The notes beneath the pieces are model-generated. The model was not told the DNA's origin and searched no databases. It was given only the letters and a program-made list of their open reading frames with translations. This document shows positions 1-64,000 of a stretch of 64,000 nt of DNA, piece after piece. The position numbers were made by a program, and so were the translations under genes. The stretch is from Acinetobacter albensis (GTDB taxonomy: Bacteria > Pseudomonadota > Gammaproteobacteria > Pseudomonadales > Moraxellaceae), in the NCBI RefSeq assembly GCF_900095025.1, contig NZ_FMBK01000010.1, positions 62,001-126,000 on the forward strand, read 5' to 3'. Within the stretch, counting starts at the first letter, position 1; each line of letters starts with the position of its first letter.

Positions 1-1
1 A

Positions 2-796
2 AGTTTTGACCCTGAACGCATGGATCTCCTGAATTCACAGCTTGAAATTTTCCATCGTTTGGCCCGTAAATATCGGACTCAACCCGAACATCTTCAACAA
101 GATTATTTGAATTGGCAAACAGAGCTTGAGCAGCTGCATCAACTTGAAAACCCTGAAACTTTGGCTGAACAAGTTGATTTGTCTTATCAAACATTTTTAA
201 ATAAAGCACAATATCTTGATCAAATTCGTCGTGAAGCGGCTTTGCCTTTAGCAAAACACTTGACCGAACAAGTTAAACAACTGGCTTTGCCTGAAGCTTA
301 TTTTGAATTTAAATTTGAACCTTTAGAGCAAGCTTCAGCGGAAGGCCTGAGTTTTATTCAACTGTTGTTCACAGCCAATAAAGGTATGCCTGCACAACCG
401 TTAGCACGTGTTGCATCGGGAGGTGAACTTTCACGAATTGCTTTGGTCATGCAAGTCATGAATGCTGAAAAAACAGAATCTGAAGTTTTAGTGTTTGATG
501 AAATTGATGTTGGTATCAGTGGTGGTACAGCTGAAATGGTGGGACGTTTACTGGCAGATTTGGCACAACATGTTCAAATTTTATGTATTACCCATCAGGC
601 ACAAGTTGCGGCGCAATCTGATCAACACTTATTGGTAAAAAAACGACAAACAGACCCTGCCAGCAGTACCATTATCAGTCTTGCGGAAGAACAGCGTATT
701 GATGAATTAGCGCGGATGACAGGTGGCATGGAAATTAACGACACCACTTTACAACATGCTAAACAATTACGACAGCTCAAGTTTCAGCAGGTATAA
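2..796 (+). CDS. recN: DNA repair protein RecN, C-terminal part
   Basis: This is the 3' end of recN; the frame is open to the left edge, so the N-terminal part lies outside the window. RecN is an SMC-like ATPase that acts on DNA double-strand breaks and helps RecA-dependent repair. The fragment starts in the coiled-coil region, rich in Glu, Gln and Leu. It then shows the ABC-type signature ASGGELSR near base 413, the Walker B block LVFDEIDVGISGG near base 490, and the switch motif ITHQAQVAAQSD near base 590. Together these make the distal half of the ATPase head. About 115 bases separate it from yqgE, which has its own strong ribosome site. Confidence 0.95.
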   Translation, partial: SFDPERMDLLNSQLEIFHRLARKYRTQPEHLQQDYLNWQTELEQLHQLENPETLAEQVDLSYQTFLNKAQYLDQIRREAALPLAKHLTEQVKQLALPEAYFEFKFEPLEQASAEGLSFIQLLFTANKGMPAQPLARVASGGELSRIALVMQVMNAEKTESEVLVFDEIDVGISGGTAEMVGRLLADLAQHVQILCITHQAQVAAQSDQHLLVKKRQTDPASSTIISLAEEQRIDELARMTGGMEINDTTLQHAKQLRQLKFQQV

Positions 797-912
797 AATT
801 GTGATGTAAATCATAAAAAAGCATTGGCTAAACTGAATTAGTTTAGTAAGTTGGTGATAAGAAGAGAATGATTTATTGATTAGCAGTTTAATTTTTAAGG
901 GGGAATGGCTAG

Positions 913-1467
913 ATGACTAAACAATATCTGACCCATCGCTGTTTAATTGCACCTCCTGACTTGGCTCATGATTTTTTTGCCAATACTGTCATATATTTGG
1001 CACGCCATGATGAAGATGGTGCTCAAGGCATTATTCTTAACCGCCCTTCTGATCTTTCCATTAAAGAATTATTAATTGATTTGGACATCGAAGCGGATAA
1101 TGTCAATCCTCATGCTGTATTACAAGGTGGCCCTTTACGGCCTGAAGCAGGATTTGTACTCCACACAGGTCAACCGACTTGGCATTCCTCGATTGCAATT
1201 GGGGATAATGTTTGTATCACTACATCTAAAGATATTTTAGATGCCATTGCACACAATGAAGGTGTTGGCCGTTATCAAATTGCGTTGGGTTATGCCAGTT
1301 GGGGCAAAAACCAGCTAGAACAAGAAATGTCACGTGGTGAATGGCTGATTTGCGATTCCGACATGGATCTTATTTTTAATCTGCCTTATGATGACCGCTG
1401 GGATGCAGCCTATAAAAAAATGGGTGTTGACCGTACTTGGCTTTCATCAGAGATTGGACATGCCTGA
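913..1467 (+). CDS. yqgE: YqgE/AlgH family protein
   Basis: A 184-residue protein of the YqgE/AlgH (DUF179) family. The N-terminal [19 protein letters not shown] block, the [12 protein letters not shown] stretch and the central [15 protein letters not shown] block are typical, and the length is normal for the family. The biochemical role is not established; AlgH was named for an effect on alginate production in Pseudomonas. An AAGGGGG Shine-Dalgarno sequence sits about 8 bases before the ATG. The last codons overlap the start of ruvX, a pairing common in gamma-proteobacteria that points to cotranscription and translational coupling. Confidence 0.93.
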
Positions 1468-1903
1468 AATATCAACACCTCAGCTTATTATGGCATTTGA
1501 TTTTGGTACACAAAAAATGGGCATGGCCGTGGGCCAATCATTGATTGAAAGTGCCAGTCCACTGGCACTGTTTCCCATGAAAGATGGCATTCCAAACTGG
1601 GATGAATTACTCAAAATTGTTAAACAGCATCAACCTAACTTATTTTTAGTCGGTTTACCGCTGAATATGGATGACACTGAATCTGAACTGTCTACCCGTT
1701 CACGTAAATTTGCACGTCGCTTGCGTCATCAAACCAATATCGAAACCCTGATGGTGGATGAGCGCTTAACCACTCGTGAAGCACGTGATGAGTTAGAGCA
1801 CTATCAAGCTCAAGGTCGTGCTAAAAAACTGGCTGCTGACAGTATTGCAGCAGCACTTTTGATTTCAAGTTGGTATCGAAACCCTCAAGGCATAAGTCCT
1901 TAA
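1460..1903 (+). CDS. ruvX: Holliday junction resolvase RuvX (YqgF), pre-16S rRNA nuclease
   Basis: A 147-residue RNase H-fold protein of the YqgF/RuvX family, implicated in 16S rRNA 5' end maturation and proposed as a Holliday junction resolvase. Visible motifs are [14 protein letters not shown] near the N-terminus, [10 protein letters not shown] in the middle, [10 protein letters not shown] and the acidic [10 protein letters not shown] at the C-terminus. The three conserved acidic residues of the active site are therefore present. An upstream ATG in the same frame lies deep inside yqgE and would add 24 residues foreign to the family. The chosen ATG overlaps the yqgE stop region by 8 bases, as expected for a coupled pair. 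Confidence 0.92.
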
Positions 1904-2178
1904 TCTCTAAAATCTTGTGCTCAACCTTTACGTTAATAAACGAAATTGCAATACAGTGATTTAAAATGGCTTAAATTTGATTTGCCCTATCTAAAGCAAC
2001 GTGTGAAAAATTAACTGGTGTCATTTGAACACCCTTGATGAAATAAACATGCTGAATATTTCTATCTCTCAAATCATCTTATGAATATGCGTTAAAACTC
2101 ATTATCAGCTGCTTAGTTTTCAGTGACTCCCCAGATCAATTTTTCTCCTGTATCACTTTTTGTATGGTATCTAAAAAA

Positions 2179-3189
2179 CTAGAATACTTTTGTTTTTCCA
2201 ATATGAATGGTGGCCGTTCGGCCTGCAACAAAAGCCAATTGATTTTTGGGCATTTCATCTAAAATAATTTTTACAGGTACGCGCTGCGCTAGACGAACCC
2301 AACTAAAGGTTGGATTTACATTGGCTAAAAGTCCAGATGTCGTGGTACGTTCACGATCTTCAATACCAGATGCAATTCCCTGTACATGTCCTTTTAACTT
2401 TTCAGAACCGCCCATCATCTGAATGGTTGCAGGCGCACCCACATAAATTTTATCTAGCTTCGTTTCTTCAAAATAACCAACGATATACAACTGATGACGA
2501 TCGAGTAGAGCTGCAACTGCTTGTCCTACCTTGATATAGTTTCCGACACGTAATTCAAAGTTAGACAGCGTTCCATCTGCGGGTGCAAGCACTTCAGAAC
2601 GGTGCAAATTTAATTGTGCAATATGTAAATGACTGGTGGCTACTTCAATCAATGAATGTTGTTGTTTAATATTTGCCTCAGCTTGTTCTACTGCTGCCTT
2701 TATCTGGCTATGTTCTGCATGGGATTGATCTCGAACTGCAAATATCTGATCTTGTTCTTGTCTAGAAATTGCACCATCCATCAAATTGGCATAACGACCT
2801 GCATTTTTATCTGCTAAGTCGATATTCGCTTGTGATTTAATCACATTGGCCTTGGCCTGAGCCAAACTTGCTTCTGCTTCCGCCAAACCTGCTTTAGCTC
2901 TAGCTAAATCAGAGATCGCCTGCTCGACATCTAAGGCCTGACGGGCAGTGTCTATTTTAAACAGTACTTGCCCTTTTTTGACCGTTTGATTGTCTTGCAC
3001 TAAAACATCGGTCACTAAACCTGAAACATCAGATGACACCTGAATGACATCACCACGCACACGTCCATCACGTGTCCAAGGTTCGGCATTGTAATAATTC
3101 CAAATATGAATAATGGCAAAAACTGCAATTAAAATCATCAGCAATAAAATTATTGGTCTGATCGCTTTGCGTAAATCCACAGCTGTCAT
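2179..3189 (-). CDS. HlyD-family membrane fusion protein of a FUSC efflux system
   Basis: A 336-residue periplasmic adaptor (AaeA/EmrA-like). It has one N-terminal membrane anchor (about residues 12-32), a biotinyl-lipoyl-like segment around 48-80, a long alpha-helical hairpin rich in Ala, Gln and Lys (about 85-190), then a beta-barrel domain. Such proteins bridge an inner-membrane pump to the outer membrane. It is the third gene after the FUSC transporter and the DUF1656 protein, with short gaps, so the three probably form one transcript. The gene order differs from E. coli aaeXAB, where DUF1656 and the adaptor precede the FUSC gene. The substrate cannot be read from the sequence; aromatic acids are a family-based guess. 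Confidence 0.9.
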   Translation of the reverse strand: MTAVDLRKAIRPIILLLMILIAVFAIIHIWNYYNAEPWTRDGRVRGDVIQVSSDVSGLVTDVLVQDNQTVKKGQVLFKIDTARQALDVEQAISDLARAKAGLAEAEASLAQAKANVIKSQANIDLADKNAGRYANLMDGAISRQEQDQIFAVRDQSHAEHSQIKAAVEQAEANIKQQHSLIEVATSHLHIAQLNLHRSEVLAPADGTLSNFELRVGNYIKVGQAVAALLDRHQLYIVGYFEETKLDKIYVGAPATIQMMGGSEKLKGHVQGIASGIEDRERTTTSGLLANVNPTFSWVRLAQRVPVKIILDEMPKNQLAFVAGRTATIHIGKTKVF

Positions 3190-3232
3190 TTCAGGTTTAC
3201 CTCATTCATTTTGTAGGATGTCGATATATTGG

Positions 3233-3439
3233 TTAAGCAACAGATAAAACAAACAGGCCATGAATCATAAAAAGCAGCACGATATAAAGACATAAATTAA
3301 AGATGCTCGGCCACACGATCCAACCTTGACTGCTCCACTGATCTGTTTTCAGTCTCATAACTTGCAGCAATAAGTAAGCAAAAATAGCTTGAACCAGAAG
3401 TATTGGGACATATACCCCATAAATATTTATTTCACCCAT
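3233..3439 (-). CDS. DUF1656 small membrane protein (AaeX-like)
   Basis: A 68-residue protein with the DUF1656 pattern: an N-terminal MGEINIYGVYVP segment followed by two hydrophobic helices (about residues 9-28 and 46-66). AaeX in E. coli belongs to the same family. These proteins almost always sit between or beside FUSC-type and HlyD-type efflux genes, as here; their function is unknown. It lies 18 bases after the FUSC gene and 43 bases before the adaptor. The small size and strict neighbourhood suggest an accessory subunit or stabiliser of the pump. Confidence 0.88.
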   Translation of the reverse strand: MGEINIYGVYVPILLVQAIFAYLLLQVMRLKTDQWSSQGWIVWPSIFNLCLYIVLLFMIHGLFVLSVA

Positions 3440-3457
3440 CTAGATCTGCCTCGTTTT

Positions 3458-5536
3458 TTATTCAGCGCTATATACAGTGCTTTGATGACACAAACTGCTA
3501 CGAATATTGTTGAGAGAAATATTTAAACGCTGTGCAATATCGATATTTTCCAACTGGCCCGTTGCCTCTTGTAATCGCTGTATTTGCTTTAACACATGGT
3601 CTAAAATATCAAGCTGAGGTTGCTGCATTTCTTTGGCTCGAAAATATTCATCAAGTAACTGTTGTAAATTTCCAATGCTGGAAACCAGAGGATTTAGGCC
3701 AGATAACTGCTCGGCCAATTCCTGTAAACGAGTCAAATCGACCACCGCACTGGTTTCAATCAGCGCCAAATTCATTTCCTGCTTCAAATTCTCGGACTGG
3801 ACTAACTTGCTGTTGAGTACCCCAATCCGATCTAACATACTGCGTAAATGTCTTTTAAAATCGACCCCATAAGGTAAATACAGCGCATTTCTCACCGCTT
3901 TATAATGTAGGCTCAATATACGTTGGACCGTCATATCTGGTGACATTGAACGGACCATTTGAATGATATAAACGGAAATAATTGGGCCAATCACCGTTCC
4001 AATGGCTGAATCGAAAAATGCCACCTGATCCAGAGCATAAGTATTATGCAAATTTAACCCCATAATCATGCCCATAATCAAAGGTAAACCTAAACCTGCC
4101 AGAGGTGGATGTGGAAATAACAACAGACAAAATATAATAAACGGCGCAAGAACCACGGCCAATTCCCAAAAACTGCTGACATGCGGAAAAATACCGTATG
4201 CATAAATGAAAACAATAACCGCCGCATAAATAGTCGCCCGAATAAACAGTTTTAATGCAGGAACTGGATTATCCATTGCCGTTAAAATGCATGCACTAAT
4301 AGCAGCCATGACGGCCATCATAAACCCGGACTTCCAACCACTTAAAATCCAAAATGACGTCGCAATCAAAATCACCAAAAAAGCCGAAATACCACCACGG
4401 ACAGCCACTCCATGATCTCGATGTAAACTAGGATATGGCGTGGTTAATGGAGTGATGCTTTTGGGTAAGGAATCATCTCCGTTTTGAATACGCTGCCAAA
4501 TCAGTTTTACGGCTCGAACATTCTGAATAAAATGTCGAATATCCATTTTTAAACTTTGTAAAGCCAAGCGCTGTTCGGGTCGTGCAGAGTCCATCAGCAG
4601 GTTAAAATCTGGCTCAAACTGTTTGGGTAAATCATTCAATTGATGTTCTTGAATGCCGTGATCATCATGTAAAAACTCTGCGATATGCACATGCATCTGG
4701 GTTAAATCGGCTCGATATGCCATATCTATTTGATCTAACTGTTTCATACGTTCGGAAATGGCTACCAAATTTGCCACCAACAGGGTGAGTTGATGCAACA
4801 TTTCTTGTAGTGGTTTGGTCATGCCTTGCAGCGCTGATTTTTCATAGGACAAATGCACTGCCATTACATGAATCTCGGAAGTATCACGTGTAATATTTCC
4901 CAGTAACTGCGTGTAGTCATAGTGCTGTTTTTCTTTCTGTAATTGTTCACCCAGCAAAATTTGATCAAATAATAATTTAGTATCTTGAATAGCTTGGCTC
5001 ACCCGAGTTTCGACCGCAGGCCCAATATGGAGTGGAAAAAAGCAGGTCGAAATGACAGCACTACACACTACACCCAAAGTGATTTCTAGAAATCGTCCGA
5101 TTGCCATATCAAATATGGAAACGGTATCGGCCAGATAAATAATGTTGTAAGAAATAATCACAACGGTATAGCCAGCCAACATAAACACATAACTACGTGA
5201 AGTTCGGTCTAGCATCGAAATATACAAGCACACCCCGACCCATGCTGCTAAAAAAAAGGTAAATAGCCAAGGGGTATTAATTAAAAAGGGGGTTACTGCA
5301 ATCGAAACAATAGCACCTATCAATGTTCCTAACACACGATAAAGACTTTTAGAGGAAGCCATACCTGAATAAGGATTGGCAATGATAAAAACGGTGCCAA
5401 TGGCCCAAATTGGATAAGCCAAATCTAAAGAGAAAGCGATATACAACGCCAATATACCTGCAACACACGTTTTAATCGCAAAAATCCAGTCCAGTCTAGT
5501 AGGACGAAATGCGAGTAATTGTCTGGCCAATAGCAT
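3458..5536 (-). CDS. FUSC family inner-membrane efflux transporter (AaeB-like)
   Basis: A 692-residue protein of the FUSC/aromatic acid exporter type. An N-terminal block of about six membrane helices (roughly residues 18-175) is followed by a long soluble region (about 180-385), a second set of helices (about 388-515) and a soluble helical C-terminus. This two-fold arrangement and the length match AaeB-type pumps. It is the first gene of the FUSC-DUF1656-HlyD unit. A 474-base non-coding region separates it from a divergent IclR-family gene, which is the likely regulator. Export of small aromatic acids or similar compounds is inferred from the family. Confidence 0.9.
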   Translation of the reverse strand: MLLARQLLAFRPTRLDWIFAIKTCVAGILALYIAFSLDLAYPIWAIGTVFIIANPYSGMASSKSLYRVLGTLIGAIVSIAVTPFLINTPWLFTFFLAAWVGVCLYISMLDRTSRSYVFMLAGYTVVIISYNIIYLADTVSIFDMAIGRFLEITLGVVCSAVISTCFFPLHIGPAVETRVSQAIQDTKLLFDQILLGEQLQKEKQHYDYTQLLGNITRDTSEIHVMAVHLSYEKSALQGMTKPLQEMLHQLTLLVANLVAISERMKQLDQIDMAYRADLTQMHVHIAEFLHDDHGIQEHQLNDLPKQFEPDFNLLMDSARPEQRLALQSLKMDIRHFIQNVRAVKLIWQRIQNGDDSLPKSITPLTTPYPSLHRDHGVAVRGGISAFLVILIATSFWILSGWKSGFMMAVMAAISACILTAMDNPVPALKLFIRATIYAAVIVFIYAYGIFPHVSSFWELAVVLAPFIIFCLLLFPHPPLAGLGLPLIMGMIMGLNLHNTYALDQVAFFDSAIGTVIGPIISVYIIQMVRSMSPDMTVQRILSLHYKAVRNALYLPYGVDFKRHLRSMLDRIGVLNSKLVQSENLKQEMNLALIETSAVVDLTRLQELAEQLSGLNPLVSSIGNLQQLLDEYFRAKEMQQPQLDILDHVLKQIQRLQEATGQLENIDIAQRLNISLNNIRSSLCHQSTVYSAE

Positions 5537-6010
5537 TGTTTGATCTCAAAGTCAGGTGTGAAAACTTGTGTTCATGTTTTTTAGCCCTGACTAAAATACA
5601 CAACCTATCTCAAAGATAAATTGTGTAGACAAAAGCAGATTGGAACATGTGATCCAAACATGATTAGCATTTCAAGGATTGATGAAAAACAATCAAGTTA
5701 AATTCTTATGAGGAGAAACAGTATAAAAAATACTCGATGCAGAGCGGTTAAAGATTCAATCTTAAATCTTGATTTATTCTCCAAGCTCGAAAACACCAAT
5801 ATTTTTAAATATAATATCTCATTGTGATAATCAATACTATATATTTTAACCATATTGAATTTTAATCCACCATTTTCTCACAAAAGTCGTGACTTTTTTA
5901 AGACCAAAAATATATTAAAATTCCAACAAAATACGCTTCAACTTCAGTTTTTGTTATAAAGTAATAGGCTTTATTTTTTATTTTTTTGTGCTTTCATTAA
6001 GCAGGTACTT
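5537..6010. promoter_or_regulatory. Divergent promoter region between the FUSC operon and the IclR-family gene
   Basis: This 474-base AT-rich region holds no credible gene. It must contain the promoters of both the efflux operon and the regulator. The clearest structure is an imperfect 19-base palindrome at 5748-5766 (core AAGATTCAATCTT, perfect 6-1-6). It is a candidate operator for the adjacent IclR-family protein, whose family usually binds short palindromes. A GATAATCA element near 5825 faintly resembles half a Fur box, but I do not call it. Confidence 0.5.
5748..5766. promoter_or_regulatory. Imperfect 19-bp palindrome, candidate IclR-type operator
   Basis: The sequence is symmetrical about the C at 5757: eight of nine base pairs match, with a perfect AAGATT-C-AATCTT centre. 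It lies about 210 bases before the FUSC start codon and 245 before the IclR-type start codon. Binding by the neighbouring regulator is inferred only from position and symmetry. Confidence 0.35.
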
Positions 6011-6784
6011 ATGACACTTTCTAGTTTTGGTAAGATTCTGACTGTTTTAGATCTCTTTTCGGTATCTCGCCCGATTATTAATGTCGACCTGATTAGTGAA
6101 GAATTGGGTTTATCCAAGCCGACCAGCTATCGTTATTTAAAAGAATTAGTTTCAGCAGAATTACTGCAACGTTTAAGTGGAACATCAGGGGATTACACCT
6201 TGGGTTCAAAAATTGCAGTTCTGGATTATATCTCCCGTACGACAGATCCTCTGGTACAAATCAGCATCCCTTTTATGCAACAAATTGTCGAACGTACCGA
6301 ATTTAGTTGTTTGCTCACTCATTTAAACCATAATTCATGTATCGATCTACATCATGAGTTATTTAAAGACATTACTTTGCTGTCCTATGGTCGAGGTTGT
6401 CCACGTCCTGTATTTATTGGTTCCTCACCTAAAGCGATGATTTCAAATTTACCCAAACAGAGTATTTTGGACTATTACCGTCGTTTTTCGACCGAACTGG
6501 ATGAAGTTGGTTTTGCACAAAATGAAGAGCAATTTTTACTGAAAATGAAGCAAATTAAGAAACAAGGTTATTACTTTTCCAATGGTGAACTGGATCCTAA
6601 TATTGCAGGCTTGTCTATTCCAATTAAATTTTCTGCCAAAGAACCGCCTTTAGCCTTGACTTTATTGGCCTCTAAAAACCGCTTTGAATTTGTAAATCTG
6701 CAAAAATTAATCGATATTTTGAAAGAGAATGCGGCGTTGATTGAAAAAAAATTTGAAGAGTTAGCTCAAAACCCAGATGGATAA
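6011..6784 (+). CDS. IclR-family transcriptional regulator
   Basis: A 257-residue regulator with an N-terminal winged helix-turn-helix (about residues 5-65, including LISEELGLSKPTSYRYLKEL) and a C-terminal IclR effector domain (about 80-250). The length is typical. It is transcribed away from the FUSC/DUF1656/HlyD operon, the usual place for a local regulator. E. coli AaeR, which controls the similar aaeXAB system, is of the LysR family, so the regulatory partner here is different. The likely effector is a small organic or aromatic acid, inferred from the family. A terminator hairpin lies about 145 bases downstream. Confidence 0.88.
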   Translation: MTLSSFGKILTVLDLFSVSRPIINVDLISEELGLSKPTSYRYLKELVSAELLQRLSGTSGDYTLGSKIAVLDYISRTTDPLVQISIPFMQQIVERTEFSCLLTHLNHNSCIDLHHELFKDITLLSYGRGCPRPVFIGSSPKAMISNLPKQSILDYYRRFSTELDEVGFAQNEEQFLLKMKQIKKQGYYFSNGELDPNIAGLSIPIKFSAKEPPLALTLLASKNRFEFVNLQKLIDILKENAALIEKKFEELAQNPDG

Positions 6785-7110
6785 AATAATATTTTCGATT
6801 CAAATAGATAGATTTAATCTATAAAACTATCAAATTTAGCGTTGTATTTTTAATTATATTCTCATAATATGATTATTGTTCTTCATGTGGCCAATTGTAT
6901 TCCATGACAATTTGCAACATCCTTAGAGAAAAGCTTATGTTCTGCATAAGCTTTTTTTTATGCTCAAACAGCCTCATGTTTTATTCCTCTTGCCTCACCA
7001 CTTAAGTTCAATCTTAAAACCTCAATCTGACAAAAAAGAAATAACAGTCACAACGCGTATTTAGAAAATCTCTAGGTTCAAATCGAGCACCTCTCATTGT
7101 TAAACATATT
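6785..7110. other. Intergenic region between the IclR-type gene and the AlkB-like gene
   Basis: These 326 bases separate two genes that converge on each other. The only structure I can support is the intrinsic terminator at 6929-6960. The remainder is AT-rich with no open frame resembling a protein. Confidence 0.6.
6929..6960 (+). terminator. Intrinsic terminator downstream of the IclR-type gene
   Basis: A perfect 9-bp stem (AAGCTTATG / CATAAGCTT) with a 5-base loop is followed by eight T residues. It lies downstream of the regulator. The A-run on the left is shorter, so termination from the other side is possible but weaker. Confidence 0.85.
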
Positions 7111-7728
7111 TTAGAAAAAATGACGAAAAGTAAGATTAATTCGAGGCTCGACTATGCGTGTTGATTTCATCAACGCATGTTTCCAATACTGCTGCGTATC
7201 GCCTCGCATCACAATCAGCTGACCGCTCTGTAACAGTACATCTACTTTTTTTGCAGTTTGCTTATGTTTGAAACTAAATTTTCGTGTTGCACCTAAACTT
7301 AAAGAAGCAATGATGGTTTCTTGGCCTGTTTTAGAGACTAAAGCAGCTTCATCATCGCTATGCCAACCGACGGCTTGTGTACCATTTTCATATAAATTGG
7401 CCAAACAAGAATTAAAATGACAACCGACCAAACTTTCAATGTGCTGTTTTAAACGCCATAATCCAGATTGCCATGGATGTGCCTGTTTTAAAGTCCCTGA
7501 ATAATGATATTCATAATGTTCATCCCCATACCAAGCCACTTGTCGTGCTGTTTGATAATGCTGACCAAATAAAAAAACTTCGTCTTGTTGCCACGCTAAA
7601 TGTTTTAAAAAGTAATCTAAATATCGTGTGCTTTGTTCCGCAGTTAAAATTAATCCAAAGTCTTCGACGACTCCCGCATAAGGCAAAATATTGGCTTGAG
7701 CTTCAGGCTTAAATAATTCAAAGTTCAT
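7111..7728 (-). CDS. alkB: AlkB-like 2-oxoglutarate/Fe(II) dioxygenase (DNA alkylation repair)
   Basis: A 205-residue AlkB-family protein, closest in layout to the compact ALKBH2/3-like bacterial group. The iron ligands are visible: H123 and D125 in WHSDDE, and H184 in WKHALM. The 2-oxoglutarate-binding arginines follow in PRINLTFR (R196, R202). The NLYENGTQAVGWH block is typical of enzymes that oxidatively remove methyl groups from alkylated bases. A TTG two codons upstream is possible, but the ATG is preferred. The gene stands alone, divergent from the ABC exporter. The exact substrate (DNA, RNA or both) cannot be decided. Confidence 0.85.
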   Translation of the reverse strand: MNFELFKPEAQANILPYAGVVEDFGLILTAEQSTRYLDYFLKHLAWQQDEVFLFGQHYQTARQVAWYGDEHYEYHYSGTLKQAHPWQSGLWRLKQHIESLVGCHFNSCLANLYENGTQAVGWHSDDEAALVSKTGQETIIASLSLGATRKFSFKHKQTAKKVDVLLQSGQLIVMRGDTQQYWKHALMKSTRIVEPRINLTFRHFF

Positions 7729-7863
7729 GGTCAATCATCAAATTACCGATTTAATTTATTTTAGCGCAATGTCCTGAATGACAATTCAAAACATTGTATG
7801 CGCTTGTGACATTGAATAATCCCGCTTAGACTCAAACCAAGCTGAACAATAAAAATATTACAT

Positions 7864-9666
7864 ATGAACTTATGGCATCTTTTTCATAAACTTCGACCTT
7901 TTGTAAGACCATATCGCTTACTGGTGATTGCAACCTTACTGCTGACATTAATTGGTTCATTCACAGCTCAGGTCAATGCGCTCACCTTACAATATGCCGT
8001 CGACAGTATTAACCAACTGATTGAAGCAGGTTTTGGTCTGTCTGAAGGCTGGCATATTCTCATCACCATTACAGCTATTTTACTGGGCAAAGAAGTGATT
8101 AATGCATTTGTTCAGTTTGGACAAAAGTTTTATGGTGAAAAGCTACGAATTTTTGTTTCACAAGATTTAGCGCAAGGTATTATCGAAAAATTCCTCACCT
8201 ATCGGCTGAGCTTTTTTAATGAGGAGAACAATCAAGCAGGTAAATTACAAACCCGTATAGACCGCGGAATCGGCTCGTTAACGCGCTTGGTGCAAATCTT
8301 CTTTATTGATATTTTACCGTTATTTACCAGTGCGATTGTCGCACTGGGTTTAATGTTCTATGCAAATATTTATGTCGGTTTAGTGGCATTAAGTATTGTC
8401 CCGATTTATTTTTGGCTGACCTTTAAACAAGCACAAAAACTGGGCGGATGGCGACGTAACTTAAGAGATGGACGCGAACGAAAAAGCCAAGGTATTTTGA
8501 GTATTATTAATTCAATTACTGTCATCAAATCTTTTAACCGCGAATCCATTGAATCAGAGAAGCAACTCAAATTACAAAAAGAATTGACCAATAATCAAAT
8601 GCAAACCCGTCAAACCAGTTTTCTATTTGATGGTTTAAAAACTTTTATTGAGCAAATTGGAATTGTGCTCATCATTATTTTAACCGCTTATTTTGTCTTA
8701 AACGGAGAAATGAGTATTGGCATGATTATGTATCATGTGCTGTTGTTCAATAACGTGTCTGCACCCATTCGCTCATTACATCGTATTTATGACGAAGTGA
8801 ATGACGCCATGATTTACTCTGAAAGTTTCTTTGCAATTTTAGAAGCCGATCATGAAAGAGAACCAAGTGGTGTGCAAAAACCAATCATCACAGGAAAATT
8901 CGAACTGAAGCAGGTCGATTTTTATTATCCCAACGGACATCATGCGTTAAAAAGTATCAATATGGTGATTCAACCGAATAAAATTACTGCTTTGGTGGGA
9001 TTATCAGGTGCAGGAAAATCGACCCTGATCAGTTTATTGGATAAATTTTACCAACCTGCTTCAGGACACATTCAACTCGATGGTATCGATTTGGAGCATA
9101 TTGACACACAATATTTACGCGATCATATCGGTCTGGTACTACAAAAAAACCATATTTTCCAAGGGACTATTTTTGAAAATATCCGTTATGGTAAAACCGA
9201 TGCCAGTTTAGAAGACGTCATGCATGCTGCAAAAAAAGCATCGATTCATGAACAGATTTTACAGCTTCCACATGCCTATGATGCCGATGCGCTCATGCTA
9301 TCAGGCGGGCAACAACAACGTATTGCACTGGCTCGAATGTTTCTAAAAAATCCACCGATTATTTTTTTGGATGAACCTACGGCCAGCCTAGATGCCATTG
9401 CCTCCGAACAAATTAAACAAAGTCTGGATCAGATTAAACAAGGACGAACAGTCATCATCATTTCACATAGTTTGTCGCAAATTATTGACGCAGATTACAC
9501 CTATGTCATGAAAGAAGGACATATTGCAGAACATGGCGAACACAACACGCTTTACCATCAAAATGGCGTATATAAAGAAATTTTTGATGCGATGGCAAAA
9601 AGTTTAAACATTGAAAAAATTGCCAAAACGTTTGAAGATGATACCGAGGAAGAAACCCACAGTTAA
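7864..9666 (+). CDS. ABC exporter, fused permease and ATPase
   Basis: A 600-residue half-transporter of the MsbA/exporter type. The N-terminal membrane domain has about six helices (residues 15-300). The C-terminal ATPase has Walker A GLSGAGKST near residue 380, the signature LSGGQQQR near 478 and Walker B IIFLDEP near 500. It would work as a homodimer in the inner membrane, exporting a lipid, peptide or drug; the substrate is not evident. The gene is single, and no accessory protein is encoded beside it. A bidirectional terminator directly follows. Confidence 0.9.
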   Translation: MNLWHLFHKLRPFVRPYRLLVIATLLLTLIGSFTAQVNALTLQYAVDSINQLIEAGFGLSEGWHILITITAILLGKEVINAFVQFGQKFYGEKLRIFVSQDLAQGIIEKFLTYRLSFFNEENNQAGKLQTRIDRGIGSLTRLVQIFFIDILPLFTSAIVALGLMFYANIYVGLVALSIVPIYFWLTFKQAQKLGGWRRNLRDGRERKSQGILSIINSITVIKSFNRESIESEKQLKLQKELTNNQMQTRQTSFLFDGLKTFIEQIGIVLIIILTAYFVLNGEMSIGMIMYHVLLFNNVSAPIRSLHRIYDEVNDAMIYSESFFAILEADHEREPSGVQKPIITGKFELKQVDFYYPNGHHALKSINMVIQPNKITALVGLSGAGKSTLISLLDKFYQPASGHIQLDGIDLEHIDTQYLRDHIGLVLQKNHIFQGTIFENIRYGKTDASLEDVMHAAKKASIHEQILQLPHAYDADALMLSGGQQQRIALARMFLKNPPIIFLDEPTASLDAIASEQIKQSLDQIKQGRTVIIISHSLSQIIDADYTYVMKEGHIAEHGEHNTLYHQNGVYKEIFDAMAKSLNIEKIAKTFEDDTEEETHS

Positions 9667-9677
9667 AAATCAGCTAC

Positions 9678-9713
9678 AAAAAAAAGCCTCAAATAATGTC
9701 GAGGCTTTTTTTG
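9678..9713. terminator. Bidirectional terminator between the ABC exporter and phoU
   Basis: The stem AAAAAGCCTC / GAGGCTTTTT with a 10-base loop is flanked by an A-run on the left and a T-run on the right. It can stop transcription from both convergent genes. Confidence 0.9.
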
Positions 9714-9722
9714 TAGAAAAAA

Positions 9723-10442
9723 TTAGCGCACTTGAACTTTTTCTTCAATTTCTTCTACGCTAATGTGACGTACATCTAAACCTTTGACCATATAAATCAC
9801 TTGTTCAGAAATATTTCGAGCATGGTCACCAATTCGCTCTAAAGAGCGCAATACCCACAGCACATTAATTACACGTGAAATATGACGTGGATCTTCAATC
9901 ATATAGGTCATTAAGGTACGGGTAGCTGACTGATATTCACGGTCAATGTCTGCATCAGCCAATAATACCCGTAGTGCTTGTTCGACATCTAAACGAGCAA
10001 AAGCGTCTAATGCATCATGGATCATGACACGAACCTGATTACCGATATGGCGAGTTTCCATATAGCCACGCGGTGAACTGCCCTCTTCACATAAGTTTTG
10101 TGCAATACGGGCAATTTTAGCTGCTTCATCACCAATTCGCTCTAAGTCCGTATTGGCTTTAGACATCGCAATCACCATGCGCAAATCGATTGCTGCTGGA
10201 TGGCGACGTGCCAAAATGAGGGTTAAAGCTTCATCAATTTCGGTTTCTAGACGATTCACAATATTGTCTTGAAACTGTACGTCTATGGCTAAAGTTTCAT
10301 CGGTATCTAATAAAGCACGAATTCCGTTGGCAACTTGCTGTTCGACTAAGCCGCCCATCGTCATAAACTTTGTATTCACACCCTGTAAATCTTCATTAAA
10401 TTGTGAAGAAATATGGTGATTTAACACCGGATTATTTGGCAA
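9723..10442 (-). CDS. phoU: Phosphate signalling protein PhoU
   Basis: A 239-residue protein made of two PhoU helical repeats (about residues 20-110 and 120-215). Typical stretches are AKIARIAQNL and RSLERIGDHARNISEQVIYMV. PhoU links the Pst phosphate transporter to PhoR and keeps the Pho regulon off when phosphate is sufficient. The start is a TTG codon: a GGAG sequence lies 8 bases before it, and the nearby ATG is out of frame. No pst or phoBR gene is adjacent, so this is a detached phoU, downstream of a TolC-family gene on the same strand. Confidence 0.93.
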   Translation of the reverse strand: MPNNPVLNHHISSQFNEDLQGVNTKFMTMGGLVEQQVANGIRALLDTDETLAIDVQFQDNIVNRLETEIDEALTLILARRHPAAIDLRMVIAMSKANTDLERIGDEAAKIARIAQNLCEEGSSPRGYMETRHIGNQVRVMIHDALDAFARLDVEQALRVLLADADIDREYQSATRTLMTYMIEDPRHISRVINVLWVLRSLERIGDHARNISEQVIYMVKGLDVRHISVEEIEEKVQVR

Positions 10443-10537
10443 GAGGCATACTCCAAAAACAGCAATTTTAGGTTTAAATAAATTGTTTAATATTAAAGCA
10501 CATCTACTGTGAAGCTTTCATGACAAAAGTCGAACGT

Positions 10538-11896
10538 TTAGTTTATTCGCTGAAATGATGAATCAACAAGCCATGTATTCATCTCGCTTAAGTCTTGTGT
10601 GGTTAATTTCCCAACCGCTGCTTTTAGTCGTAGCACATTCATTAAATAATCATATTGTGCATTTAAATATTCTTGCTTGGCTGAAAAAGCATTCCTTTGT
10701 GCTAAAAGCACATCAACCATGGTTTTTAAGCCTTCTTGGTATTGGGCTTTAGATGCCTGAGATACAATTTGTGATGAATCCATCGCTGCTTTACGGGCTT
10801 GTAATTTGGCCTGATCAGTTTCAACTTGCAGATAAGCTTTTTTGACATCGGTATTGGCTTTACGCATAGCAGCATCTAATTGTGCTGTACTTTTTTCCAC
10901 ATTTACCGCTGCTTTCTGCACCGATTTTTGAGTTCTGCCACCACTGTAGACATTCCAATTCATCTCGATCCCAATTTGGTCAAATTGACCATCACTGGAA
11001 ATAATATTTTGTGGAGATTGTTTGGTATAACCGTAACTGCCGACTGCCTCAATTTGTGGATAGGATGCGGCCTTTTCTACCCGTTTTTGATCTTGTGCAT
11101 AGCGCTGCTGTAAACGTGCCTGCTGAATCGATAAATTTTGGCTTTGTGCTAAATCTGTCCACGCTGACAAGTTTTCAGGATAAGGTTTTTGGAATTGAAA
11201 ACCTGTACTTAAAACTGCCAGATTTTCCCGATAAGGTCCAATAAACTGCGCTAACTGTTCCTGAGCCAAAATCAATTCCACATGAGTAGCAATTCGATTT
11301 GCGCGTGCATTTTCGTATTGTGCTTTGGCTTCACTGACATCACTTTTTGCCACTAAACCTTCTCTGAGTTTGGCATTCATCATATCCAACTGTTTCAGTA
11401 ATGCCTGTTCTTCTTGTACATTGGCCTTGGTCAGACTTTGTTGCCGTAGTACTGCAAAATAAGTTTCAGCAAGATTTAAAATATGTTCTTGTTGTTGTAA
11501 CTGTAGATTGATTTCACTCAAACTCAGCGAAGTTTTGACCTGTTTTAACGCCTCCCAAGCATCCCAACGAAATAACGGCTGGCGTGCAGTCAGAGCAATC
11601 TGACGAGTGGTTGATGAAGAAGACATCAATAGGTCTGAATTAAAAGGCAAATCAGTATCTAAATTGGAATTGGTTTGCTGACTTTTACGGGTTACATTCC
11701 CTGAAAGCTTAATGGTCGGCAGCAGGTTACCTTTTGCAATGCCTAAATCTAATTGCTCTGCTTCATATTGCAACAGCTTGGCTTGCCAGTTAGGATCTGT
11801 ACTTTGAGCACGTTGATAGGCTTCCACCAAATCCAAAGCATATGCCCCTGAACTGAGCAGTAACAAAGAACTACTCAAAACAATTTTAATCTTCAT
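10538..11896 (-). CDS. tolC: TolC-family outer membrane channel protein
   Basis: A 452-residue TolC-type outer membrane efflux protein. An N-terminal signal peptide ends around the ALA/LD junction after SSSLLLLSSGAYA. Two homologous outer membrane efflux repeats follow, each with a coiled alpha-hairpin rich in Ala, Gln and Lys. Its trimer would form the exit duct for type I secretion and drug pumps. A GTG codon seven codons upstream is an alternative start; the ATG gives the cleaner signal peptide. From memory, the A. baumannii homologue in this neighbourhood may be the one called AbuO, which I could not verify. It lies 95 bases before phoU. Confidence 0.9.
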   Translation of the reverse strand: MKIKIVLSSSLLLLSSGAYALDLVEAYQRAQSTDPNWQAKLLQYEAEQLDLGIAKGNLLPTIKLSGNVTRKSQQTNSNLDTDLPFNSDLLMSSSSTTRQIALTARQPLFRWDAWEALKQVKTSLSLSEINLQLQQQEHILNLAETYFAVLRQQSLTKANVQEEQALLKQLDMMNAKLREGLVAKSDVSEAKAQYENARANRIATHVELILAQEQLAQFIGPYRENLAVLSTGFQFQKPYPENLSAWTDLAQSQNLSIQQARLQQRYAQDQKRVEKAASYPQIEAVGSYGYTKQSPQNIISSDGQFDQIGIEMNWNVYSGGRTQKSVQKAAVNVEKSTAQLDAAMRKANTDVKKAYLQVETDQAKLQARKAAMDSSQIVSQASKAQYQEGLKTMVDVLLAQRNAFSAKQEYLNAQYDYLMNVLRLKAAVGKLTTQDLSEMNTWLVDSSFQRIN

Positions 11897-12325
11897 TTTT
11901 ATTGTAAATTCCTGCACCCAAACATCTCAATCTTGATTTTTTTATCCATACTACACCTATTCATGGCTAACAGTGGTTATCTAGGTCGTAGATTTCTATT
12001 TAGTTGCAGCGGGTCGGATAAAATCAAATGTCATGACACTCTATTTTTAAGTCTGCTATAAAACATGGAATATTGAATGCAGTTAGATATATAAAAATAG
12101 TCCACAATATTTAGTTTAATCTGAAATACATCAATGACATTTCTGCCATCTTTCCTCTTTATTTTATCTGCTATCAAATCAAAAAAATCAACTGTGTCAT
12201 ATTATTTTTATATAGTCACATCACGTTAACTAAATTCCTTCACAATACTACACAGACAAAATCGGTATTAGCGATAAAATACTGACCTTCACTCCCTTTC
12301 ATTGCCTGATATATCCACATATAGA
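11897..12325. other. AT-rich divergent intergenic region
   Basis: About 430 bases between the divergent TolC-family gene and an unknown lipoprotein gene. It should hold both promoters. I found no strong inverted repeat, no terminator and no plausible small protein. Confidence 0.5.
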
Positions 12326-13393
12326 ATGACTCTGCCCTTCAAAATGCTGCTTTCTGCAAAGCAATACCTCCCTTTAATCGTATTTATTTTTTTGCTTGGA
12401 TGTCAGAAACCTGAACCAGAGCCTGTTCCAAAACAATTAGAAAAACAGTTACAGCAAGAGGAACCAGTTGATTTATCCTTGTTGTGTAAAAATATCGAAA
12501 AAAATATGTTGGCGATTGATGCGGATCGAACCACTTTCGCCTTGGAACAAGTCAATCAAGATTTAAAATTATGCTTACCGCTTTCCACCTTTGAAGAACA
12601 AAAAAATTTACTCACCTTATCGAATCAAATGTATAAAAACTTTTTAAGTGTGGAAAGAACGGCTTCTCAACAGACTGCTTTTGAAAATTATGCCTTTGAC
12701 TTGGCCCAGCACCCCACCGTTCAGCAAAACCATTTTGAACAACTGACGTTACGTGATCAATATTTGCTAAAGCATAAAGGTCAGGCCTATGTTGAACTCT
12801 TTGATGCAGGCAAAGGGCAACTCAATTATCGTCGTAGCCCTGAATATCTAGCGAGAATTTTTGCACCTTATATGCCTGAAGCAGAACAAGCTTTTATAGA
12901 AAACTTGGCTGCACAAAATATGCAACCAGTCTGGGTTAAACAAAGCTTAATGATTGAACCGCATGAAATTGTCGTCCGTGCTTTATTTTGGGAAGACTAT
13001 TTAAAGCAATATCCGAAAAGTAGTTATCGTCAAAATGCTGAATATCTGATGCAAATGTATGCGCTATTTTTATTTATTGGTACACCTGCTTCACCCGTTT
13101 CTGATAATTTTCTTAATTCATACGCTGTTCAAAGTAGCAGCTTAGATGAAATTGAAAAACTGGCTCAACTCAAAAATTCAACTTTGGCAGTTCAGGCTGG
13201 AAAATTTCTTCAATTTCTGCAACTCTCTGAAGAGCAAAGAATTAAACACATTCCAGTTCAGCTCAGTCCATCTGAACAGGGAACAAAAAATGAAAGTTTG
13301 TTGGCTCAAAAGCAATTGAAACACTATTTAGGTTTAAAAAATTTAAGCCTGTCTGTACCGCGTGATTGTTTTAGCGATGCCATTTGCCGTTAA
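12326..13393 (+). CDS. Uncharacterised lipoprotein
   Basis: I do not recognise this family. The protein of about 355 residues starts with a hydrophobic signal sequence ending in a lipobox (FLLGC, Cys about residue 26), so it is probably a membrane-anchored lipoprotein. A Pro/Glu-rich linker (KPEPEPVPK) follows, then a mostly helical, Gln- and Leu-rich body. A cysteine pair near the C-terminus (DCFSDAIC) could form a disulfide. ATG codons at 12326 and 12344 and a TTG at 12302 are all possible starts, and none has a clear ribosome site. The next gene is under riboswitch control, so this one is probably transcribed alone. Confidence 0.75.
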   Translation: MTLPFKMLLSAKQYLPLIVFIFLLGCQKPEPEPVPKQLEKQLQQEEPVDLSLLCKNIEKNMLAIDADRTTFALEQVNQDLKLCLPLSTFEEQKNLLTLSNQMYKNFLSVERTASQQTAFENYAFDLAQHPTVQQNHFEQLTLRDQYLLKHKGQAYVELFDAGKGQLNYRRSPEYLARIFAPYMPEAEQAFIENLAAQNMQPVWVKQSLMIEPHEIVVRALFWEDYLKQYPKSSYRQNAEYLMQMYALFLFIGTPASPVSDNFLNSYAVQSSSLDEIEKLAQLKNSTLAVQAGKFLQFLQLSEEQRIKHIPVQLSPSEQGTKNESLLAQKQLKHYLGLKNLSLSVPRDCFSDAICR

Positions 13394-15616
<2,223 letters not shown>

Positions 15617-15650
15617 TTTTGTAAAAAATCTTTTATTTCCATAAAATTCT

Positions 15651-15685
15651 CAGTTAGGATGAATGCATACTTTTCATCCTAACTG
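15651..15685 (+). promoter_or_regulatory. 12-bp perfect stem-loop just before nudF
   Basis: CAGTTAGGATGA (15651-15662) pairs perfectly with TCATCCTAACTG (15674-15685), with an 11-base loop. The 3' arm ends six bases before the nudF ATG. There is no T-run, so it is a poor intrinsic terminator for thiC. It covers the place where a ribosome binding site would normally be. Confidence 0.8.
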
Positions 15686-15691
15686 CATGAT

Positions 15692-16312
15692 ATGAATATT
15701 CTTCAACAAGCGACTTATCAGAGCAACGAAGTTCATATTCAGTCACGTGAATATTTATATCGAGGTTTTATTCAGGTTGAGAAAGTCAGTCTAAAACACC
15801 GTTTATTTCATCAAGTCGAATATACACCAATTCTGCAACGTGAATTGATTCAACGATCTGAAGCAGCAGGTGTCCTCATTTACAATGATACTCAACAAAA
15901 ATTTGCCTTAATTGAACAATTCCGTGTTGGTGCAATTGATGATACAGATTCGCCTTGGCAACTCGAAATTATTGCCGGTGTGTTAGATGGTGATGAATCC
16001 CCTGAAAGCTGCATCCGCCGTGAAAGCTTAGAAGAATCGGGCTGCCAGATTAATACCTTGCAGCATTTATTCAGCTTTTATCCATCAGCAGGCGCATGTT
16101 CAGAACTGTTTCATTTATATAGCGCAGAAGCCGAACTTCCAGAAAAGGGCGGCATTTTCGGCATGCCCGATGAAGGCGAAAATATCAAATTACATCTGAT
16201 TGACTATCGTGATATTGCAAGCTTAATCCTTAATGGTCGATTAAAAAATGCGCCCGTTATTATGGCTTTGCAATGGTTACAACAGCACATAAACACCTCA
16301 AGGAATGTCTAA
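15692..16312 (+). CDS. nudF: ADP-ribose pyrophosphatase (Nudix hydrolase)
   Basis: A 206-residue Nudix hydrolase of the NudF/ADP-ribose diphosphatase type, which splits ADP-ribose into AMP and ribose 5-phosphate. The Nudix box is complete: GVLDGDESPESCIRRESLEESG fits GX5EX7REUXEEXGU. The N-terminal REYLYRGFIQVEKVSLKHRLF block resembles E. coli NudF, which supports this start. There is no recognisable Shine-Dalgarno sequence; a strong hairpin occupies that position instead. In E. coli nudF and cpdA are also neighbours, and here the two are adjacent, close enough for one transcript. Confidence 0.92.
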   Translation: MNILQQATYQSNEVHIQSREYLYRGFIQVEKVSLKHRLFHQVEYTPILQRELIQRSEAAGVLIYNDTQQKFALIEQFRVGAIDDTDSPWQLEIIAGVLDGDESPESCIRRESLEESGCQINTLQHLFSFYPSAGACSELFHLYSAEAELPEKGGIFGMPDEGENIKLHLIDYRDIASLILNGRLKNAPVIMALQWLQQHINTSRNV

Positions 16313-16322
16313 GGAGCTGGAC

Positions 16323-17132
16323 ATGACTTTATCATCGAACCATGACAACCAACGTGACTGGACCATTATTCAGATTTCAGATACTCATTTGATGGATCAG
16401 GCAGATTTAGAATTTGTGCACATGAATCCTGAACACAGTTTTCACACCGTTTTAAAGCAAGTTCAACAACAATATCCACATGCAGACGCCATCATACATA
16501 CAGGCGATTTAGCTCAAGTTCCCGTGCCAGAAACATATGCTCGTTACTTAAGCTTTATGCAAACTACAGGTATACCGTTTTATCAAATTCCGGGCAATCA
16601 TGACCACGCTGAACACTTCCCATTCCATCAAAATCAAAATCAAGTCCATGTCCTTCATTTTGGTCAATGGAGCATTGTACTGTTAAATACCGCAGTTCCT
16701 AATCAAATTGATGGCTGGGTTTCACAACAGCATTTGCATCAACTTGAACATATTTTAGAAACCTATGCACAGCAATTTATGATTGTGGCTTGTCATCATC
16801 ATCCTTTTGATATGCAGTCAAAATGGATTGATCAACACAAACTCAAAAACACCAATAACCTCTTAGAGGTTTTAAATAAACATAGCAATATCAAAGCCGT
16901 TATATGTGGTCATGTACATCAAGATTCTTTAAGGGAGTGGCAAAATATTCAGTTTTTTTCTACCCCATCCACCTGTGTACAGTTCAAACCTTTAAGTGAT
17001 CATTTCGCTTTAGATGATGAAAGTCCGGGGTTTCGCGTATTATCTTTAAAAGAAAATGGTGAGTTAGACACAGTAGTTCATCGGGTTGCAAATACACAAC
17101 AAAAAATTAATATTGAAATTTCAGGTTATTAA
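16323..17132 (+). CDS. cpdA: 3',5'-cyclic-AMP phosphodiesterase CpdA
   Basis: A 269-residue class III cyclic nucleotide phosphodiesterase with the metallophosphoesterase signature in order: ISDTHL, GDLAQ, GNHDH, ACHHHPF and GHVHQD. These supply the dimetal ligands. It hydrolyses cAMP and so tunes Crp/Vfr-type signalling. The start chosen here has AAGGAG six bases upstream. An ATG six codons earlier overlaps the end of nudF but has no ribosome site. The position directly after nudF matches other gamma-proteobacteria. Confidence 0.93.
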   Translation: MTLSSNHDNQRDWTIIQISDTHLMDQADLEFVHMNPEHSFHTVLKQVQQQYPHADAIIHTGDLAQVPVPETYARYLSFMQTTGIPFYQIPGNHDHAEHFPFHQNQNQVHVLHFGQWSIVLLNTAVPNQIDGWVSQQHLHQLEHILETYAQQFMIVACHHHPFDMQSKWIDQHKLKNTNNLLEVLNKHSNIKAVICGHVHQDSLREWQNIQFFSTPSTCVQFKPLSDHFALDDESPGFRVLSLKENGELDTVVHRVANTQQKINIEISGY

Positions 17133-17282
17133 CTTTTCATTTGCCTTCTTTTCCATTATTTTATGGCTTCGAAAGGAAACGTGATAGATAGAATCCCGAC
17201 ATCAAAGACTATCAAAAAGCACAAAAAGTCTATATGATGACGCCCCTCGAAGGAGAATCTCCTAAGGGTTGGATAAAAACAC

Positions 17283-17312
17283 TTGCATATCACCATATTT
17301 TTTGCGTATAGA
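17283..17312 (+). promoter_or_regulatory. Possible sigma-70 promoter of dksA
   Basis: TTGCAT (17283-17288) and TATAGA (17307-17312) lie 18 bases apart, about 30 bases before the dksA start. A perfect 12-base palindrome, ATATACGTATAT, covers 17312-17323 directly after the -10 hexamer, where it would overlap the start of transcription. Confidence 0.4.
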
Positions 17313-17340
17313 TATACGTATATGATGAGGAATGCCCTAA

Positions 17341-17868
17341 ATGGCGAATGACAACCAAAACCAAGTCTTGGACGAACAAACTGATGTTGTAGAGGAAAAG
17401 TCTACAAAACGTGTGCGAAAAACCAAGCCAAAAGCATCAGAAAGTGGCTCTACTGCTAGCTTATTTGGTATTGCACCTTATCAGCCGAAAAAAAATGAAG
17501 AATACATGTCCGAAGGACAACTTGAACATTTCCGCCAAATTTTACTGGCATGGAAAGAAGAGTTAATGTCTGAAGTGGATCGTACCTTAAACACAATGCA
17601 AGATGAAAATACTGCATTGCCCGATGTAAATGATCGTGCGACACAAGAAGAAGAGTTTGCGATTGAACTCCGTACTCGTGACCGTGAACGTAAATTAATT
17701 CGCAAAATTGAGCAATCAATCGACGCGATTAAAAATGACGATTATGGCTTTTGTGAAACTTGCGGTATTGAAATTGGTTTACGTCGTCTTGAGGCGCGTC
17801 CAACTGCAACCCTTTGTATTGACTGCAAAACTTTAGCAGAAATCAAAGAGAAGCAAAATAACGGCTAA
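17341..17868 (+). CDS. dksA: RNA polymerase-binding transcription factor DksA
   Basis: A 175-residue DksA protein. A charged N-terminal extension is followed by the coiled-coil with the acidic tip (LPDVNDRATQEEEFAIELR region), then a C4 zinc finger (CETCGIEIG...CIDCK). DksA enters the secondary channel of RNA polymerase and, with ppGpp, shuts down rRNA promoters and activates amino acid genes. It is somewhat longer than the 151-residue E. coli protein because of the basic N-terminus. gluQ follows within about 60 bases, the same dksA-gluQ order as in enterobacteria and pseudomonads. Confidence 0.96.
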   Translation: MANDNQNQVLDEQTDVVEEKSTKRVRKTKPKASESGSTASLFGIAPYQPKKNEEYMSEGQLEHFRQILLAWKEELMSEVDRTLNTMQDENTALPDVNDRATQEEEFAIELRTRDRERKLIRKIEQSIDAIKNDDYGFCETCGIEIGLRRLEARPTATLCIDCKTLAEIKEKQNNG

Positions 17869-17931
17869 TTACAGTTTATGCTTAATAATCCAGCCCTAAT
17901 CCCTTCTTTATTCAAGGAAGGAGATAAAAGG

Positions 17932-18795
17932 ATGGCTTATGTGGGTCGGTTTGCGCCATCGCCAACCGGCCCTTTGCATTTTGGCTCACTCATCACAGCC
18001 GTTGCGAGTTATTGCGATGCCCGTGCACATCACGGTCAATGGCTTGTTCGCATTGAAGATACTGACATTCCGCGTATTTATCCCGGAAGTGAAAATCACA
18101 TTCTAGCTTGTCTTGATGCATTTCATTTTGAAATGGACGCAGATATCATTTTCCAAAAAAATCGTTTGGATATTTACGATGCCATCATCGATCAATTACA
18201 TCAAAAGCATCAAGTCTATGCCTGCCAATGTACCCGAAAAATGTTGGGTTCTAATCATATTTATACAGGTACTTGCCTTAATTTAAATCTGTCTTTTGAA
18301 CAAAAGGCTATTCGAGTCAAAGTGCCAGATCAAAACATTTGTTTTAAGGACCGCTTACAAGGCATACACTGTTCCAATCTCCAACAAGACTTAGGCGACT
18401 TTGTTCTCAAGCGCCGTGATGGGATTATGAATTATCAACTGGCAGTCGTGGTAGATGATTATTTACAAGGCATCACCCATGTGGTTCGTGGTGCAGACTT
18501 ACTAGATAATACCGAACGGCAAATTTGGTTGGGTTCACTTTTGGGTTATCCTACACTTCAATATATGCACTTGCCGCTTGCCATGAATGCACAGGGGCAA
18601 AAACTGTCTAAACAAAATTTGGCGCAAGCGATCGATCTCAACCGCGCACCTGAATTACTCCAACAAGCAATTCATGCTTTACATCAACCTCATGTTGATT
18701 TGGACACGCCAAAACATATGCTCAAGCAAGCCATTGCGCAATGGGATATACAACAGATTCCACACACAATAGAACTGCAAGGCACTTATTTATAA
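17932..18795 (+). CDS. gluQ: Glutamyl-Q tRNA(Asp) synthetase
   Basis: A 287-residue paralogue of glutamyl-tRNA synthetase that lacks the anticodon-binding domain. It attaches glutamate to the queuosine of tRNA(Asp). The HIGH-like motif is seen in RFAPSPTGPLHFGSL at the N-terminus and a KMSKS-like motif in GQKLSKQNLAQ; zinc-binding cysteines occur around YACQCTRKML. A strong AAGGAAGGAG ribosome site precedes the ATG used here. An earlier in-frame ATG would add 18 residues and overlooks this site. It sits right after dksA and was probably transcribed with it. Confidence 0.93.
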   Translation: MAYVGRFAPSPTGPLHFGSLITAVASYCDARAHHGQWLVRIEDTDIPRIYPGSENHILACLDAFHFEMDADIIFQKNRLDIYDAIIDQLHQKHQVYACQCTRKMLGSNHIYTGTCLNLNLSFEQKAIRVKVPDQNICFKDRLQGIHCSNLQQDLGDFVLKRRDGIMNYQLAVVVDDYLQGITHVVRGADLLDNTERQIWLGSLLGYPTLQYMHLPLAMNAQGQKLSKQNLAQAIDLNRAPELLQQAIHALHQPHVDLDTPKHMLKQAIAQWDIQQIPHTIELQGTYL

Positions 18796-18846
18796 AATCA
18801 AAAATGCGCTAAGCTAAAAGACAAAACTTAAAAAAGAGTTCAGTCT

Positions 18847-19080
18847 ATGTTTTTTATTTTTGGAATGGGTCCAAAGACCAAAATCGTTGAGAAAAGTCAG
18901 TTCCTTTGTCCCGTATGCAGAACCCAAAGTGCATATGAATTAAGACAACAGCGTCATTATTTTTCTTTATTTTTTATCCCATTGATTCCCCTTTCAAAAG
19001 CAAAAGGAGAATTTGTGAAATGTCTGCATTGTGGCACTGAAATGCCAAGCACAGTGTTAAACCATGCTCAGCAGGATTGA
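18847..19080 (+). CDS. Small zinc-ribbon protein
   Basis: A 77-residue protein with two CXXC knuckles (CPVC near residue 25 and CLHC near residue 60), which together form a zinc ribbon. A short hydrophobic stretch (HYFSLFFIPLIPL) lies between them. It starts with MFFIFGMGPKTK and resembles the zinc-ribbon domain family found in many bacteria, often annotated only by that domain. Function is unknown. It follows gluQ by about 50 bases on the same strand and converges with ftsW. Confidence 0.75.
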   Translation: MFFIFGMGPKTKIVEKSQFLCPVCRTQSAYELRQQRHYFSLFFIPLIPLSKAKGEFVKCLHCGTEMPSTVLNHAQQD

Positions 19081-19095
19081 TCATCAGAATCAAAG

Positions 19096-20292
19096 CTAGA
19101 AACTTGATTCTTCTTTACTTGGGTTCACTTTTTGTGTGGTTGCATCAATTTTTAAAATCAAGCTAATCATAACCGCGCACATAATTAAAGATGACCCGCC
19201 ATAACTAATAAATGGCAAGGTTAAACCTTTGGTCGGAAGCATCCCCATATTCATACCGGCGTTGACCAAAATTTGCAGCAAGAAAATAATACTGATGCCA
19301 TAGGCCAAATAGCCGGCACGTAAATATTGATTTTGTAGGGCACGATGACCAATTTTGATACAACAAACCAGCATTGAAAAAGACAATACCAACACGGTGC
19401 TAATGCCCATAAAACCAAACTCTTCACCTAAAATCGCCAGCATAAAGTCTGTATGGGCTTCAGGAAGATAAGCCATTTTTTGGATACTATGTCCAAGCCC
19501 CACTCCGACCCACTCACCTCGTCCAAAAGCCATTAAAGCATTGGACAGTTGATAGCCTGTGCCTAGCGGATCTGCCCACGGATCGGTAAAGGATAAAGCA
19601 CGTTGCAAACGGTAAGGCTCGAACACAATCGCGACAACCAAACCAATAATAATCGCCCCCATGAAAATGATAAATTGGATCGGCGGCGCACCTGCCAAAA
19701 AGAACACGCCTAAAATCATCAAGACAATCACTGCTGTTGCGCCCAAATCTGGTTCAGCCAGAATCAAACCGACGGTGATCACCATCACTGCACCTAAACG
19801 AAACAGTCCAGATAGATTATTACGTACCTCTTCTGCCCTACGTACCACGTAATCAGCCGTAAAAATGGCCATCATGACTTTAGCAACTTCCGAGGCCTGT
19901 AAAGTAAAGCCTGCTATACGAATCCAACGGGTTGAACCGTTCACTTCTGTCCCGACAACCAATACGACCCCCAACAACAAAATGGTCATTAACCACAATG
20001 GGAAGGTATTATTGAACCAAATATTCAGCGACACTTTATAAACTAAAAATGCAGCAATGGCAGCCACCAAAATCGATATTCCATGTCTGATCACAAAGTG
20101 AAATGGATTTTCATGCAAGCGGTCAGCATACGGCATGGATGCAGAAGCCACCATGATGGAGCCAATACAGAGTAAGGCAATCACACAAAAAATAAGTACA
20201 TTGCGTGAGGTCATTTCAGCAGGAATTTTTGGTCCCCACGTATTATAAACCTGATTAATTTTATTTATGGTCGCCTGAGCTAAGCCAGCCAT
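19096..20292 (-). CDS. ftsW: Peptidoglycan glycosyltransferase FtsW
   Basis: A 398-residue SEDS-family protein with about ten membrane helices. FtsW polymerises septal peptidoglycan from lipid II together with FtsI. Typical motifs are GSTRWIRIAGFTLQASEVAKV, the GEEFGF loop and the C-terminal PTKGLTLPFISYGGSS. A GGAAAG ribosome site precedes the ATG. It follows murD by 21 bases on the same strand, so both are probably one transcript. Here the pair stands apart from the rest of the division and cell wall cluster, which in many bacteria is continuous. Confidence 0.96.
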   Translation of the reverse strand: MAGLAQATINKINQVYNTWGPKIPAEMTSRNVLIFCVIALLCIGSIMVASASMPYADRLHENPFHFVIRHGISILVAAIAAFLVYKVSLNIWFNNTFPLWLMTILLLGVVLVVGTEVNGSTRWIRIAGFTLQASEVAKVMMAIFTADYVVRRAEEVRNNLSGLFRLGAVMVITVGLILAEPDLGATAVIVLMILGVFFLAGAPPIQFIIFMGAIIIGLVVAIVFEPYRLQRALSFTDPWADPLGTGYQLSNALMAFGRGEWVGVGLGHSIQKMAYLPEAHTDFMLAILGEEFGFMGISTVLVLSFSMLVCCIKIGHRALQNQYLRAGYLAYGISIIFLLQILVNAGMNMGMLPTKGLTLPFISYGGSSLIMCAVMISLILKIDATTQKVNPSKEESSF

Positions 20293-20313
20293 ACAACTTT
20301 CCTTATCATTCTT

Positions 20314-21702
<1,389 letters not shown>

Positions 21703-21768
21703 TTAGCACTTTGCTGTTTTGAATGCTTTTTCTGTTTTGACTTTATCTGCCTTTTTTTGTGTCAGTGC

Positions 21769-21804
21769 GTAAAAAAACCGTCATAAAGATGACGGTTTTT
21801 TTAA
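21769..21804 (-). terminator. Intrinsic terminator after the feo operon
   Basis: A perfect 7-bp core CCGTCAT / ATGACGG with a 4-base loop is extended by A/T pairs and flanked by runs of A and T on both sides. On the minus strand it lies 20 bases after the last gene of the feo operon. Confidence 0.88.
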
Positions 21805-21823
21805 ATCAGGACAAACTTGCGTT

Positions 21824-22075
21824 TTATTTCCATTTTACTGCTTGGATTTCTGGCTGTTTTACTGTCTTTTCTTCAGTAACCGCACAGCCACAACCTCCAC
21901 CACAACCTGAAACCTCAGCCGGCTTTAACCATTTTGCCAAGGTGAGCCAACCCTGTTTATTACACAAATTAGATAAGTGCATAAAGACTGAATTTGCACT
22001 TGTAGGAAATACTTTTTTGAACACCACAATCGTGCTCCATATTACCAGTACAGCAACTATAATTACTTCTATCAT
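21824..22075 (-). CDS. FeoB-associated Cys-rich membrane protein
   Basis: An 83-residue protein with one N-terminal membrane helix (about residues 2-20) and a glycine/cysteine cluster near residue 57 (SGCGGGCGCAV). This is the layout of FeoB-associated Cys-rich proteins. Such small proteins are thought to help ferrous iron transport, by analogy with FeoC, but their role is not proven. It follows feoB by 38 bases on the same strand and precedes the operon terminator. The Cys cluster could bind iron or an iron-sulfur centre; this is inference. Confidence 0.8.
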   Translation of the reverse strand: MIEVIIVAVLVIWSTIVVFKKVFPTSANSVFMHLSNLCNKQGWLTLAKWLKPAEVSGCGGGCGCAVTEEKTVKQPEIQAVKWK

Positions 22076-22113
22076 TTCAATCTCCGCTCGCTGTTATTTT
22101 GAATCAACGTCAC

Positions 22114-23970
22114 TTAACCCCAATAATGCGATGCAACTTGATAGGTGAGAAAAGACATCAAATAGGCCAAACCAAATAAATAGGCCGTCATAAAACTGAC
22201 TGTTTTCCATGAACCCGTTTCACGTTTTACTGTAGCCAAAGTCGCTAGACAATGCGGGGCATAAATAAACCACACCAAAAGTGAAAGACCAGTAGCCAGT
22301 GACCAACCCAAGCTCCCATCACTGCTGATAATAGAGGATAGACCTTGTGATATGGCATCATCATCTGTTGCAGACAAGGCATATACCGTACCAAGTGCAG
22401 CCACAACAACTTCACGTGCGGCCATCGCAGGAATTAACGCAATACAGATTTGCCAGTTAAAACCCAGCGGTGCAAAAATCGGTTGCATGACATGACCCAG
22501 CATACCCGCCAGAGAATAATCAATCGCAGGTAAAGTCGCACCTTCAGGTGGTTGAGGGAAAGTACACAAAAACCAAAGTAAAATTGAAAGCGCAAAGATG
22601 ATGCCACCGACGCGTTTTAAGAAAATTTTGGCACGATCTAGCAAACCGATCCAAAGACTTTTTATATCAGGAAAACGATAACTCGGTAGTTCCATCAACA
22701 ACATATGCTGAGACTTATCTTTTTGGAAAAATTTCAGAATAAACGAGACTACTAGTGCACTCACAATTCCAGCCATGTATAAAGCAAACAAGACCAGACC
22801 TTGTAAATTGAAAATACCCCACACCATATATTCAGGAATGAACGCAGCAATCAATAAAGCATAAACAGGGAGTCGTGCCGAACACGTCATTAAAGGTGCA
22901 ACAAAAATTGTGGTCAGGCGGTCACGTGGATCGCTAATACTGCGTGTGGCCATAATGCCGGGCACAGCACAGGCAAAACTAGATAATAAAGGAATAAAAG
23001 CACGACCACTTAAGCCTGCCTTAAACATCAATTTATCTAATAGGAAAGCTGCGCGGGGCAAATATCCAGATTCTTCTAACACTAAAATGAAGAAAAATAG
23101 AATCAAAATTTGTGGTAAGAATACGACCACACCACCAGCGCCTGCAATGACACCATCCACCACCAAACTGTTTAAGAGTGGATGTGAGATATGCTGTCCA
23201 ATAAATTCCCCCAACCAACCAAAGAACGTCTCGATCCCATCCATAAATGGTGCAGCCCAAGCAAAGACCGCTTGGAAAACCACAAACATCATGACCGCGA
23301 GACTCACCAGTCCCAAGACTGGATGTAAAAAGATTTTATCTAAAAAATCTGAGCGCTTATCTTCTTCATCGACTGAGTTGACCACATCATGCAAAATTGT
23401 CTCAATTTTATGATGATTATTTCCTTTTAAACCACTCAGTTCAGTATGAGGAATCGAATATTTAGCTTGATCAAGTGCGCTCATCAGGTTTTCAATGCCT
23501 GAATTTCGCACTGCCACCGTTTCTACTACTGGAATCCCTAAGCGTTCTGAAAGTTTTTGGGTATTAATTTGCATGCCACGACGACGTGCTTCATCCATCA
23601 TATTGAGGACAAGTAAAATTGGACGACCCAATTCAATCATTTCTAGGACTAAACCTAAATGTAATTTGAGGTTGGTTGCATCCACCACACACAAGAATGC
23701 ATCTTGTTGTTTTTCTTCTGTAATTTTACCTTGAACGACATCGCGGGTAATGGCTTCATCTGGACTGGTAGCATCTAAGCTATAAGTTCCGGGCAAATCC
23801 AGAACACGAACCGCTTGACCAGAAGGTAAATTAAACTGTCCAACCTTACGTTCGACGGTCACACCAGCATAATTAGCAACTTTCTGACGGGTGCCTGTCA
23901 AGTGATTGAACAAGGAAGTTTTACCACAGTTTGGGTTACCAACTAAGGCAATACGTAGCGCATCACTCAT
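22114..23970 (-). CDS. feoB: Ferrous iron transporter FeoB
   Basis: A 618-residue inner-membrane iron(II) transporter. The N-terminal G domain has GNPNCGKTSLFN (G1), the DLPGTYSL switch (G3) and LNMMDEA (G4). A linker follows, then the membrane domain with two Gate repeats and about eight or more helices (residues 215-615). It is shorter than the 773-residue E. coli FeoB, which is common in this lineage. Its ATG overlaps the feoA stop codon by four bases (ATGA), so the two are translationally coupled. Confidence 0.96.
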   Translation of the reverse strand: MSDALRIALVGNPNCGKTSLFNHLTGTRQKVANYAGVTVERKVGQFNLPSGQAVRVLDLPGTYSLDATSPDEAITRDVVQGKITEEKQQDAFLCVVDATNLKLHLGLVLEMIELGRPILLVLNMMDEARRRGMQINTQKLSERLGIPVVETVAVRNSGIENLMSALDQAKYSIPHTELSGLKGNNHHKIETILHDVVNSVDEEDKRSDFLDKIFLHPVLGLVSLAVMMFVVFQAVFAWAAPFMDGIETFFGWLGEFIGQHISHPLLNSLVVDGVIAGAGGVVVFLPQILILFFFILVLEESGYLPRAAFLLDKLMFKAGLSGRAFIPLLSSFACAVPGIMATRSISDPRDRLTTIFVAPLMTCSARLPVYALLIAAFIPEYMVWGIFNLQGLVLFALYMAGIVSALVVSFILKFFQKDKSQHMLLMELPSYRFPDIKSLWIGLLDRAKIFLKRVGGIIFALSILLWFLCTFPQPPEGATLPAIDYSLAGMLGHVMQPIFAPLGFNWQICIALIPAMAAREVVVAALGTVYALSATDDDAISQGLSSIISSDGSLGWSLATGLSLLVWFIYAPHCLATLATVKRETGSWKTVSFMTAYLFGLAYLMSFLTYQVASHYWG

Positions 23971-24230
23971 GTCGGCACCCCATCAAGATGTATGTCAATT
24001 TTTTCAGCTTCAACTTTACGCAGTGCGAATCGGGTAAATCCAACTTGAATCAAAATTGGGTCTCCCCCAAAAATACCTTTGGTAATCACTTGTACTTTTG
24101 TACCAGGAACAAAACCTAATGTCTCTAAACGGCTTGCAACCAAATCTTGTTCAGAAATGCCCGCTTCCAAAGTTCGATTAACTTTGCTAATTATCGCCGT
24201 TTGTTTCACTTTTAAATCAGATAAACGCAC
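23967..24230 (-). CDS. feoA: Ferrous iron transport protein A
   Basis: A small SH3-like protein of about 87 residues that partners FeoB in the cytoplasm. It shows ETLGFVPGTKVQVI and GGDPILIQVGFTRFALR, typical of the FeoA fold. The start is taken as the GTG that gives MRLSDLK, the usual family N-terminus, with GGGA nine bases upstream. A TTG five codons earlier is possible but has no ribosome site. Two Fur-box-like sites precede the gene. Confidence 0.93.
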   Translation of the reverse strand: MRLSDLKVKQTAIISKVNRTLEAGISEQDLVASRLETLGFVPGTKVQVITKGIFGGDPILIQVGFTRFALRKVEAEKIDIHLDGVPT

Positions 24231-24268
24231 TACATCTAATCCCAAAATATTTTAACCAGTATACAAAC

Positions 24269-24313
24269 AAATGAGAATAATTACCAAATAAGGTTTGATT
24301 CTAATTCTCATCT
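24269..24313 (-). promoter_or_regulatory. Two Fur-box-like sites upstream of feoA
   Basis: AAATGAGAATAATTACCAA (24269-24287) and TTGATTCTAATTCTCATCT (24295-24313) both resemble the Fur consensus, which is built of repeated GATAAT units; the second is best read on the opposite strand. They lie 40-80 bases before feoA, where an iron-loaded Fur repressor would block transcription. The assignment is by motif and context. Confidence 0.65.
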
Positions 24314-24400
24314 TGCACTGATGCATCGACTTTATTCAGGAATTGTTCTAAATTAATCTATACCAAGAAAACTTGGATGTTCATTCAATGTAGACCTCAT

Positions 24401-25318
24401 ATGCTCAATAAAAAACCTCGAATACCAGCACCCGTAAACATTCCTAAACATTTAAGTTTTTTGCAGGGTTTTCGAGATTATCTAATTTCACAAACTGTGA
24501 GTCCACACACCCGGAATGCTTATCTCTCTGATTTAATTCAAGCAAGTGAATGCCATTCCAATCATATGCCACTGTGGTCAGGAGACGATATTTCAGATGT
24601 TTTACTAGCCTTAACCAAACAGGGCAAAAGCCCGCGTTCGATTGCGCGTGCCCTTTCCGCACTACGTTGTTTTTACAAGTTTTTACGTGAACAAAAATTA
24701 CGTTCAGACAATCCCGTAGCGACCCATAAAACCCCAAAGATTGGACGCGCGTTACCCAAAGATATTTCTGAACAAGAAGTCGAAGCTTTGATTCATGCAC
24801 CCGACATTGAAACGGCTTTAGGTTTACGCGATCGTGCCATGCTTGAAGTACTTTATGCCTGTGGTTTACGAGTGACCGAATTACTCAATTTACGGCTTGA
24901 ATTGATTAATTTAAAGCAAGGTTATTTGCGTATTGTCGGTAAAGGCAATAAAGAACGCTTGGTGCCTTTAGGTCAAGTTGCCTGTGATTGGATTGAACAA
25001 TATTTACATCAAGCACGACCACAGTTATATAAATCTGCAACAGATTATGTATTTTTAACTCAGCATGGCGGTATCATGAGTCGGCAAAATTTTTGGTATG
25101 CGATTAAAAAATATGCCTTACAAGCGGGTGTTCAAGCTGAACTTTCACCCCACACATTGAGACATGCTTTTGCCACACATTTGCTCAATCATGGCGCAGA
25201 CTTACGGGTTGTACAAATGTTGCTTGGTCATAGTGATTTATCTACGACCCAAATTTATACTCATGTCGCTCAAGTTCGCATGCAACAATTACACGCACAA
25301 CATCATCCTCGCGCTTAG
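24401..25318 (+). CDS. xerD: Site-specific tyrosine recombinase XerD
   Basis: A tyrosine recombinase of about 305 residues that works with XerC at dif to resolve chromosome dimers. The catalytic set is visible: Arg in CGLRVTELL (about residue 156), Lys in GKGNKER, His-X-X-Arg in SPHTLRHAFATHLL, His in LLGHSDLS and Tyr in TTQIYTHV (about 286). The C-terminal end HVAQVRMQQLHAQHHPRA is XerD-like rather than XerC-like. A longer start eight codons upstream is possible. A DsbC-like gene follows, as dsbC follows xerD in E. coli. Confidence 0.93.
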   Translation: MLNKKPRIPAPVNIPKHLSFLQGFRDYLISQTVSPHTRNAYLSDLIQASECHSNHMPLWSGDDISDVLLALTKQGKSPRSIARALSALRCFYKFLREQKLRSDNPVATHKTPKIGRALPKDISEQEVEALIHAPDIETALGLRDRAMLEVLYACGLRVTELLNLRLELINLKQGYLRIVGKGNKERLVPLGQVACDWIEQYLHQARPQLYKSATDYVFLTQHGGIMSRQNFWYAIKKYALQAGVQAELSPHTLRHAFATHLLNHGADLRVVQMLLGHSDLSTTQIYTHVAQVRMQQLHAQHHPRA

Positions 25319-25423
25319 CGGTTTTTTTAATCTATGTTCTACGACCAAGAAGTGTTAACGAGCAGTGCTTTTTTTTTGCTATGCTAAGCCACCTGTTTTC
25401 TTTATCGCTTAAAAGGGTTATTT

Positions 25424-26236
25424 ATGTTATTTACCCGCTCAAAAATTTTGATTGCATGCACCTTAGCCAGCAGTCTCGCAATTACGGCTTGTTCAAATTC
25501 AAATAATGATGACAAGCAAAGTCCTTTAACGGCAAGTACACCTGCAACAGGTGAAGCGTCTAATCTTTCTGAACGTAATGCACAACAACGCCTGATGAAT
25601 ACCTTGCAACAGCACTTTAAAAAAGCCAGCATCAATGCCAAAGTTTTAGATATTAAAGCCACTGAAGTGCCTAGTTTGTATTGGGTCAATCTTGAAGGCA
25701 TGTCTTCTGTATATGCTACAGCAGATGGTCAATACATTATTCAAGGCGATGTGCTGCGCTTAGGCGACAGCAAGATTCACAATGTCAGTGAAAACTTACA
25801 ATCTGAAGCCAATAAAAAGTTGCTTGCCAACTTAAAAACAGAAGATTTATTGGTGTATAAAGCAAAAGGTAAGACCAAACATGTAGTCTATGTCTTTACG
25901 GATGCAAGTTGCCCATATTGTCATAAACTTCATGAACACCTAAATGACATTAACGCTAAGGGTATCGAAGTCCGTTATATTGCTTGGCCGCGTGGTGAAC
26001 AATTCATGCCAGCCATGGAAAGTGTCTGGTGTAGCGCAGACCGTCAAGCGGCTTTTGACCAAGCTATTACTGGTGCACCTTTACCACCTGCGACCTGTAA
26101 AAATCCTGTAAAAGAGCAGTATCAACTTGGATTAAATATGGGTGTAAATGGTACACCTGCCATTTATAATGCAGAAGGTGTGTATTTGGGTGGTTACCTT
26201 TCTCCTGAAGAATTGGTAGAACGTTTAAATAACTAA
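25424..26236 (+). CDS. dsbC: DsbC-like thiol:disulfide interchange lipoprotein
   Basis: A 270-residue protein with a lipoprotein signal (lipobox ending at Cys23, AITACSN), a DsbC-type N-terminal dimerisation region (about residues 55-135) and a thioredoxin fold with the active site CPYC (C163, C166). DsbC-type proteins rearrange wrong disulfides in the periplasm. CPYC differs from the CGYC of E. coli DsbC, and the lipid anchor is also unlike E. coli DsbC, which is soluble. It follows xerD as in E. coli. The role as isomerase is inferred from domain layout and context. Confidence 0.85.
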   Translation: MLFTRSKILIACTLASSLAITACSNSNNDDKQSPLTASTPATGEASNLSERNAQQRLMNTLQQHFKKASINAKVLDIKATEVPSLYWVNLEGMSSVYATADGQYIIQGDVLRLGDSKIHNVSENLQSEANKKLLANLKTEDLLVYKAKGKTKHVVYVFTDASCPYCHKLHEHLNDINAKGIEVRYIAWPRGEQFMPAMESVWCSADRQAAFDQAITGAPLPPATCKNPVKEQYQLGLNMGVNGTPAIYNAEGVYLGGYLSPEELVERLNN

Positions 26237-26359
26237 TTTTTATTCGTTAATTTACTTATTTTTATAGTTGAAGATAAAATTATTTCTTTCCTAGAGTCTG
26301 ATGCTTTTTTTAGCTATGATCTAGGATTGCTTAAAATTGATTAGATATTGGAGTATGAC

Positions 26360-27664
26360 GTGAAACCAGTTCGTCTGGCAATCCTAGGTCTTGGTACTGT
26401 AGGTGTTGGTGCCCTTAAACTATTAAAAGAAAATGCTGCTGAGATTAAACGTCGTACGGGTCGCGAAATTCAAATTACGCATGTCGGAACACGTCGTCCG
26501 CGTCCAGATTTAGATCTTCCAGAATCCATTCAATTAAGCGCAGATCTTCTTGAAATTGTGCGTCAGCCTGATGTCGATGTGGTGGTTGAAGTCATGGGTG
26601 GGATTCATCCTGCTTATGAAGTCATTATGGAAGCCATGAAGCATGGCAAACATATTGTGACCGCAAATAAGGCTCTACTTGCAGAACACGGTAATGAGCT
26701 GTTTAAAGCTGCAGAAGATAATGCTGTACAAATTACTTATGAAGCTGCGGTTGCTGGTGGTATCCCAATCATTAAAGTGATTCGTGAAGGATTAGCGGCA
26801 AATAGAATTGACTGGCTGGCTGGTATTATTAATGGTACAGGCAACTTCATTCTCAGTGAAATGCGTGAAAAAGGTCGTGCTTTTGAGGATGTTCTGAAAG
26901 AAGCACAAGAACTCGGTTATGCCGAAGCCGATCCAACCTTTGATGTTGAAGGTATTGACGCAGCACATAAACTGACCATTTTGGCTTCATGTGCCTTTGG
27001 TATTCCTTTGCAATTTGACAAAGTCTTTACCGAGGGAATAGCAAAAATCACCGCACAAGATGTGAAATATGCAGAAGACTTAGGTTTTCGAATCAAACAT
27101 TTAGGTATTGCACGTCGTGCAGCAACAGGAATTGAACTGCGTGTTCATCCCACACTCATTCCTGATGACCAACTGATTGCCAATGTAAATGGTGTGAAAA
27201 ATGCCATATTGGTTCAAGCCAATGCCGTCGGACCAACGTTGTATTATGGTGCAGGTGCAGGTGCAGGTCCAACTGCTTCGGCTGTAGTAGCAGATGTCGT
27301 AGATATTGTCCGTGACATCATCTATACCGAAGATGGTGCAGGGACTATTCCACAATTGGCTTTTGAAGCTTTAAGTGACCTAACTATTCTTTCACGCGAA
27401 GAAATGACGACTGGATACTACATCCGTATTAATGCTGAAGATCAAACTGGCGTTCTTGCAGATGTCACCACAATTTTAAGCCGTGCTGGAATTAGCATTG
27501 ATGCCATCATGCAGCAACCACGCTTAAAAGATTTGATTCCGATCGTGATTCTGACCGATCCTGTGATTGAGTCAAAAATGGATAAAGCGTTACAACAAAT
27601 TCAAGCATTGCCTTTCATTCATGGCGAAATTGTACGAATTCGTTTAGAATCGCTTGAAAATTAA
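26360..27664 (+). CDS. hom: Homoserine dehydrogenase
   Basis: A 434-residue NAD(P)-dependent enzyme that reduces aspartate semialdehyde to homoserine, for threonine and methionine synthesis. An N-terminal Rossmann segment (LAILGLGTVGVGAL) is followed by the catalytic domain (AAVAGGIPIIKVIREGL, INGTGNFIL, GYAEADPTFDVEG) and a C-terminal ACT domain (about residues 350-430) for feedback by threonine. Start is GTG with GGAG six bases before it; the ATG in between is out of frame. Unlike E. coli ThrA there is no fused aspartokinase. thrC follows after about 70 bases. Confidence 0.96.
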   Translation: MKPVRLAILGLGTVGVGALKLLKENAAEIKRRTGREIQITHVGTRRPRPDLDLPESIQLSADLLEIVRQPDVDVVVEVMGGIHPAYEVIMEAMKHGKHIVTANKALLAEHGNELFKAAEDNAVQITYEAAVAGGIPIIKVIREGLAANRIDWLAGIINGTGNFILSEMREKGRAFEDVLKEAQELGYAEADPTFDVEGIDAAHKLTILASCAFGIPLQFDKVFTEGIAKITAQDVKYAEDLGFRIKHLGIARRAATGIELRVHPTLIPDDQLIANVNGVKNAILVQANAVGPTLYYGAGAGAGPTASAVVADVVDIVRDIIYTEDGAGTIPQLAFEALSDLTILSREEMTTGYYIRINAEDQTGVLADVTTILSRAGISIDAIMQQPRLKDLIPIVILTDPVIESKMDKALQQIQALPFIHGEIVRIRLESLEN

Positions 27665-27687
27665 TCACGTTTTTAAACTCCTCTAAA

Positions 27688-27709
27688 TCCCCCTTTTTGA
27701 AAGGGGGGC
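27688..27709 (+). repeat. Short hairpin between hom and thrC, possible dispersed repeat
   Basis: CCCCCTTT pairs with AAAGGGGG around a 3-base loop. There is no T-run after it, so it is not a classical terminator. Its form resembles short G/C-rich hairpins I associate with Acinetobacter intergenic regions, from memory only. It may attenuate transcription or protect mRNA ends between the two genes. Confidence 0.45.
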
Positions 27710-27734
27710 TTATTCCTCATATTGGAACATCATC

Positions 27735-28880
27735 ATGTCGAATGCCAATCGTTATACTGGTTTAGTTGACCGTTATCGCGACCGTTTACCCGTGTCTGCC
27801 ACTACTCGTGCTATCTCATTAGGTGAAGGTAATACACCGCTGATTAAGCTTGAGAATATTCCACGTATTATTGGTAAAGATGTTGAAATTTATGTGAAGT
27901 ACGAAGGCTTAAATCCAACGGGCTCATTTAAAGACCGTGGCATGACCATGGCTGTGACCAAAGCCGTGGAAGAAGGCTCTAAAGCAATTATCTGTGCCTC
28001 AACTGGTAATACTTCTGCTGCTGCTGCTGCTTATGCTGCACGCGCAGGAATTAAAGCATTTGTTTTAATTCCAGAAGGTAAAATTGCCATGGGTAAAATG
28101 GCACAGGCGATGATGTATGGTGCAATCACCATGCAAATTCGTGGTAACTTCGATGATGGCATGCGTCTGGTCAAAGAAGTTGCAGATCAAGCTCCTGTAA
28201 CGATTGTAAATTCTATCAATCCGTATCGTTTGCAGGGTCAAAAAACCATTGCCTATGAAATTTTTGAAGCTTTAGGTCGTGCGCCTGATTATCACTGCTT
28301 ACCAGTCGGTAATGCAGGTAATATCACTGCACACTGGATGGGTTATACAGAAGCGGTAGCCAATCAACCTGCTGATCAATTTGAACAAGTGATTTATGAT
28401 GCGGCAACCGATGCTTTCACCGGTCCTAAACCTGAAGGCTTACCTATCATGGTGGGTTATCAAGCAGATGGTGCTGCTCCTTTTTTACGTGGTGCTCCTG
28501 TTGAACATCCTGAAACAGTCGCAACTGCGATTCGTATCGGCAATCCGCAAAGCTGGAATCATGCCAAAGCAGTCGTACGCGACTCGAAAGGTTGGTTTGA
28601 TGAATTAAAAGACAGTGAAATTTTAGAAGCGCAACGCTTACTTTCAATGTATGAAGGTGTATTCGTTGAACCTGCTTCTGCTGCTTCTATCGGCGGTGCA
28701 ATCCGTGATATTAAAGCAGGTAAAATTGCTGAAGGCTCTGTTATTGTCTGTACCGTAACAGGAAATGGTTTGAAGGATCCAGATACTGCAATTAAACAGT
28801 GTTCTGATGCAGTTATGCTGACCATTGATGCCACTATGAATGATGTAAAAACTTCAATTCTTTCTAATATGGACCAATAA
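27735..28880 (+). CDS. thrC: Threonine synthase
   Basis: A 381-residue PLP enzyme that converts O-phosphohomoserine to threonine, the last step of the pathway. The PLP lysine lies in NPTGSFKDRGM; CASTGNTSAAAAAYAARAG, the PVGNAGN phosphate loop and a C-terminal TVTGNGLKDPD follow. It belongs to the shorter threonine synthase class (about 350-380 residues) rather than the longer E. coli type. It is located behind hom with only a hairpin between, and a terminator follows. Confidence 0.96.
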   Translation: MSNANRYTGLVDRYRDRLPVSATTRAISLGEGNTPLIKLENIPRIIGKDVEIYVKYEGLNPTGSFKDRGMTMAVTKAVEEGSKAIICASTGNTSAAAAAYAARAGIKAFVLIPEGKIAMGKMAQAMMYGAITMQIRGNFDDGMRLVKEVADQAPVTIVNSINPYRLQGQKTIAYEIFEALGRAPDYHCLPVGNAGNITAHWMGYTEAVANQPADQFEQVIYDAATDAFTGPKPEGLPIMVGYQADGAAPFLRGAPVEHPETVATAIRIGNPQSWNHAKAVVRDSKGWFDELKDSEILEAQRLLSMYEGVFVEPASAASIGGAIRDIKAGKIAEGSVIVCTVTGNGLKDPDTAIKQCSDAVMLTIDATMNDVKTSILSNMDQ

Positions 28881-28899
28881 TTTCGATTGTATCCAACTC

Positions 28900-28933
28900 A
28901 AAAAAAGCCTCGCAATTGTGAGGCTTTTTTTTT
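28900..28933. terminator. Bidirectional terminator between thrC and pbpG
   Basis: The stem AAAAAAGCCTC / GAGGCTTTTTT with an 8-base loop has A-runs and T-runs at its ends. It serves both convergent genes. Confidence 0.9.
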
Positions 28934-28956
28934 ATAAATAAACTGAAATGATTTGA

Positions 28957-30009
28957 TTAGATACGTTTTGATAATTGCGTCACCCAACCCATTAAACGCG
29001 TTGCATCATTGGTACGTGCTTGAGAGGAAGAAGCACCGAGTAAGACTACAACGGCAGGACGATTATTCAAAGTGGTATGCATCACCACACAACGCCCTGC
29101 TTCATTGATAAATCCTGTTTTTGAAATATTAATGTTCCAGCCACCATTACGTACTAAAGCATTGGTATTGTTTGATTTCAATACACGATAACCTAAATTA
29201 AAATCATAACTCGGTGTCGTTGAAAATTGACGAATGAGACCATACTGATAAGCCGCACTTACTAAAATACCTAAATCTCGTGCAGACGCAATATTATGCG
29301 GATCAAGTCCCGTAGACTCAACATAATGGGCTGAACTCATGCCTAAAGATTTGGCTTTAGCATTCATAGTCGCAATAAAAGCACTTCGACCACCAGGAAA
29401 AGTACGAGCGAGAGCAGCCGCTGCGGGATTCTCTGACTTCATTAAAGCCAACAATAAAGCTTCTGCACGGTTCATTGAATCGCCAGCACGCAACGTTGAA
29501 CTTGAATTTTTACCGCCTGCACCAGCAAAATCAATTTGTTTTAAGGTGATTTCTTCAGACATATTTAAACGTGCATCTGCAATCACCACAGCCGTCATCA
29601 ACTTGGTAATAGATGCAATCGGTAGAGCTGCATTTGAATTTTTACTATACAGCACCTCACCTGTTTGAGAGTCCATCACCAATGCTGCACGAGCATTGAC
29701 CTGAGGTTGATTACTGTAACCTGAATTACTTAAAATCTGGACTGTTTTAGGTGCTGACTGGGTTACTACACCATTAGAACTGCGTACAGAAGTGGTAATT
29801 TTGGTCGAACCTTGTGGCGAAACCTCTTCTACGAGTGCCGAAACATCACCATTAAGCAACTGTTGCGCATCTTCCGATGACCAACTTAGTGCTGCTTGAC
29901 CGGCCCCCCCGGGAGCGTCCATGATCAGTTCTGCAAAACTAGTTGAACTCACACTTAGCAAGATCGATACACCCAGCACATGCATTAAAGATTTTTTTGA
30001 ATTTTTCAC
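28957..30009 (-). CDS. pbpG: D-alanyl-D-alanine endopeptidase (PBP7/8 type)
   Basis: A 350-residue low-molecular-mass penicillin-binding protein with an N-terminal signal peptide (about 26 residues). The S11 peptidase motifs are SITK (133-136), SEN (192-194) and KTG (297-299). Such enzymes cut D-Ala-mDAP cross-links in peptidoglycan. A linker of about 75 residues between signal and catalytic domain is Ser/Thr/Val-rich. Start is GTG; an internal ATG eight codons on would remove the positive N-terminal part of the signal. It is divergent from the GacA-type gene. Confidence 0.9.
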   Translation of the reverse strand: MKNSKKSLMHVLGVSILLSVSSTSFAELIMDAPGGAGQAALSWSSEDAQQLLNGDVSALVEEVSPQGSTKITTSVRSSNGVVTQSAPKTVQILSNSGYSNQPQVNARAALVMDSQTGEVLYSKNSNAALPIASITKLMTAVVIADARLNMSEEITLKQIDFAGAGGKNSSSTLRAGDSMNRAEALLLALMKSENPAAAALARTFPGGRSAFIATMNAKAKSLGMSSAHYVESTGLDPHNIASARDLGILVSAAYQYGLIRQFSTTPSYDFNLGYRVLKSNNTNALVRNGGWNINISKTGFINEAGRCVVMHTTLNNRPAVVVLLGASSSQARTNDATRLMGWVTQLSKRI

Positions 30010-30227
30010 TTTGGTTTACTCAACTCAGGGAGGTAAGATACATTTGTGTATTACCTCAAATATGCCTTACATTTAAACACAAAGATGAATATTTTTTAAG
30101 CATGCAACTTTGTGTTCAACATTTCATTTAAAGATAGAATAGGATTGCTAATTTTGTCATTTCATTGCAAGCTTATTTTGCTTTATGTAACAAAAAAGAT
30201 GCTTTTTTTTATTTGAAGGAGAATTAG

Positions 30228-30863
30228 GTGATCACAGTTTTAGTGGTAGATGACCATGAATTAGTCCGTACTGGAATTTGCCGTATGCTCGAAGACCATT
30301 CAGGTGTTCAGGTGGTGGGTCAGGCTGAATCTGGAGAAGAAGCGATTACCTTGGTTCGTCAGTATCATCCAAATGTGGTCTTACTCGATGTCAATATGCC
30401 TGGTATTGGCGGTGTTGAAACGACCCGACGTTTATTACAAACGGCGCCCGAAACTAAAGTTTTGGCAGTCAGTGGTTTAGCTGAAGAACCTTATCCCTCA
30501 TTATTGTTAAAAGCAGGTGCTAAAGGCTATATCACCAAAGGTGCACCCGTAACAGAAATGGTCCGTGCCATTAATAAAGTCATGCAAGGAGGTAAATATT
30601 TTAGTGCAGATATTGCCGAACAACTGGCCAGCTCATATCTTTCTGATACTCAGCAATCCCCTTTTGATGCATTATCTGAGCGAGAAATGCAAGTGGCGAT
30701 GATGGTGGTAAATTGTATTAGTGCACAAGAAATTGCTGATAAACTGTTTGTGAGTGTGAAAACAGTAAATACCTATCGTTATCGTATTTTTGAAAAATTG
30801 AGTTTAGATAGCGATGTAAAACTGACTCATTTAGCAATTCGTTATGGCTTAATTAAACCTTAA
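30228..30863 (+). CDS. gacA: GacA/UvrY-type response regulator
   Basis: A 211-residue NarL-type response regulator. The receiver domain has the acidic pair D8-D9, the phosphoacceptor D54 (VVLLDVNMPG) and a Lys in AKGYITKGAP. The C-terminal LuxR helix-turn-helix contains LSEREMQVAMMVV and AQEIADKLFVSVKTVNTYRYRIFEKL. GacA acts with the sensor GacS to control virulence and metabolism genes. Start is GTG with a strong AAGGAG about 7 bases upstream. It sits directly before pilS with no gacS nearby; in Acinetobacter gacS is located elsewhere. Confidence 0.9.
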   Translation: MITVLVVDDHELVRTGICRMLEDHSGVQVVGQAESGEEAITLVRQYHPNVVLLDVNMPGIGGVETTRRLLQTAPETKVLAVSGLAEEPYPSLLLKAGAKGYITKGAPVTEMVRAINKVMQGGKYFSADIAEQLASSYLSDTQQSPFDALSEREMQVAMMVVNCISAQEIADKLFVSVKTVNTYRYRIFEKLSLDSDVKLTHLAIRYGLIKP

Positions 30864-30897
30864 TAATGCCTTAAATTGGGCTTGCTAGAAGACATGC

Positions 30898-32475
30898 ATG
30901 ATACAAAAAAATTATAATTTTGAGTTAAATCAATACCATTTAGCCATTTGGTATACGACATACAGACTCATCATCACGACATGTCTTTTACTGATTTTTT
31001 TGCTGACCTATCCCAGTTTAAATGCAGATTATCAATATCCCCAACTCTATTCTTATGTGTTGATGGCGTATGTAGCCATCAGTTTTATCCAACTGATTTC
31101 GCTTAAAAATTTAAAATATAAAATACCCCTTCAATTGACACTGCTTTTCGTGGTTGATGTGGTCGCTTTAAGTTTAATGACCTTAGCCTTAGATGGCCCC
31201 AACCTACATTTAAGCCTTATTTTTGTCATTACTATTTTTGCCGCTTCCGTATTGCTCGATGCACAAAAAGCGTTGATCATTACCTTAATTGCTGTCATCA
31301 GTGTGGTTTATCAGCTTTTTTTAGGCAGTTTATTTGATCTGTCCTCCCTCAATAAAATTGGAAACAGCGCTTTATTGGCTTTTCTATTTTTTATGGTTTA
31401 TGGCAGTGGCCAAGTCGCCGTAAAACGTTTTCAAATTCTAGAAAATTTAAATTTTTCTCAATCTTTAGAATTAAAACGACTACAAAATCTAAATCGCTAT
31501 ATTTTAGAACAAATTGAATTGGGCTATTTAGTGCTGGATGAAAACTGCAATATCGTATTGAGTAATCCTGCCGCCTGTACACTATTGGGAATTGCCCAAA
31601 TTTATGTTTATGACAAATATCCGCTCATCAAAGTACAACCTGATTTATTTGAACTACTCAAATTTGATCAGCTTAAAAATGGTGAAAAATTTCAATTTGA
31701 ATCGCAACTCAGCCTTTTTTCGATACACATTGAAGTACAAAAATTAATTGTTCCTCATCAAATCCTCACCCTCTTGGTACTTCAAGATGCACGTAAACTT
31801 AATCAAAGAGTTCAACAATTAAAATTAGCCGCATTAGGCCAGTTATCCGCCAGTATTGCCCACGAAATTCGTAATCCTTTAGCAGCCATCGCTCAGGCCA
31901 ATGAACTCTTTCTTGACAGTGATCCTGAGCAGCAAAGGCTTTTAAGTCAAATGATTGCGAAACAAGCGCAACGTATAGATCGAATCATACAAGACACCCT
32001 AACAATGGTGCGTAATAAAGAAACTTTTCCGACTCTAATTCAATTAAATCAATTTATTTCTCAATTTATTCAAGAAGATTTATCCGATGTTGCAACACAA
32101 ATTCGTTGTACCATCCAAAGCAAAATCTCGATTATTTTTGATGAAGCACAACTGCGTCAAATTTTAATTAATTTGATTCGCAATGCTATTCGACATAACT
32201 CCCCCGAATATCCCTATATTGAACTGAATATTTATACACATGGCAGTCATATTCGCATTGATGTGCGCGATTTTGGTCAGGGCGTGGCTTCAAAAGATCA
32301 GGGCTATTTATTTCAACCTTTTTTTAGTACCGAAATCACAGGAACTGGTTTAGGATTGTATTTATCACATAGTTTTTGCGAAGCAAATGATGCCAAACTG
32401 GACTATGTACAACAAGAACAAGGGGCATGTTTTCAAATAGAATGCCTCAATGCCAATTTAAATGAATCTTTATAA
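30898..32475 (+). CDS. pilS: Type IV pilus sensor histidine kinase PilS
   Basis: A 525-residue membrane kinase. About six helices lie in the first 175 residues, followed by a PAS-like region (about 200-300), a HisKA domain with ASIAHEIRNPLAA (phospho-His near 322) and a HATPase domain with NAIRHN, DFGQGV and GTGLGLYLSHS. PilS senses pilin levels and controls PilR to set pilA expression. It lies 34 bases after the GacA-type gene and 23 bases before pilR, so all three could share a transcript. Confidence 0.93.
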   Translation: MIQKNYNFELNQYHLAIWYTTYRLIITTCLLLIFLLTYPSLNADYQYPQLYSYVLMAYVAISFIQLISLKNLKYKIPLQLTLLFVVDVVALSLMTLALDGPNLHLSLIFVITIFAASVLLDAQKALIITLIAVISVVYQLFLGSLFDLSSLNKIGNSALLAFLFFMVYGSGQVAVKRFQILENLNFSQSLELKRLQNLNRYILEQIELGYLVLDENCNIVLSNPAACTLLGIAQIYVYDKYPLIKVQPDLFELLKFDQLKNGEKFQFESQLSLFSIHIEVQKLIVPHQILTLLVLQDARKLNQRVQQLKLAALGQLSASIAHEIRNPLAAIAQANELFLDSDPEQQRLLSQMIAKQAQRIDRIIQDTLTMVRNKETFPTLIQLNQFISQFIQEDLSDVATQIRCTIQSKISIIFDEAQLRQILINLIRNAIRHNSPEYPYIELNIYTHGSHIRIDVRDFGQGVASKDQGYLFQPFFSTEITGTGLGLYLSHSFCEANDAKLDYVQQEQGACFQIECLNANLNESL

Positions 32476-32498
32476 ATAAATATTGCTGGGGGATAATT

Positions 32499-33908
32499 GT
32501 GGAACGACAACCACTTGTTTTAATCGTGGATGATGAAGAAGATTTATGTACACTGATGCAAATGACTTTATCACGGATGGGCATCAAAACGCATATTGCA
32601 TATCGTCTTGAACAAGCAAAAAAGCTGTTATGCGAACATGAATACGATGCATGTATAACAGATTTAAACTTGCCCGATGGCAATGGCATTCAACTGGTCG
32701 AGTGGATTACGCAAAAAACGCCCTCATTGCCTGTTGCAGTTCTGACCGCCTATGGCAACATGGATATCGCAATTGCTGCATTAAAAGCAGGTGCTTTTGA
32801 TTTTGTCAGTAAACCTATTAATCAAAAACATTTAGAACAACTTTTACAAAAAGCATTTAACAAACCCATCGAACAGCTTCAAACCAAACAAGACAGTTTA
32901 GAACAACGGTTGTTAATTGGACAATCTTTTCCTATTCAACAATTAAGAATTACTTTAAATAAAATAGCTCGTTCTCAAGCACCTGTCTTTATTACTGGTG
33001 AATCAGGAACAGGAAAAGAAGTGATTGCCAATCTGGTGCATCGCCTCAGCAATCGCAATGAAGGCCCTTTTATTGCCATCAATTGTGGTGCGATTCCTAC
33101 AGAACTGATGGAAAGTGAGCTTTTTGGACACAAAAAAGGGAGTTTCACGGGTGCAACACAAGACAAACAAGGTCTGATTCAGTCGGCACATGGTGGCAGC
33201 CTATTTTTAGATGAGATTGCAGAGTTGCCGCTGAACATGCAGGTCAAACTACTGCGTGCGGTGCAGGAAAAGCGCATACGTCCAGTAGGTTCAGAAAATG
33301 AAATTGATGTTGATTTTCGCGTGATTAGCGCCAGTCATCAGGATTTAGAAGCTTTGGTACAACAAGGCAAGTTTCGACATGATTTGTTTTTCCGTATTCA
33401 TGTGATGGATTTAGTCCTTCCTCCTCTACGTGAGCGTGGCGATGATATTATTTTACTCGCGCATCATTTTATTCAAAAAATTAGTCAGGAATGGGGAATT
33501 CCTGCCAAACAGCTCGCTGAACGCGCAAAGAAATTTTTACTGGAGCAATACTATCCAGGAAATGTCAGAGAGTTACGCAATATCATTGAACGGGCCATCA
33601 CTTTAAGTGATGATGAAAAAATTGATTTATCTCACTTACAAAGTGCACCTTTACGTTATCCAAGAATGAATCCAGTCGATCTACAAGAATCTATTGTTCT
33701 ACCTCGTACTGAAAGCACACTTTCTGGTAAAAAGCTGCCCGAAGAAGGTTTAGAGCTTTATTTAGAAAATATTGAAAAAGATATTTTACTCAATGCCTTG
33801 AACTTAACGCACTGGAACAGAACCGTGGCCGCGAAGAAACTGGGGATGTCCTTTCGCTCGTTACGATATCGTTTAAAAAAATTCGGACTTGATACAGAAG
33901 ACGAATAA
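32499..33908 (+). CDS. pilR: Type IV pilus response regulator PilR (sigma-54 activator)
   Basis: A 469-residue NtrC-type activator. The receiver domain has D10-D11 and phospho-Asp D55. The AAA+ domain (about 130-370) has Walker A GESGTGKE and the sigma-54 loop written GSFTGAT, where the usual form is GAFTGA. A C-terminal Fis-type helix-turn-helix (AAKKLGMSFRSLRYRLKKFGL) follows. It activates pilA from a sigma-54 promoter. Start is GTG with a GGGGGA ribosome site. Confidence 0.94.
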   Translation: MERQPLVLIVDDEEDLCTLMQMTLSRMGIKTHIAYRLEQAKKLLCEHEYDACITDLNLPDGNGIQLVEWITQKTPSLPVAVLTAYGNMDIAIAALKAGAFDFVSKPINQKHLEQLLQKAFNKPIEQLQTKQDSLEQRLLIGQSFPIQQLRITLNKIARSQAPVFITGESGTGKEVIANLVHRLSNRNEGPFIAINCGAIPTELMESELFGHKKGSFTGATQDKQGLIQSAHGGSLFLDEIAELPLNMQVKLLRAVQEKRIRPVGSENEIDVDFRVISASHQDLEALVQQGKFRHDLFFRIHVMDLVLPPLRERGDDIILLAHHFIQKISQEWGIPAKQLAERAKKFLLEQYYPGNVRELRNIIERAITLSDDEKIDLSHLQSAPLRYPRMNPVDLQESIVLPRTESTLSGKKLPEEGLELYLENIEKDILLNALNLTHWNRTVAAKKLGMSFRSLRYRLKKFGLDTEDE

Positions 33909-33916
33909 TATTCTTA

Positions 33917-35089
33917 TTAATGATTTAAAATAATTTCTGCAACGTGTTCCAGATAATTTTCATCTTTGGTGTCATGTTGTAGAAGATATTCTTGATTGGG
34001 CTGAATACCCACTCCTTCAATCATTTGGCCTTTTGGCGTGTAATAGTGCGATACCGTCATTTGTAAAGCAGCACCATTTGGCAAAGGAAAGAGCTTTTGT
34101 ACTACACCTTTCCCATAGCTTTTTTCACCCACTACCCAAGCACGTCCATGCTCTTTTAAAGCCGCAGTAAAAACTTCAGCAGCAGATGCCGAACGACCAT
34201 TGATTAAAATGCCTATTTTTAAATTTTGAAACTCAGAACTGGGTAAGGCCTGAAACTGCTGATCACCTTCAGAACGACTTTTGGTTGAAACAATAACACC
34301 TTGATTTAAAAACAAATCTGCCGTTTCAACTGCAGCTGAGAGTAAACCACCTGGATTATTCCTCAAATCTAACAAGACCGTTTTAATGCGATTAGAAGAA
34401 TATTCCTCAATTAAGCGTTTGATTTCATTGGCAGTATCTTGCTGAAAAACTTTTACTTTAATGACCAGAACTTGATTATGCACAACATGAGCTTGAATGT
34501 CGGTTTCTATTTTTTTATTACGTACCAAACTGATAGGCTGACTGGTTGAACTCTGTTGCAGGCTTAAAGTCGAACCAATCGAACCGTTCAATAAGCTCAT
34601 CACTTGGTCATGATTGAGTTTTTTTAACTCCTGCCCATCAATTTTAAAAATGCTGTTCCCATTACGTAAACCTTGCTTAGCAGAATCAGCATGAGCGTTC
34701 AAACTCTGAATCATCCATTGATGTGACTGTTGGTCATAGTTCAAACCAAAATCTACAGAAGCCAGATCACCTTCGGTATATTGCACCAATTGTTTATAGT
34801 CTTCCGCGCTTAAATAACGTGAGTAACGATCTAAACCACTAACCAACCCTTTAATCGCTTGTTGAAATAATACATCATCCGTTTTTGTATCCACATAATT
34901 ATCTTTGACAATACTGTAGATTTGAACAAATTGCTGAATTGACTCCACAGGGACTTCAGCATAGTTATCGTTAATCTCATCATCAAAATCTAAAACAGAT
35001 TGATTTTTTTCAGCGGCAAAAACAGAATGGCCTCCACACAGCATGAGCAGGGTAAGGGTGACAATAAAATTGCAGCGTCGTAAGACCAT
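33917..35089 (-). CDS. ctpA: S41 C-terminal processing peptidase
   Basis: A 390-residue serine protease with an N-terminal signal peptide (about 25 residues), a PDZ domain (about 110-200) and a tail-specific S41 domain. The catalytic Ser is in NGRSASAAEVF and the Lys in GEKSYGKGVVQ. Such enzymes process or degrade periplasmic proteins by their C-termini, among them peptidoglycan hydrolases. It lies directly after gpmI on the same strand, an association (pgm-ctpA) seen widely in proteobacteria. Confidence 0.92.
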   Translation of the reverse strand: MVLRRCNFIVTLTLLMLCGGHSVFAAEKNQSVLDFDDEINDNYAEVPVESIQQFVQIYSIVKDNYVDTKTDDVLFQQAIKGLVSGLDRYSRYLSAEDYKQLVQYTEGDLASVDFGLNYDQQSHQWMIQSLNAHADSAKQGLRNGNSIFKIDGQELKKLNHDQVMSLLNGSIGSTLSLQQSSTSQPISLVRNKKIETDIQAHVVHNQVLVIKVKVFQQDTANEIKRLIEEYSSNRIKTVLLDLRNNPGGLLSAAVETADLFLNQGVIVSTKSRSEGDQQFQALPSSEFQNLKIGILINGRSASAAEVFTAALKEHGRAWVVGEKSYGKGVVQKLFPLPNGAALQMTVSHYYTPKGQMIEGVGIQPNQEYLLQHDTKDENYLEHVAEIILNH

Positions 35090-35133
35090 TCTTTTACCTG
35101 TTTATGGTTATCACATTATGGTTATCACAAAAA

Positions 35134-36681
35134 TTATGCTGTTAAAGTCACCAAATTGCGACCCTGCATTTCTGCTGGTACAGGAACATGCATCAGACTT
35201 AATAAAGTCGGTGCCACATCAGCAAGAACACCCCCTTCAGCAATCGTTGCAGACGTCGGCCCCACATAAATGAATGGCACCAATTCTGTCGTATGTTGCG
35301 TATGCACTTGACCACTCTGATAATCCTGCATTTGCTCGACATTACCATGATCAGCCGTAACCAACATATGCCCTTTTTGTGCCATCACTGCTTCATACAC
35401 TCGGCCCAAACAAGTATCGACTGCTTCTACTGCTTTTACTGCTGCATCAAACACCCCAGTATGTCCTACCATATCACCATTGGCGAAGTTGACCACCAGC
35501 AAATCAAATTCGCATGAATTAATCGCAGCCACCAATTCATCGGTGACCTCATAAGCACTCATTTCTGGTTTTAAATCATAAGTCGCTATATTCGGGGATG
35601 GAATCAGAATACGCTTTTCACCTGGATATTCATCTTCACGACCACCACTAAAGAAAAACGTAACGTGCGCATATTTTTCCGTCTCGGCAATTCGCAGTTG
35701 AGTTTTACCCAAGTCTGATAAATATTCACCAATCGAATTTTTCAACGCTTCAGGCATATAAGCTACAGGTGCATCAATCGTCGCTTGGTAACGAGTCAAC
35801 ATCACAAATTTAGATAATTCTGGAATGACTTTACGCTCAAAACCTGCAAACTCTTTTTCGACAAAAGCTTTGGTGATTTCACGAGCGCGGTCAGCACGAA
35901 AATTCATAAAGATGACACTGTCTTGATCTTGAATTTTAACCGCCTCACCAATACGCGTGGCTTTGACAAATTCATCACTTTCACCAGCAGCATAGGCTTG
36001 TTCTAAGCCTTCAACTGCTGAAGCTGCATGATGTGATGCTTCAGATTCAGTCAGTAAACGATAAGCTTGCTCAACACGATCCCAACGGTTATCACGATCC
36101 ATGGCAAAATAACGACCAATCATACTAACAATGCGACCTTGCCCTGGATATTGGGCAAAAATCGCATCCAATTTTTCCAGTGAAGGTTGAGCACTTTTCG
36201 GTGGCGTATCACGACCATCGAGGAAGGCGTGTAGATAGACGTTTACACCACGTTTCAATGCCAACTCACACATCGCCACAATTTGGTCTTCATGTGAATG
36301 TACGCCGCCTTGCGACAATAAACCCAAAATATGTACCGCAGCATTCGCAGCTTTGGCTTTTTCTACAGCATCTATCAAAACTTCATGTTCAAAAAAAGCA
36401 CCGGTACGAATATCTTTGGTAATGCGGGTAAAATCTTGATACAACACGCGACCTGCACCCAGATTCATATGGCCCACTTCAGAGTTGCCCATCTGACCAT
36501 CTGGCAAACCGACATCTTCACCTGAACCTGAAATTAAACTATGGGGATGCTTGTTTTGCATAGCTGTTAAATTCGGTCGTTTCGCAGCTAAAAAAGCATT
36601 GTCTTTGACCGCTTCACGGTGCCCCACACCATCCATAATGACCAATACGTGAGGAATTTTGCCAGCAGTTGCATCCGCCAT
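35134..36681 (-). CDS. gpmI: 2,3-bisphosphoglycerate-independent phosphoglycerate mutase
   Basis: A 515-residue manganese-dependent glycolytic enzyme that interconverts 3- and 2-phosphoglycerate. Visible motifs: [10 protein letters not shown] near the N-terminus, the catalytic serine in [17 protein letters not shown] (about residue 67), [36 protein letters not shown] and the metal-binding [11 protein letters not shown]. The ATG is preferred over a TTG two codons upstream. ctpA follows after 44 bases. Confidence 0.96.
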
Positions 36682-36802
36682 AATCAATACTCTTTGTTTA
36701 CAATTTCAGGGTGATATCTTACCGAATTTTCGGTGAAGACTCTATCTACAGATTAGTCCAAACTAATCTCGGCATTCTATATAAAGCTTTCTAACTCTAA
36801 CT

Positions 36803-37873
36803 CTAACGCGCACGGCGCAGTAAATAACCGCCAACCAACATCATTAAAATAATGGGTACAAACACAAACCACGCCGGTGAAGGCGAATAAACTAAACTTG
36901 CATAACCCAAAAAATCTTGTAAATAGAAAAAACTTAAACCAATAAACAATGCAATCACCAAACGAAAGCCCATCGATTGTTGGCGCAATGGGCCAAAAAT
37001 AAATGAACAGGCAATGACCACTAACGCAATTAAGGCAAATGGCGAAGCCACTTTTTGCCAAAATGCGAGTTTATAGGTTTTAGGCACTTGACTGTATTCT
37101 TGCATATAGCTCATAAAACTGATCAATTGACTGGGTGATAAATCTTCTGGATCAATCGTGACCATGTGTACATATTTAGGTTGCAACGCCAGTGAAAGCG
37201 GAAGTTGTGCAGCATTGACCAAAGTTGCATTACCTTGAGGCAAAATATCAACTTGCGATACACGTTCTAGATTCCAATCACCATCTTTTACAAATTGACC
37301 TTGCGCAGCATTAAGCACGCCTTTTAAATGATAACCTTCATCGAAATCGACCACTTGAACGTGTTTAAGCTGCCCTTGAGCATTGGCATAATCAATATAA
37401 ATAAAACGCTGCCCTTCTCGGGTCCAATAGCCTTTGACTTCACCTAGTGCACTTACACTCCGGTGATCTTTAACGCTTTTGGCTTGTTCGTTGGTGTATG
37501 GAATCACCCATTCACTCAGTGCAAAAGATAAAATCACCAAAATTAAAGCAGAACGAATGACCCAACCCACAATACGCCACAAGCTAATCCCGATTGAGCG
37601 CATGATGACCAATTCGCTATTGGATGCCAAGGTACCCAAACCAAGTACCGCTCCAATCAGTGCAGCAATCGGTAGAATTTCATATAAATATCGAGGTGCT
37701 CCCCACATGACATAGAGTAAGGCTTGCCATGCGTTATAATTCTCATTTAAAGCGCCTAATTCACCCAAGTAAGTAAACAGGACTTGTAACACCGATAAGA
37801 CCGCTGTTGCACCCAACATGGCTAATGCTGTGGTTTTGGTCACATGTTTGGCGACTATTCGACGTGCTAACAT
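36803..37873 (-). CDS. lptG: LPS export ABC transporter permease LptG
   Basis: A 356-residue permease of the YjgP/YjgQ family with three helices at each end (about 12-120 and 275-350) around a periplasmic beta-jellyroll. With LptF, LptB and LptC it extracts lipopolysaccharide or lipooligosaccharide from the inner membrane. The N-terminal MLARRIVAKHVTKTTALAML and the C-terminal helix set fit the family. It starts one base after lptF ends, so the two are coupled. Confidence 0.94.
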   Translation of the reverse strand: MLARRIVAKHVTKTTALAMLGATAVLSVLQVLFTYLGELGALNENYNAWQALLYVMWGAPRYLYEILPIAALIGAVLGLGTLASNSELVIMRSIGISLWRIVGWVIRSALILVILSFALSEWVIPYTNEQAKSVKDHRSVSALGEVKGYWTREGQRFIYIDYANAQGQLKHVQVVDFDEGYHLKGVLNAAQGQFVKDGDWNLERVSQVDILPQGNATLVNAAQLPLSLALQPKYVHMVTIDPEDLSPSQLISFMSYMQEYSQVPKTYKLAFWQKVASPFALIALVVIACSFIFGPLRQQSMGFRLVIALFIGLSFFYLQDFLGYASLVYSPSPAWFVFVPIILMMLVGGYLLRRAR

Positions 37874-37874
37874 T

Positions 37875-38975
37875 TTATGACCTCACCTGTTGAATGCGCT
37901 TTTTAATTTTAGGTGCAAGTTTTTGTTTTCTCGAAAACAAAGCTGCTGCTATTCCATAGACCGCCAACACCAATGGATAAGCTGCAATACCCATTTCATC
38001 TTTACTAACTCGTGTTTTTACCGCCATTAAGGCCACAATTAAACTGGCAAAAATAAGTAAGGCAGGAAAAAGTTTTAAATAACGTCCCTGACGAGGACTC
38101 ACTTCGGAAAGCGCCAGCGCTAAAGCCAAGGCCACAATCAGAGAAAATGGAACAAAAATACGCCAACCTAATTCACTAGCCACGACTGCATCATCGCGAT
38201 TGCTCCATAGCTTGGAGATAGGCAGGGCTTCAACTTCTGCACTTTCAAACTTGGCTTCACTATCACTTTCTAAACGTAAACGATAGGACTGAAATTCTGC
38301 TTGTGTATATTTAGGTTGACCGGGAAAAATTTCATAACGACGTCCTTCCACCAAATCGACAATACTGGCAGTTTCATTGGCCACTTCTACGCGAGTAGCT
38401 TCTTTGGCCAAAATCATCACATCGGGTTTATCCGCTTTTTCAGCACGCTGATAAAAAAAGACATCTTTTAAATTACGCCGATCTTCCGACAAATCGCCCG
38501 CATAAATCGTATAGGGGCCAGAGGAAATAAATTCTTTGGGTCGAACCAAGTCAAAACCCGTCCGCACCGCTTGATTGGTGGTGAGTGCTTCAAATTGACG
38601 GATTCCCCAAGGTGACATCCAGATCATTAACACCGCTTGTACAGCCAAAAAAACCACGGTGATGGGAATCAATAAGCGCCCCAACTGATGTCGACTCACC
38701 CCGCTTCCATTGAGAACCGCCATTTCATGGTCGACATACAAACGACCAAACACCAACATTAAGCCAATAAAAAAGCCCAGTGGAAGAATAAGCGTTAAAA
38801 ACTCAGGCAATCGATAGCCAATAATGCTAAACAAAATACTGACATCTAAACGCCCTTGCGCTGCAACGCCAAAGTATTTGATCAGTCGACCACCCATCAT
38901 GATTAAGGTCAATAAGGCAATCACAACCAAGGATGTAGACACCACTTGCTTGACCAGATAACGCCGAATAATCAA
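37875..38975 (-). CDS. lptF: LPS export ABC transporter permease LptF
   Basis: A 366-residue partner of LptG. It begins with MIIRRYLVKQV, similar to the known LptF start MIIIRYL, and has the same six-helix plus periplasmic domain layout. The start codon is TTG, supported by GGAAG seven bases upstream. The lptFG pair is divergent from pepA, the arrangement seen in E. coli, which makes the call firm. Confidence 0.94.
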   Translation of the reverse strand: MIIRRYLVKQVVSTSLVVIALLTLIMMGGRLIKYFGVAAQGRLDVSILFSIIGYRLPEFLTLILPLGFFIGLMLVFGRLYVDHEMAVLNGSGVSRHQLGRLLIPITVVFLAVQAVLMIWMSPWGIRQFEALTTNQAVRTGFDLVRPKEFISSGPYTIYAGDLSEDRRNLKDVFFYQRAEKADKPDVMILAKEATRVEVANETASIVDLVEGRRYEIFPGQPKYTQAEFQSYRLRLESDSEAKFESAEVEALPISKLWSNRDDAVVASELGWRIFVPFSLIVALALALALSEVSPRQGRYLKLFPALLIFASLIVALMAVKTRVSKDEMGIAAYPLVLAVYGIAAALFSRKQKLAPKIKKRIQQVRS

Positions 38976-39134
38976 ATTAATTCTTCCAAAAAAGAGGCTA
39001 ATAAAAACGAGTGTTAGTTTACCCGAATGTTGAAAATATAAAACCTATACTGCTGTTGTGCATTGAAACTCTATTCATATAAATGTTTCAATGGTTTAAT
39101 GGTTTGCAAACGTTCAAAGGCACGAAGACAGCAC

Positions 39135-40583
39135 ATGAAACTTACAATTAATACGTCATTTCAAGAGAATACGTCTAGTCCATATTTGTTGATATTAGTG
39201 GATTCTGAGCACTTACAAAAGGTTGCTTCTACTTATAAAATCAATGATTTAAACACTATAATAGAGGCTGCACAATTTAAAAGCAGCTTAACTGAAAGCC
39301 TAACACTGATCGGCAAAGTTGCTCAGTGTAATCATACTGTACTCATGGGTATCGATAAAGCAAACGATCTTTCCCCAGCCAAATTAGCAAAAATTGCACA
39401 AAGTATTATCAAAGCGTCACAAAAAAAATTCAAACAGATCAGTATTGATATTTCTGCATTAACATCTGAACAACATTATTTATTTGCTCTGGCTTTAACG
39501 CAAGCCAATTATATTTTTGATGAATACAAATCGAAGAAAAATCACTGCATTCTTGAAACGATTCATCTTATTTCAACCGATAGTGCTTTAAATCCGCAAC
39601 AACTCAACTTAATTCATGCAGTACAAACAGGTCAAAGTTGGGCAAGAGATTTAGGAAATCGTCCGGGTAATATTTGTTTCCCTGAGTATTTGGCTGAGCA
39701 AGCGCAAGCCTTGGCCGTAGAATATCCTGAACTACTCAAAGTGACTGTGATTAACGAACAGCAAATGGCAGATTTAGGCATGCATGCCTTTCTGGCCGTA
39801 AGCAAAGGATCAGACCGCCCAGGTCGTGTAATCACACTTGAATATAAAGTTCAAGCTGAACAAGCTCCGATTGTGCTGGTCGGGAAAGGCGTAACTTTTG
39901 ATACAGGTGGTATTTCACTGAAGCCCGGTCTTGGTATGGATGAAATGAAATATGATATGTGTGGAGCTGCCTCTGTATTAGGCACCATGCGTGCACTCTG
40001 TGAAGCAAAATTGCCCATTCATGTTGTGGGTGCAATTGCAGCCGCTGAAAATATGCCTTCTGGTCATGCGACACGTCCAGGTGACATTGTGACGACCATG
40101 AGTGGACAAACGGTCGAAATTTTAAACACCGATGCAGAAGGTCGTTTGGTGCTCTGTGATACCCTGACCTATATCCAACGCTATAAGCCAGCTTTAGTCA
40201 TTGATATCGCAACATTAACAGGTGCTTGTGTAGTGGCTTTAGGTTCAGTTCTCACGGGTATGTTCTCACCAGATGATGAACTTGCTGCTGAAATTCAGGC
40301 TGCGGGACAAAGCTCATTTGACCGCGTATGGCGTATGCCAGTGATCGATGATTATCAAGAACAGTTAGACTCTCCATTTGCAGATATTGCCAATATTGGT
40401 GGTCCTAAAGCAGGTGCGGTGACTGCTGCCTGTTTCTTGCAACGCTTTACTCGTGAGTATCGCTGGGCACATTTGGATATTGCAGGAACAGCATGGAACT
40501 CAGGTGCGGCTAAAGGTGCAACAGGTCGTCCTGTACCCTTATTGATGCAATTTTTAGCCAATCGTGCACAAGCAAATGGCTAA
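39135..40583 (+). CDS. pepA: Leucyl aminopeptidase PepA
   Basis: A 482-residue M17 aminopeptidase. The dizinc/manganese site is seen in [25 protein letters not shown] and the signature [10 protein letters not shown]. It removes N-terminal residues from peptides; PepA of E. coli also binds DNA in Xer recombination at cer and in carAB control. The first 170 residues form the less conserved N-terminal domain. A longer in-frame start would add 24 residues unlike the family. It overlaps holC. Confidence 0.95.
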
Positions 40584-40983
40584 AGTTAGCTTTTATTTAT
40601 TTGAAAAAAGCAATGAACGGCAAGTGGAAAGTACTTGCCGTTTATGCCGTAAGATTTTGAAGAAATCAGAACGTATCTGGCTTTATTGCGACCATCCAGA
40701 ATTGCAGCAGCAACTCGATGAACAGTTATGGACTTTTGATGCCAGTAGTTTTATTCCACACGGCATTGACCAAGAGCAGGCCACGGTTTGTATTTCCTCT
40801 CGACTGCCTGAACAAGCAGATTGGATTGTGTTTAATTTTAACAATCAAGCGCTTGAACAGATTGATAAATTTGTTCACATTATAGAAATTATTGAAAATA
40901 ACGAAACGGCCAAACAACTGGGGCGTAAAAAGTTTAAGCAATATCGACAATTCGGTATTGAACCACGAACCTTCAAGCTGTAG
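40576..40983 (+). CDS. holC: DNA polymerase III subunit chi
   Basis: A 135-residue HolC protein, starting MAKVSFYLF and containing [32 protein letters not shown], the chi signature region. Chi links the clamp loader to single-strand binding protein. The ATG lies inside the last codons of pepA (8-base overlap), so translation is coupled, as in E. coli pepA-holC. In E. coli valS follows; here an unknown coiled-coil gene follows instead. Confidence 0.92.
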
Positions 40984-41008
40984 CCGAACAATTGAAACAA
41001 GGAGATGC

Positions 41009-41650
41009 ATGGTGGCATTAAATGTCGGTCAAGATTTTAAACAGCGCTGGTTAAATGTGCCTGATGCTGTTCGTCAGACATTTATTGATGACCTTTATCG
41101 TGTCTGTAACGTACTTAAACCTGAAACCAATACGCAAAAATGGTTAGAAAAAGATGAACTCGCGCAAAAACAATCGTTTGAGAAAATGGAAACTGCTTAT
41201 GCAGAACGCAAAGCTCAACTGATTGAAGACGCACGGTTACGTCGTCAACATGCCTTAGAACAGTCTTTAGCAAATAAACGCGCAGCACAAAAAGCATTTG
41301 CTGAAAGCTTACAACAGGATGAAGTACGACAATTTATTGAGCAAACACAGACTTTAAATTTTATTCGTCAAAATCTAGAACGTGAAACGCAAACCTATAC
41401 AGCGCGGTATCATAAAAATCCTGAAGGTTCAGCGCTAAATTTTGCCAAGGGCATACTTTCTATTCAGGATAATCAAATTTTATCAGAACTCGAAAGTGTA
41501 CGTTTACGTCTTGAATTAGAAGCAGAAACCTTGATTGAACAAGCAGTGACTGTATTTCGTGCTAAATTGCACCAAGCCAGCCAAGAAGAAATTCAATATA
41601 TTTTAGAGCATTCAGATTTTTCAGCAGAAAAACCAAAACCTTTGGTATAA
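41009..41650 (+). CDS. Uncharacterised coiled-coil protein downstream of holC
   Basis: A 213-residue cytoplasmic protein I do not recognise. It has no signal peptide or membrane segment. The middle (about residues 50-130) is very rich in Gln, Glu, Ala, Lys and Arg and looks like a long helical coiled coil. The N-terminal GQDFKQRWLNVPDAVRQTFIDDLYRVC block looks globular. The start used here has AAGGAG five bases upstream; an earlier in-frame start lies inside holC. Its position after holC suggests a link with replication, but this is only context. Confidence 0.75.
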   Translation: MVALNVGQDFKQRWLNVPDAVRQTFIDDLYRVCNVLKPETNTQKWLEKDELAQKQSFEKMETAYAERKAQLIEDARLRRQHALEQSLANKRAAQKAFAESLQQDEVRQFIEQTQTLNFIRQNLERETQTYTARYHKNPEGSALNFAKGILSIQDNQILSELESVRLRLELEAETLIEQAVTVFRAKLHQASQEEIQYILEHSDFSAEKPKPLV

Positions 41651-42063
41651 GTTTTAAACAACTGAAATTGAATTTATTTTTTGTCATCTAAATAAAATAT
41701 CGATTTCAAAAATGCTTATGTCTTAAAATCAATCTATTGAATGAGATGATCTAAATTCTCGTTGAATATGATTTCATTCAGGACGAAAAAACGGATATCT
41801 TGGAGTAAATTTCAACTCAGATTGCTGCATTGCACTCAGGTGAAAATGCAGTATATCTGCTTAAAAATTATGCATTCACCCTACCAACTTTCACTCAATT
41901 GCTTCTATATTTCCCGTGAAGCGAAAAAAGGGGAGTAAGCCTCACTAGCTGCCCAACTAAGTTATTGGATAAGCCCTAGCGCCCTCATTCTTACCAAAGA
42001 TTAGAATCATTTAAAATTTATAATAAATCAAAAATTGAGTTAAATAAGTTCTAAATTTAAAAG
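41651..42063. other. Non-coding gap after the holC-linked gene
   Basis: A 413-base region between two convergent genes. It has no terminator with a clear T-run and no credible gene. A short open frame at about 41846-41938 (30 codons) and a parallel one with one stop suggest either chance or the decayed remains of a gene. The base composition is mixed, with a G/C-richer patch at 41910-41990. Confidence 0.45.
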
Positions 42064-42609
42064 TTAAAATGAATCAACGGCGACTTCTAGCAGATTGCCT
42101 GCACCATAACCTATTCCCAACAATAAGAAGATCCAAATCAAACTTCCTGCAATATTATATGCAGTAAAACTTAATATATTCATATGCCCTGCCCCCGCAG
42201 CAAAGGGTGCAAAAGAACGTACAAAAGGAATAAAGCGCGCCACTAAAATAGTTTTACCACCATGTTTGGTAAAATAATGATTGGTCTTCTTAATATATTC
42301 TGGTTTTAAAAATCGTGAATGCGCGTGAAAAAACTTAAACCCCAATACCTTCCCCGTATAATAATTAACGCTATAGCCCAATACAGCTGCACTAAAAAGT
42401 AACGCACCCATATAGGGTAAATGAATGACATCTGTCGTTGAACAAAGTGCACCAATTGCGATCAGCAAACTGTCTCCTGGCAGGAAAAACATAAACACTG
42501 AACCTGTTTCTGCAAAAATAATCAGAAATAATATGGCATAAATCCACAGACCATACTGGTCTAATAAGGTCGGCAACCATTGTTCAAGATGCATTAAAAA
42601 CTCAAGCAT
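42064..42609 (-). CDS. DedA family membrane protein
   Basis: A 181-residue DedA/SNARE-associated protein with about four to five membrane helices. Motifs: FAETGSVFMFFLPGDSLL near residue 33, GYSVNYYTGKVLG, and FLKPEYIKKTNHYFTKHGGKTILVARFIPFVRSFAPFAAG, which is the family signature. DedA proteins support membrane potential and flip undecaprenyl phosphate or phospholipids. The start used here has GGAAAAGG just upstream; a longer start would add 21 residues without support. Confidence 0.92.
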   Translation of the reverse strand: MLEFLMHLEQWLPTLLDQYGLWIYAILFLIIFAETGSVFMFFLPGDSLLIAIGALCSTTDVIHLPYMGALLFSAAVLGYSVNYYTGKVLGFKFFHAHSRFLKPEYIKKTNHYFTKHGGKTILVARFIPFVRSFAPFAAGAGHMNILSFTAYNIAGSLIWIFLLLGIGYGAGNLLEVAVDSF

Positions 42610-42669
42610 TTTTACCTTTTCCAGCTTTTCTGTGTTCTGAATACAATAGCTTAAAATGATACAAAGACA

Positions 42670-42711
42670 CAAAAAAAGCAGCCTGATTTTTCAATAAGAC
42701 TGCTTTTTTAT
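42670..42711 (-). terminator. Intrinsic terminator after ribE
   Basis: On the minus strand GCAGTCT pairs with AGGCTGC (one G-U pair), extended by A/T pairs, around a 12-base loop and followed by a T-run. It follows ribE by about a dozen bases and precedes the DedA gene. Confidence 0.75.
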
Positions 42712-42722
42712 TTTATAGATTT

Positions 42723-43382
42723 TTATTTCAAGAAACCATTTTCGGCTAGAAAAGCCATACTTAATTTAGAAGTTTGCTGTGTATCAGCTGCTTGATCACC
42801 CAACATTAAACGTTCGATATAACGAGCCAAAACATCCACTTCTAAATTGACTTTTACACCCGTTTTCCACGTGCCGATATTGGTTCGATCTGCAGTATGT
42901 GGAATCAAATTCAGGCTAATGATATTGCCGCGCAAATGATTAATGGTCAGACTAATGCCATCAACCGTCACGGAGCCCTTTTCGGCCAAATATTTGGCAA
43001 TTTCAGCAGGTGCAGTCACTTCATAATAAATTGAACGCGCATCTTCACGTACAACAGTAATTTCGCCCACAGCATCGACATGTCCACTGACAATATGCCC
43101 ACCAAAACGTGTGGTTGGTAACATTGCCTTTTCAACATTAACGCGCTGCCCAACTTTCCAAGTGCCAAGCGTAGTACGGTTTAAACTTTCACGCGATACA
43201 TCGGCTGCATACCAGTTTTCACCCCATTCAATCACGGTTAAACAAATACCATTGGTGGCAATCGAATCCCCTAAATGTACATCCGACATGTCTAACTCAG
43301 TTCCAATTCGTAAACGGACATCACCACCTACGCTTTGTACGCTTTCCACTTTGCCTAAGCTTTCAATAATACCTGTAAACAT
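42723..43382 (-). CDS. ribE: Riboflavin synthase, alpha subunit
   Basis: A 219-residue riboflavin synthase made of two lumazine-binding repeats: MFTGIIESLGKVESV at the N-terminus and IPHTADRTNIGTWKTGVKVNLEVDVLARYIER in the C-terminal half. GRD-type substrate loops appear as GGHIVSGHVDAVG and LAEKGSVTVDGISLT. It dismutates lumazine to riboflavin. An earlier in-frame start would add 14 residues before the universal MFTGII. It follows the methylase by 28 bases and is the last gene of the nrdR-ribD-methylase-ribE set. Confidence 0.96.
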   Translation of the reverse strand: MFTGIIESLGKVESVQSVGGDVRLRIGTELDMSDVHLGDSIATNGICLTVIEWGENWYAADVSRESLNRTTLGTWKVGQRVNVEKAMLPTTRFGGHIVSGHVDAVGEITVVREDARSIYYEVTAPAEIAKYLAEKGSVTVDGISLTINHLRGNIISLNLIPHTADRTNIGTWKTGVKVNLEVDVLARYIERLMLGDQAADTQQTSKLSMAFLAENGFLK

Positions 43383-43410
43383 AATTTTTTCTCTATTTCT
43401 CTGATGGTTT

Positions 43411-44703
43411 TTACCACAAAGCAAGTTGTGTACTTACACCAGTGGTATCAACACCGCCCAATTCGGCAAAATGATATAACTGACCTAAAAGTTGGCGTAG
43501 CGGTGGTCCAGATTTGGCATGTGTATCAGTAATTACAATAAATTCTAACACTCGGGCGCGTTCTGATTGACGCTGCTTACTCACCCGATAACGTGGCACA
43601 TCTTGAGTGAGTAAAGTGACCCGCCCACGTTTTAAATTGGCTTGCAATAAATCTGCGGCCTCAATATTACCATCGGTTGAATAACTGGTCAGAATATAAC
43701 GTGCGTTGATGGTAGCCACCAACTTTTCATAAGCTTCTTTGGCATACTTAGAAGAATTGTACTGACTTGGGCGCTCTTTACGCCATGCACGATCAATTCC
43801 GCTTTTAAACCCTTTAGTGTCTGGGGTAGGTAAATCGACCTGATCCCACAGGGTCAAAGCGTTTAACACATGATAATTACTGCTATAGGCATGCTGATTA
43901 TAAGGTGGATCAAGATAAGCCACATCCACCTCAAAAGTACGCATTTGATTGGCCAAATGTTGTGCATCCACACACCACATTTCTGCAGCAGGTTTTTTCG
44001 GTTCACCCATCGGACAAAAGCGACTCGGTGTGAGCCACAGTAACGATTCAATTCGCTCTAAAGCGGTTTGAGTTTTCCCCCCCCAACCATGGTGAAAACT
44101 TTTAAATACACCACTCGTGTTACTGACAAAACTGGCCGAATACAATAACGGGGCCAGCAAAGCCGACATTTCAACATCGTCAATCGCGCCTTGCGCCTGC
44201 CAAGTGGCAATTTGCTGACGAATCGCATCAATCCGCATCCCATTGCGTCGTTTAAAAAACAAACGATCACGAGAAGGATCATAAATTTCATCATTACGTG
44301 GGCAGAGGTTATGCGTCACCCAGCCTTTCACTTCAGGCAAGCGGTTTAAGTAATCAATCGCTTTTTGATAACCACCTAACTCCTTAAAAGCAGGTGCTTC
44401 TGTACAAGATAAAATAGCACTGTTTAAAGCATGACTATAGGGTTCCCAATCATTGGCAATCACCCGATAACCATTTTGACGGGCCAAACGTGAAACCACG
44501 CCTGAACCTGCGAAAAAGTCCGCAAAAATGGGCGAACGACCATTTTTGCTATTTAAAGTTCCTGTACTCTCAAGTGCTTCTAAAATAAGATGCAACAAAC
44601 GACGCTTATTGCCTAAATATGGAACAAGCTGATTAAAAAGATATTCGTCTGTGGTACGTGCTGAATGACGACGCTTATGATAAACCGAAGACTCTGAATT
44701 CAT
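43411..44703 (-). CDS. Orphan DNA N6-adenine methyltransferase (D12 class)
   Basis: A 430-residue enzyme with the D12-class layout: PYLGNKRRLL (28-37), the SAM motif DFFAGSG (62-68), a variable recognition region (about 90-255) and the catalytic DPPY (265-268). It methylates adenine N6 in a short DNA site. No restriction gene is beside it, so it is an orphan. Its ATG overlaps the ribD stop by four bases (ATGA), and ribE follows closely, so it is embedded in a riboflavin operon. From memory, unverified, it may correspond to the A. baumannii AamA enzyme reported to modify GAATTC. Confidence 0.88.
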   Translation of the reverse strand: MNSESSVYHKRRHSARTTDEYLFNQLVPYLGNKRRLLHLILEALESTGTLNSKNGRSPIFADFFAGSGVVSRLARQNGYRVIANDWEPYSHALNSAILSCTEAPAFKELGGYQKAIDYLNRLPEVKGWVTHNLCPRNDEIYDPSRDRLFFKRRNGMRIDAIRQQIATWQAQGAIDDVEMSALLAPLLYSASFVSNTSGVFKSFHHGWGGKTQTALERIESLLWLTPSRFCPMGEPKKPAAEMWCVDAQHLANQMRTFEVDVAYLDPPYNQHAYSSNYHVLNALTLWDQVDLPTPDTKGFKSGIDRAWRKERPSQYNSSKYAKEAYEKLVATINARYILTSYSTDGNIEAADLLQANLKRGRVTLLTQDVPRYRVSKQRQSERARVLEFIVITDTHAKSGPPLRQLLGQLYHFAELGGVDTTGVSTQLALW

Positions 44704-45803
44704 ATTGTCTCTTGGAAAGGAATTAACCTTAAGCGCACATCATTGCCCAACTGGGTAACATCTATAAGCTTAAATCGAAGTTGCTCTGCCATACAGGTAA
44801 AATCTGCATTAAACATTGCACGTGCTGTTTGACCTAAAAAAGTCGGGGCAACATAACTGATCATCTCATCAACCAAATGCTGTTGTAAAAAAGCAGTAGA
44901 TAATGTTGCTCCAGCCTCCACCATCACATCATAAATTTGGTGCTGTGTCGCTAGAGTATGCAACAAGTCTGTTAAAGACTGGATGCTAAATTGTAGCACG
45001 CCTAAATCTGCAAGCTCCTGACGAAAAGGCCCCATAACCATCACCGTTTCAGGCTGCTGTAATATTGTCGCATGAAGCGGCAAACGTCCTTGACGATCAA
45101 GGACTAAGCGTTTCGGTTGAACAACAGTACTTAGATCAGCTACGCCGTCTAATTGACGCACATTCAGCTGACAATCATCTGCAAGCACCGTTTCAATTCC
45201 TGTAATCACAACACTGGAAATCGCTCGCCAGTGTTGTACATCTTGGCGCGCTAAAGCTGAAGTGATCCATTTCGACTCGCCCGATGCCATCGCGGTACGA
45301 CCATCTAAACTAGACGCTACTTTTAAACGTACATAAGGCATGCCGGTTGCCATGGCTTTTAAAAATCCAAGATTTAATTGACGAGCTTCTATTTCACATA
45401 GCCCGACTTCAACATGGATGCCAGCCTCTTTTAAAATTTGTACACCTTTGCCTGCCACCAATGGATTGGGGTCAGAACATGCCACGATGACTTTAGCAAC
45501 GCCCGCTTCCACCAAACTTTTGGCACAAGGTGGTGTCCGACCATAGTGTGCACAAGGTTCTAAAGTCACATAGGCTGTTGCCCCTTGTGCAAGCTTACCT
45601 GCCTGACGCAAAGCAAAGACTTCTGCATGGGGTTGTCCAGCTTGAGGATGAAAACCTTCCCCGACGGATTGACCGTCTTTAACAATTACACAGCCAACAT
45701 TCGGATTGGGCTTGGTTGAGTAACAGCCAAGACGTGCCAATTCAATTGCACGTTGCATCCACCTATGATCATGCTGAATAGAGTCTTGGCTGAACTTAGA
45801 CAT
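44700..45803 (-). CDS. ribD: Bifunctional riboflavin biosynthesis protein RibD
   Basis: A 367-residue fusion. The N-terminal deaminase (about 10-145) has the zinc motif HAEVFAL and PCAHYGRTPPC; the C-terminal reductase (about 155-365) has RLKVASSLDGRTAMASGESKWITS and VMVEAGATLSTAFL. It catalyses two consecutive steps from the GTP cyclohydrolase II product toward lumazine. A longer start would overlap nrdR; the ATG used here lies 10 bases after the nrdR stop codon. It overlaps the methylase gene. Confidence 0.95.
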   Translation of the reverse strand: MSKFSQDSIQHDHRWMQRAIELARLGCYSTKPNPNVGCVIVKDGQSVGEGFHPQAGQPHAEVFALRQAGKLAQGATAYVTLEPCAHYGRTPPCAKSLVEAGVAKVIVACSDPNPLVAGKGVQILKEAGIHVEVGLCEIEARQLNLGFLKAMATGMPYVRLKVASSLDGRTAMASGESKWITSALARQDVQHWRAISSVVITGIETVLADDCQLNVRQLDGVADLSTVVQPKRLVLDRQGRLPLHATILQQPETVMVMGPFRQELADLGVLQFSIQSLTDLLHTLATQHQIYDVMVEAGATLSTAFLQQHLVDEMISYVAPTFLGQTARAMFNADFTCMAEQLRFKLIDVTQLGNDVRLRLIPFQETI

Positions 45804-45813
45804 CTTTAAACTC

Positions 45814-46272
45814 TTAATGTTCACGTTGTTGCATTTGTTCAATTTGATCTCGAAATGCTTCTACATCTTGAAAGTCTTGATAAACCGAAGCAAAACGCAC
45901 ATAGGCCACATGGTCAAGGGCAAACAAGGATTGCATAACAATTTCCCCAATGGTACGTGATTTGACATCACGTTCCCCCAAACGACGAATTTGTAATTGA
46001 ATATCGCTGAGTACAGTTTCAATTTGCTCTTGTGTCACAGGACGTTTTTGTAGCGCATGCATCAAGGAACGACGCATTTTCGCTTCATCAAAAGGTTCAC
46101 TTTTACCATCAGATTTTATGACCCGCGGCATCACAACTTCATAAGTTTCAAAGGTGGTAAAACGTTCTCCGCAACTGATACATTCACGACGGCGACGAAT
46201 CTGACAACCTTCGGCTGCCAATCGTGAATCAATCACTTTACTATCTGAGGCGTTGCAAAATGGGCAATGCAT
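45814..46272 (-). CDS. nrdR: Transcriptional repressor NrdR
   Basis: A 152-residue regulator with an N-terminal zinc ribbon ([15 protein letters not shown] and [17 protein letters not shown]) and an ATP-cone (about residues 49-139, with [23 protein letters not shown]). It senses ATP/dATP and represses ribonucleotide reductase genes through NrdR boxes. nrdR-ribD is a frequent neighbour pair in proteobacteria. Confidence 0.97.
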
Positions 46273-46351
46273 AGCACTTTAATTGAACAAATCAAATCGG
46301 ATTTAAAGTGTAGCAAAAATTCTGTGCTTTGTAGAGGCTTACGCAATATAT

Positions 46352-46382
46352 GGAAAAAAAACAGCCCTTTCGGGCTGTTTCA
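46352..46382 (-). terminator. Intrinsic terminator after amtB
   Basis: Stem AACAGCCC / GGGCTGTT with a 4-base loop. On the minus strand it is followed by eight T residues and lies about 30 bases after the amtB stop codon. Confidence 0.9.
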
Positions 46383-46410
46383 CACAATATATTGATAATG
46401 TATGTCTGTA

Positions 46411-47808
46411 TTATTCTACACGTTCACCGTGTTGGCTTAAGTCCAAGCCCATACGTTCATCATCACTCGCCACACGTAACCCCATCACCACATCAATCAC
46501 TTTAAGAATAATGAATGTCAACACTGCTGAGTAAGCAATAGTCGCAAGCACACCTTCTGTTTGTATCCATAATTGATGTAACATATCGGTCGGTGCTTTA
46601 TCCCCCATAATGAAATCACTGGCAAATACCGCTGTTAAAAGCGCACCAACAATACCACCCACGCCATGTAGACCAAAAGCGTCTAATGAATCATCAGCTT
46701 TGAGTAAGCGTTTAAGTGCAGTAATGCCCCAGAAGCATACCACTCCGCCAATTAAGCCCATTGCAAGTGCACCACTGACGGTTACAAAGCCTGCCGCAGG
46801 AGTAATGACCACTAAGCCTGCAACTGCGCCAGATGCACCACCAAGAACCGATGCTTTACCGCGTACCACTTTCTCTGTAATTAACCATGCGATTGCTGCT
46901 GCTGCTGCTGCCACTTGCGTTACAACCAAAGCATAACCTGCAGAACCATTTGCACCCAGTGCAGAACCACCATTAAAGCCAAACCAACCGACCCAAACCA
47001 AACTCGCACCAATAACCGTCAAAGTCAGATTATGCGGTGCCATAGATTCACGGCCCAAGCCCATACGTTTTCCGAGCATATAGGCCGCAACTAGACCAGC
47101 GACACCAGAGTTAATATGCACCACGGTACCACCAGCAAAGTCAAGCGCACCATCATTTCCTAACCAACCACCACCCCATACCCAGTGGGTAATTGGTGCG
47201 TAAACAACAACGCTCCAAACCGTAATAAAGGCAACAAAAGCGCCAAATTTCATACGTTCTGCAATTGAGCCAGTAATAATAGCAACAGTAATAATGGCAA
47301 ATGTCATTTGGAAAATAACAAACAAGATTTCAGGAATAGTGCCCGTTAATGCATCTGTGGTAATGCCTGAAAGCATTATTTTATCTAAGCCTCCCACAAA
47401 AGCATTGCCCTCACTAAAAGCCAAGCTATAACCAATTACAACCCAAGTTATACTGACAATCGCAGCGGCCACAAAACTGTGCGCCATGGTCGCTAACACA
47501 TTTTTCTTACGTACCATACCGCCGTAAAATAACGCTAAGCCTGGAATCGTCATCAGTAGAACCAACGCAGTAGAAACTAATATCCACGCGGTATCACCTG
47601 TATCTAATTTGACTTCTTGTTCGACAGGTGTTGCTGCTGGAGCAGGTGCTACAGCCAATTCAGAATTCGTTGTTAATGATGTATCAGTTGTTTCAACGAC
47701 TGCCACATTTTCAGCAGTTGTGGCTGCGGTTACAGTTTCTTCAGCCCATGCAACCGAACCACCTAAAAGTGCGCCAGACAAACTGAGCGCAATAAGCATT
47801 TTTTTCAT
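46411..47808 (-). CDS. amtB: Ammonium transporter AmtB
   Basis: A 465-residue ammonium channel. An N-terminal signal peptide is followed by an Ala/Thr/Glu/Val-rich stretch of about 50 residues and then eleven membrane helices. Conserved family motifs include ALFYGGMVRKKNVL, AGGTVVHINSGVAGL (pore His) and FGLHGVGGIVGALLTAVFA (second pore His). GlnK binds its cytoplasmic face when nitrogen is sufficient. It follows glnK by 58 bases and shares its promoter. The long leader segment is somewhat unusual compared with E. coli AmtB. Confidence 0.95.
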   Translation of the reverse strand: MKKMLIALSLSGALLGGSVAWAEETVTAATTAENVAVVETTDTSLTTNSELAVAPAPAATPVEQEVKLDTGDTAWILVSTALVLLMTIPGLALFYGGMVRKKNVLATMAHSFVAAAIVSITWVVIGYSLAFSEGNAFVGGLDKIMLSGITTDALTGTIPEILFVIFQMTFAIITVAIITGSIAERMKFGAFVAFITVWSVVVYAPITHWVWGGGWLGNDGALDFAGGTVVHINSGVAGLVAAYMLGKRMGLGRESMAPHNLTLTVIGASLVWVGWFGFNGGSALGANGSAGYALVVTQVAAAAAAIAWLITEKVVRGKASVLGGASGAVAGLVVITPAAGFVTVSGALAMGLIGGVVCFWGITALKRLLKADDSLDAFGLHGVGGIVGALLTAVFASDFIMGDKAPTDMLHQLWIQTEGVLATIAYSAVLTFIILKVIDVVMGLRVASDDERMGLDLSQHGERVE

Positions 47809-47866
47809 TGGTATCCCCCAACCTAGTTTTTTGAGTTACTAGGTACTCAGCAAACTTCATGCCAAA

Positions 47867-48226
<360 letters not shown>

Positions 48227-48245
48227 TCACCAGTAAGGTTTTATG

Positions 48246-48262
48246 TTCAAAATTCGTGCCAA
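48246..48262 (-). promoter_or_regulatory. Sigma-54-type promoter of glnK-amtB
   Basis: On the minus strand the sequence reads TTGGCACGAATTTTGAA: TGGCAC, five bases, then TTGAA. The -24 GG is perfect; the -12 element is GA rather than GC. The -12 G is 43 bases before the glnK ATG, giving a leader of about 30 bases. A role in nitrogen control by NtrC is inferred. Confidence 0.7.
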
Positions 48263-48481
48263 AACTTCTAAGGTTGGGGGAATAAAAGTATTTAACACGC
48301 GTTTTCTTTATAACCTATTTTACTCTTTTAGTCGGCGTTTGATTTTCAAAAATAAACTTTTTTACTATAAAATTAACGATTTTATAGATCTGGGCTTCTG
48401 ATATCTGATCGATAAGCGCTATGGTCTAAGCATGACCAATGTTACACTGTGCACACTTATCCATCATTATAGAACTTCACA

Positions 48482-48709
48482 ATGATCGAAACTTTATTAC
48501 AAGCAATCATGGAACAAATAGAGCAGCCTAAAAAGGATGTCGAACATAATTTACGTGCTTTACTCAATGAAGCCGTATCCAAAATGGATCTAGTCTCCAA
48601 AGATGAAATAGAGAGACAACGTACTGCACTCAACAATGCCAATTTGCGCTTAAATGAACTGCTTAAACAGGTTGAAGCTTTAGAGATTAAGATCTACAAC
48701 AATAAATAA
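48482..48709 (+). CDS. ubiK: Ubiquinone biosynthesis accessory factor UbiK
   Basis: A 75-residue BMFP-domain protein (YqiC family). An N-terminal amphipathic segment (MIETLLQAIMEQIEQPKKDVEHNL) is followed by MDLVSKDEIERQRTALNNANLRLNELLKQVEALE, a coiled coil that forms trimers. In E. coli UbiK interacts with UbiJ and helps aerobic ubiquinone synthesis. It stands alone before comM, which has its own weak ribosome site. Confidence 0.88.
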   Translation: MIETLLQAIMEQIEQPKKDVEHNLRALLNEAVSKMDLVSKDEIERQRTALNNANLRLNELLKQVEALEIKIYNNK

Positions 48710-48776
48710 GCGCGTTTTCAGTGCATTAAACTTTATAAAATGATTAAAAATAACGCACTTTAATGGAATAATAAAA

Positions 48777-50264
48777 ATGTCATTTGCGAAAATTTTTACG
48801 CGGGGTCTATTGGGGCTACATGCACCATTGATTGAAGTTGAAGTTCATGTCAGTCAAGGGCTTCCTTCTTTAACTATTGTTGGTCTGGCCGAAGCAGCGG
48901 TACGTGAAAGTAAAGATCGTGTACGATCCGCTATTATTAACAGTGGGTTTCAGTTTCCGACCAAACGTCTAACCATCAACTTAGCGCCCGCAGACTTACC
49001 CAAAGATGGCTCACGGCTTGATTTACCCATTGCATTGGGTATTTTAATAGCATCGGGACAAATTCCAGAAAATGCCACAGACAATTTAGAATTTATTGGA
49101 GAACTGGCTTTAGATGGCCAACTTCGTTCAGTGACAGGAATTTTAAGTATTGCGATTGCCTGTCAGCAATCGGGACATCAACTTATTCTACCTAAACAAA
49201 ATGCACAAGAAGCTTCACAACTTCCTCAGTTTGAAGTTTTCGCGGCACAGCATTTAAAAGATGTTTGTGAACATTTATCTAAGCAACAGCCTATTCCGCA
49301 ATACCAAGTTCAGATGCCAATTGCAGTCGATCAGTATCAGTGTGATTTGGCCGATGTCAAAGGTCAACTTCGACCTCGACGTGCATTGGAAATTGCTGCA
49401 GCAGGTGGACATTCCTTATTATTTAAAGGACCTCCAGGAACAGGAAAAACACTTTTAGCCTCGCGACTTGCCAGTATATTGCCTCCTTTAAATATGCAAG
49501 AGAACTTAGAAGTCGCACGAATTTATTCAGTTGCCAATACTGTGCACACTTTTGGACAGCGCCCTTTTCGTGCACCACATCATACTGCTTCTGCAATTGC
49601 TTTAGTCGGTGGTGGCTCACATCCTAAACCGGGCGAAATTACTTTGGCGCATTTAGGGGTGTTATTTTTAGATGAGCTACCTGAATTTGATCGTAAAGTT
49701 TTAGAAGTTCTCAGACAGCCTTTAGAATCGAAAGAAATCGTGATTTCGCGTGCTTCTCGACAAATGACGTTTCCTGCAAACTTTCAATTGATTGCAGCCA
49801 TGAATCCATGCCCTTGCGGTTATGCATTTAATCAAGATGTGCGTTGTCAATGTTCAGCTGATGCTATTAAGCGTTATCAAAATCGTATTTCTGGGCCATT
49901 GTTAGACCGTATAGATTTACATTTGGATGTCCCACCTTTGCAAGCAACCGAGTTACAAGACACCACTCCTGTAGAAAATTCTCAGACTGTGCGTGAGCGT
50001 GTGATTCAAGCTTACCAAAGACAAATACAACGACAAAATTGTTTAAATCATGCTTTAAGTCCGAAACAACTTGAACAATATGTGGTCTTAGACCCACAAG
50101 CACAAAAAATCATTGAAATGGCTCAGCAACGATTAAATTTATCTGCACGTGCTTATCATAGAGTGTTACGGGTAGCGCGCAGTATTGCAGATTTGTCTGA
50201 ACACAGCGAAATTCAAACGCAACATCTAACTGAAGCGTTGTCTTATCGCGCACAACAAAATTAA
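48777..50264 (+). CDS. comM: YifB/ComM-type AAA+ ATPase
   Basis: A 495-residue protein with an N-terminal Lon-protease-like domain (about 20-170), a Mg-chelatase AAA+ domain with Walker A GPPGTGKT (about residue 219) and Walker B LFLDELPEF, and a C-terminal Mg-chelatase subunit domain. ComM is a hexameric DNA helicase that drives branch migration during natural transformation, a well-known property of Acinetobacter. The zinc-like cysteines in NPCPCGYAFNQDVRCQC are present. Length is normal and the frame intact. In several A. baumannii lineages this gene is the insertion site of AbaR-type resistance islands; here it is uninterrupted. Confidence 0.95.
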   Translation: MSFAKIFTRGLLGLHAPLIEVEVHVSQGLPSLTIVGLAEAAVRESKDRVRSAIINSGFQFPTKRLTINLAPADLPKDGSRLDLPIALGILIASGQIPENATDNLEFIGELALDGQLRSVTGILSIAIACQQSGHQLILPKQNAQEASQLPQFEVFAAQHLKDVCEHLSKQQPIPQYQVQMPIAVDQYQCDLADVKGQLRPRRALEIAAAGGHSLLFKGPPGTGKTLLASRLASILPPLNMQENLEVARIYSVANTVHTFGQRPFRAPHHTASAIALVGGGSHPKPGEITLAHLGVLFLDELPEFDRKVLEVLRQPLESKEIVISRASRQMTFPANFQLIAAMNPCPCGYAFNQDVRCQCSADAIKRYQNRISGPLLDRIDLHLDVPPLQATELQDTTPVENSQTVRERVIQAYQRQIQRQNCLNHALSPKQLEQYVVLDPQAQKIIEMAQQRLNLSARAYHRVLRVARSIADLSEHSEIQTQHLTEALSYRAQQN

Positions 50265-50415
50265 ATTTTGAAGCAATCATTAGAAATGGATTAAGCAAAT
50301 GTCTCATCGGAATTTAGCCATTTTTTTGCTGAATCGAAGCCATACTTTAAAGATGATATAATTTTCTAAGTTGTTTAATGATGGTTCAAAATTATTCATG
50401 CCCTTGAACGGACAT

Positions 50416-50456
50416 AATAAAAAACCTCTAAAGAATTACTTTAGAGGTTTTTTTAT
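50416..50456. terminator. Bidirectional terminator between comM and the TorF porin
   Basis: Stem AAAACCTCTAAAG / CTTTAGAGGTTTT, perfect for 13 bp with a 5-base loop and with A and T runs at the ends. It separates two convergent genes. Confidence 0.92.
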
Positions 50457-50474
50457 TAATCTTTAAACTTAAAT

Positions 50475-51227
50475 TTAGAAGGCTTTGGTTAAGGTAAACA
50501 CTGCACCTGTGTCTACGCCACGTTTGCCAGCATGAGTCATGCCATCGGTATCAATATCTGTACCTACAGCAGCTAATTCAGCAGATAAGCCATCAACAGA
50601 AGCAAATGAATAGCTCACACCCGCTTTCCAATCGATATAACTGTCTTCCCCACCAAAATAATCCTCATCTGCTTGGGTATAACCTAATGCAGCCACACCG
50701 CCAAAACCGGTGGTGCCAAAAGGTACCGCATACGTTGCATTAAGATACCAAGCATCTGTATCTAAGCCCAAGAAATCATTGGTATAATTAACAGCTGTTA
50801 ATAAACTTGCACCTGGCACCAATACATCATTGAAAGTCAATTTACCGTATAGTTCCAACCAGTTTAAGTCACTTTCACTTGGGTAAGCGTAGTACCATAA
50901 ACCGACATCGAGTAATGGTTTGTGAGCAAAATTATCTAAAGTCGTTGCATAACCAATATAAGGGTCGAGTTCAATATGCGCCGTCCCGCCAAAATCAACA
51001 TTTGATCCCCAAACACCCGCATACGCACCTGACTCATGTGACAATACAAAACCTGCTTGTACTGATGGATCGTTAAAGGTTTGAGTCATACCACGGTAAC
51101 GATAATCTGAAGTTAAAGCCGCAGTTCCACTGAACGACAAACCATAAGGTAATGCTGGTGTCTCATCAGCAAATACAGTAGCCGAAATACCTGTTAAAGC
51201 AGCGATTAGACATATTTTTTTAAACAT
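50475..51227 (-). CDS. TorF-family putative outer membrane porin
   Basis: A 250-residue protein with a signal peptide (MFKKICLIAALTGISATVFADE) and a beta-barrel pattern; it opens with LSFSGTAALTSDYRYRGMTQT and ends in a C-terminal Phe (FTLTKAF), typical of outer membrane proteins. It belongs to the TorF/Gcw_chp family of putative porins. The substrate is unknown. A very good sigma-54 promoter precedes it, close in layout to that of glnK-amtB, suggesting uptake of a nitrogen compound. The ATG used here has GGGGAT upstream; an ATG six codons earlier is less likely. Confidence 0.87.
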   Translation of the reverse strand: MFKKICLIAALTGISATVFADETPALPYGLSFSGTAALTSDYRYRGMTQTFNDPSVQAGFVLSHESGAYAGVWGSNVDFGGTAHIELDPYIGYATTLDNFAHKPLLDVGLWYYAYPSESDLNWLELYGKLTFNDVLVPGASLLTAVNYTNDFLGLDTDAWYLNATYAVPFGTTGFGGVAALGYTQADEDYFGGEDSYIDWKAGVSYSFASVDGLSAELAAVGTDIDTDGMTHAGKRGVDTGAVFTLTKAF

Positions 51228-51269
51228 TTGAGCATCCCCATTCATTTTTTATAAACTCATGGAACTAAT

Positions 51270-51286
51270 AGCAAATGCTGTGCCAA
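51270..51286 (-). promoter_or_regulatory. Sigma-54 promoter of the TorF porin gene
   Basis: On the minus strand it reads TTGGCACAGCATTTGCT: TGGCAC, five bases, TTGCT, a full match to the -24/-12 consensus. The -12 G is 45 bases before the ATG, nearly the same as for glnK. An activator such as NtrC is required in such systems; no NtrC site was identified with confidence. Confidence 0.8.
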
Positions 51287-51431
51287 AACTAAGAATTAAT
51301 TAAAAACCAAGCTCCTACACACACATATATTATTGTTTTTCATTGGTTTATTTAAATTCACTAAAGATAAGAAAATATTCCTTCTTTGTTTTTCTCAATG
51401 TATCAAAGATAGGTTTTGATGCGCCTGACCA

Positions 51432-51480
51432 TAAAAATAGTCACCAATTTTTATGCTGCTTCTTTTTGAGACTATTTTTT
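51432..51480. terminator. Hairpin with A/T ends, possible small-RNA terminator
   Basis: AAAAATAGTC pairs perfectly with GACTATTTTT over 10 bp; the loop is long (about 28 bases). T-rich ends on the right and an A-run on the left would allow termination in either direction. No gene ends near it, so an unannotated transcript is possible. The long loop makes it weaker than a usual terminator. Confidence 0.35.
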
Positions 51481-51540
51481 AATCAAAATATTTTTTCTGC
51501 CTAGAAAAAGTGCACGCTTTCAAAAAACTCAGTTTTATTG

Positions 51541-51558
51541 AATTGAATATATTCAATT
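51541..51558. repeat. Perfect 18-bp palindrome
   Basis: AATTGAATATATTCAATT is fully symmetrical. It lies in the gene-free region, about 310 bases upstream of torF and 750 upstream of the OprD-type gene. It may be a protein-binding site; its composition is entirely A/T except for one G/C pair per half. Confidence 0.6.
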
Positions 51559-51970
51559 ATGGCAAGGTTAAAACCATGCTCTTTCTTACATGCTCAATGA
51601 ATGTTTTTATGATCCAAAATTTTCTTCACCTATGAATATATGAAACAGTTCACGCTAATCCATATAACACAATGAAGAACACTGCATCATTTAAATTTCT
51701 TATTTATGAAGAGAACTAAAACAATATAAATAACGTAATTTTATTAAAAATTGGATGTGCGTTTAGTGGCTCTCAATAAATAAAAAATCTGCAACATAGA
51801 AAAAATTAGTTCTGGTTTTTAAACATATTTTATAACTTTTGTTCAATTATAAACCAATATTTCAGGTGTTCTTAAAATGAAAAAATCTAAAATTCCCTGT
51901 TCTAAATAACGTTGTTTTTTTAATATAATGTTAAATTATTAAGCAATAAAAATACAAAAAACTCTAATTT

Positions 51971-51988
51971 TTTAATCTCTAGATTAAA
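51971..51988. repeat. 18-bp inverted repeat (8-2-8)
   Basis: TTTAATCT-CT-AGATTAAA is a perfect 8-bp inverted repeat with a 2-base centre. It lies about 320 bases before the OprD-type porin gene. A regulator site is possible. Confidence 0.55.
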
Positions 51989-52305
51989 TCAAAATCCACC
52001 AAAAACCTTATAGAACGACATATTAGACCAAAGTATAAGCAACTAAAATCCCTAAAAATATAGGTCTATATGAAATATAGATTACATAAAAAATCACTTA
52101 TTAACAAAATATATAATTGTTTTAAATCAAATTTTCTGAGAAAAGTTAGAATTTTAATGTTCGTTCAATTTATTAAATACTTTATTATTCAAATAATGCA
52201 TAAATTTAATGAAATAAAAGCAATGAAAAAAGATTTTATTCTTCTACAATCCGTATACAATTCCTTCAATTTTTTTAATTTTGTATTGTATAAGGCTTCT
52301 CCCCC

Positions 52306-53604
52306 ATGCAAAAAACACAAAAACTTAGTTTAGCCATTTTGATTCAAGCTGCTTTAATTTCTTCAGCTTATGCAAACGAACAAAGTGAAGCTAAAGGCTT
52401 TATTGAAGATGCTGAAGGTTCTGTTCTATTTCGCACAGGCTATATTAATCGTGATAAAAAAACAGTCGGTGTAAAAGACCAAAGTTCGGCAGCCCAATCT
52501 GCCATTTTTAAGCTCGATTCTGGTTATACACAAGGTGTAGTTGGTTTTGGTGTAGGCGTCGTTGGCGATGCTTCATTTAAACTAGGCGCAAATAAGAATG
52601 CCAGTAACAATATGATTCCACGTGAAACATTGAATGGCACCGATAATGCTGGTGATACTTACGATCATTGGGAACGTGGTGGTGCCAATGTAAAAGCCCG
52701 TATTTCAAATACAGATATTCGCTACGGTACTCAAGTTTTAGATTTACCTGTACTGGCCAGCAATACGGGTCGTATGGTGCCAGAATACTTCGAAGGTTTT
52801 CTAGCGACCAGTCGTGAAATTAAAGGTTTAGAATTGACCGCGGGTAAATTTACGAAAAATCAGATGTCAGAACAAATCAATAGCGATGGCAATAATTTAG
52901 ACAGCGCAGTGGTTTGGGGTGCTAAATACAAATTTAATGATGCTTTAAATGCCTCTTACTATGGTCTAAACAGCGAAGATAAATTAGAACGTCATTATAT
53001 CAATGCCAATTATAAACATTCTTTGGCAAATGGTAGCTCTTTAACCTATGACTTCAGTGGCTATCATACTGAATGGGATCAAGACGCGACTACTTACTCT
53101 TCAACTCTTGGAAATGAAAATATTGATGGTCGTAGCAATAATATTTGGGCAGTCTCTGGCTCTTATAATTACGGTCCTCACAATATGATGTTGGCGTATC
53201 AACAAAATACCGGTAACACAGGCTATGATTACGGTCAAAATGCCGATGGTTTCCAAAGCGTTTACTTACCGAACTCATATTTGTCTGATTTTGTGGGTAA
53301 TCATGAAAAATCAGCACAAGTTCAATACAACTTAGACTTCGGTAAAATAGGTGTTCCTGGTTTAAATTGGACCACGGCTTATGTCTATGGCTGGGATATT
53401 GAAGTTGCTGGTAACAATCAAGAAGGTAAAGAACGTGAGATTTTTAACCAAGTAAAATACACGGTTCAAAGCGGTTTTGCTAAAGATGCCAGCTTACGCG
53501 TACGTAACTCCATTTACCGCGCAAACAGTGCTTATGATAGCGCTTATATTGGCAGTACCAATGAATGGCGTTTATTCCTTGATATTCCTGTAAAATTATT
53601 TTAA
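52306..53604 (+). CDS. OprD-family outer membrane porin
   Basis: A 432-residue beta-barrel protein with a signal peptide ending in SSAYANE. The N-terminal FIEDAEGSVLFRTGYINRDKK, then FSSGYTQG-like and RMVPEYFEGFLATS stretches, and the C-terminal RLFLDIPVKLF with terminal Phe fit the OprD family of substrate-specific porins. Members take up basic amino acids, aromatic acids and other small compounds; the substrate here is unknown. An AAGG sequence lies about 10 bases before the ATG. The long AT-rich region in front may carry its regulation. Confidence 0.9.
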   Translation: MQKTQKLSLAILIQAALISSAYANEQSEAKGFIEDAEGSVLFRTGYINRDKKTVGVKDQSSAAQSAIFKLDSGYTQGVVGFGVGVVGDASFKLGANKNASNNMIPRETLNGTDNAGDTYDHWERGGANVKARISNTDIRYGTQVLDLPVLASNTGRMVPEYFEGFLATSREIKGLELTAGKFTKNQMSEQINSDGNNLDSAVVWGAKYKFNDALNASYYGLNSEDKLERHYINANYKHSLANGSSLTYDFSGYHTEWDQDATTYSSTLGNENIDGRSNNIWAVSGSYNYGPHNMMLAYQQNTGNTGYDYGQNADGFQSVYLPNSYLSDFVGNHEKSAQVQYNLDFGKIGVPGLNWTTAYVYGWDIEVAGNNQEGKEREIFNQVKYTVQSGFAKDASLRVRNSIYRANSAYDSAYIGSTNEWRLFLDIPVKLF

Positions 53605-53623
53605 TTCATCACAAATTTTAAAT

Positions 53624-53662
53624 TAAAAAAAACCTGCATCCTTTTGATGCAGGTTTTTTTAT
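53624..53662. terminator. Bidirectional terminator between the OprD-type porin and ppa
   Basis: Stem AACCTGCATC / GATGCAGGTT with a 5-base loop, an A-run before and seven T residues after. It lies between convergent genes. Confidence 0.92.
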
Positions 53663-53700
53663 TCAGCTCAATTTTTAAAAAAATAAAAATTTAAACTTAA

Positions 53701-54225
53701 TTATTTTGCAGCTTCAATGGCTTTTAAGACTTCTTGTTTAGCCACTTCAGAACCTTCCCAACCAGTCAACTTGACCCATTTTCCTGGCTCTAAATCTTTG
53801 TAGTGCGCAAAGAAATGCTCTACTTGTTGAATCAGTAAAGGTGGAAGATCCGTATACTCTTTAATATCTTTATAAATTGGAGATAATTTTTCATGTGGAA
53901 CTGCGATTAATTTCGCATCGATACCACCATCATCTTCCATATTCAACTTGCCGACAGGACGGCAACGAATGACTGAGCCTGGTTCAACTGGATGTGGCGT
54001 CACAACCAGTACATCTAATGGGTCACCATCTTCAGATAAAGTATTTGGCACATAGCCATAATTTGCAGGGTAGAACATCGCTGTACCCATAAAACGGTCT
54101 ACAAATAACGCGTCTGAATCTTTATCAATTTCATACTTGATCGGCGCGGCATTGGCAGGAATTTCAATAATCACGTAGATGTCGTTTGGTGCATCTTTAC
54201 CTGGTGGGATATTGCTGTAGCTCAT
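53701..54225 (-). CDS. ppa: Inorganic pyrophosphatase
   Basis: A 174-residue family I soluble pyrophosphatase that hydrolyses PPi to two phosphates with magnesium. The signature [12 protein letters not shown] contains the three conserved Asp residues; [19 protein letters not shown], the [10 protein letters not shown] stretch and [11 protein letters not shown] complete the active site. Single gene with its own promoter. Confidence 0.97.
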
Positions 54226-54353
54226 AGCATCACTCTTTAAAAGTTAAATCTTATTTAAACCGCCACGATTATAGCGTTTTTTTGAGAATTAAATAACGTG
54301 GTGATTATACATCTGGTGGGCCAAAATATATATTTGCAATCTACCCCGTTATT

Positions 54354-54752
54354 TTACGTTAATTTGATGACCAAAAATAATAAACAAATTGGGCACAACA
54401 AAGATAAGATCCAGACAATTGAACGCAACGTGGCCCAATTGGCTAAATAGCAAATACCATAGAGGATGCGCAATATAATATAGGCAGTCCCAAAAGTCAT
54501 AATGACACTTTGATGAACAACCATATATTCTGCCATTAAAATTGCAGCGATAAATAAAGGTAAACTTTCAAAGCTATTTTGTTGTACCGCATTCGCACGT
54601 GCTGCTAAGCCATCACATTTCGCCAAAAATTCGCGCGGATTTTGATTATCTCGGCCTTTAAAACCTGCTGTTTTTTTTGCGATCATCGTAAATACATAAG
54701 GCAATAAACATGCAATTAAGATGAGATAGACGATTCCGCTTATACTCTGCAT
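54354..54752 (-). CDS. MAPEG family membrane protein
   Basis: A 132-residue protein with four hydrophobic helices (about 5-20, 65-85, 88-105, 110-130) and the MAPEG-like motif NPREFLAKCDGLAARANAVQQNSFESLPLF. Human MAPEG members handle glutathione and eicosanoids; bacterial functions are mostly unknown. It is a single gene divergent from the next one. Confidence 0.85.
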   Translation of the reverse strand: MQSISGIVYLILIACLLPYVFTMIAKKTAGFKGRDNQNPREFLAKCDGLAARANAVQQNSFESLPLFIAAILMAEYMVVHQSVIMTFGTAYIILRILYGICYLANWATLRSIVWILSLLCPICLLFLVIKLT

Positions 54753-54858
54753 TTCATTTTTCTCATTCAGATTTTCTGCCCGATATCATAGCATGGTGTT
54801 TCAATAATATTTTTTGTTAAATTATAATGTTTTTATTCATGAGGACTCAGGTTTTATT

Positions 54859-55242
54859 ATGATCAATCCAGATCAACAAGAAATGTTTGATAAATTAGAC
54901 AAGCAGCAGCAACATCAACGTAAACTTGACCGCGTACTTAAAATTGTATTGCCTATTGTGGCCTTTTTAGTTGCGACCATTTGCGCCAATATGAATATTG
55001 GATCCCCGATTGGAACACTGATTATCTTGGTGATCGCTTTATGGATGGTCACGATTAAACGTCAAAACCTACATCTTTGGTGGGCAATTATTTTAATCTA
55101 TTGCCTGATTGATAACTGGCTCAGTTATGGTGCATTTCATTTACCTGGCTTTAGTCGGCAGTTTGGTACGATGTTTATTTTTGTCGGTATTTTTGGTATT
55201 GGCCGCCCCTATATGGATCGTTGGTTAATGAAAAACCAATAA
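54859..55242 (+). CDS. Small uncharacterised inner-membrane protein
   Basis: A 127-residue protein with a charged, Gln-rich N-terminal end (MINPDQQEMFDKLDKQQQHQRKLDR) and about four hydrophobic helices (32-48, 50-68, 76-92, 100-118). No family is recognised. A longer in-frame start is possible, but the ATG used here has CAGG seven bases upstream. The stop codon is part of the following terminator. Confidence 0.7.
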   Translation: MINPDQQEMFDKLDKQQQHQRKLDRVLKIVLPIVAFLVATICANMNIGSPIGTLIILVIALWMVTIKRQNLHLWWAIILIYCLIDNWLSYGAFHLPGFSRQFGTMFIFVGIFGIGRPYMDRWLMKNQ

Positions 55243-55271
55243 AAAAGCGCCATTGAATGGCGCTTTTTTAG
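55240..55271. terminator. Bidirectional terminator overlapping a stop codon
   Basis: Stem AAAAAAGCGCCAT / ATGGCGCTTTTTT with a 3-base loop. It begins at the stop codon of the small membrane protein gene and lies just after the end of fadD on the other strand. Confidence 0.92.
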
Positions 55272-55282
55272 ATCATATCGAT

Positions 55283-56962
55283 TTAATTGGTTTTACGTAA
55301 ATCTTTACGTAAAATTTTACCTACGTTAGATTTTGGTAATTCATCAATGAACTCGACATAACGAGGGCGTTTATAACCAGTTAAGTTTTCTTTAGCAAAT
55401 GCAAGAATTTCTTCTGTGGTCAACGATGGATCTTTTTTCACAACAAATAATTTTGGTACTTCACCTGATTTTTCATCTTGCACCCCAATTGCCGCGACTT
55501 CCAGCACTTTTGGATGGGTAGAAATGACTTCTTCGATTTCAGATGGATAAACATTAAAACCAGACACCAAAATCATGTCTTTTTTACGGTCAACAATTTT
55601 CACATAACCACGTGAATCCATCACACCAATATCTCCCGTACGGAAGAAATTATCTGCTGTCATGACTTTTGCTGTTTCATCAGGACGATTCCAATAGCCT
55701 TTCATGACTTGAGGACCACGAATCGAGATTTCTCCTTGTTCGCCCAAAGCCACTTCGTTACCATCATCGTCTAAAATTGCAACTTCAGTTAACGGTAATG
55801 GAATACCAATCGTACCACTAAATTCAGTCGCGGCTGGTGGATTCGCAGTAGCAACAGGTGAGGTTTCAGACAAACCATAACCTTCGATAATGTTTGATCC
55901 TGTAATTTTTTTCCATGCTTCAGCCGTAGAAGCAAGAACTGCCATCCCGCCACCCATTGCCATTTTAAGTTTGCTATGGTCAAGTTGTCTAAATTCTTCA
56001 TTATTGACCAAAGCATTAAACAATGTGTTTACTGCTGGGAAGAACGTTGGTTGATATTTACGTAGCTCTTTCATCACCGCTGGTAAGTCACGCGGATTAG
56101 GAATCAAGACATTTGCCTGCCCTTTATACATACCATACATGGCACAAACCATGAATGCGAAAATATGATAAAGCGGTAGCGCACAAAAAATACGGTCATC
56201 TTTAGAACCGTCTTGTGCACCAAATTTACTTTGGAAAATACCATCACATTGCAATAAGTTTGCAACCAGATTGCGATGGGTCAATTCTGCCCCTTTCGAC
56301 ACACCTGTGGTACCACCCGTGTATTGAAGTACTGCAGTATCACTTAAAGTTAAATTTGGACGTTTATAATTGCTGGCACTCACTTTTGACATGGCCGCAT
56401 TAAATTTAATATGTCCTGGAATATCCCAAGCTGGAATTTGCTTACGCACTGACCGTAAAACAAAATTCACCAATGTGCCTTTTAACGTTCCCAGCATATC
56501 TCCGACGGAAGCCACCACAACATGCTTCACAGGTGTTTTGCCTAAAATTGCTTGGTAAACACTGGCAAAATTTTCAATAATAACTAAGCCTTCTGCACCA
56601 GAATCATTTAATTGATGTTCCAACTCACGTGACGTATACAGTGGGTTGACATTCACCAAGATTAGACCTGCACGCAGTACACCAATAGCAACCACTGGAT
56701 ATTGAAGGACATTCGGCATCATGACTGCAACGCGTGAACCTTTTGCCAGACCTAGACTTTGCAAATAAGTCGCAAATTTGCGGCTGGCTGCATCTAATTC
56801 GTTAAAAGTGATCACTTTATCCATGAAGATAAAGGCTTCACGGGAACCAAATTTTTTAAAATTACTTTCAAAAATGTCAACAAGCGAGGTATTTTCTGCT
56901 GGCAATTCTACAGTTTCAGGAATTCCTGTTTTTTGGTACTCAGCAAACCAAATCTTTTCCAT
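55283..56962 (-). CDS. fadD: Long-chain-fatty-acid--CoA ligase
   Basis: A 559-residue adenylate-forming enzyme that activates fatty acids to acyl-CoA. The AMP-binding P-loop QYTGGTTGVSKGAELTH, the GYGLSETSPV motif, WNRPDETA, FRTGDIGVMDSRGYVKIVDRKKDMI and the C-terminal lysine in PKSNVGKILRKDLR are all present. The chosen ATG has GGAGAGAAGG upstream; a longer start would add 20 residues. It feeds beta-oxidation or phospholipid recycling. The exact chain length preference is not known. Confidence 0.9.
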   Translation of the reverse strand: MEKIWFAEYQKTGIPETVELPAENTSLVDIFESNFKKFGSREAFIFMDKVITFNELDAASRKFATYLQSLGLAKGSRVAVMMPNVLQYPVVAIGVLRAGLILVNVNPLYTSRELEHQLNDSGAEGLVIIENFASVYQAILGKTPVKHVVVASVGDMLGTLKGTLVNFVLRSVRKQIPAWDIPGHIKFNAAMSKVSASNYKRPNLTLSDTAVLQYTGGTTGVSKGAELTHRNLVANLLQCDGIFQSKFGAQDGSKDDRIFCALPLYHIFAFMVCAMYGMYKGQANVLIPNPRDLPAVMKELRKYQPTFFPAVNTLFNALVNNEEFRQLDHSKLKMAMGGGMAVLASTAEAWKKITGSNIIEGYGLSETSPVATANPPAATEFSGTIGIPLPLTEVAILDDDGNEVALGEQGEISIRGPQVMKGYWNRPDETAKVMTADNFFRTGDIGVMDSRGYVKIVDRKKDMILVSGFNVYPSEIEEVISTHPKVLEVAAIGVQDEKSGEVPKLFVVKKDPSLTTEEILAFAKENLTGYKRPRYVEFIDELPKSNVGKILRKDLRKTN

Positions 56963-57107
56963 AATGCCCTTCTCTCCAATGTAAATCCTTAGTTCTAACT
57001 GTTTTTCAATGTTATGCGTCATTCTTTAACTTGTTTATGCATAACATGACATCCATTTACACAAATACCCATCATATATAACGTATTTTGATCAATGGAT
57101 GCTAGTT

Positions 57108-59327
57108 TTATCTTTGAATGAACAGTTTATTTGCTTTTTGATAGCCTCGTGGTAATAGATGACCTTTGGTCGCTCTTTTAGCGACATATTTTTGAAGATC
57201 ATCGGTTTTTAATTTCAACTGTTGCTGTCCTGCAACCACTTGAATTATTTCATTTAAAGAACACAATTTCATCGATAAAATATATTCTTTAGCTTCAAGT
57301 TGTATCAGTTTATTTCCTTTACCCTTATTTAAAATAGGCAATTCTGACAAATCAAGTAGTAGCAAACGTCCGACGCTACTCAAAATAGCCAAATGCGTAT
57401 GCATCTCTATCGTTTGCAGTGGCAAAGCCTGAGCACCCTTTGAGACAGTCAGGAAATTTTTACCTGCTTTTGCATTGGTATCCAGTTGTTTCGCCTGTGA
57501 TTTAAAACCATAGCCTTGCGAACTCACAGCAATGATTTCATCTTCATCTTCAGCAATCAGCACTTGAATAAAACTGATGCCGCTGGCTGGCGCAAGTTTG
57601 GAACTTAAAGGTTCACCTAAACCTCGTGCAGAAGGTAGACTATTGACTGCAAGCGCATAACTGCGCCCAGTCTCATCCAAAACATAGACCCGTTGATTGG
57701 TTTTGCCTTGCGTGTGACTTAAGTATTGATCTCCAGCACGGAAGTTCAGATTTTCTACATCTACATCATGTCCTTTTGCTGAGCGAATCCAACCAGCAGC
57801 AGAAAGCACAACCGTGACAGGGTCAGCGGGTGACATATCATGCTCATTAATCGCAGTTGCTTCGGCGCGTTGCACAATAGGTGAACGTCGATCATCACCA
57901 AATTTTTTCGCATCGTCTTTAAGTTCGGTAATGATCAGATTTTTGAGTGATTCTGGATTGGCCAATTGTTCACGAATAATCGCAGCTTTGGCTTCTAATT
58001 CTTCTTGTTCGCTGCGCATTTCCATTTCTTCAAGACGAGCCAAGTGCCGTAACTTGAGTTCCAAGATGGCTTCGGCCTGAATTTCATCAATATTGAAATG
58101 TGACATCAAAACAGGTTTAGGCTGATCTTCTTCACGAATAATCCGAATGACTTCATCAATATTTAAATATGCGATGATTAATCCAGCCAAAATATGCAGG
58201 CGTTTTTCAATCTTATTTAAATGATATTGCAGTCGACGCGTGACCGTATTTTTACGAATTTCAATCCATTCCAGTAAAATTCGGCGAATGGATTTCACTT
58301 GTGGACGACCATCCGAACCAATCATGTTCATATTGACACGATAGCTCGACTCTAAATCAGTCGTAGCAAACAAATGGCTCATGACCGATTCTGCATCGAT
58401 TCGGTTAGAACGCAGTACTATGACTAAACGAGTTGGATTTTTATGGTCAGACTCATCTCGTACATCACTCACCAAAGGCAGTTTTTTGGCCTGCATTTGA
58501 TCTGCTATTTGGGTGATAATTTTTGAACCTGACACTTGGTAGGGTAAATCTGTAATCACGATTTCATTTTTTTCAATCGTGTACACTGCGCGCATACGGT
58601 AACTACCACGCCCAGTGATTTGAATTTTCAACAAATCATCAGCAGCAGTAATAATTTCTGCCTTAGTCGGCAAATCGGGAGCGGGAATATATTCTGCTAC
58701 TTTTTCATCGCTTAAGTTTGGGTTACGAATGAGTGCAATAGTGCCTTTAATGACTTCACGCAAGTTGTGCGGTGGAATATCAGTGGCCATCCCAACGGCA
58801 ATCCCTGTGGTGCCATTGAGCAAAATATTGGGTACACGTGCAGGTAAACTCACGGGCTCTTTCATTGACCCATCAAAGTTATCCTGCCAATCACAGGTGC
58901 CTTGTCCCAGTTCAGACAACAACACTTCACTATAGAGTGATAGCTTGGCTTCGGTATAACGCATGGCTGCGAACGATTTCGGATCATCGGGTGAACCCCA
59001 GTTACCCTGTCCTTCAATAAAGGGATAGCGATAACTAAAAGGCTGTGCCATCAGCACCATCGCTTCATAACAGGCCGAATCACCATGTGGATGGTATTTA
59101 CCCAATACATCACCAACAGTACGGGCAGATTTTTTTGGTTTACCGCTATTTTTTAAGCCCAGCTCACTCATAGCGAATACAATACGGCGCTGTACAGGTT
59201 TTAAACCATCACTAATATGCGGCAATGCACGATCCATGATCACGTACATGGCATAATTAAGATAAGCTTGTTCAGTAAATTCGGCGACAGAACGATTTTC
59301 TGTTGCTTGATGCACAATGCTGGTCAT
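57108..59327 (-). CDS. parC: DNA topoisomerase IV subunit A
   Basis: A 739-residue type IIA topoisomerase subunit. The catalytic Tyr124 is in AMRYTEAKL and the quinolone-resistance region reads [13 protein letters not shown], with Ser84 and Glu88, the wild-type residues in Acinetobacter. The breakage domain is followed by a C-terminal beta-pinwheel domain (about residue 500 onward). It decatenates replicated chromosomes with ParE, whose gene is not adjacent. Confidence 0.97.
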
Positions 59328-59503
59328 GAAAGGCTAAAGTCCTCAATAATTCGTTTTTTATCTATAGCTGTATGCTATGTCGCAGATGCTAACGACACAA
59401 GAGCAGTCCACTACACTGTGCGACAATTAATGTCTTATGACCTAAAATTATTCATTTGATGCCATCGAATGGAATCAAAAATCAATTGCTCTGTATCAAG
59501 ATG

Positions 59504-60823
59504 CTATAAACCGATGGATTCTAGCGTTTTGCCTTTGGTTTCTTCACCTAAAATTAAAATGACCAAAGCCACGCCTAACAATACAGCAGTAAACATCATA
59601 AAGACCTGACTAAAACCATTGTCCATGATCATGAGATGAGTCACGACAATAGGTGCGACAATCCCGCCCATCCGTCCAACGGCGGAAGCCCAACCTGAGC
59701 CAAAAGCCCGAATATTGGTCGGATATTGTTCAGGCGTATAAGTGTATAGGACGCCCCATGCGCCTAAATTAAAGAATGACAGCAGACAGCCCCAAAACAT
59801 AATCATGTTTACCGTATTCGCTTGACCAAAGAAGTAGGCAGCGATAGCGCACATCCCGATAAAACTTGCCAAAGTGGGTTTTCGTCCCCACTTTTCAACC
59901 AGCCATGCTGCCGCAACATAGCCTGGCAATTGCGCCAAAATCATGATCAAAACATATTCAAACGACTGTACTATGCTATAGCCTTGCTTGACCAGTAAAC
60001 TGGGTAACCAAGTAAAAATGCCATAGTACGAATAAACAATACCAAACCAAATGAGCCAAAGCATCAGAGTACGACGTGCAAATGGACCTGACCAAAGCTG
60101 ACGAAAAGAAATATTTTGTTTTTCTGCAACGGGTTTAACTTCAATATAGTCAATGACTTCTACGCCACATTGACGTTCCAGTTTTTGCACCAAAGCATGT
60201 GCTTCTTCAACACGACCACGATTGATTAAATATGGTACCGATTCGGGTACTTTTTTCAAAATCATAAAGACATAAAGCGCCGGCAAACCGCCAATTAAAA
60301 AAGCAATATGCCAACCATAACTTGGAATAACAAAATAGGAAACCAGTGCAGCCACCAGCCAGCCCAAACCCCAAAAACTTTCCAGTAAAACAATAAAGCG
60401 CCCACGGACATGTGCTGGAATATATTCACTGACTAAAGTCACAGCAACAGGAAGTTGTCCGCCTAAGCCTAAACCAACAATAAAACGAAAGATCAATAAC
60501 CACGTTAAATTTGGCGCAAAAGCACATAAAGCGGTCGCAATACTATAAATCACCAAGGTCATGGCAAAGACGGTACGTCGTCCAATACGGTCGGCCAACC
60601 CACCTGAAAATACGGCCCCGATCGCCATACCCACAAAACCAATAGACACAACCCAGCCTTTTTCACTGGCACTCATGTTCCATTCTTCTGCCATACTGGT
60701 CAAAATAAAGGCAATTAAACCCGTATCCATCGCATCGAACATCCAACCCAGACCAATGACCCAGAGCAAGGTATAGTGAAACTTTCCGATGGGTAAGCGT
60801 TGTACGCGTGAGACTAAATCCAT
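59504..60823 (-). CDS. niaP: NiaP-type nicotinate transporter (MFS)
   Basis: A 439-residue major facilitator with 12 membrane helices. It carries the MFS signature DRIGRRTVF and shows GWMFDAMDTG, RFIVLLESFWGLGWLVAALVSYFVIP and LGAWGVLYTYTPEQYPTNIRAFGSG, stretches I recognise from the NiaP niacin/nicotinamide transporter family. The likely role is uptake of nicotinate for NAD synthesis. Substrate specificity within this sugar-porter-like branch is uncertain; an aromatic acid is an alternative. Longer starts are possible (15 more residues). Confidence 0.75.
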   Translation of the reverse strand: MDLVSRVQRLPIGKFHYTLLWVIGLGWMFDAMDTGLIAFILTSMAEEWNMSASEKGWVVSIGFVGMAIGAVFSGGLADRIGRRTVFAMTLVIYSIATALCAFAPNLTWLLIFRFIVGLGLGGQLPVAVTLVSEYIPAHVRGRFIVLLESFWGLGWLVAALVSYFVIPSYGWHIAFLIGGLPALYVFMILKKVPESVPYLINRGRVEEAHALVQKLERQCGVEVIDYIEVKPVAEKQNISFRQLWSGPFARRTLMLWLIWFGIVYSYYGIFTWLPSLLVKQGYSIVQSFEYVLIMILAQLPGYVAAAWLVEKWGRKPTLASFIGMCAIAAYFFGQANTVNMIMFWGCLLSFFNLGAWGVLYTYTPEQYPTNIRAFGSGWASAVGRMGGIVAPIVVTHLMIMDNGFSQVFMMFTAVLLGVALVILILGEETKGKTLESIGL

Positions 60824-60949
60824 AACAACAACTCTCATTGAGTGAAAGGCGGTGGCCTGTTTTCTCAACAGGTTTTCTTTTTATTCACTTGTTTGAATAT
60901 CATCAAAAATTGATATGATCTATCTAAAATAATCATTTTTATTTCAATA

Positions 60950-61594
60950 TTATGATGCATCTCGAGAAGATGCCGATTGATCATCATCATCTTTATAAAT
61001 AAATTTTGGCATTTCCAAACCGAAATAAATCGCAATACAACGCAAAGAAAAACCGAAGATCAGCGTAAAAATAACGGTGACTTCCATAGATAAGCCAATT
61101 TCTTGACAGACCCAGTAGCAAATAACGGAAACAAAGGAAATACTGGCATATAATTCACGACGGAACACCAAAGGCACATCGTTACATAAAATGTCGCGTA
61201 AAATCCCGCCTGATACCCCAGTCAGTACACCCGCTACCGCTGAAACAACAAAACCGTGTCCCATTTGCATCGCAATTTGGCAACCAATGACGGTAAAGCC
61301 AATTAATCCCATCGCATCTAAAATCAAGAAGATAGACCTTAAATGGCGCATCCATTTAGCAATGAGAATAGTGACAAAAGCCGCGGCACAAGTCAGCACT
61401 AAATATTCTGGATGTTTGACCCAAGTCAATGGATAGTGACCGAGTAATACATCGCGAACTGAACCGCCTCCGAGCGCCGTAACACAAGCAATCAGTGTTA
61501 CTCCGAACCAGTCCATACTACGTCGACCTGCCGACAATGCGCCTGTCATTGCTTCGGCTGTAATTGCAATAATATAAATGACGAGTAGTAACAT
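60950..61594 (-). CDS. TRIC-type cation channel protein (YadS/YicG family)
   Basis: A 214-residue membrane protein with two UPF0126 repeats and about seven helices. The typical glycine-rich motifs are ALGGGSVRDVLLG in the first repeat and GVSGGILRDILCND in the second. Bacterial members resemble trimeric intracellular cation channels and are proposed to pass potassium or glycine. Single gene. Confidence 0.88.
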   Translation of the reverse strand: MLLLVIYIIAITAEAMTGALSAGRRSMDWFGVTLIACVTALGGGSVRDVLLGHYPLTWVKHPEYLVLTCAAAFVTILIAKWMRHLRSIFLILDAMGLIGFTVIGCQIAMQMGHGFVVSAVAGVLTGVSGGILRDILCNDVPLVFRRELYASISFVSVICYWVCQEIGLSMEVTVIFTLIFGFSLRCIAIYFGLEMPKFIYKDDDDQSASSRDAS

Positions 61595-61653
61595 TGCCCT
61601 TGTTCCACTGAGGGGAATTGATGCGCGTATTCTAAGACAAATTTAAGCTAAAA

Positions 61654-62121
61654 TTATAAATATTGCGCACAACATTGTTTAAATTTTTTTCCTGAGCCAC
61701 AAATACACGGTTGCTTCATGGTGATCTGTATTTCTAGGGTGGGATCTAAAAAATACCATGCATCTGCATAGTGCGCAAAATGAGACACCTCATTATGAAC
61801 ATTTATATTTGTCCCATCATGATAATGCGCTTTAAACTCAACTTGTGCATGATTTTTATCTAGTTGTTCTTTGCTCTGGACAATTTCGAGTTTAAGCCAC
61901 TGATTAGATTGACTCCACTCCGCCATGGCCGCTACATCCAACTCGGATTGCTGCCCAATAGCCGTGGTTTTTACGAGATACTCAATCTCTTGCCGGGCAA
62001 ATGCACTATAACGCGAACGCATTAATTGCTCTGCAGTTTGCGCTTTGATTTTTTCCTGATGTAGCGGTTGGCAACATTCACGATAATGGCCACGTCCGCA
62101 GGGACAATTGCTTTCTAACAT
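61654..62121 (-). CDS. ychJ: YchJ-family SEC-C motif protein
   Basis: A 155-residue cytoplasmic protein with a SEC-C zinc motif at both ends: CPCGRGHYRECCQP at the N-terminus and CICGSGKKFKQCC at the C-terminus. An NTF2-like domain lies between, with LMRSRYSAFARQEIEYLVKT. This is the layout of E. coli YchJ, whose function is not known. Confidence 0.88.
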   Translation of the reverse strand: MLESNCPCGRGHYRECCQPLHQEKIKAQTAEQLMRSRYSAFARQEIEYLVKTTAIGQQSELDVAAMAEWSQSNQWLKLEIVQSKEQLDKNHAQVEFKAHYHDGTNINVHNEVSHFAHYADAWYFLDPTLEIQITMKQPCICGSGKKFKQCCAQYL

Positions 62122-62132
62122 GAATTTTCCAT

Positions 62133-62164
62133 CTAAAAATAGCCCGATTGTCTGGGCTATTTTA
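62133..62164 (-). terminator. Intrinsic terminator after the TerC/CBS gene
   Basis: Stem AAAATAGCCC / GGGCTATTTT with an 8-base loop. On the minus strand it follows the TerC/CBS gene by 40 bases and is followed by T residues. Confidence 0.85.
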
Positions 62165-62203
62165 ATGGATTGAGTAATTTAAAGTAGAAATTTTCTACCT
62201 CAA

Positions 62204-63781
62204 TTAATCATTACTCTCTGAAGCAACATACGGCATCAAATGAACTTTATCAATTTTATGCCCATCCATAGTAACCACTTCGAAAATATAACCATCTGCT
62301 GTTAATTTTGCCCCACTTTCAGGCAAACGCCCAAGATGGAATAAAATATAACCTGACAAAGTTGAATATTGCTCAGATTCATCAACCAAGTCCTGCCCCA
62401 ACAGTAAGGAAACATGACGAATATCGGTTGAACCTTCGAGCATTAGCGTTCCATCCTCTAAACTTTCTGCAGCTGTTTCCAGCTCATCTTCATCAGGAAA
62501 CTCACCTGCGATCGCTTCAAGTACATCAATCGGAGTTGCAATGCCTTCGATAGAACCATATTCATTCAGTACAATTGCCATCTGTAACGGTGCTTGACGT
62601 AATTGCTCCATCACCATAAGCACTTGGGCATTTTCATGCACAATCACTGGTTCACGCAAATGACGTTCAAAATTGAGGACACCCGTTTCAATATATTCAT
62701 TCATGACTTTATGGGTCAGTACAATACCTGAAATATTGTCTAATTCCCCGCGTGCGACAATTAGCCGTGAATGGGTCATGCTGAGCAACTGTTCTTTAAT
62801 AGAGGCTTCGTCTTCATCTAAATCAATCCATTCCAGTTCTGGACGTGGTGTCATCACCGATTTGACTGGACGTTCAGAAAGTCCCAGAACACCTTGTACC
62901 ATCACACTATGATAAGCACCATTTTCTTCATCAAAGACTTCATCGGCAAAGGCACGCGTAGCCAATACATTTTCAGGTTCATTATTTTGTGAGTCGCTTT
63001 TGCCACCCAGCATACGCATCACGGCTGATGCAGTGCGATAACGTAAATCTGTGGTGGTGACCATTTTTTCCTGATTACGGCGCATGGTCTGATTGATAAA
63101 TTCAACCACCACTGAAAAACCAATCGCAGCGTATAAATAGCCTTTTGGAATATGGAAACCAAAACCTTCAACAATCAGTGAAAAACCGATCATCATCAGG
63201 AAACCCAGACATAAAATCACCACGGTAGGGTGTTTATTGACAAACTCCATCAATGGTTTTGAAGCCCACAGCATAATCCCCACGGCAATAATCACCGCAA
63301 TCATCATCACTGACAGCTCTTTCACCATTCCAACAGCAGTAATAACGCTATCGAGTGAAAATACAGCATCGAGTACGACGATTTGAACAATCACCATCCA
63401 AAAAGCAGCATGTACGGGGTTTTCTTCTTTTTGCGGCTGTGCTCCCTCTAGACGTTCATGTAATTCCATGGTGCCTTTAAATAACAGGAATACACCACCG
63501 AACAAGAGAATTAAATCACGACCCGAGAAAGCATGATCAAAAATATGGAACAGCGGTTGAGTCAGCGTCACGACCCAAGCGATTGAGGCCAATAAAACCA
63601 AACGCATCAGCAGTGCTAAAATTAAACCGACAATCCGCCCCGTATTGCGCTGATGAGGCGGTAGTTTTTCGGCTAAAATGGCAATAAAAACCAGATTATC
63701 AATGCCGAGTACAATCTCCAAAACCACCAAAGTGGCCAGTCCAATCCATGCAGATGGATCTGACATCCATTCAAAGATCAT
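62204..63781 (-). CDS. TerC-family membrane protein with CBS and CorC domains
   Basis: A 525-residue protein. The N-terminal TerC domain (about residues 1-240) has about seven helices with the acidic motifs [12 protein letters not shown] and [16 protein letters not shown] linker is followed by a pair of CBS domains (about 300-430, with [12 protein letters not shown] and [21 protein letters not shown]) and a CorC/HlyC-type C-terminal domain (about 445-520). This matches YoaE/YegH-type proteins, thought to move metal ions such as manganese. The precise ion is not known. Confidence 0.88.
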
Positions 63782-64000
63782 TGGAGATTCTCCCGCATGA
63801 AATTCAAGCTTGAGTTTAGAAAATTAATTTTATAATCGATAAATATGCACTGAACATTCTGCTGTGTAATTTTTATGTACGAATGAAAATGTTCGGTGCG
63901 ATGACAACCACTGCCCATGTTGATTCATTTGTTGGAAAACAGATTTTCAGTATAACAAGCTGAATTAAAAATTCCTTCTTTTTTCAATCTACAGCGCTTT
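63782..64000. other. Right-end intergenic region
   Basis: About 220 AT-rich bases to the window edge. They probably contain the promoter of the TerC/CBS gene. I see no gene or strong structure in them. Confidence 0.5.

Follow-up and report, generated by a model that had tools for sequence, protein, structure and literature searches.

In Caulobacter, the orphan adenine methylase CcrM, a member of another methylase class than the enzyme described here, is tied to the replication cycle, and in E. coli the datA and DARS loci are intergenic DnaA-box loci that lie outside oriC. Related abstracts are PMC3973325 for CcrM and PMC4585315 for datA and DARS. The Dam-SeqA system of E. coli places adenine methylation on palindromes that are clustered at oriC, beside DnaA boxes (PMC13201069). 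The closest described enzyme is AamA (A1S_0222) of A. baumannii ATCC 17978, an orphan adenine methylase that has nrdR named among its neighbors (PMC10483419). Our background on AamA comes from parts of PMC10483419, PMC10287943, PMC7997844, PMC9769888, PMC10249906, PMC13201069, PMC13227989, PMC8891609 and PMC12016153.

AamA acts in vitro on GAATTC, and its in vivo SMRT motif, TNTNAATTNAAA, was narrowed by the authors to TTTRAATTYAAA (PMC10483419). Two SMRT runs gave 59 and 41 methylated sites, respectively, and the aamA mutant gave none (PMC10483419). The motif TTTRAATTYAAA was recovered again from nanopore data, and another study found related motifs to be only partly methylated in every strain tested. 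The ATCC 17978 aamA mutant has a growth defect (PMC10483419); in the growth column of a transposon study, the aamA mutant is entered as Y for ATCC 17978 and N for strain 29D2. Methylation reaches its highest density and strength in two places of the published map, region 1 and region 2, the second of which lies upstream of dnaA and takes in rnpA (PMC10483419). Transcripts of dnaA, rnpA and pitA are raised 1.5-2.4-fold in the mutant, and complementation left them short of a return to wild-type levels (PMC10483419). Across the transcriptome, approximately 700 genes are down and 94 are up, and the sites, which are mostly extragenic, were read as promoter switches (PMC10483419). The main text of that paper mentions replication, SeqA and CcrM generally and uses the term oriC 0 times, and we found no description there of the origin arrays or their DnaA boxes.

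The window, a stretch of 64,000 nucleotides from Acinetobacter albensis, carries on its minus strand an orphan D12-class N6-adenine DNA methyltransferase gene, aamA (43411..44703), whose open reading frame starts with ATG and encodes 430 residues. The product matches MethyltransfD12 (PF02086) with an E-value of 1.8e-24 and 87.3 bits against a curated cut-off of 22, and its translation contains PYLGNK, FAGSG and DPPY, bearing out the assignment to the D12 class that the sequence-only reading had made. FAGSG and DPPY are unchanged across eight homologues, save one with FSGSG. AamA is the sole PF02086 match in the window's own genome, which excludes Dam for that one genome. A Foldseek search with an AamA model (8-sequence input, pLDDT 67.7) gave no match at E <= 0.001, and a profile search returned just short matches to the RsrI and MboIIA methylases.

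PADLOC ranks a Type II methyltransferase model first for AamA (E 5.9e-117, as compared to 3.9e-21 for its orphan model), as would suit a remnant or a part of a restriction or phage defence system. The gene is also one of the hits with raised phage Loki susceptibility in a transposon screen, reported by its authors without confirmation (PMC10249906). However, inspection of the listed open reading frames of at least 80 residues between 38000 and 50000 revealed no adjacent restriction gene, in agreement with the orphan status first proposed; some 30 sites per genome, clustered as they are, would give no protection; and the gene has a fixed place in the nrdR-ribD unit throughout the genus. We consider a role in defence very unlikely.

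That unit, all of it on the minus strand, is headed by nrdR (45814..46272; TIGR00244 above cut-off) and continues with ribD (44700..45803; TIGR00326 above cut-off, with a start codon of our own choosing), aamA and the riboflavin synthase gene ribE (42723..43382; TIGR00187 above cut-off). The start codon of aamA overlaps the TGA stop codon of ribD by 4 nt (44700..44703, TCAT on the plus strand and thus ATGA in the coding sense), and the ATG of ribE, at 43382, follows the aamA stop codon after 28 bp; both points had been claimed and hold. A terminator-like stem on the same strand 5' of nrdR (46358..46381), found by a consensus scan and by itself no evidence of function, is the probable boundary between an amtB-like gene and the nrdR-ribD-aamA-ribE unit. 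The same scan gave 7 promoter-like sites in the operon versus 8.5 in shuffles, which is no excess, and 7 terminator-like sites versus 3.9 (sd 2.0), several of them within the aamA coding sequence. The operon is likely transcribed straight through from nrdR to ribE. A GAATTC, the sequence on which AamA acts in vitro, overlaps the aamA start codon (ATGAATTC, in the region 44698-44703); autoregulation through it was considered and rejected, because no more than 27 of the 80 named loci compared (the best 80 among 193) have the site.

For conservation we used a draw of 299 Moraxellaceae genomes, 126 of them Acinetobacter, the window's own included. An AamA orthologue with 82-100% identity is present in 125 of the 126 Acinetobacter genomes and in all 4 of a sister genus, g10, whereas identity does not exceed 57% for the homologues in the remaining Moraxellaceae genera, some of which gave no match. 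The exception, G298, was considered as an Acinetobacter that lacks aamA and has arrays of target sites, and rejected; its ribD match is absent as well and only a weak hit is found, which points to a probable assembly gap. An A. baumannii-labelled record (L219), used for this comparison in place of the A1S_0222 sequence itself, is 92% identical to the window's AamA over all 430 residues. With the conservation of the orthologue and the nrdR neighbor as published, this makes the methylase very probably the known Acinetobacter orphan enzyme AamA, as the sequence-only reading had suspected, and the gene is hence not new. A locus labelled A. baylyi DSM 14961 (L223) has aamA as well. The N6-adenine methylation that this reading expected of it is in print for A. 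baumannii, where the wild type has the motif methylated and the aamA mutant does not (PMC10483419). In six complete genomes (G201, G073, G161, G221, G235 and G251), aamA is origin-proximal, approximately 210-330 kb from dnaA.

The order nrdR-ribD-aamA was found in 40 of 40 clade loci examined, the window's own included. When the best 80 of 193 named Acinetobacter loci are compared, ribD, aamA and ribE occur in that order in all 80, nrdR is within reach in 79, and the ATGA overlap is kept in 77. Of these 80 loci, 56 have 10-49 bp between aamA and ribE, 6 have 80-259 bp and 18 have approximately 1.3-1.4 kb, where the extra length is presumably a gene; the distance is approximately 0.4-0.6 kb in g10 and G235, and in G101 no ribE was found within 4 kb after aamA. 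Since the overlap is kept in 77 of these 80 loci and the ribE gap varies, the coupling to ribD is stable and that to ribE is not; the ribD-methylase-ribE order proposed for Moraxellaceae is kept across Acinetobacter. It had been suggested that, through its translational coupling to ribD, DNA methylation is tied to the supply of the vitamin or to the state of growth, and the conserved overlap speaks for this. Against it, the spacing to ribE is variable, the approximately 50%-identical homologues of other genera lie outside the operon and away from rib genes, and the targets show no riboflavin link and concentrate at the replication origin instead. We regard this suggestion as extremely improbable.

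The window itself holds a single AamA-type site, TTTGAATTTAAA (302..313, with no strand assigned), which is isolated and at chance level (0.30 sites expected; at least one in 26 of 100 shuffles). The arrays of this genome lie outside the 64-kb window on another contig (G000:C29, L047-L049). The whole-genome totals are less striking, with 28 sites for TTTRAATTYAAA and 23 for the reversed pattern. Fourteen of the 28 are on contig C29, which carries dnaA, dnaN, recF and gyrB, and all 14 lie within 18 kb of dnaA. They form an oriC group of 4 sites in the dnaA-rnpA interval, a main array of 6 sites in the interval between purK and a lytic transglycosylase (SLT_2) gene, 17.6-17.9 kb from dnaA, and a gyrB-side group of 4 sites beyond gyrB, approximately 7 kb to the other side of dnaA. 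DnaA boxes are interspersed among these sites. The sites of the published motif cluster in the window's genome in the same way as those of A1S_0222. We link region 1 of the published map to the purK-transglycosylase array and region 2 to oriC, by counts and gene names and not by coordinates: the 28-29 and 9 methylated sites reported for them compare with 14 and 4 palindromes in G201, equal to 28 and 8 adenines.

Clustering at the origin recurs across the clade. We sought dnaA in 75 genomes and took windows of approximately 40 kb around it (25 kb for G026) from 30 further genomes; the clade is represented by 18 origin windows (17 Acinetobacter and 1 g10). They contain 203 of the 488 genome-wide sites where 5.7 would be expected (genome sizes being rounded except for G000), and the other 285 lie outside them. 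Sites in oriC, upstream of dnaA, are present in all 18, with 2-7 in each; the weakest case is G129, with 2 (p 0.02). In 17 of the 18 windows the cumulative GC-skew minimum is no more than 1.5 kb away from the start of dnaA, and in G171 it is 14.5 kb off. Eleven of the 18 have a main array, made up of 6-14 sites, in the purK-transglycosylase interval at 14-25 kb on one side, and 6 have gyrB-side groups of 2-5 sites approximately 7 kb to the other side. Ten genomes were looked at separately, and four of them have the main array further off, at approximately 39 kb from dnaA in G292, 54 kb in G257, 67 kb in G191 and 124 kb in G113; none was seen in G028, G286, G129, G231 or G101, where the pair search described below could miss loose arrays. 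When all 12-mers of the 17 Acinetobacter origin windows are counted without bias, TTTAAATTCAAA comes out as the most frequent, with 116 occurrences. Relatives that lack aamA have a site in 0 of 10 origin windows, and three windows of genera with the approximately 50%-identical homologues have 0, 0 and 1 sites. These last three were also inspected by eye and by 12-mer counts for a changed motif, which revealed many DnaA boxes and no palindrome array. In G004, G012 and G020, which belong to genera with such homologues, the coding region of mnmE holds a group of 2-6 strict DnaA boxes, approximately 3.95 kb upstream of dnaA (L084-L088).

We searched all 299 Moraxellaceae genomes for two sites at most 30 bp apart. 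Such pairs occur in 122 of 126 Acinetobacter and 4 of 4 g10 genomes and in none of the 169 other Moraxellaceae, and reversed-pattern control pairs occur in 3 of 299, one in each. Four Acinetobacter genomes are without a pair. In G288, 11 of the 27 sites are no further than 22 kb from dnaA but are spaced differently; G197 combines one oriC site with 4 sites at a distance of 18.5-18.8 kb from dnaA; the oriC of G087 contains two sites; and in G048 dnaA is broken by a contig end. Since aamA and the arrays both mark a single clade, their association counts only once phylogenetically. An origin of the arrays in base composition was considered and rejected, given the rarity of reversed pairs, the lack of DnaA boxes in AT-rich windows and the absence of sites from the 10 windows of aamA-less relatives.

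The DnaA boxes distinguish the arrays from the sequence around them. With TTATCCACA as the strict DnaA box and at least 2 sites as the definition of an array outside oriC, the 18 non-oriC arrays of the 18 windows (9,578 bp) contain 34 strict boxes, or 3.55 per kb, with at least one in each array and often just 1-4. The remaining 696,808 bp contain 5 (0.007 per kb), and AT-rich control windows contain none in 139. A second set of 20 regions was assembled from places among the matches listed in the pair search and from the separate look at 10 genomes. Strict boxes are present in 10 of its 10 purK-transglycosylase arrays, in its one oriC region and in one of its two gyrB-side arrays, the one without being that of L244. 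Boxes are thus found in 11 of 12 origin-region arrays outside oriC, whereas of the 7 clusters at a distance from the origin 1 has a box, and because of this difference we distinguish two classes of cluster, of which the origin class is tied to DnaA. In L246, L235, L238 and L230, far from oriC, 4-5 AamA-type sites lie inside a SAM-dependent methyltransferase-like open reading frame; these clusters are mostly without DnaA boxes and perhaps correspond to region 12 of the published map, to judge from the name smtA.

In the published reading, AamA is a regulator of gene expression and its sites are promoter switches for genes such as dnaA, rnpA, that for the transglycosylase and those of the trmD operon, and do not contribute to the timing of replication. 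The broad transcriptome changes and mostly extragenic sites (PMC10483419) agree with this, as do the 6 of 7 clusters away from the origin that lack DnaA boxes and the position of the main array, usually upstream of the transglycosylase gene. However, ordinary promoter sites would not be expected to cluster at the origin, as these do in 18 of 18 windows, or to form arrays with DnaA boxes, and in G113 neither purK nor the transglycosylase gene was matched within 1.5 kb of the main array. We find the promoter reading unlikely.

The array sites also vary less than the AT bases that separate them. In hand-chosen alignments with G201 as reference, site conservation is 93% versus 79% for the AT bases between sites among three close genomes, 78% versus 54% for AT spacer bases among seven genomes, and 84% versus 67% in the oriC of thirteen genomes. 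Start-to-start spacings range from 6 to approximately 145 bp, with 25 and 36-37 bp frequent, and G201, G073 and G161 each have four oriC sites that are 122-128 bp apart. A CRISPR array was considered and rejected, as the near-equal spacers of one are absent over this range of spacings. Repeats of A. baumannii that resemble AamA sites, ATTTTGAATTTAAAA and TTTTAAATTCAAAAT, are tabulated as CRISPR arrays (PMC8891609 Table 1), and from their sequences these are probably origin arrays.

Arrays in which palindromes recur at favored distances, with DnaA boxes between them in the neighborhood of the origin, could also be a chromosome landmark bound by an origin-positioning or nucleoid protein, with AamA methylation secondary or modulating. 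Frequent in the same windows are palindromes of the CACGTG type, which we take to be ParB-site-like, though they differ in sequence from the AamA sites. The presence of DnaA boxes within the arrays argues for initiation and not for segregation, however, and no binding protein is known, so that a landmark of this kind seems to us rather improbable.

Set beside the known systems, the gene and the motif are already known, and the origin arrays with their DnaA boxes appear to be new: in the main texts of the open-access literature searched, we found no description of either. Like Dam, AamA has palindromic targets clustered at oriC by DnaA boxes; unlike the 4-bp GATC of Dam, the clustered target TTTRAATTYAAA is a rare 12-bp AT-rich palindrome. 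A search of 60 Acinetobacter genomes found SeqA in none and MutH in none, with an E. coli control positive for both, and Acinetobacter has in addition satellite arrays that hold DnaA boxes. These resemble datA and DARS in being DnaA-box clusters outside oriC (18 of 18 arrays) and differ in their dense methylation palindromes and in the lack of an IHF-like site. The IHF consensus occurs 0 times in 9,578 bp of arrays where approximately 2 would be expected (12 in 57,000 bp of control), which makes this a weak test. The arrays can be likened to datA and DARS but not identified with them. CcrM, likewise an orphan adenine methylase, has a GANTC motif that is spread through the genome, whereas AamA sites lie in origin arrays.

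Because the origin palindromes interleave with DnaA boxes, we propose, as the most economical reading, a module for replication control in which AamA sets the state. We lean, with some reserve, towards the reading that AamA methylates such a module at the origin and would be, in function, a convergent counterpart of Dam at oriC. AamA would be made from the nrdR-ribD-aamA(-ribE) gene unit and would act on the long, rare, palindromic TTTRAATTYAAA, maintained in arrays at the replication origin. Passage of the fork would leave the arrays hemimethylated, the origin palindromes first in each round, and the methylation state of an array could then alter the binding of DnaA or of a separate reader. 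Altered binding may in turn control dnaA expression and re-initiation, with titration of DnaA as another possible consequence, and all of this would take place in a genus without SeqA or MutH. Since neither of these was found, another reader, or DnaA itself, would be needed. Our observations concern the place and conservation of the targets, their association with DnaA boxes and the lack of SeqA and MutH; the reader, the timing of hemimethylation and any effect on initiation are what we infer. More tentatively, at somewhat less than an even chance, the methylated oriC and its satellite DnaA-box arrays may form an independently evolved origin-licensing clock that times the next initiation. In such a clock, a genus-specific reader or DnaA would tell the methylation states apart, and the system would use unrelated DNA signals to do what Dam-SeqA and the DnaA-titrating loci do.

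Acinetobacter is a major hospital genus. With few AamA targets, largely at the origin, the system would offer a direct handle on replication timing in bacteria that lack SeqA. A role at the origin could also be the one cause behind both the poor growth of the aamA mutant and its wide shifts in expression, so far read as many separate promoter effects, and the finding may correct the CRISPR annotation of such arrays.
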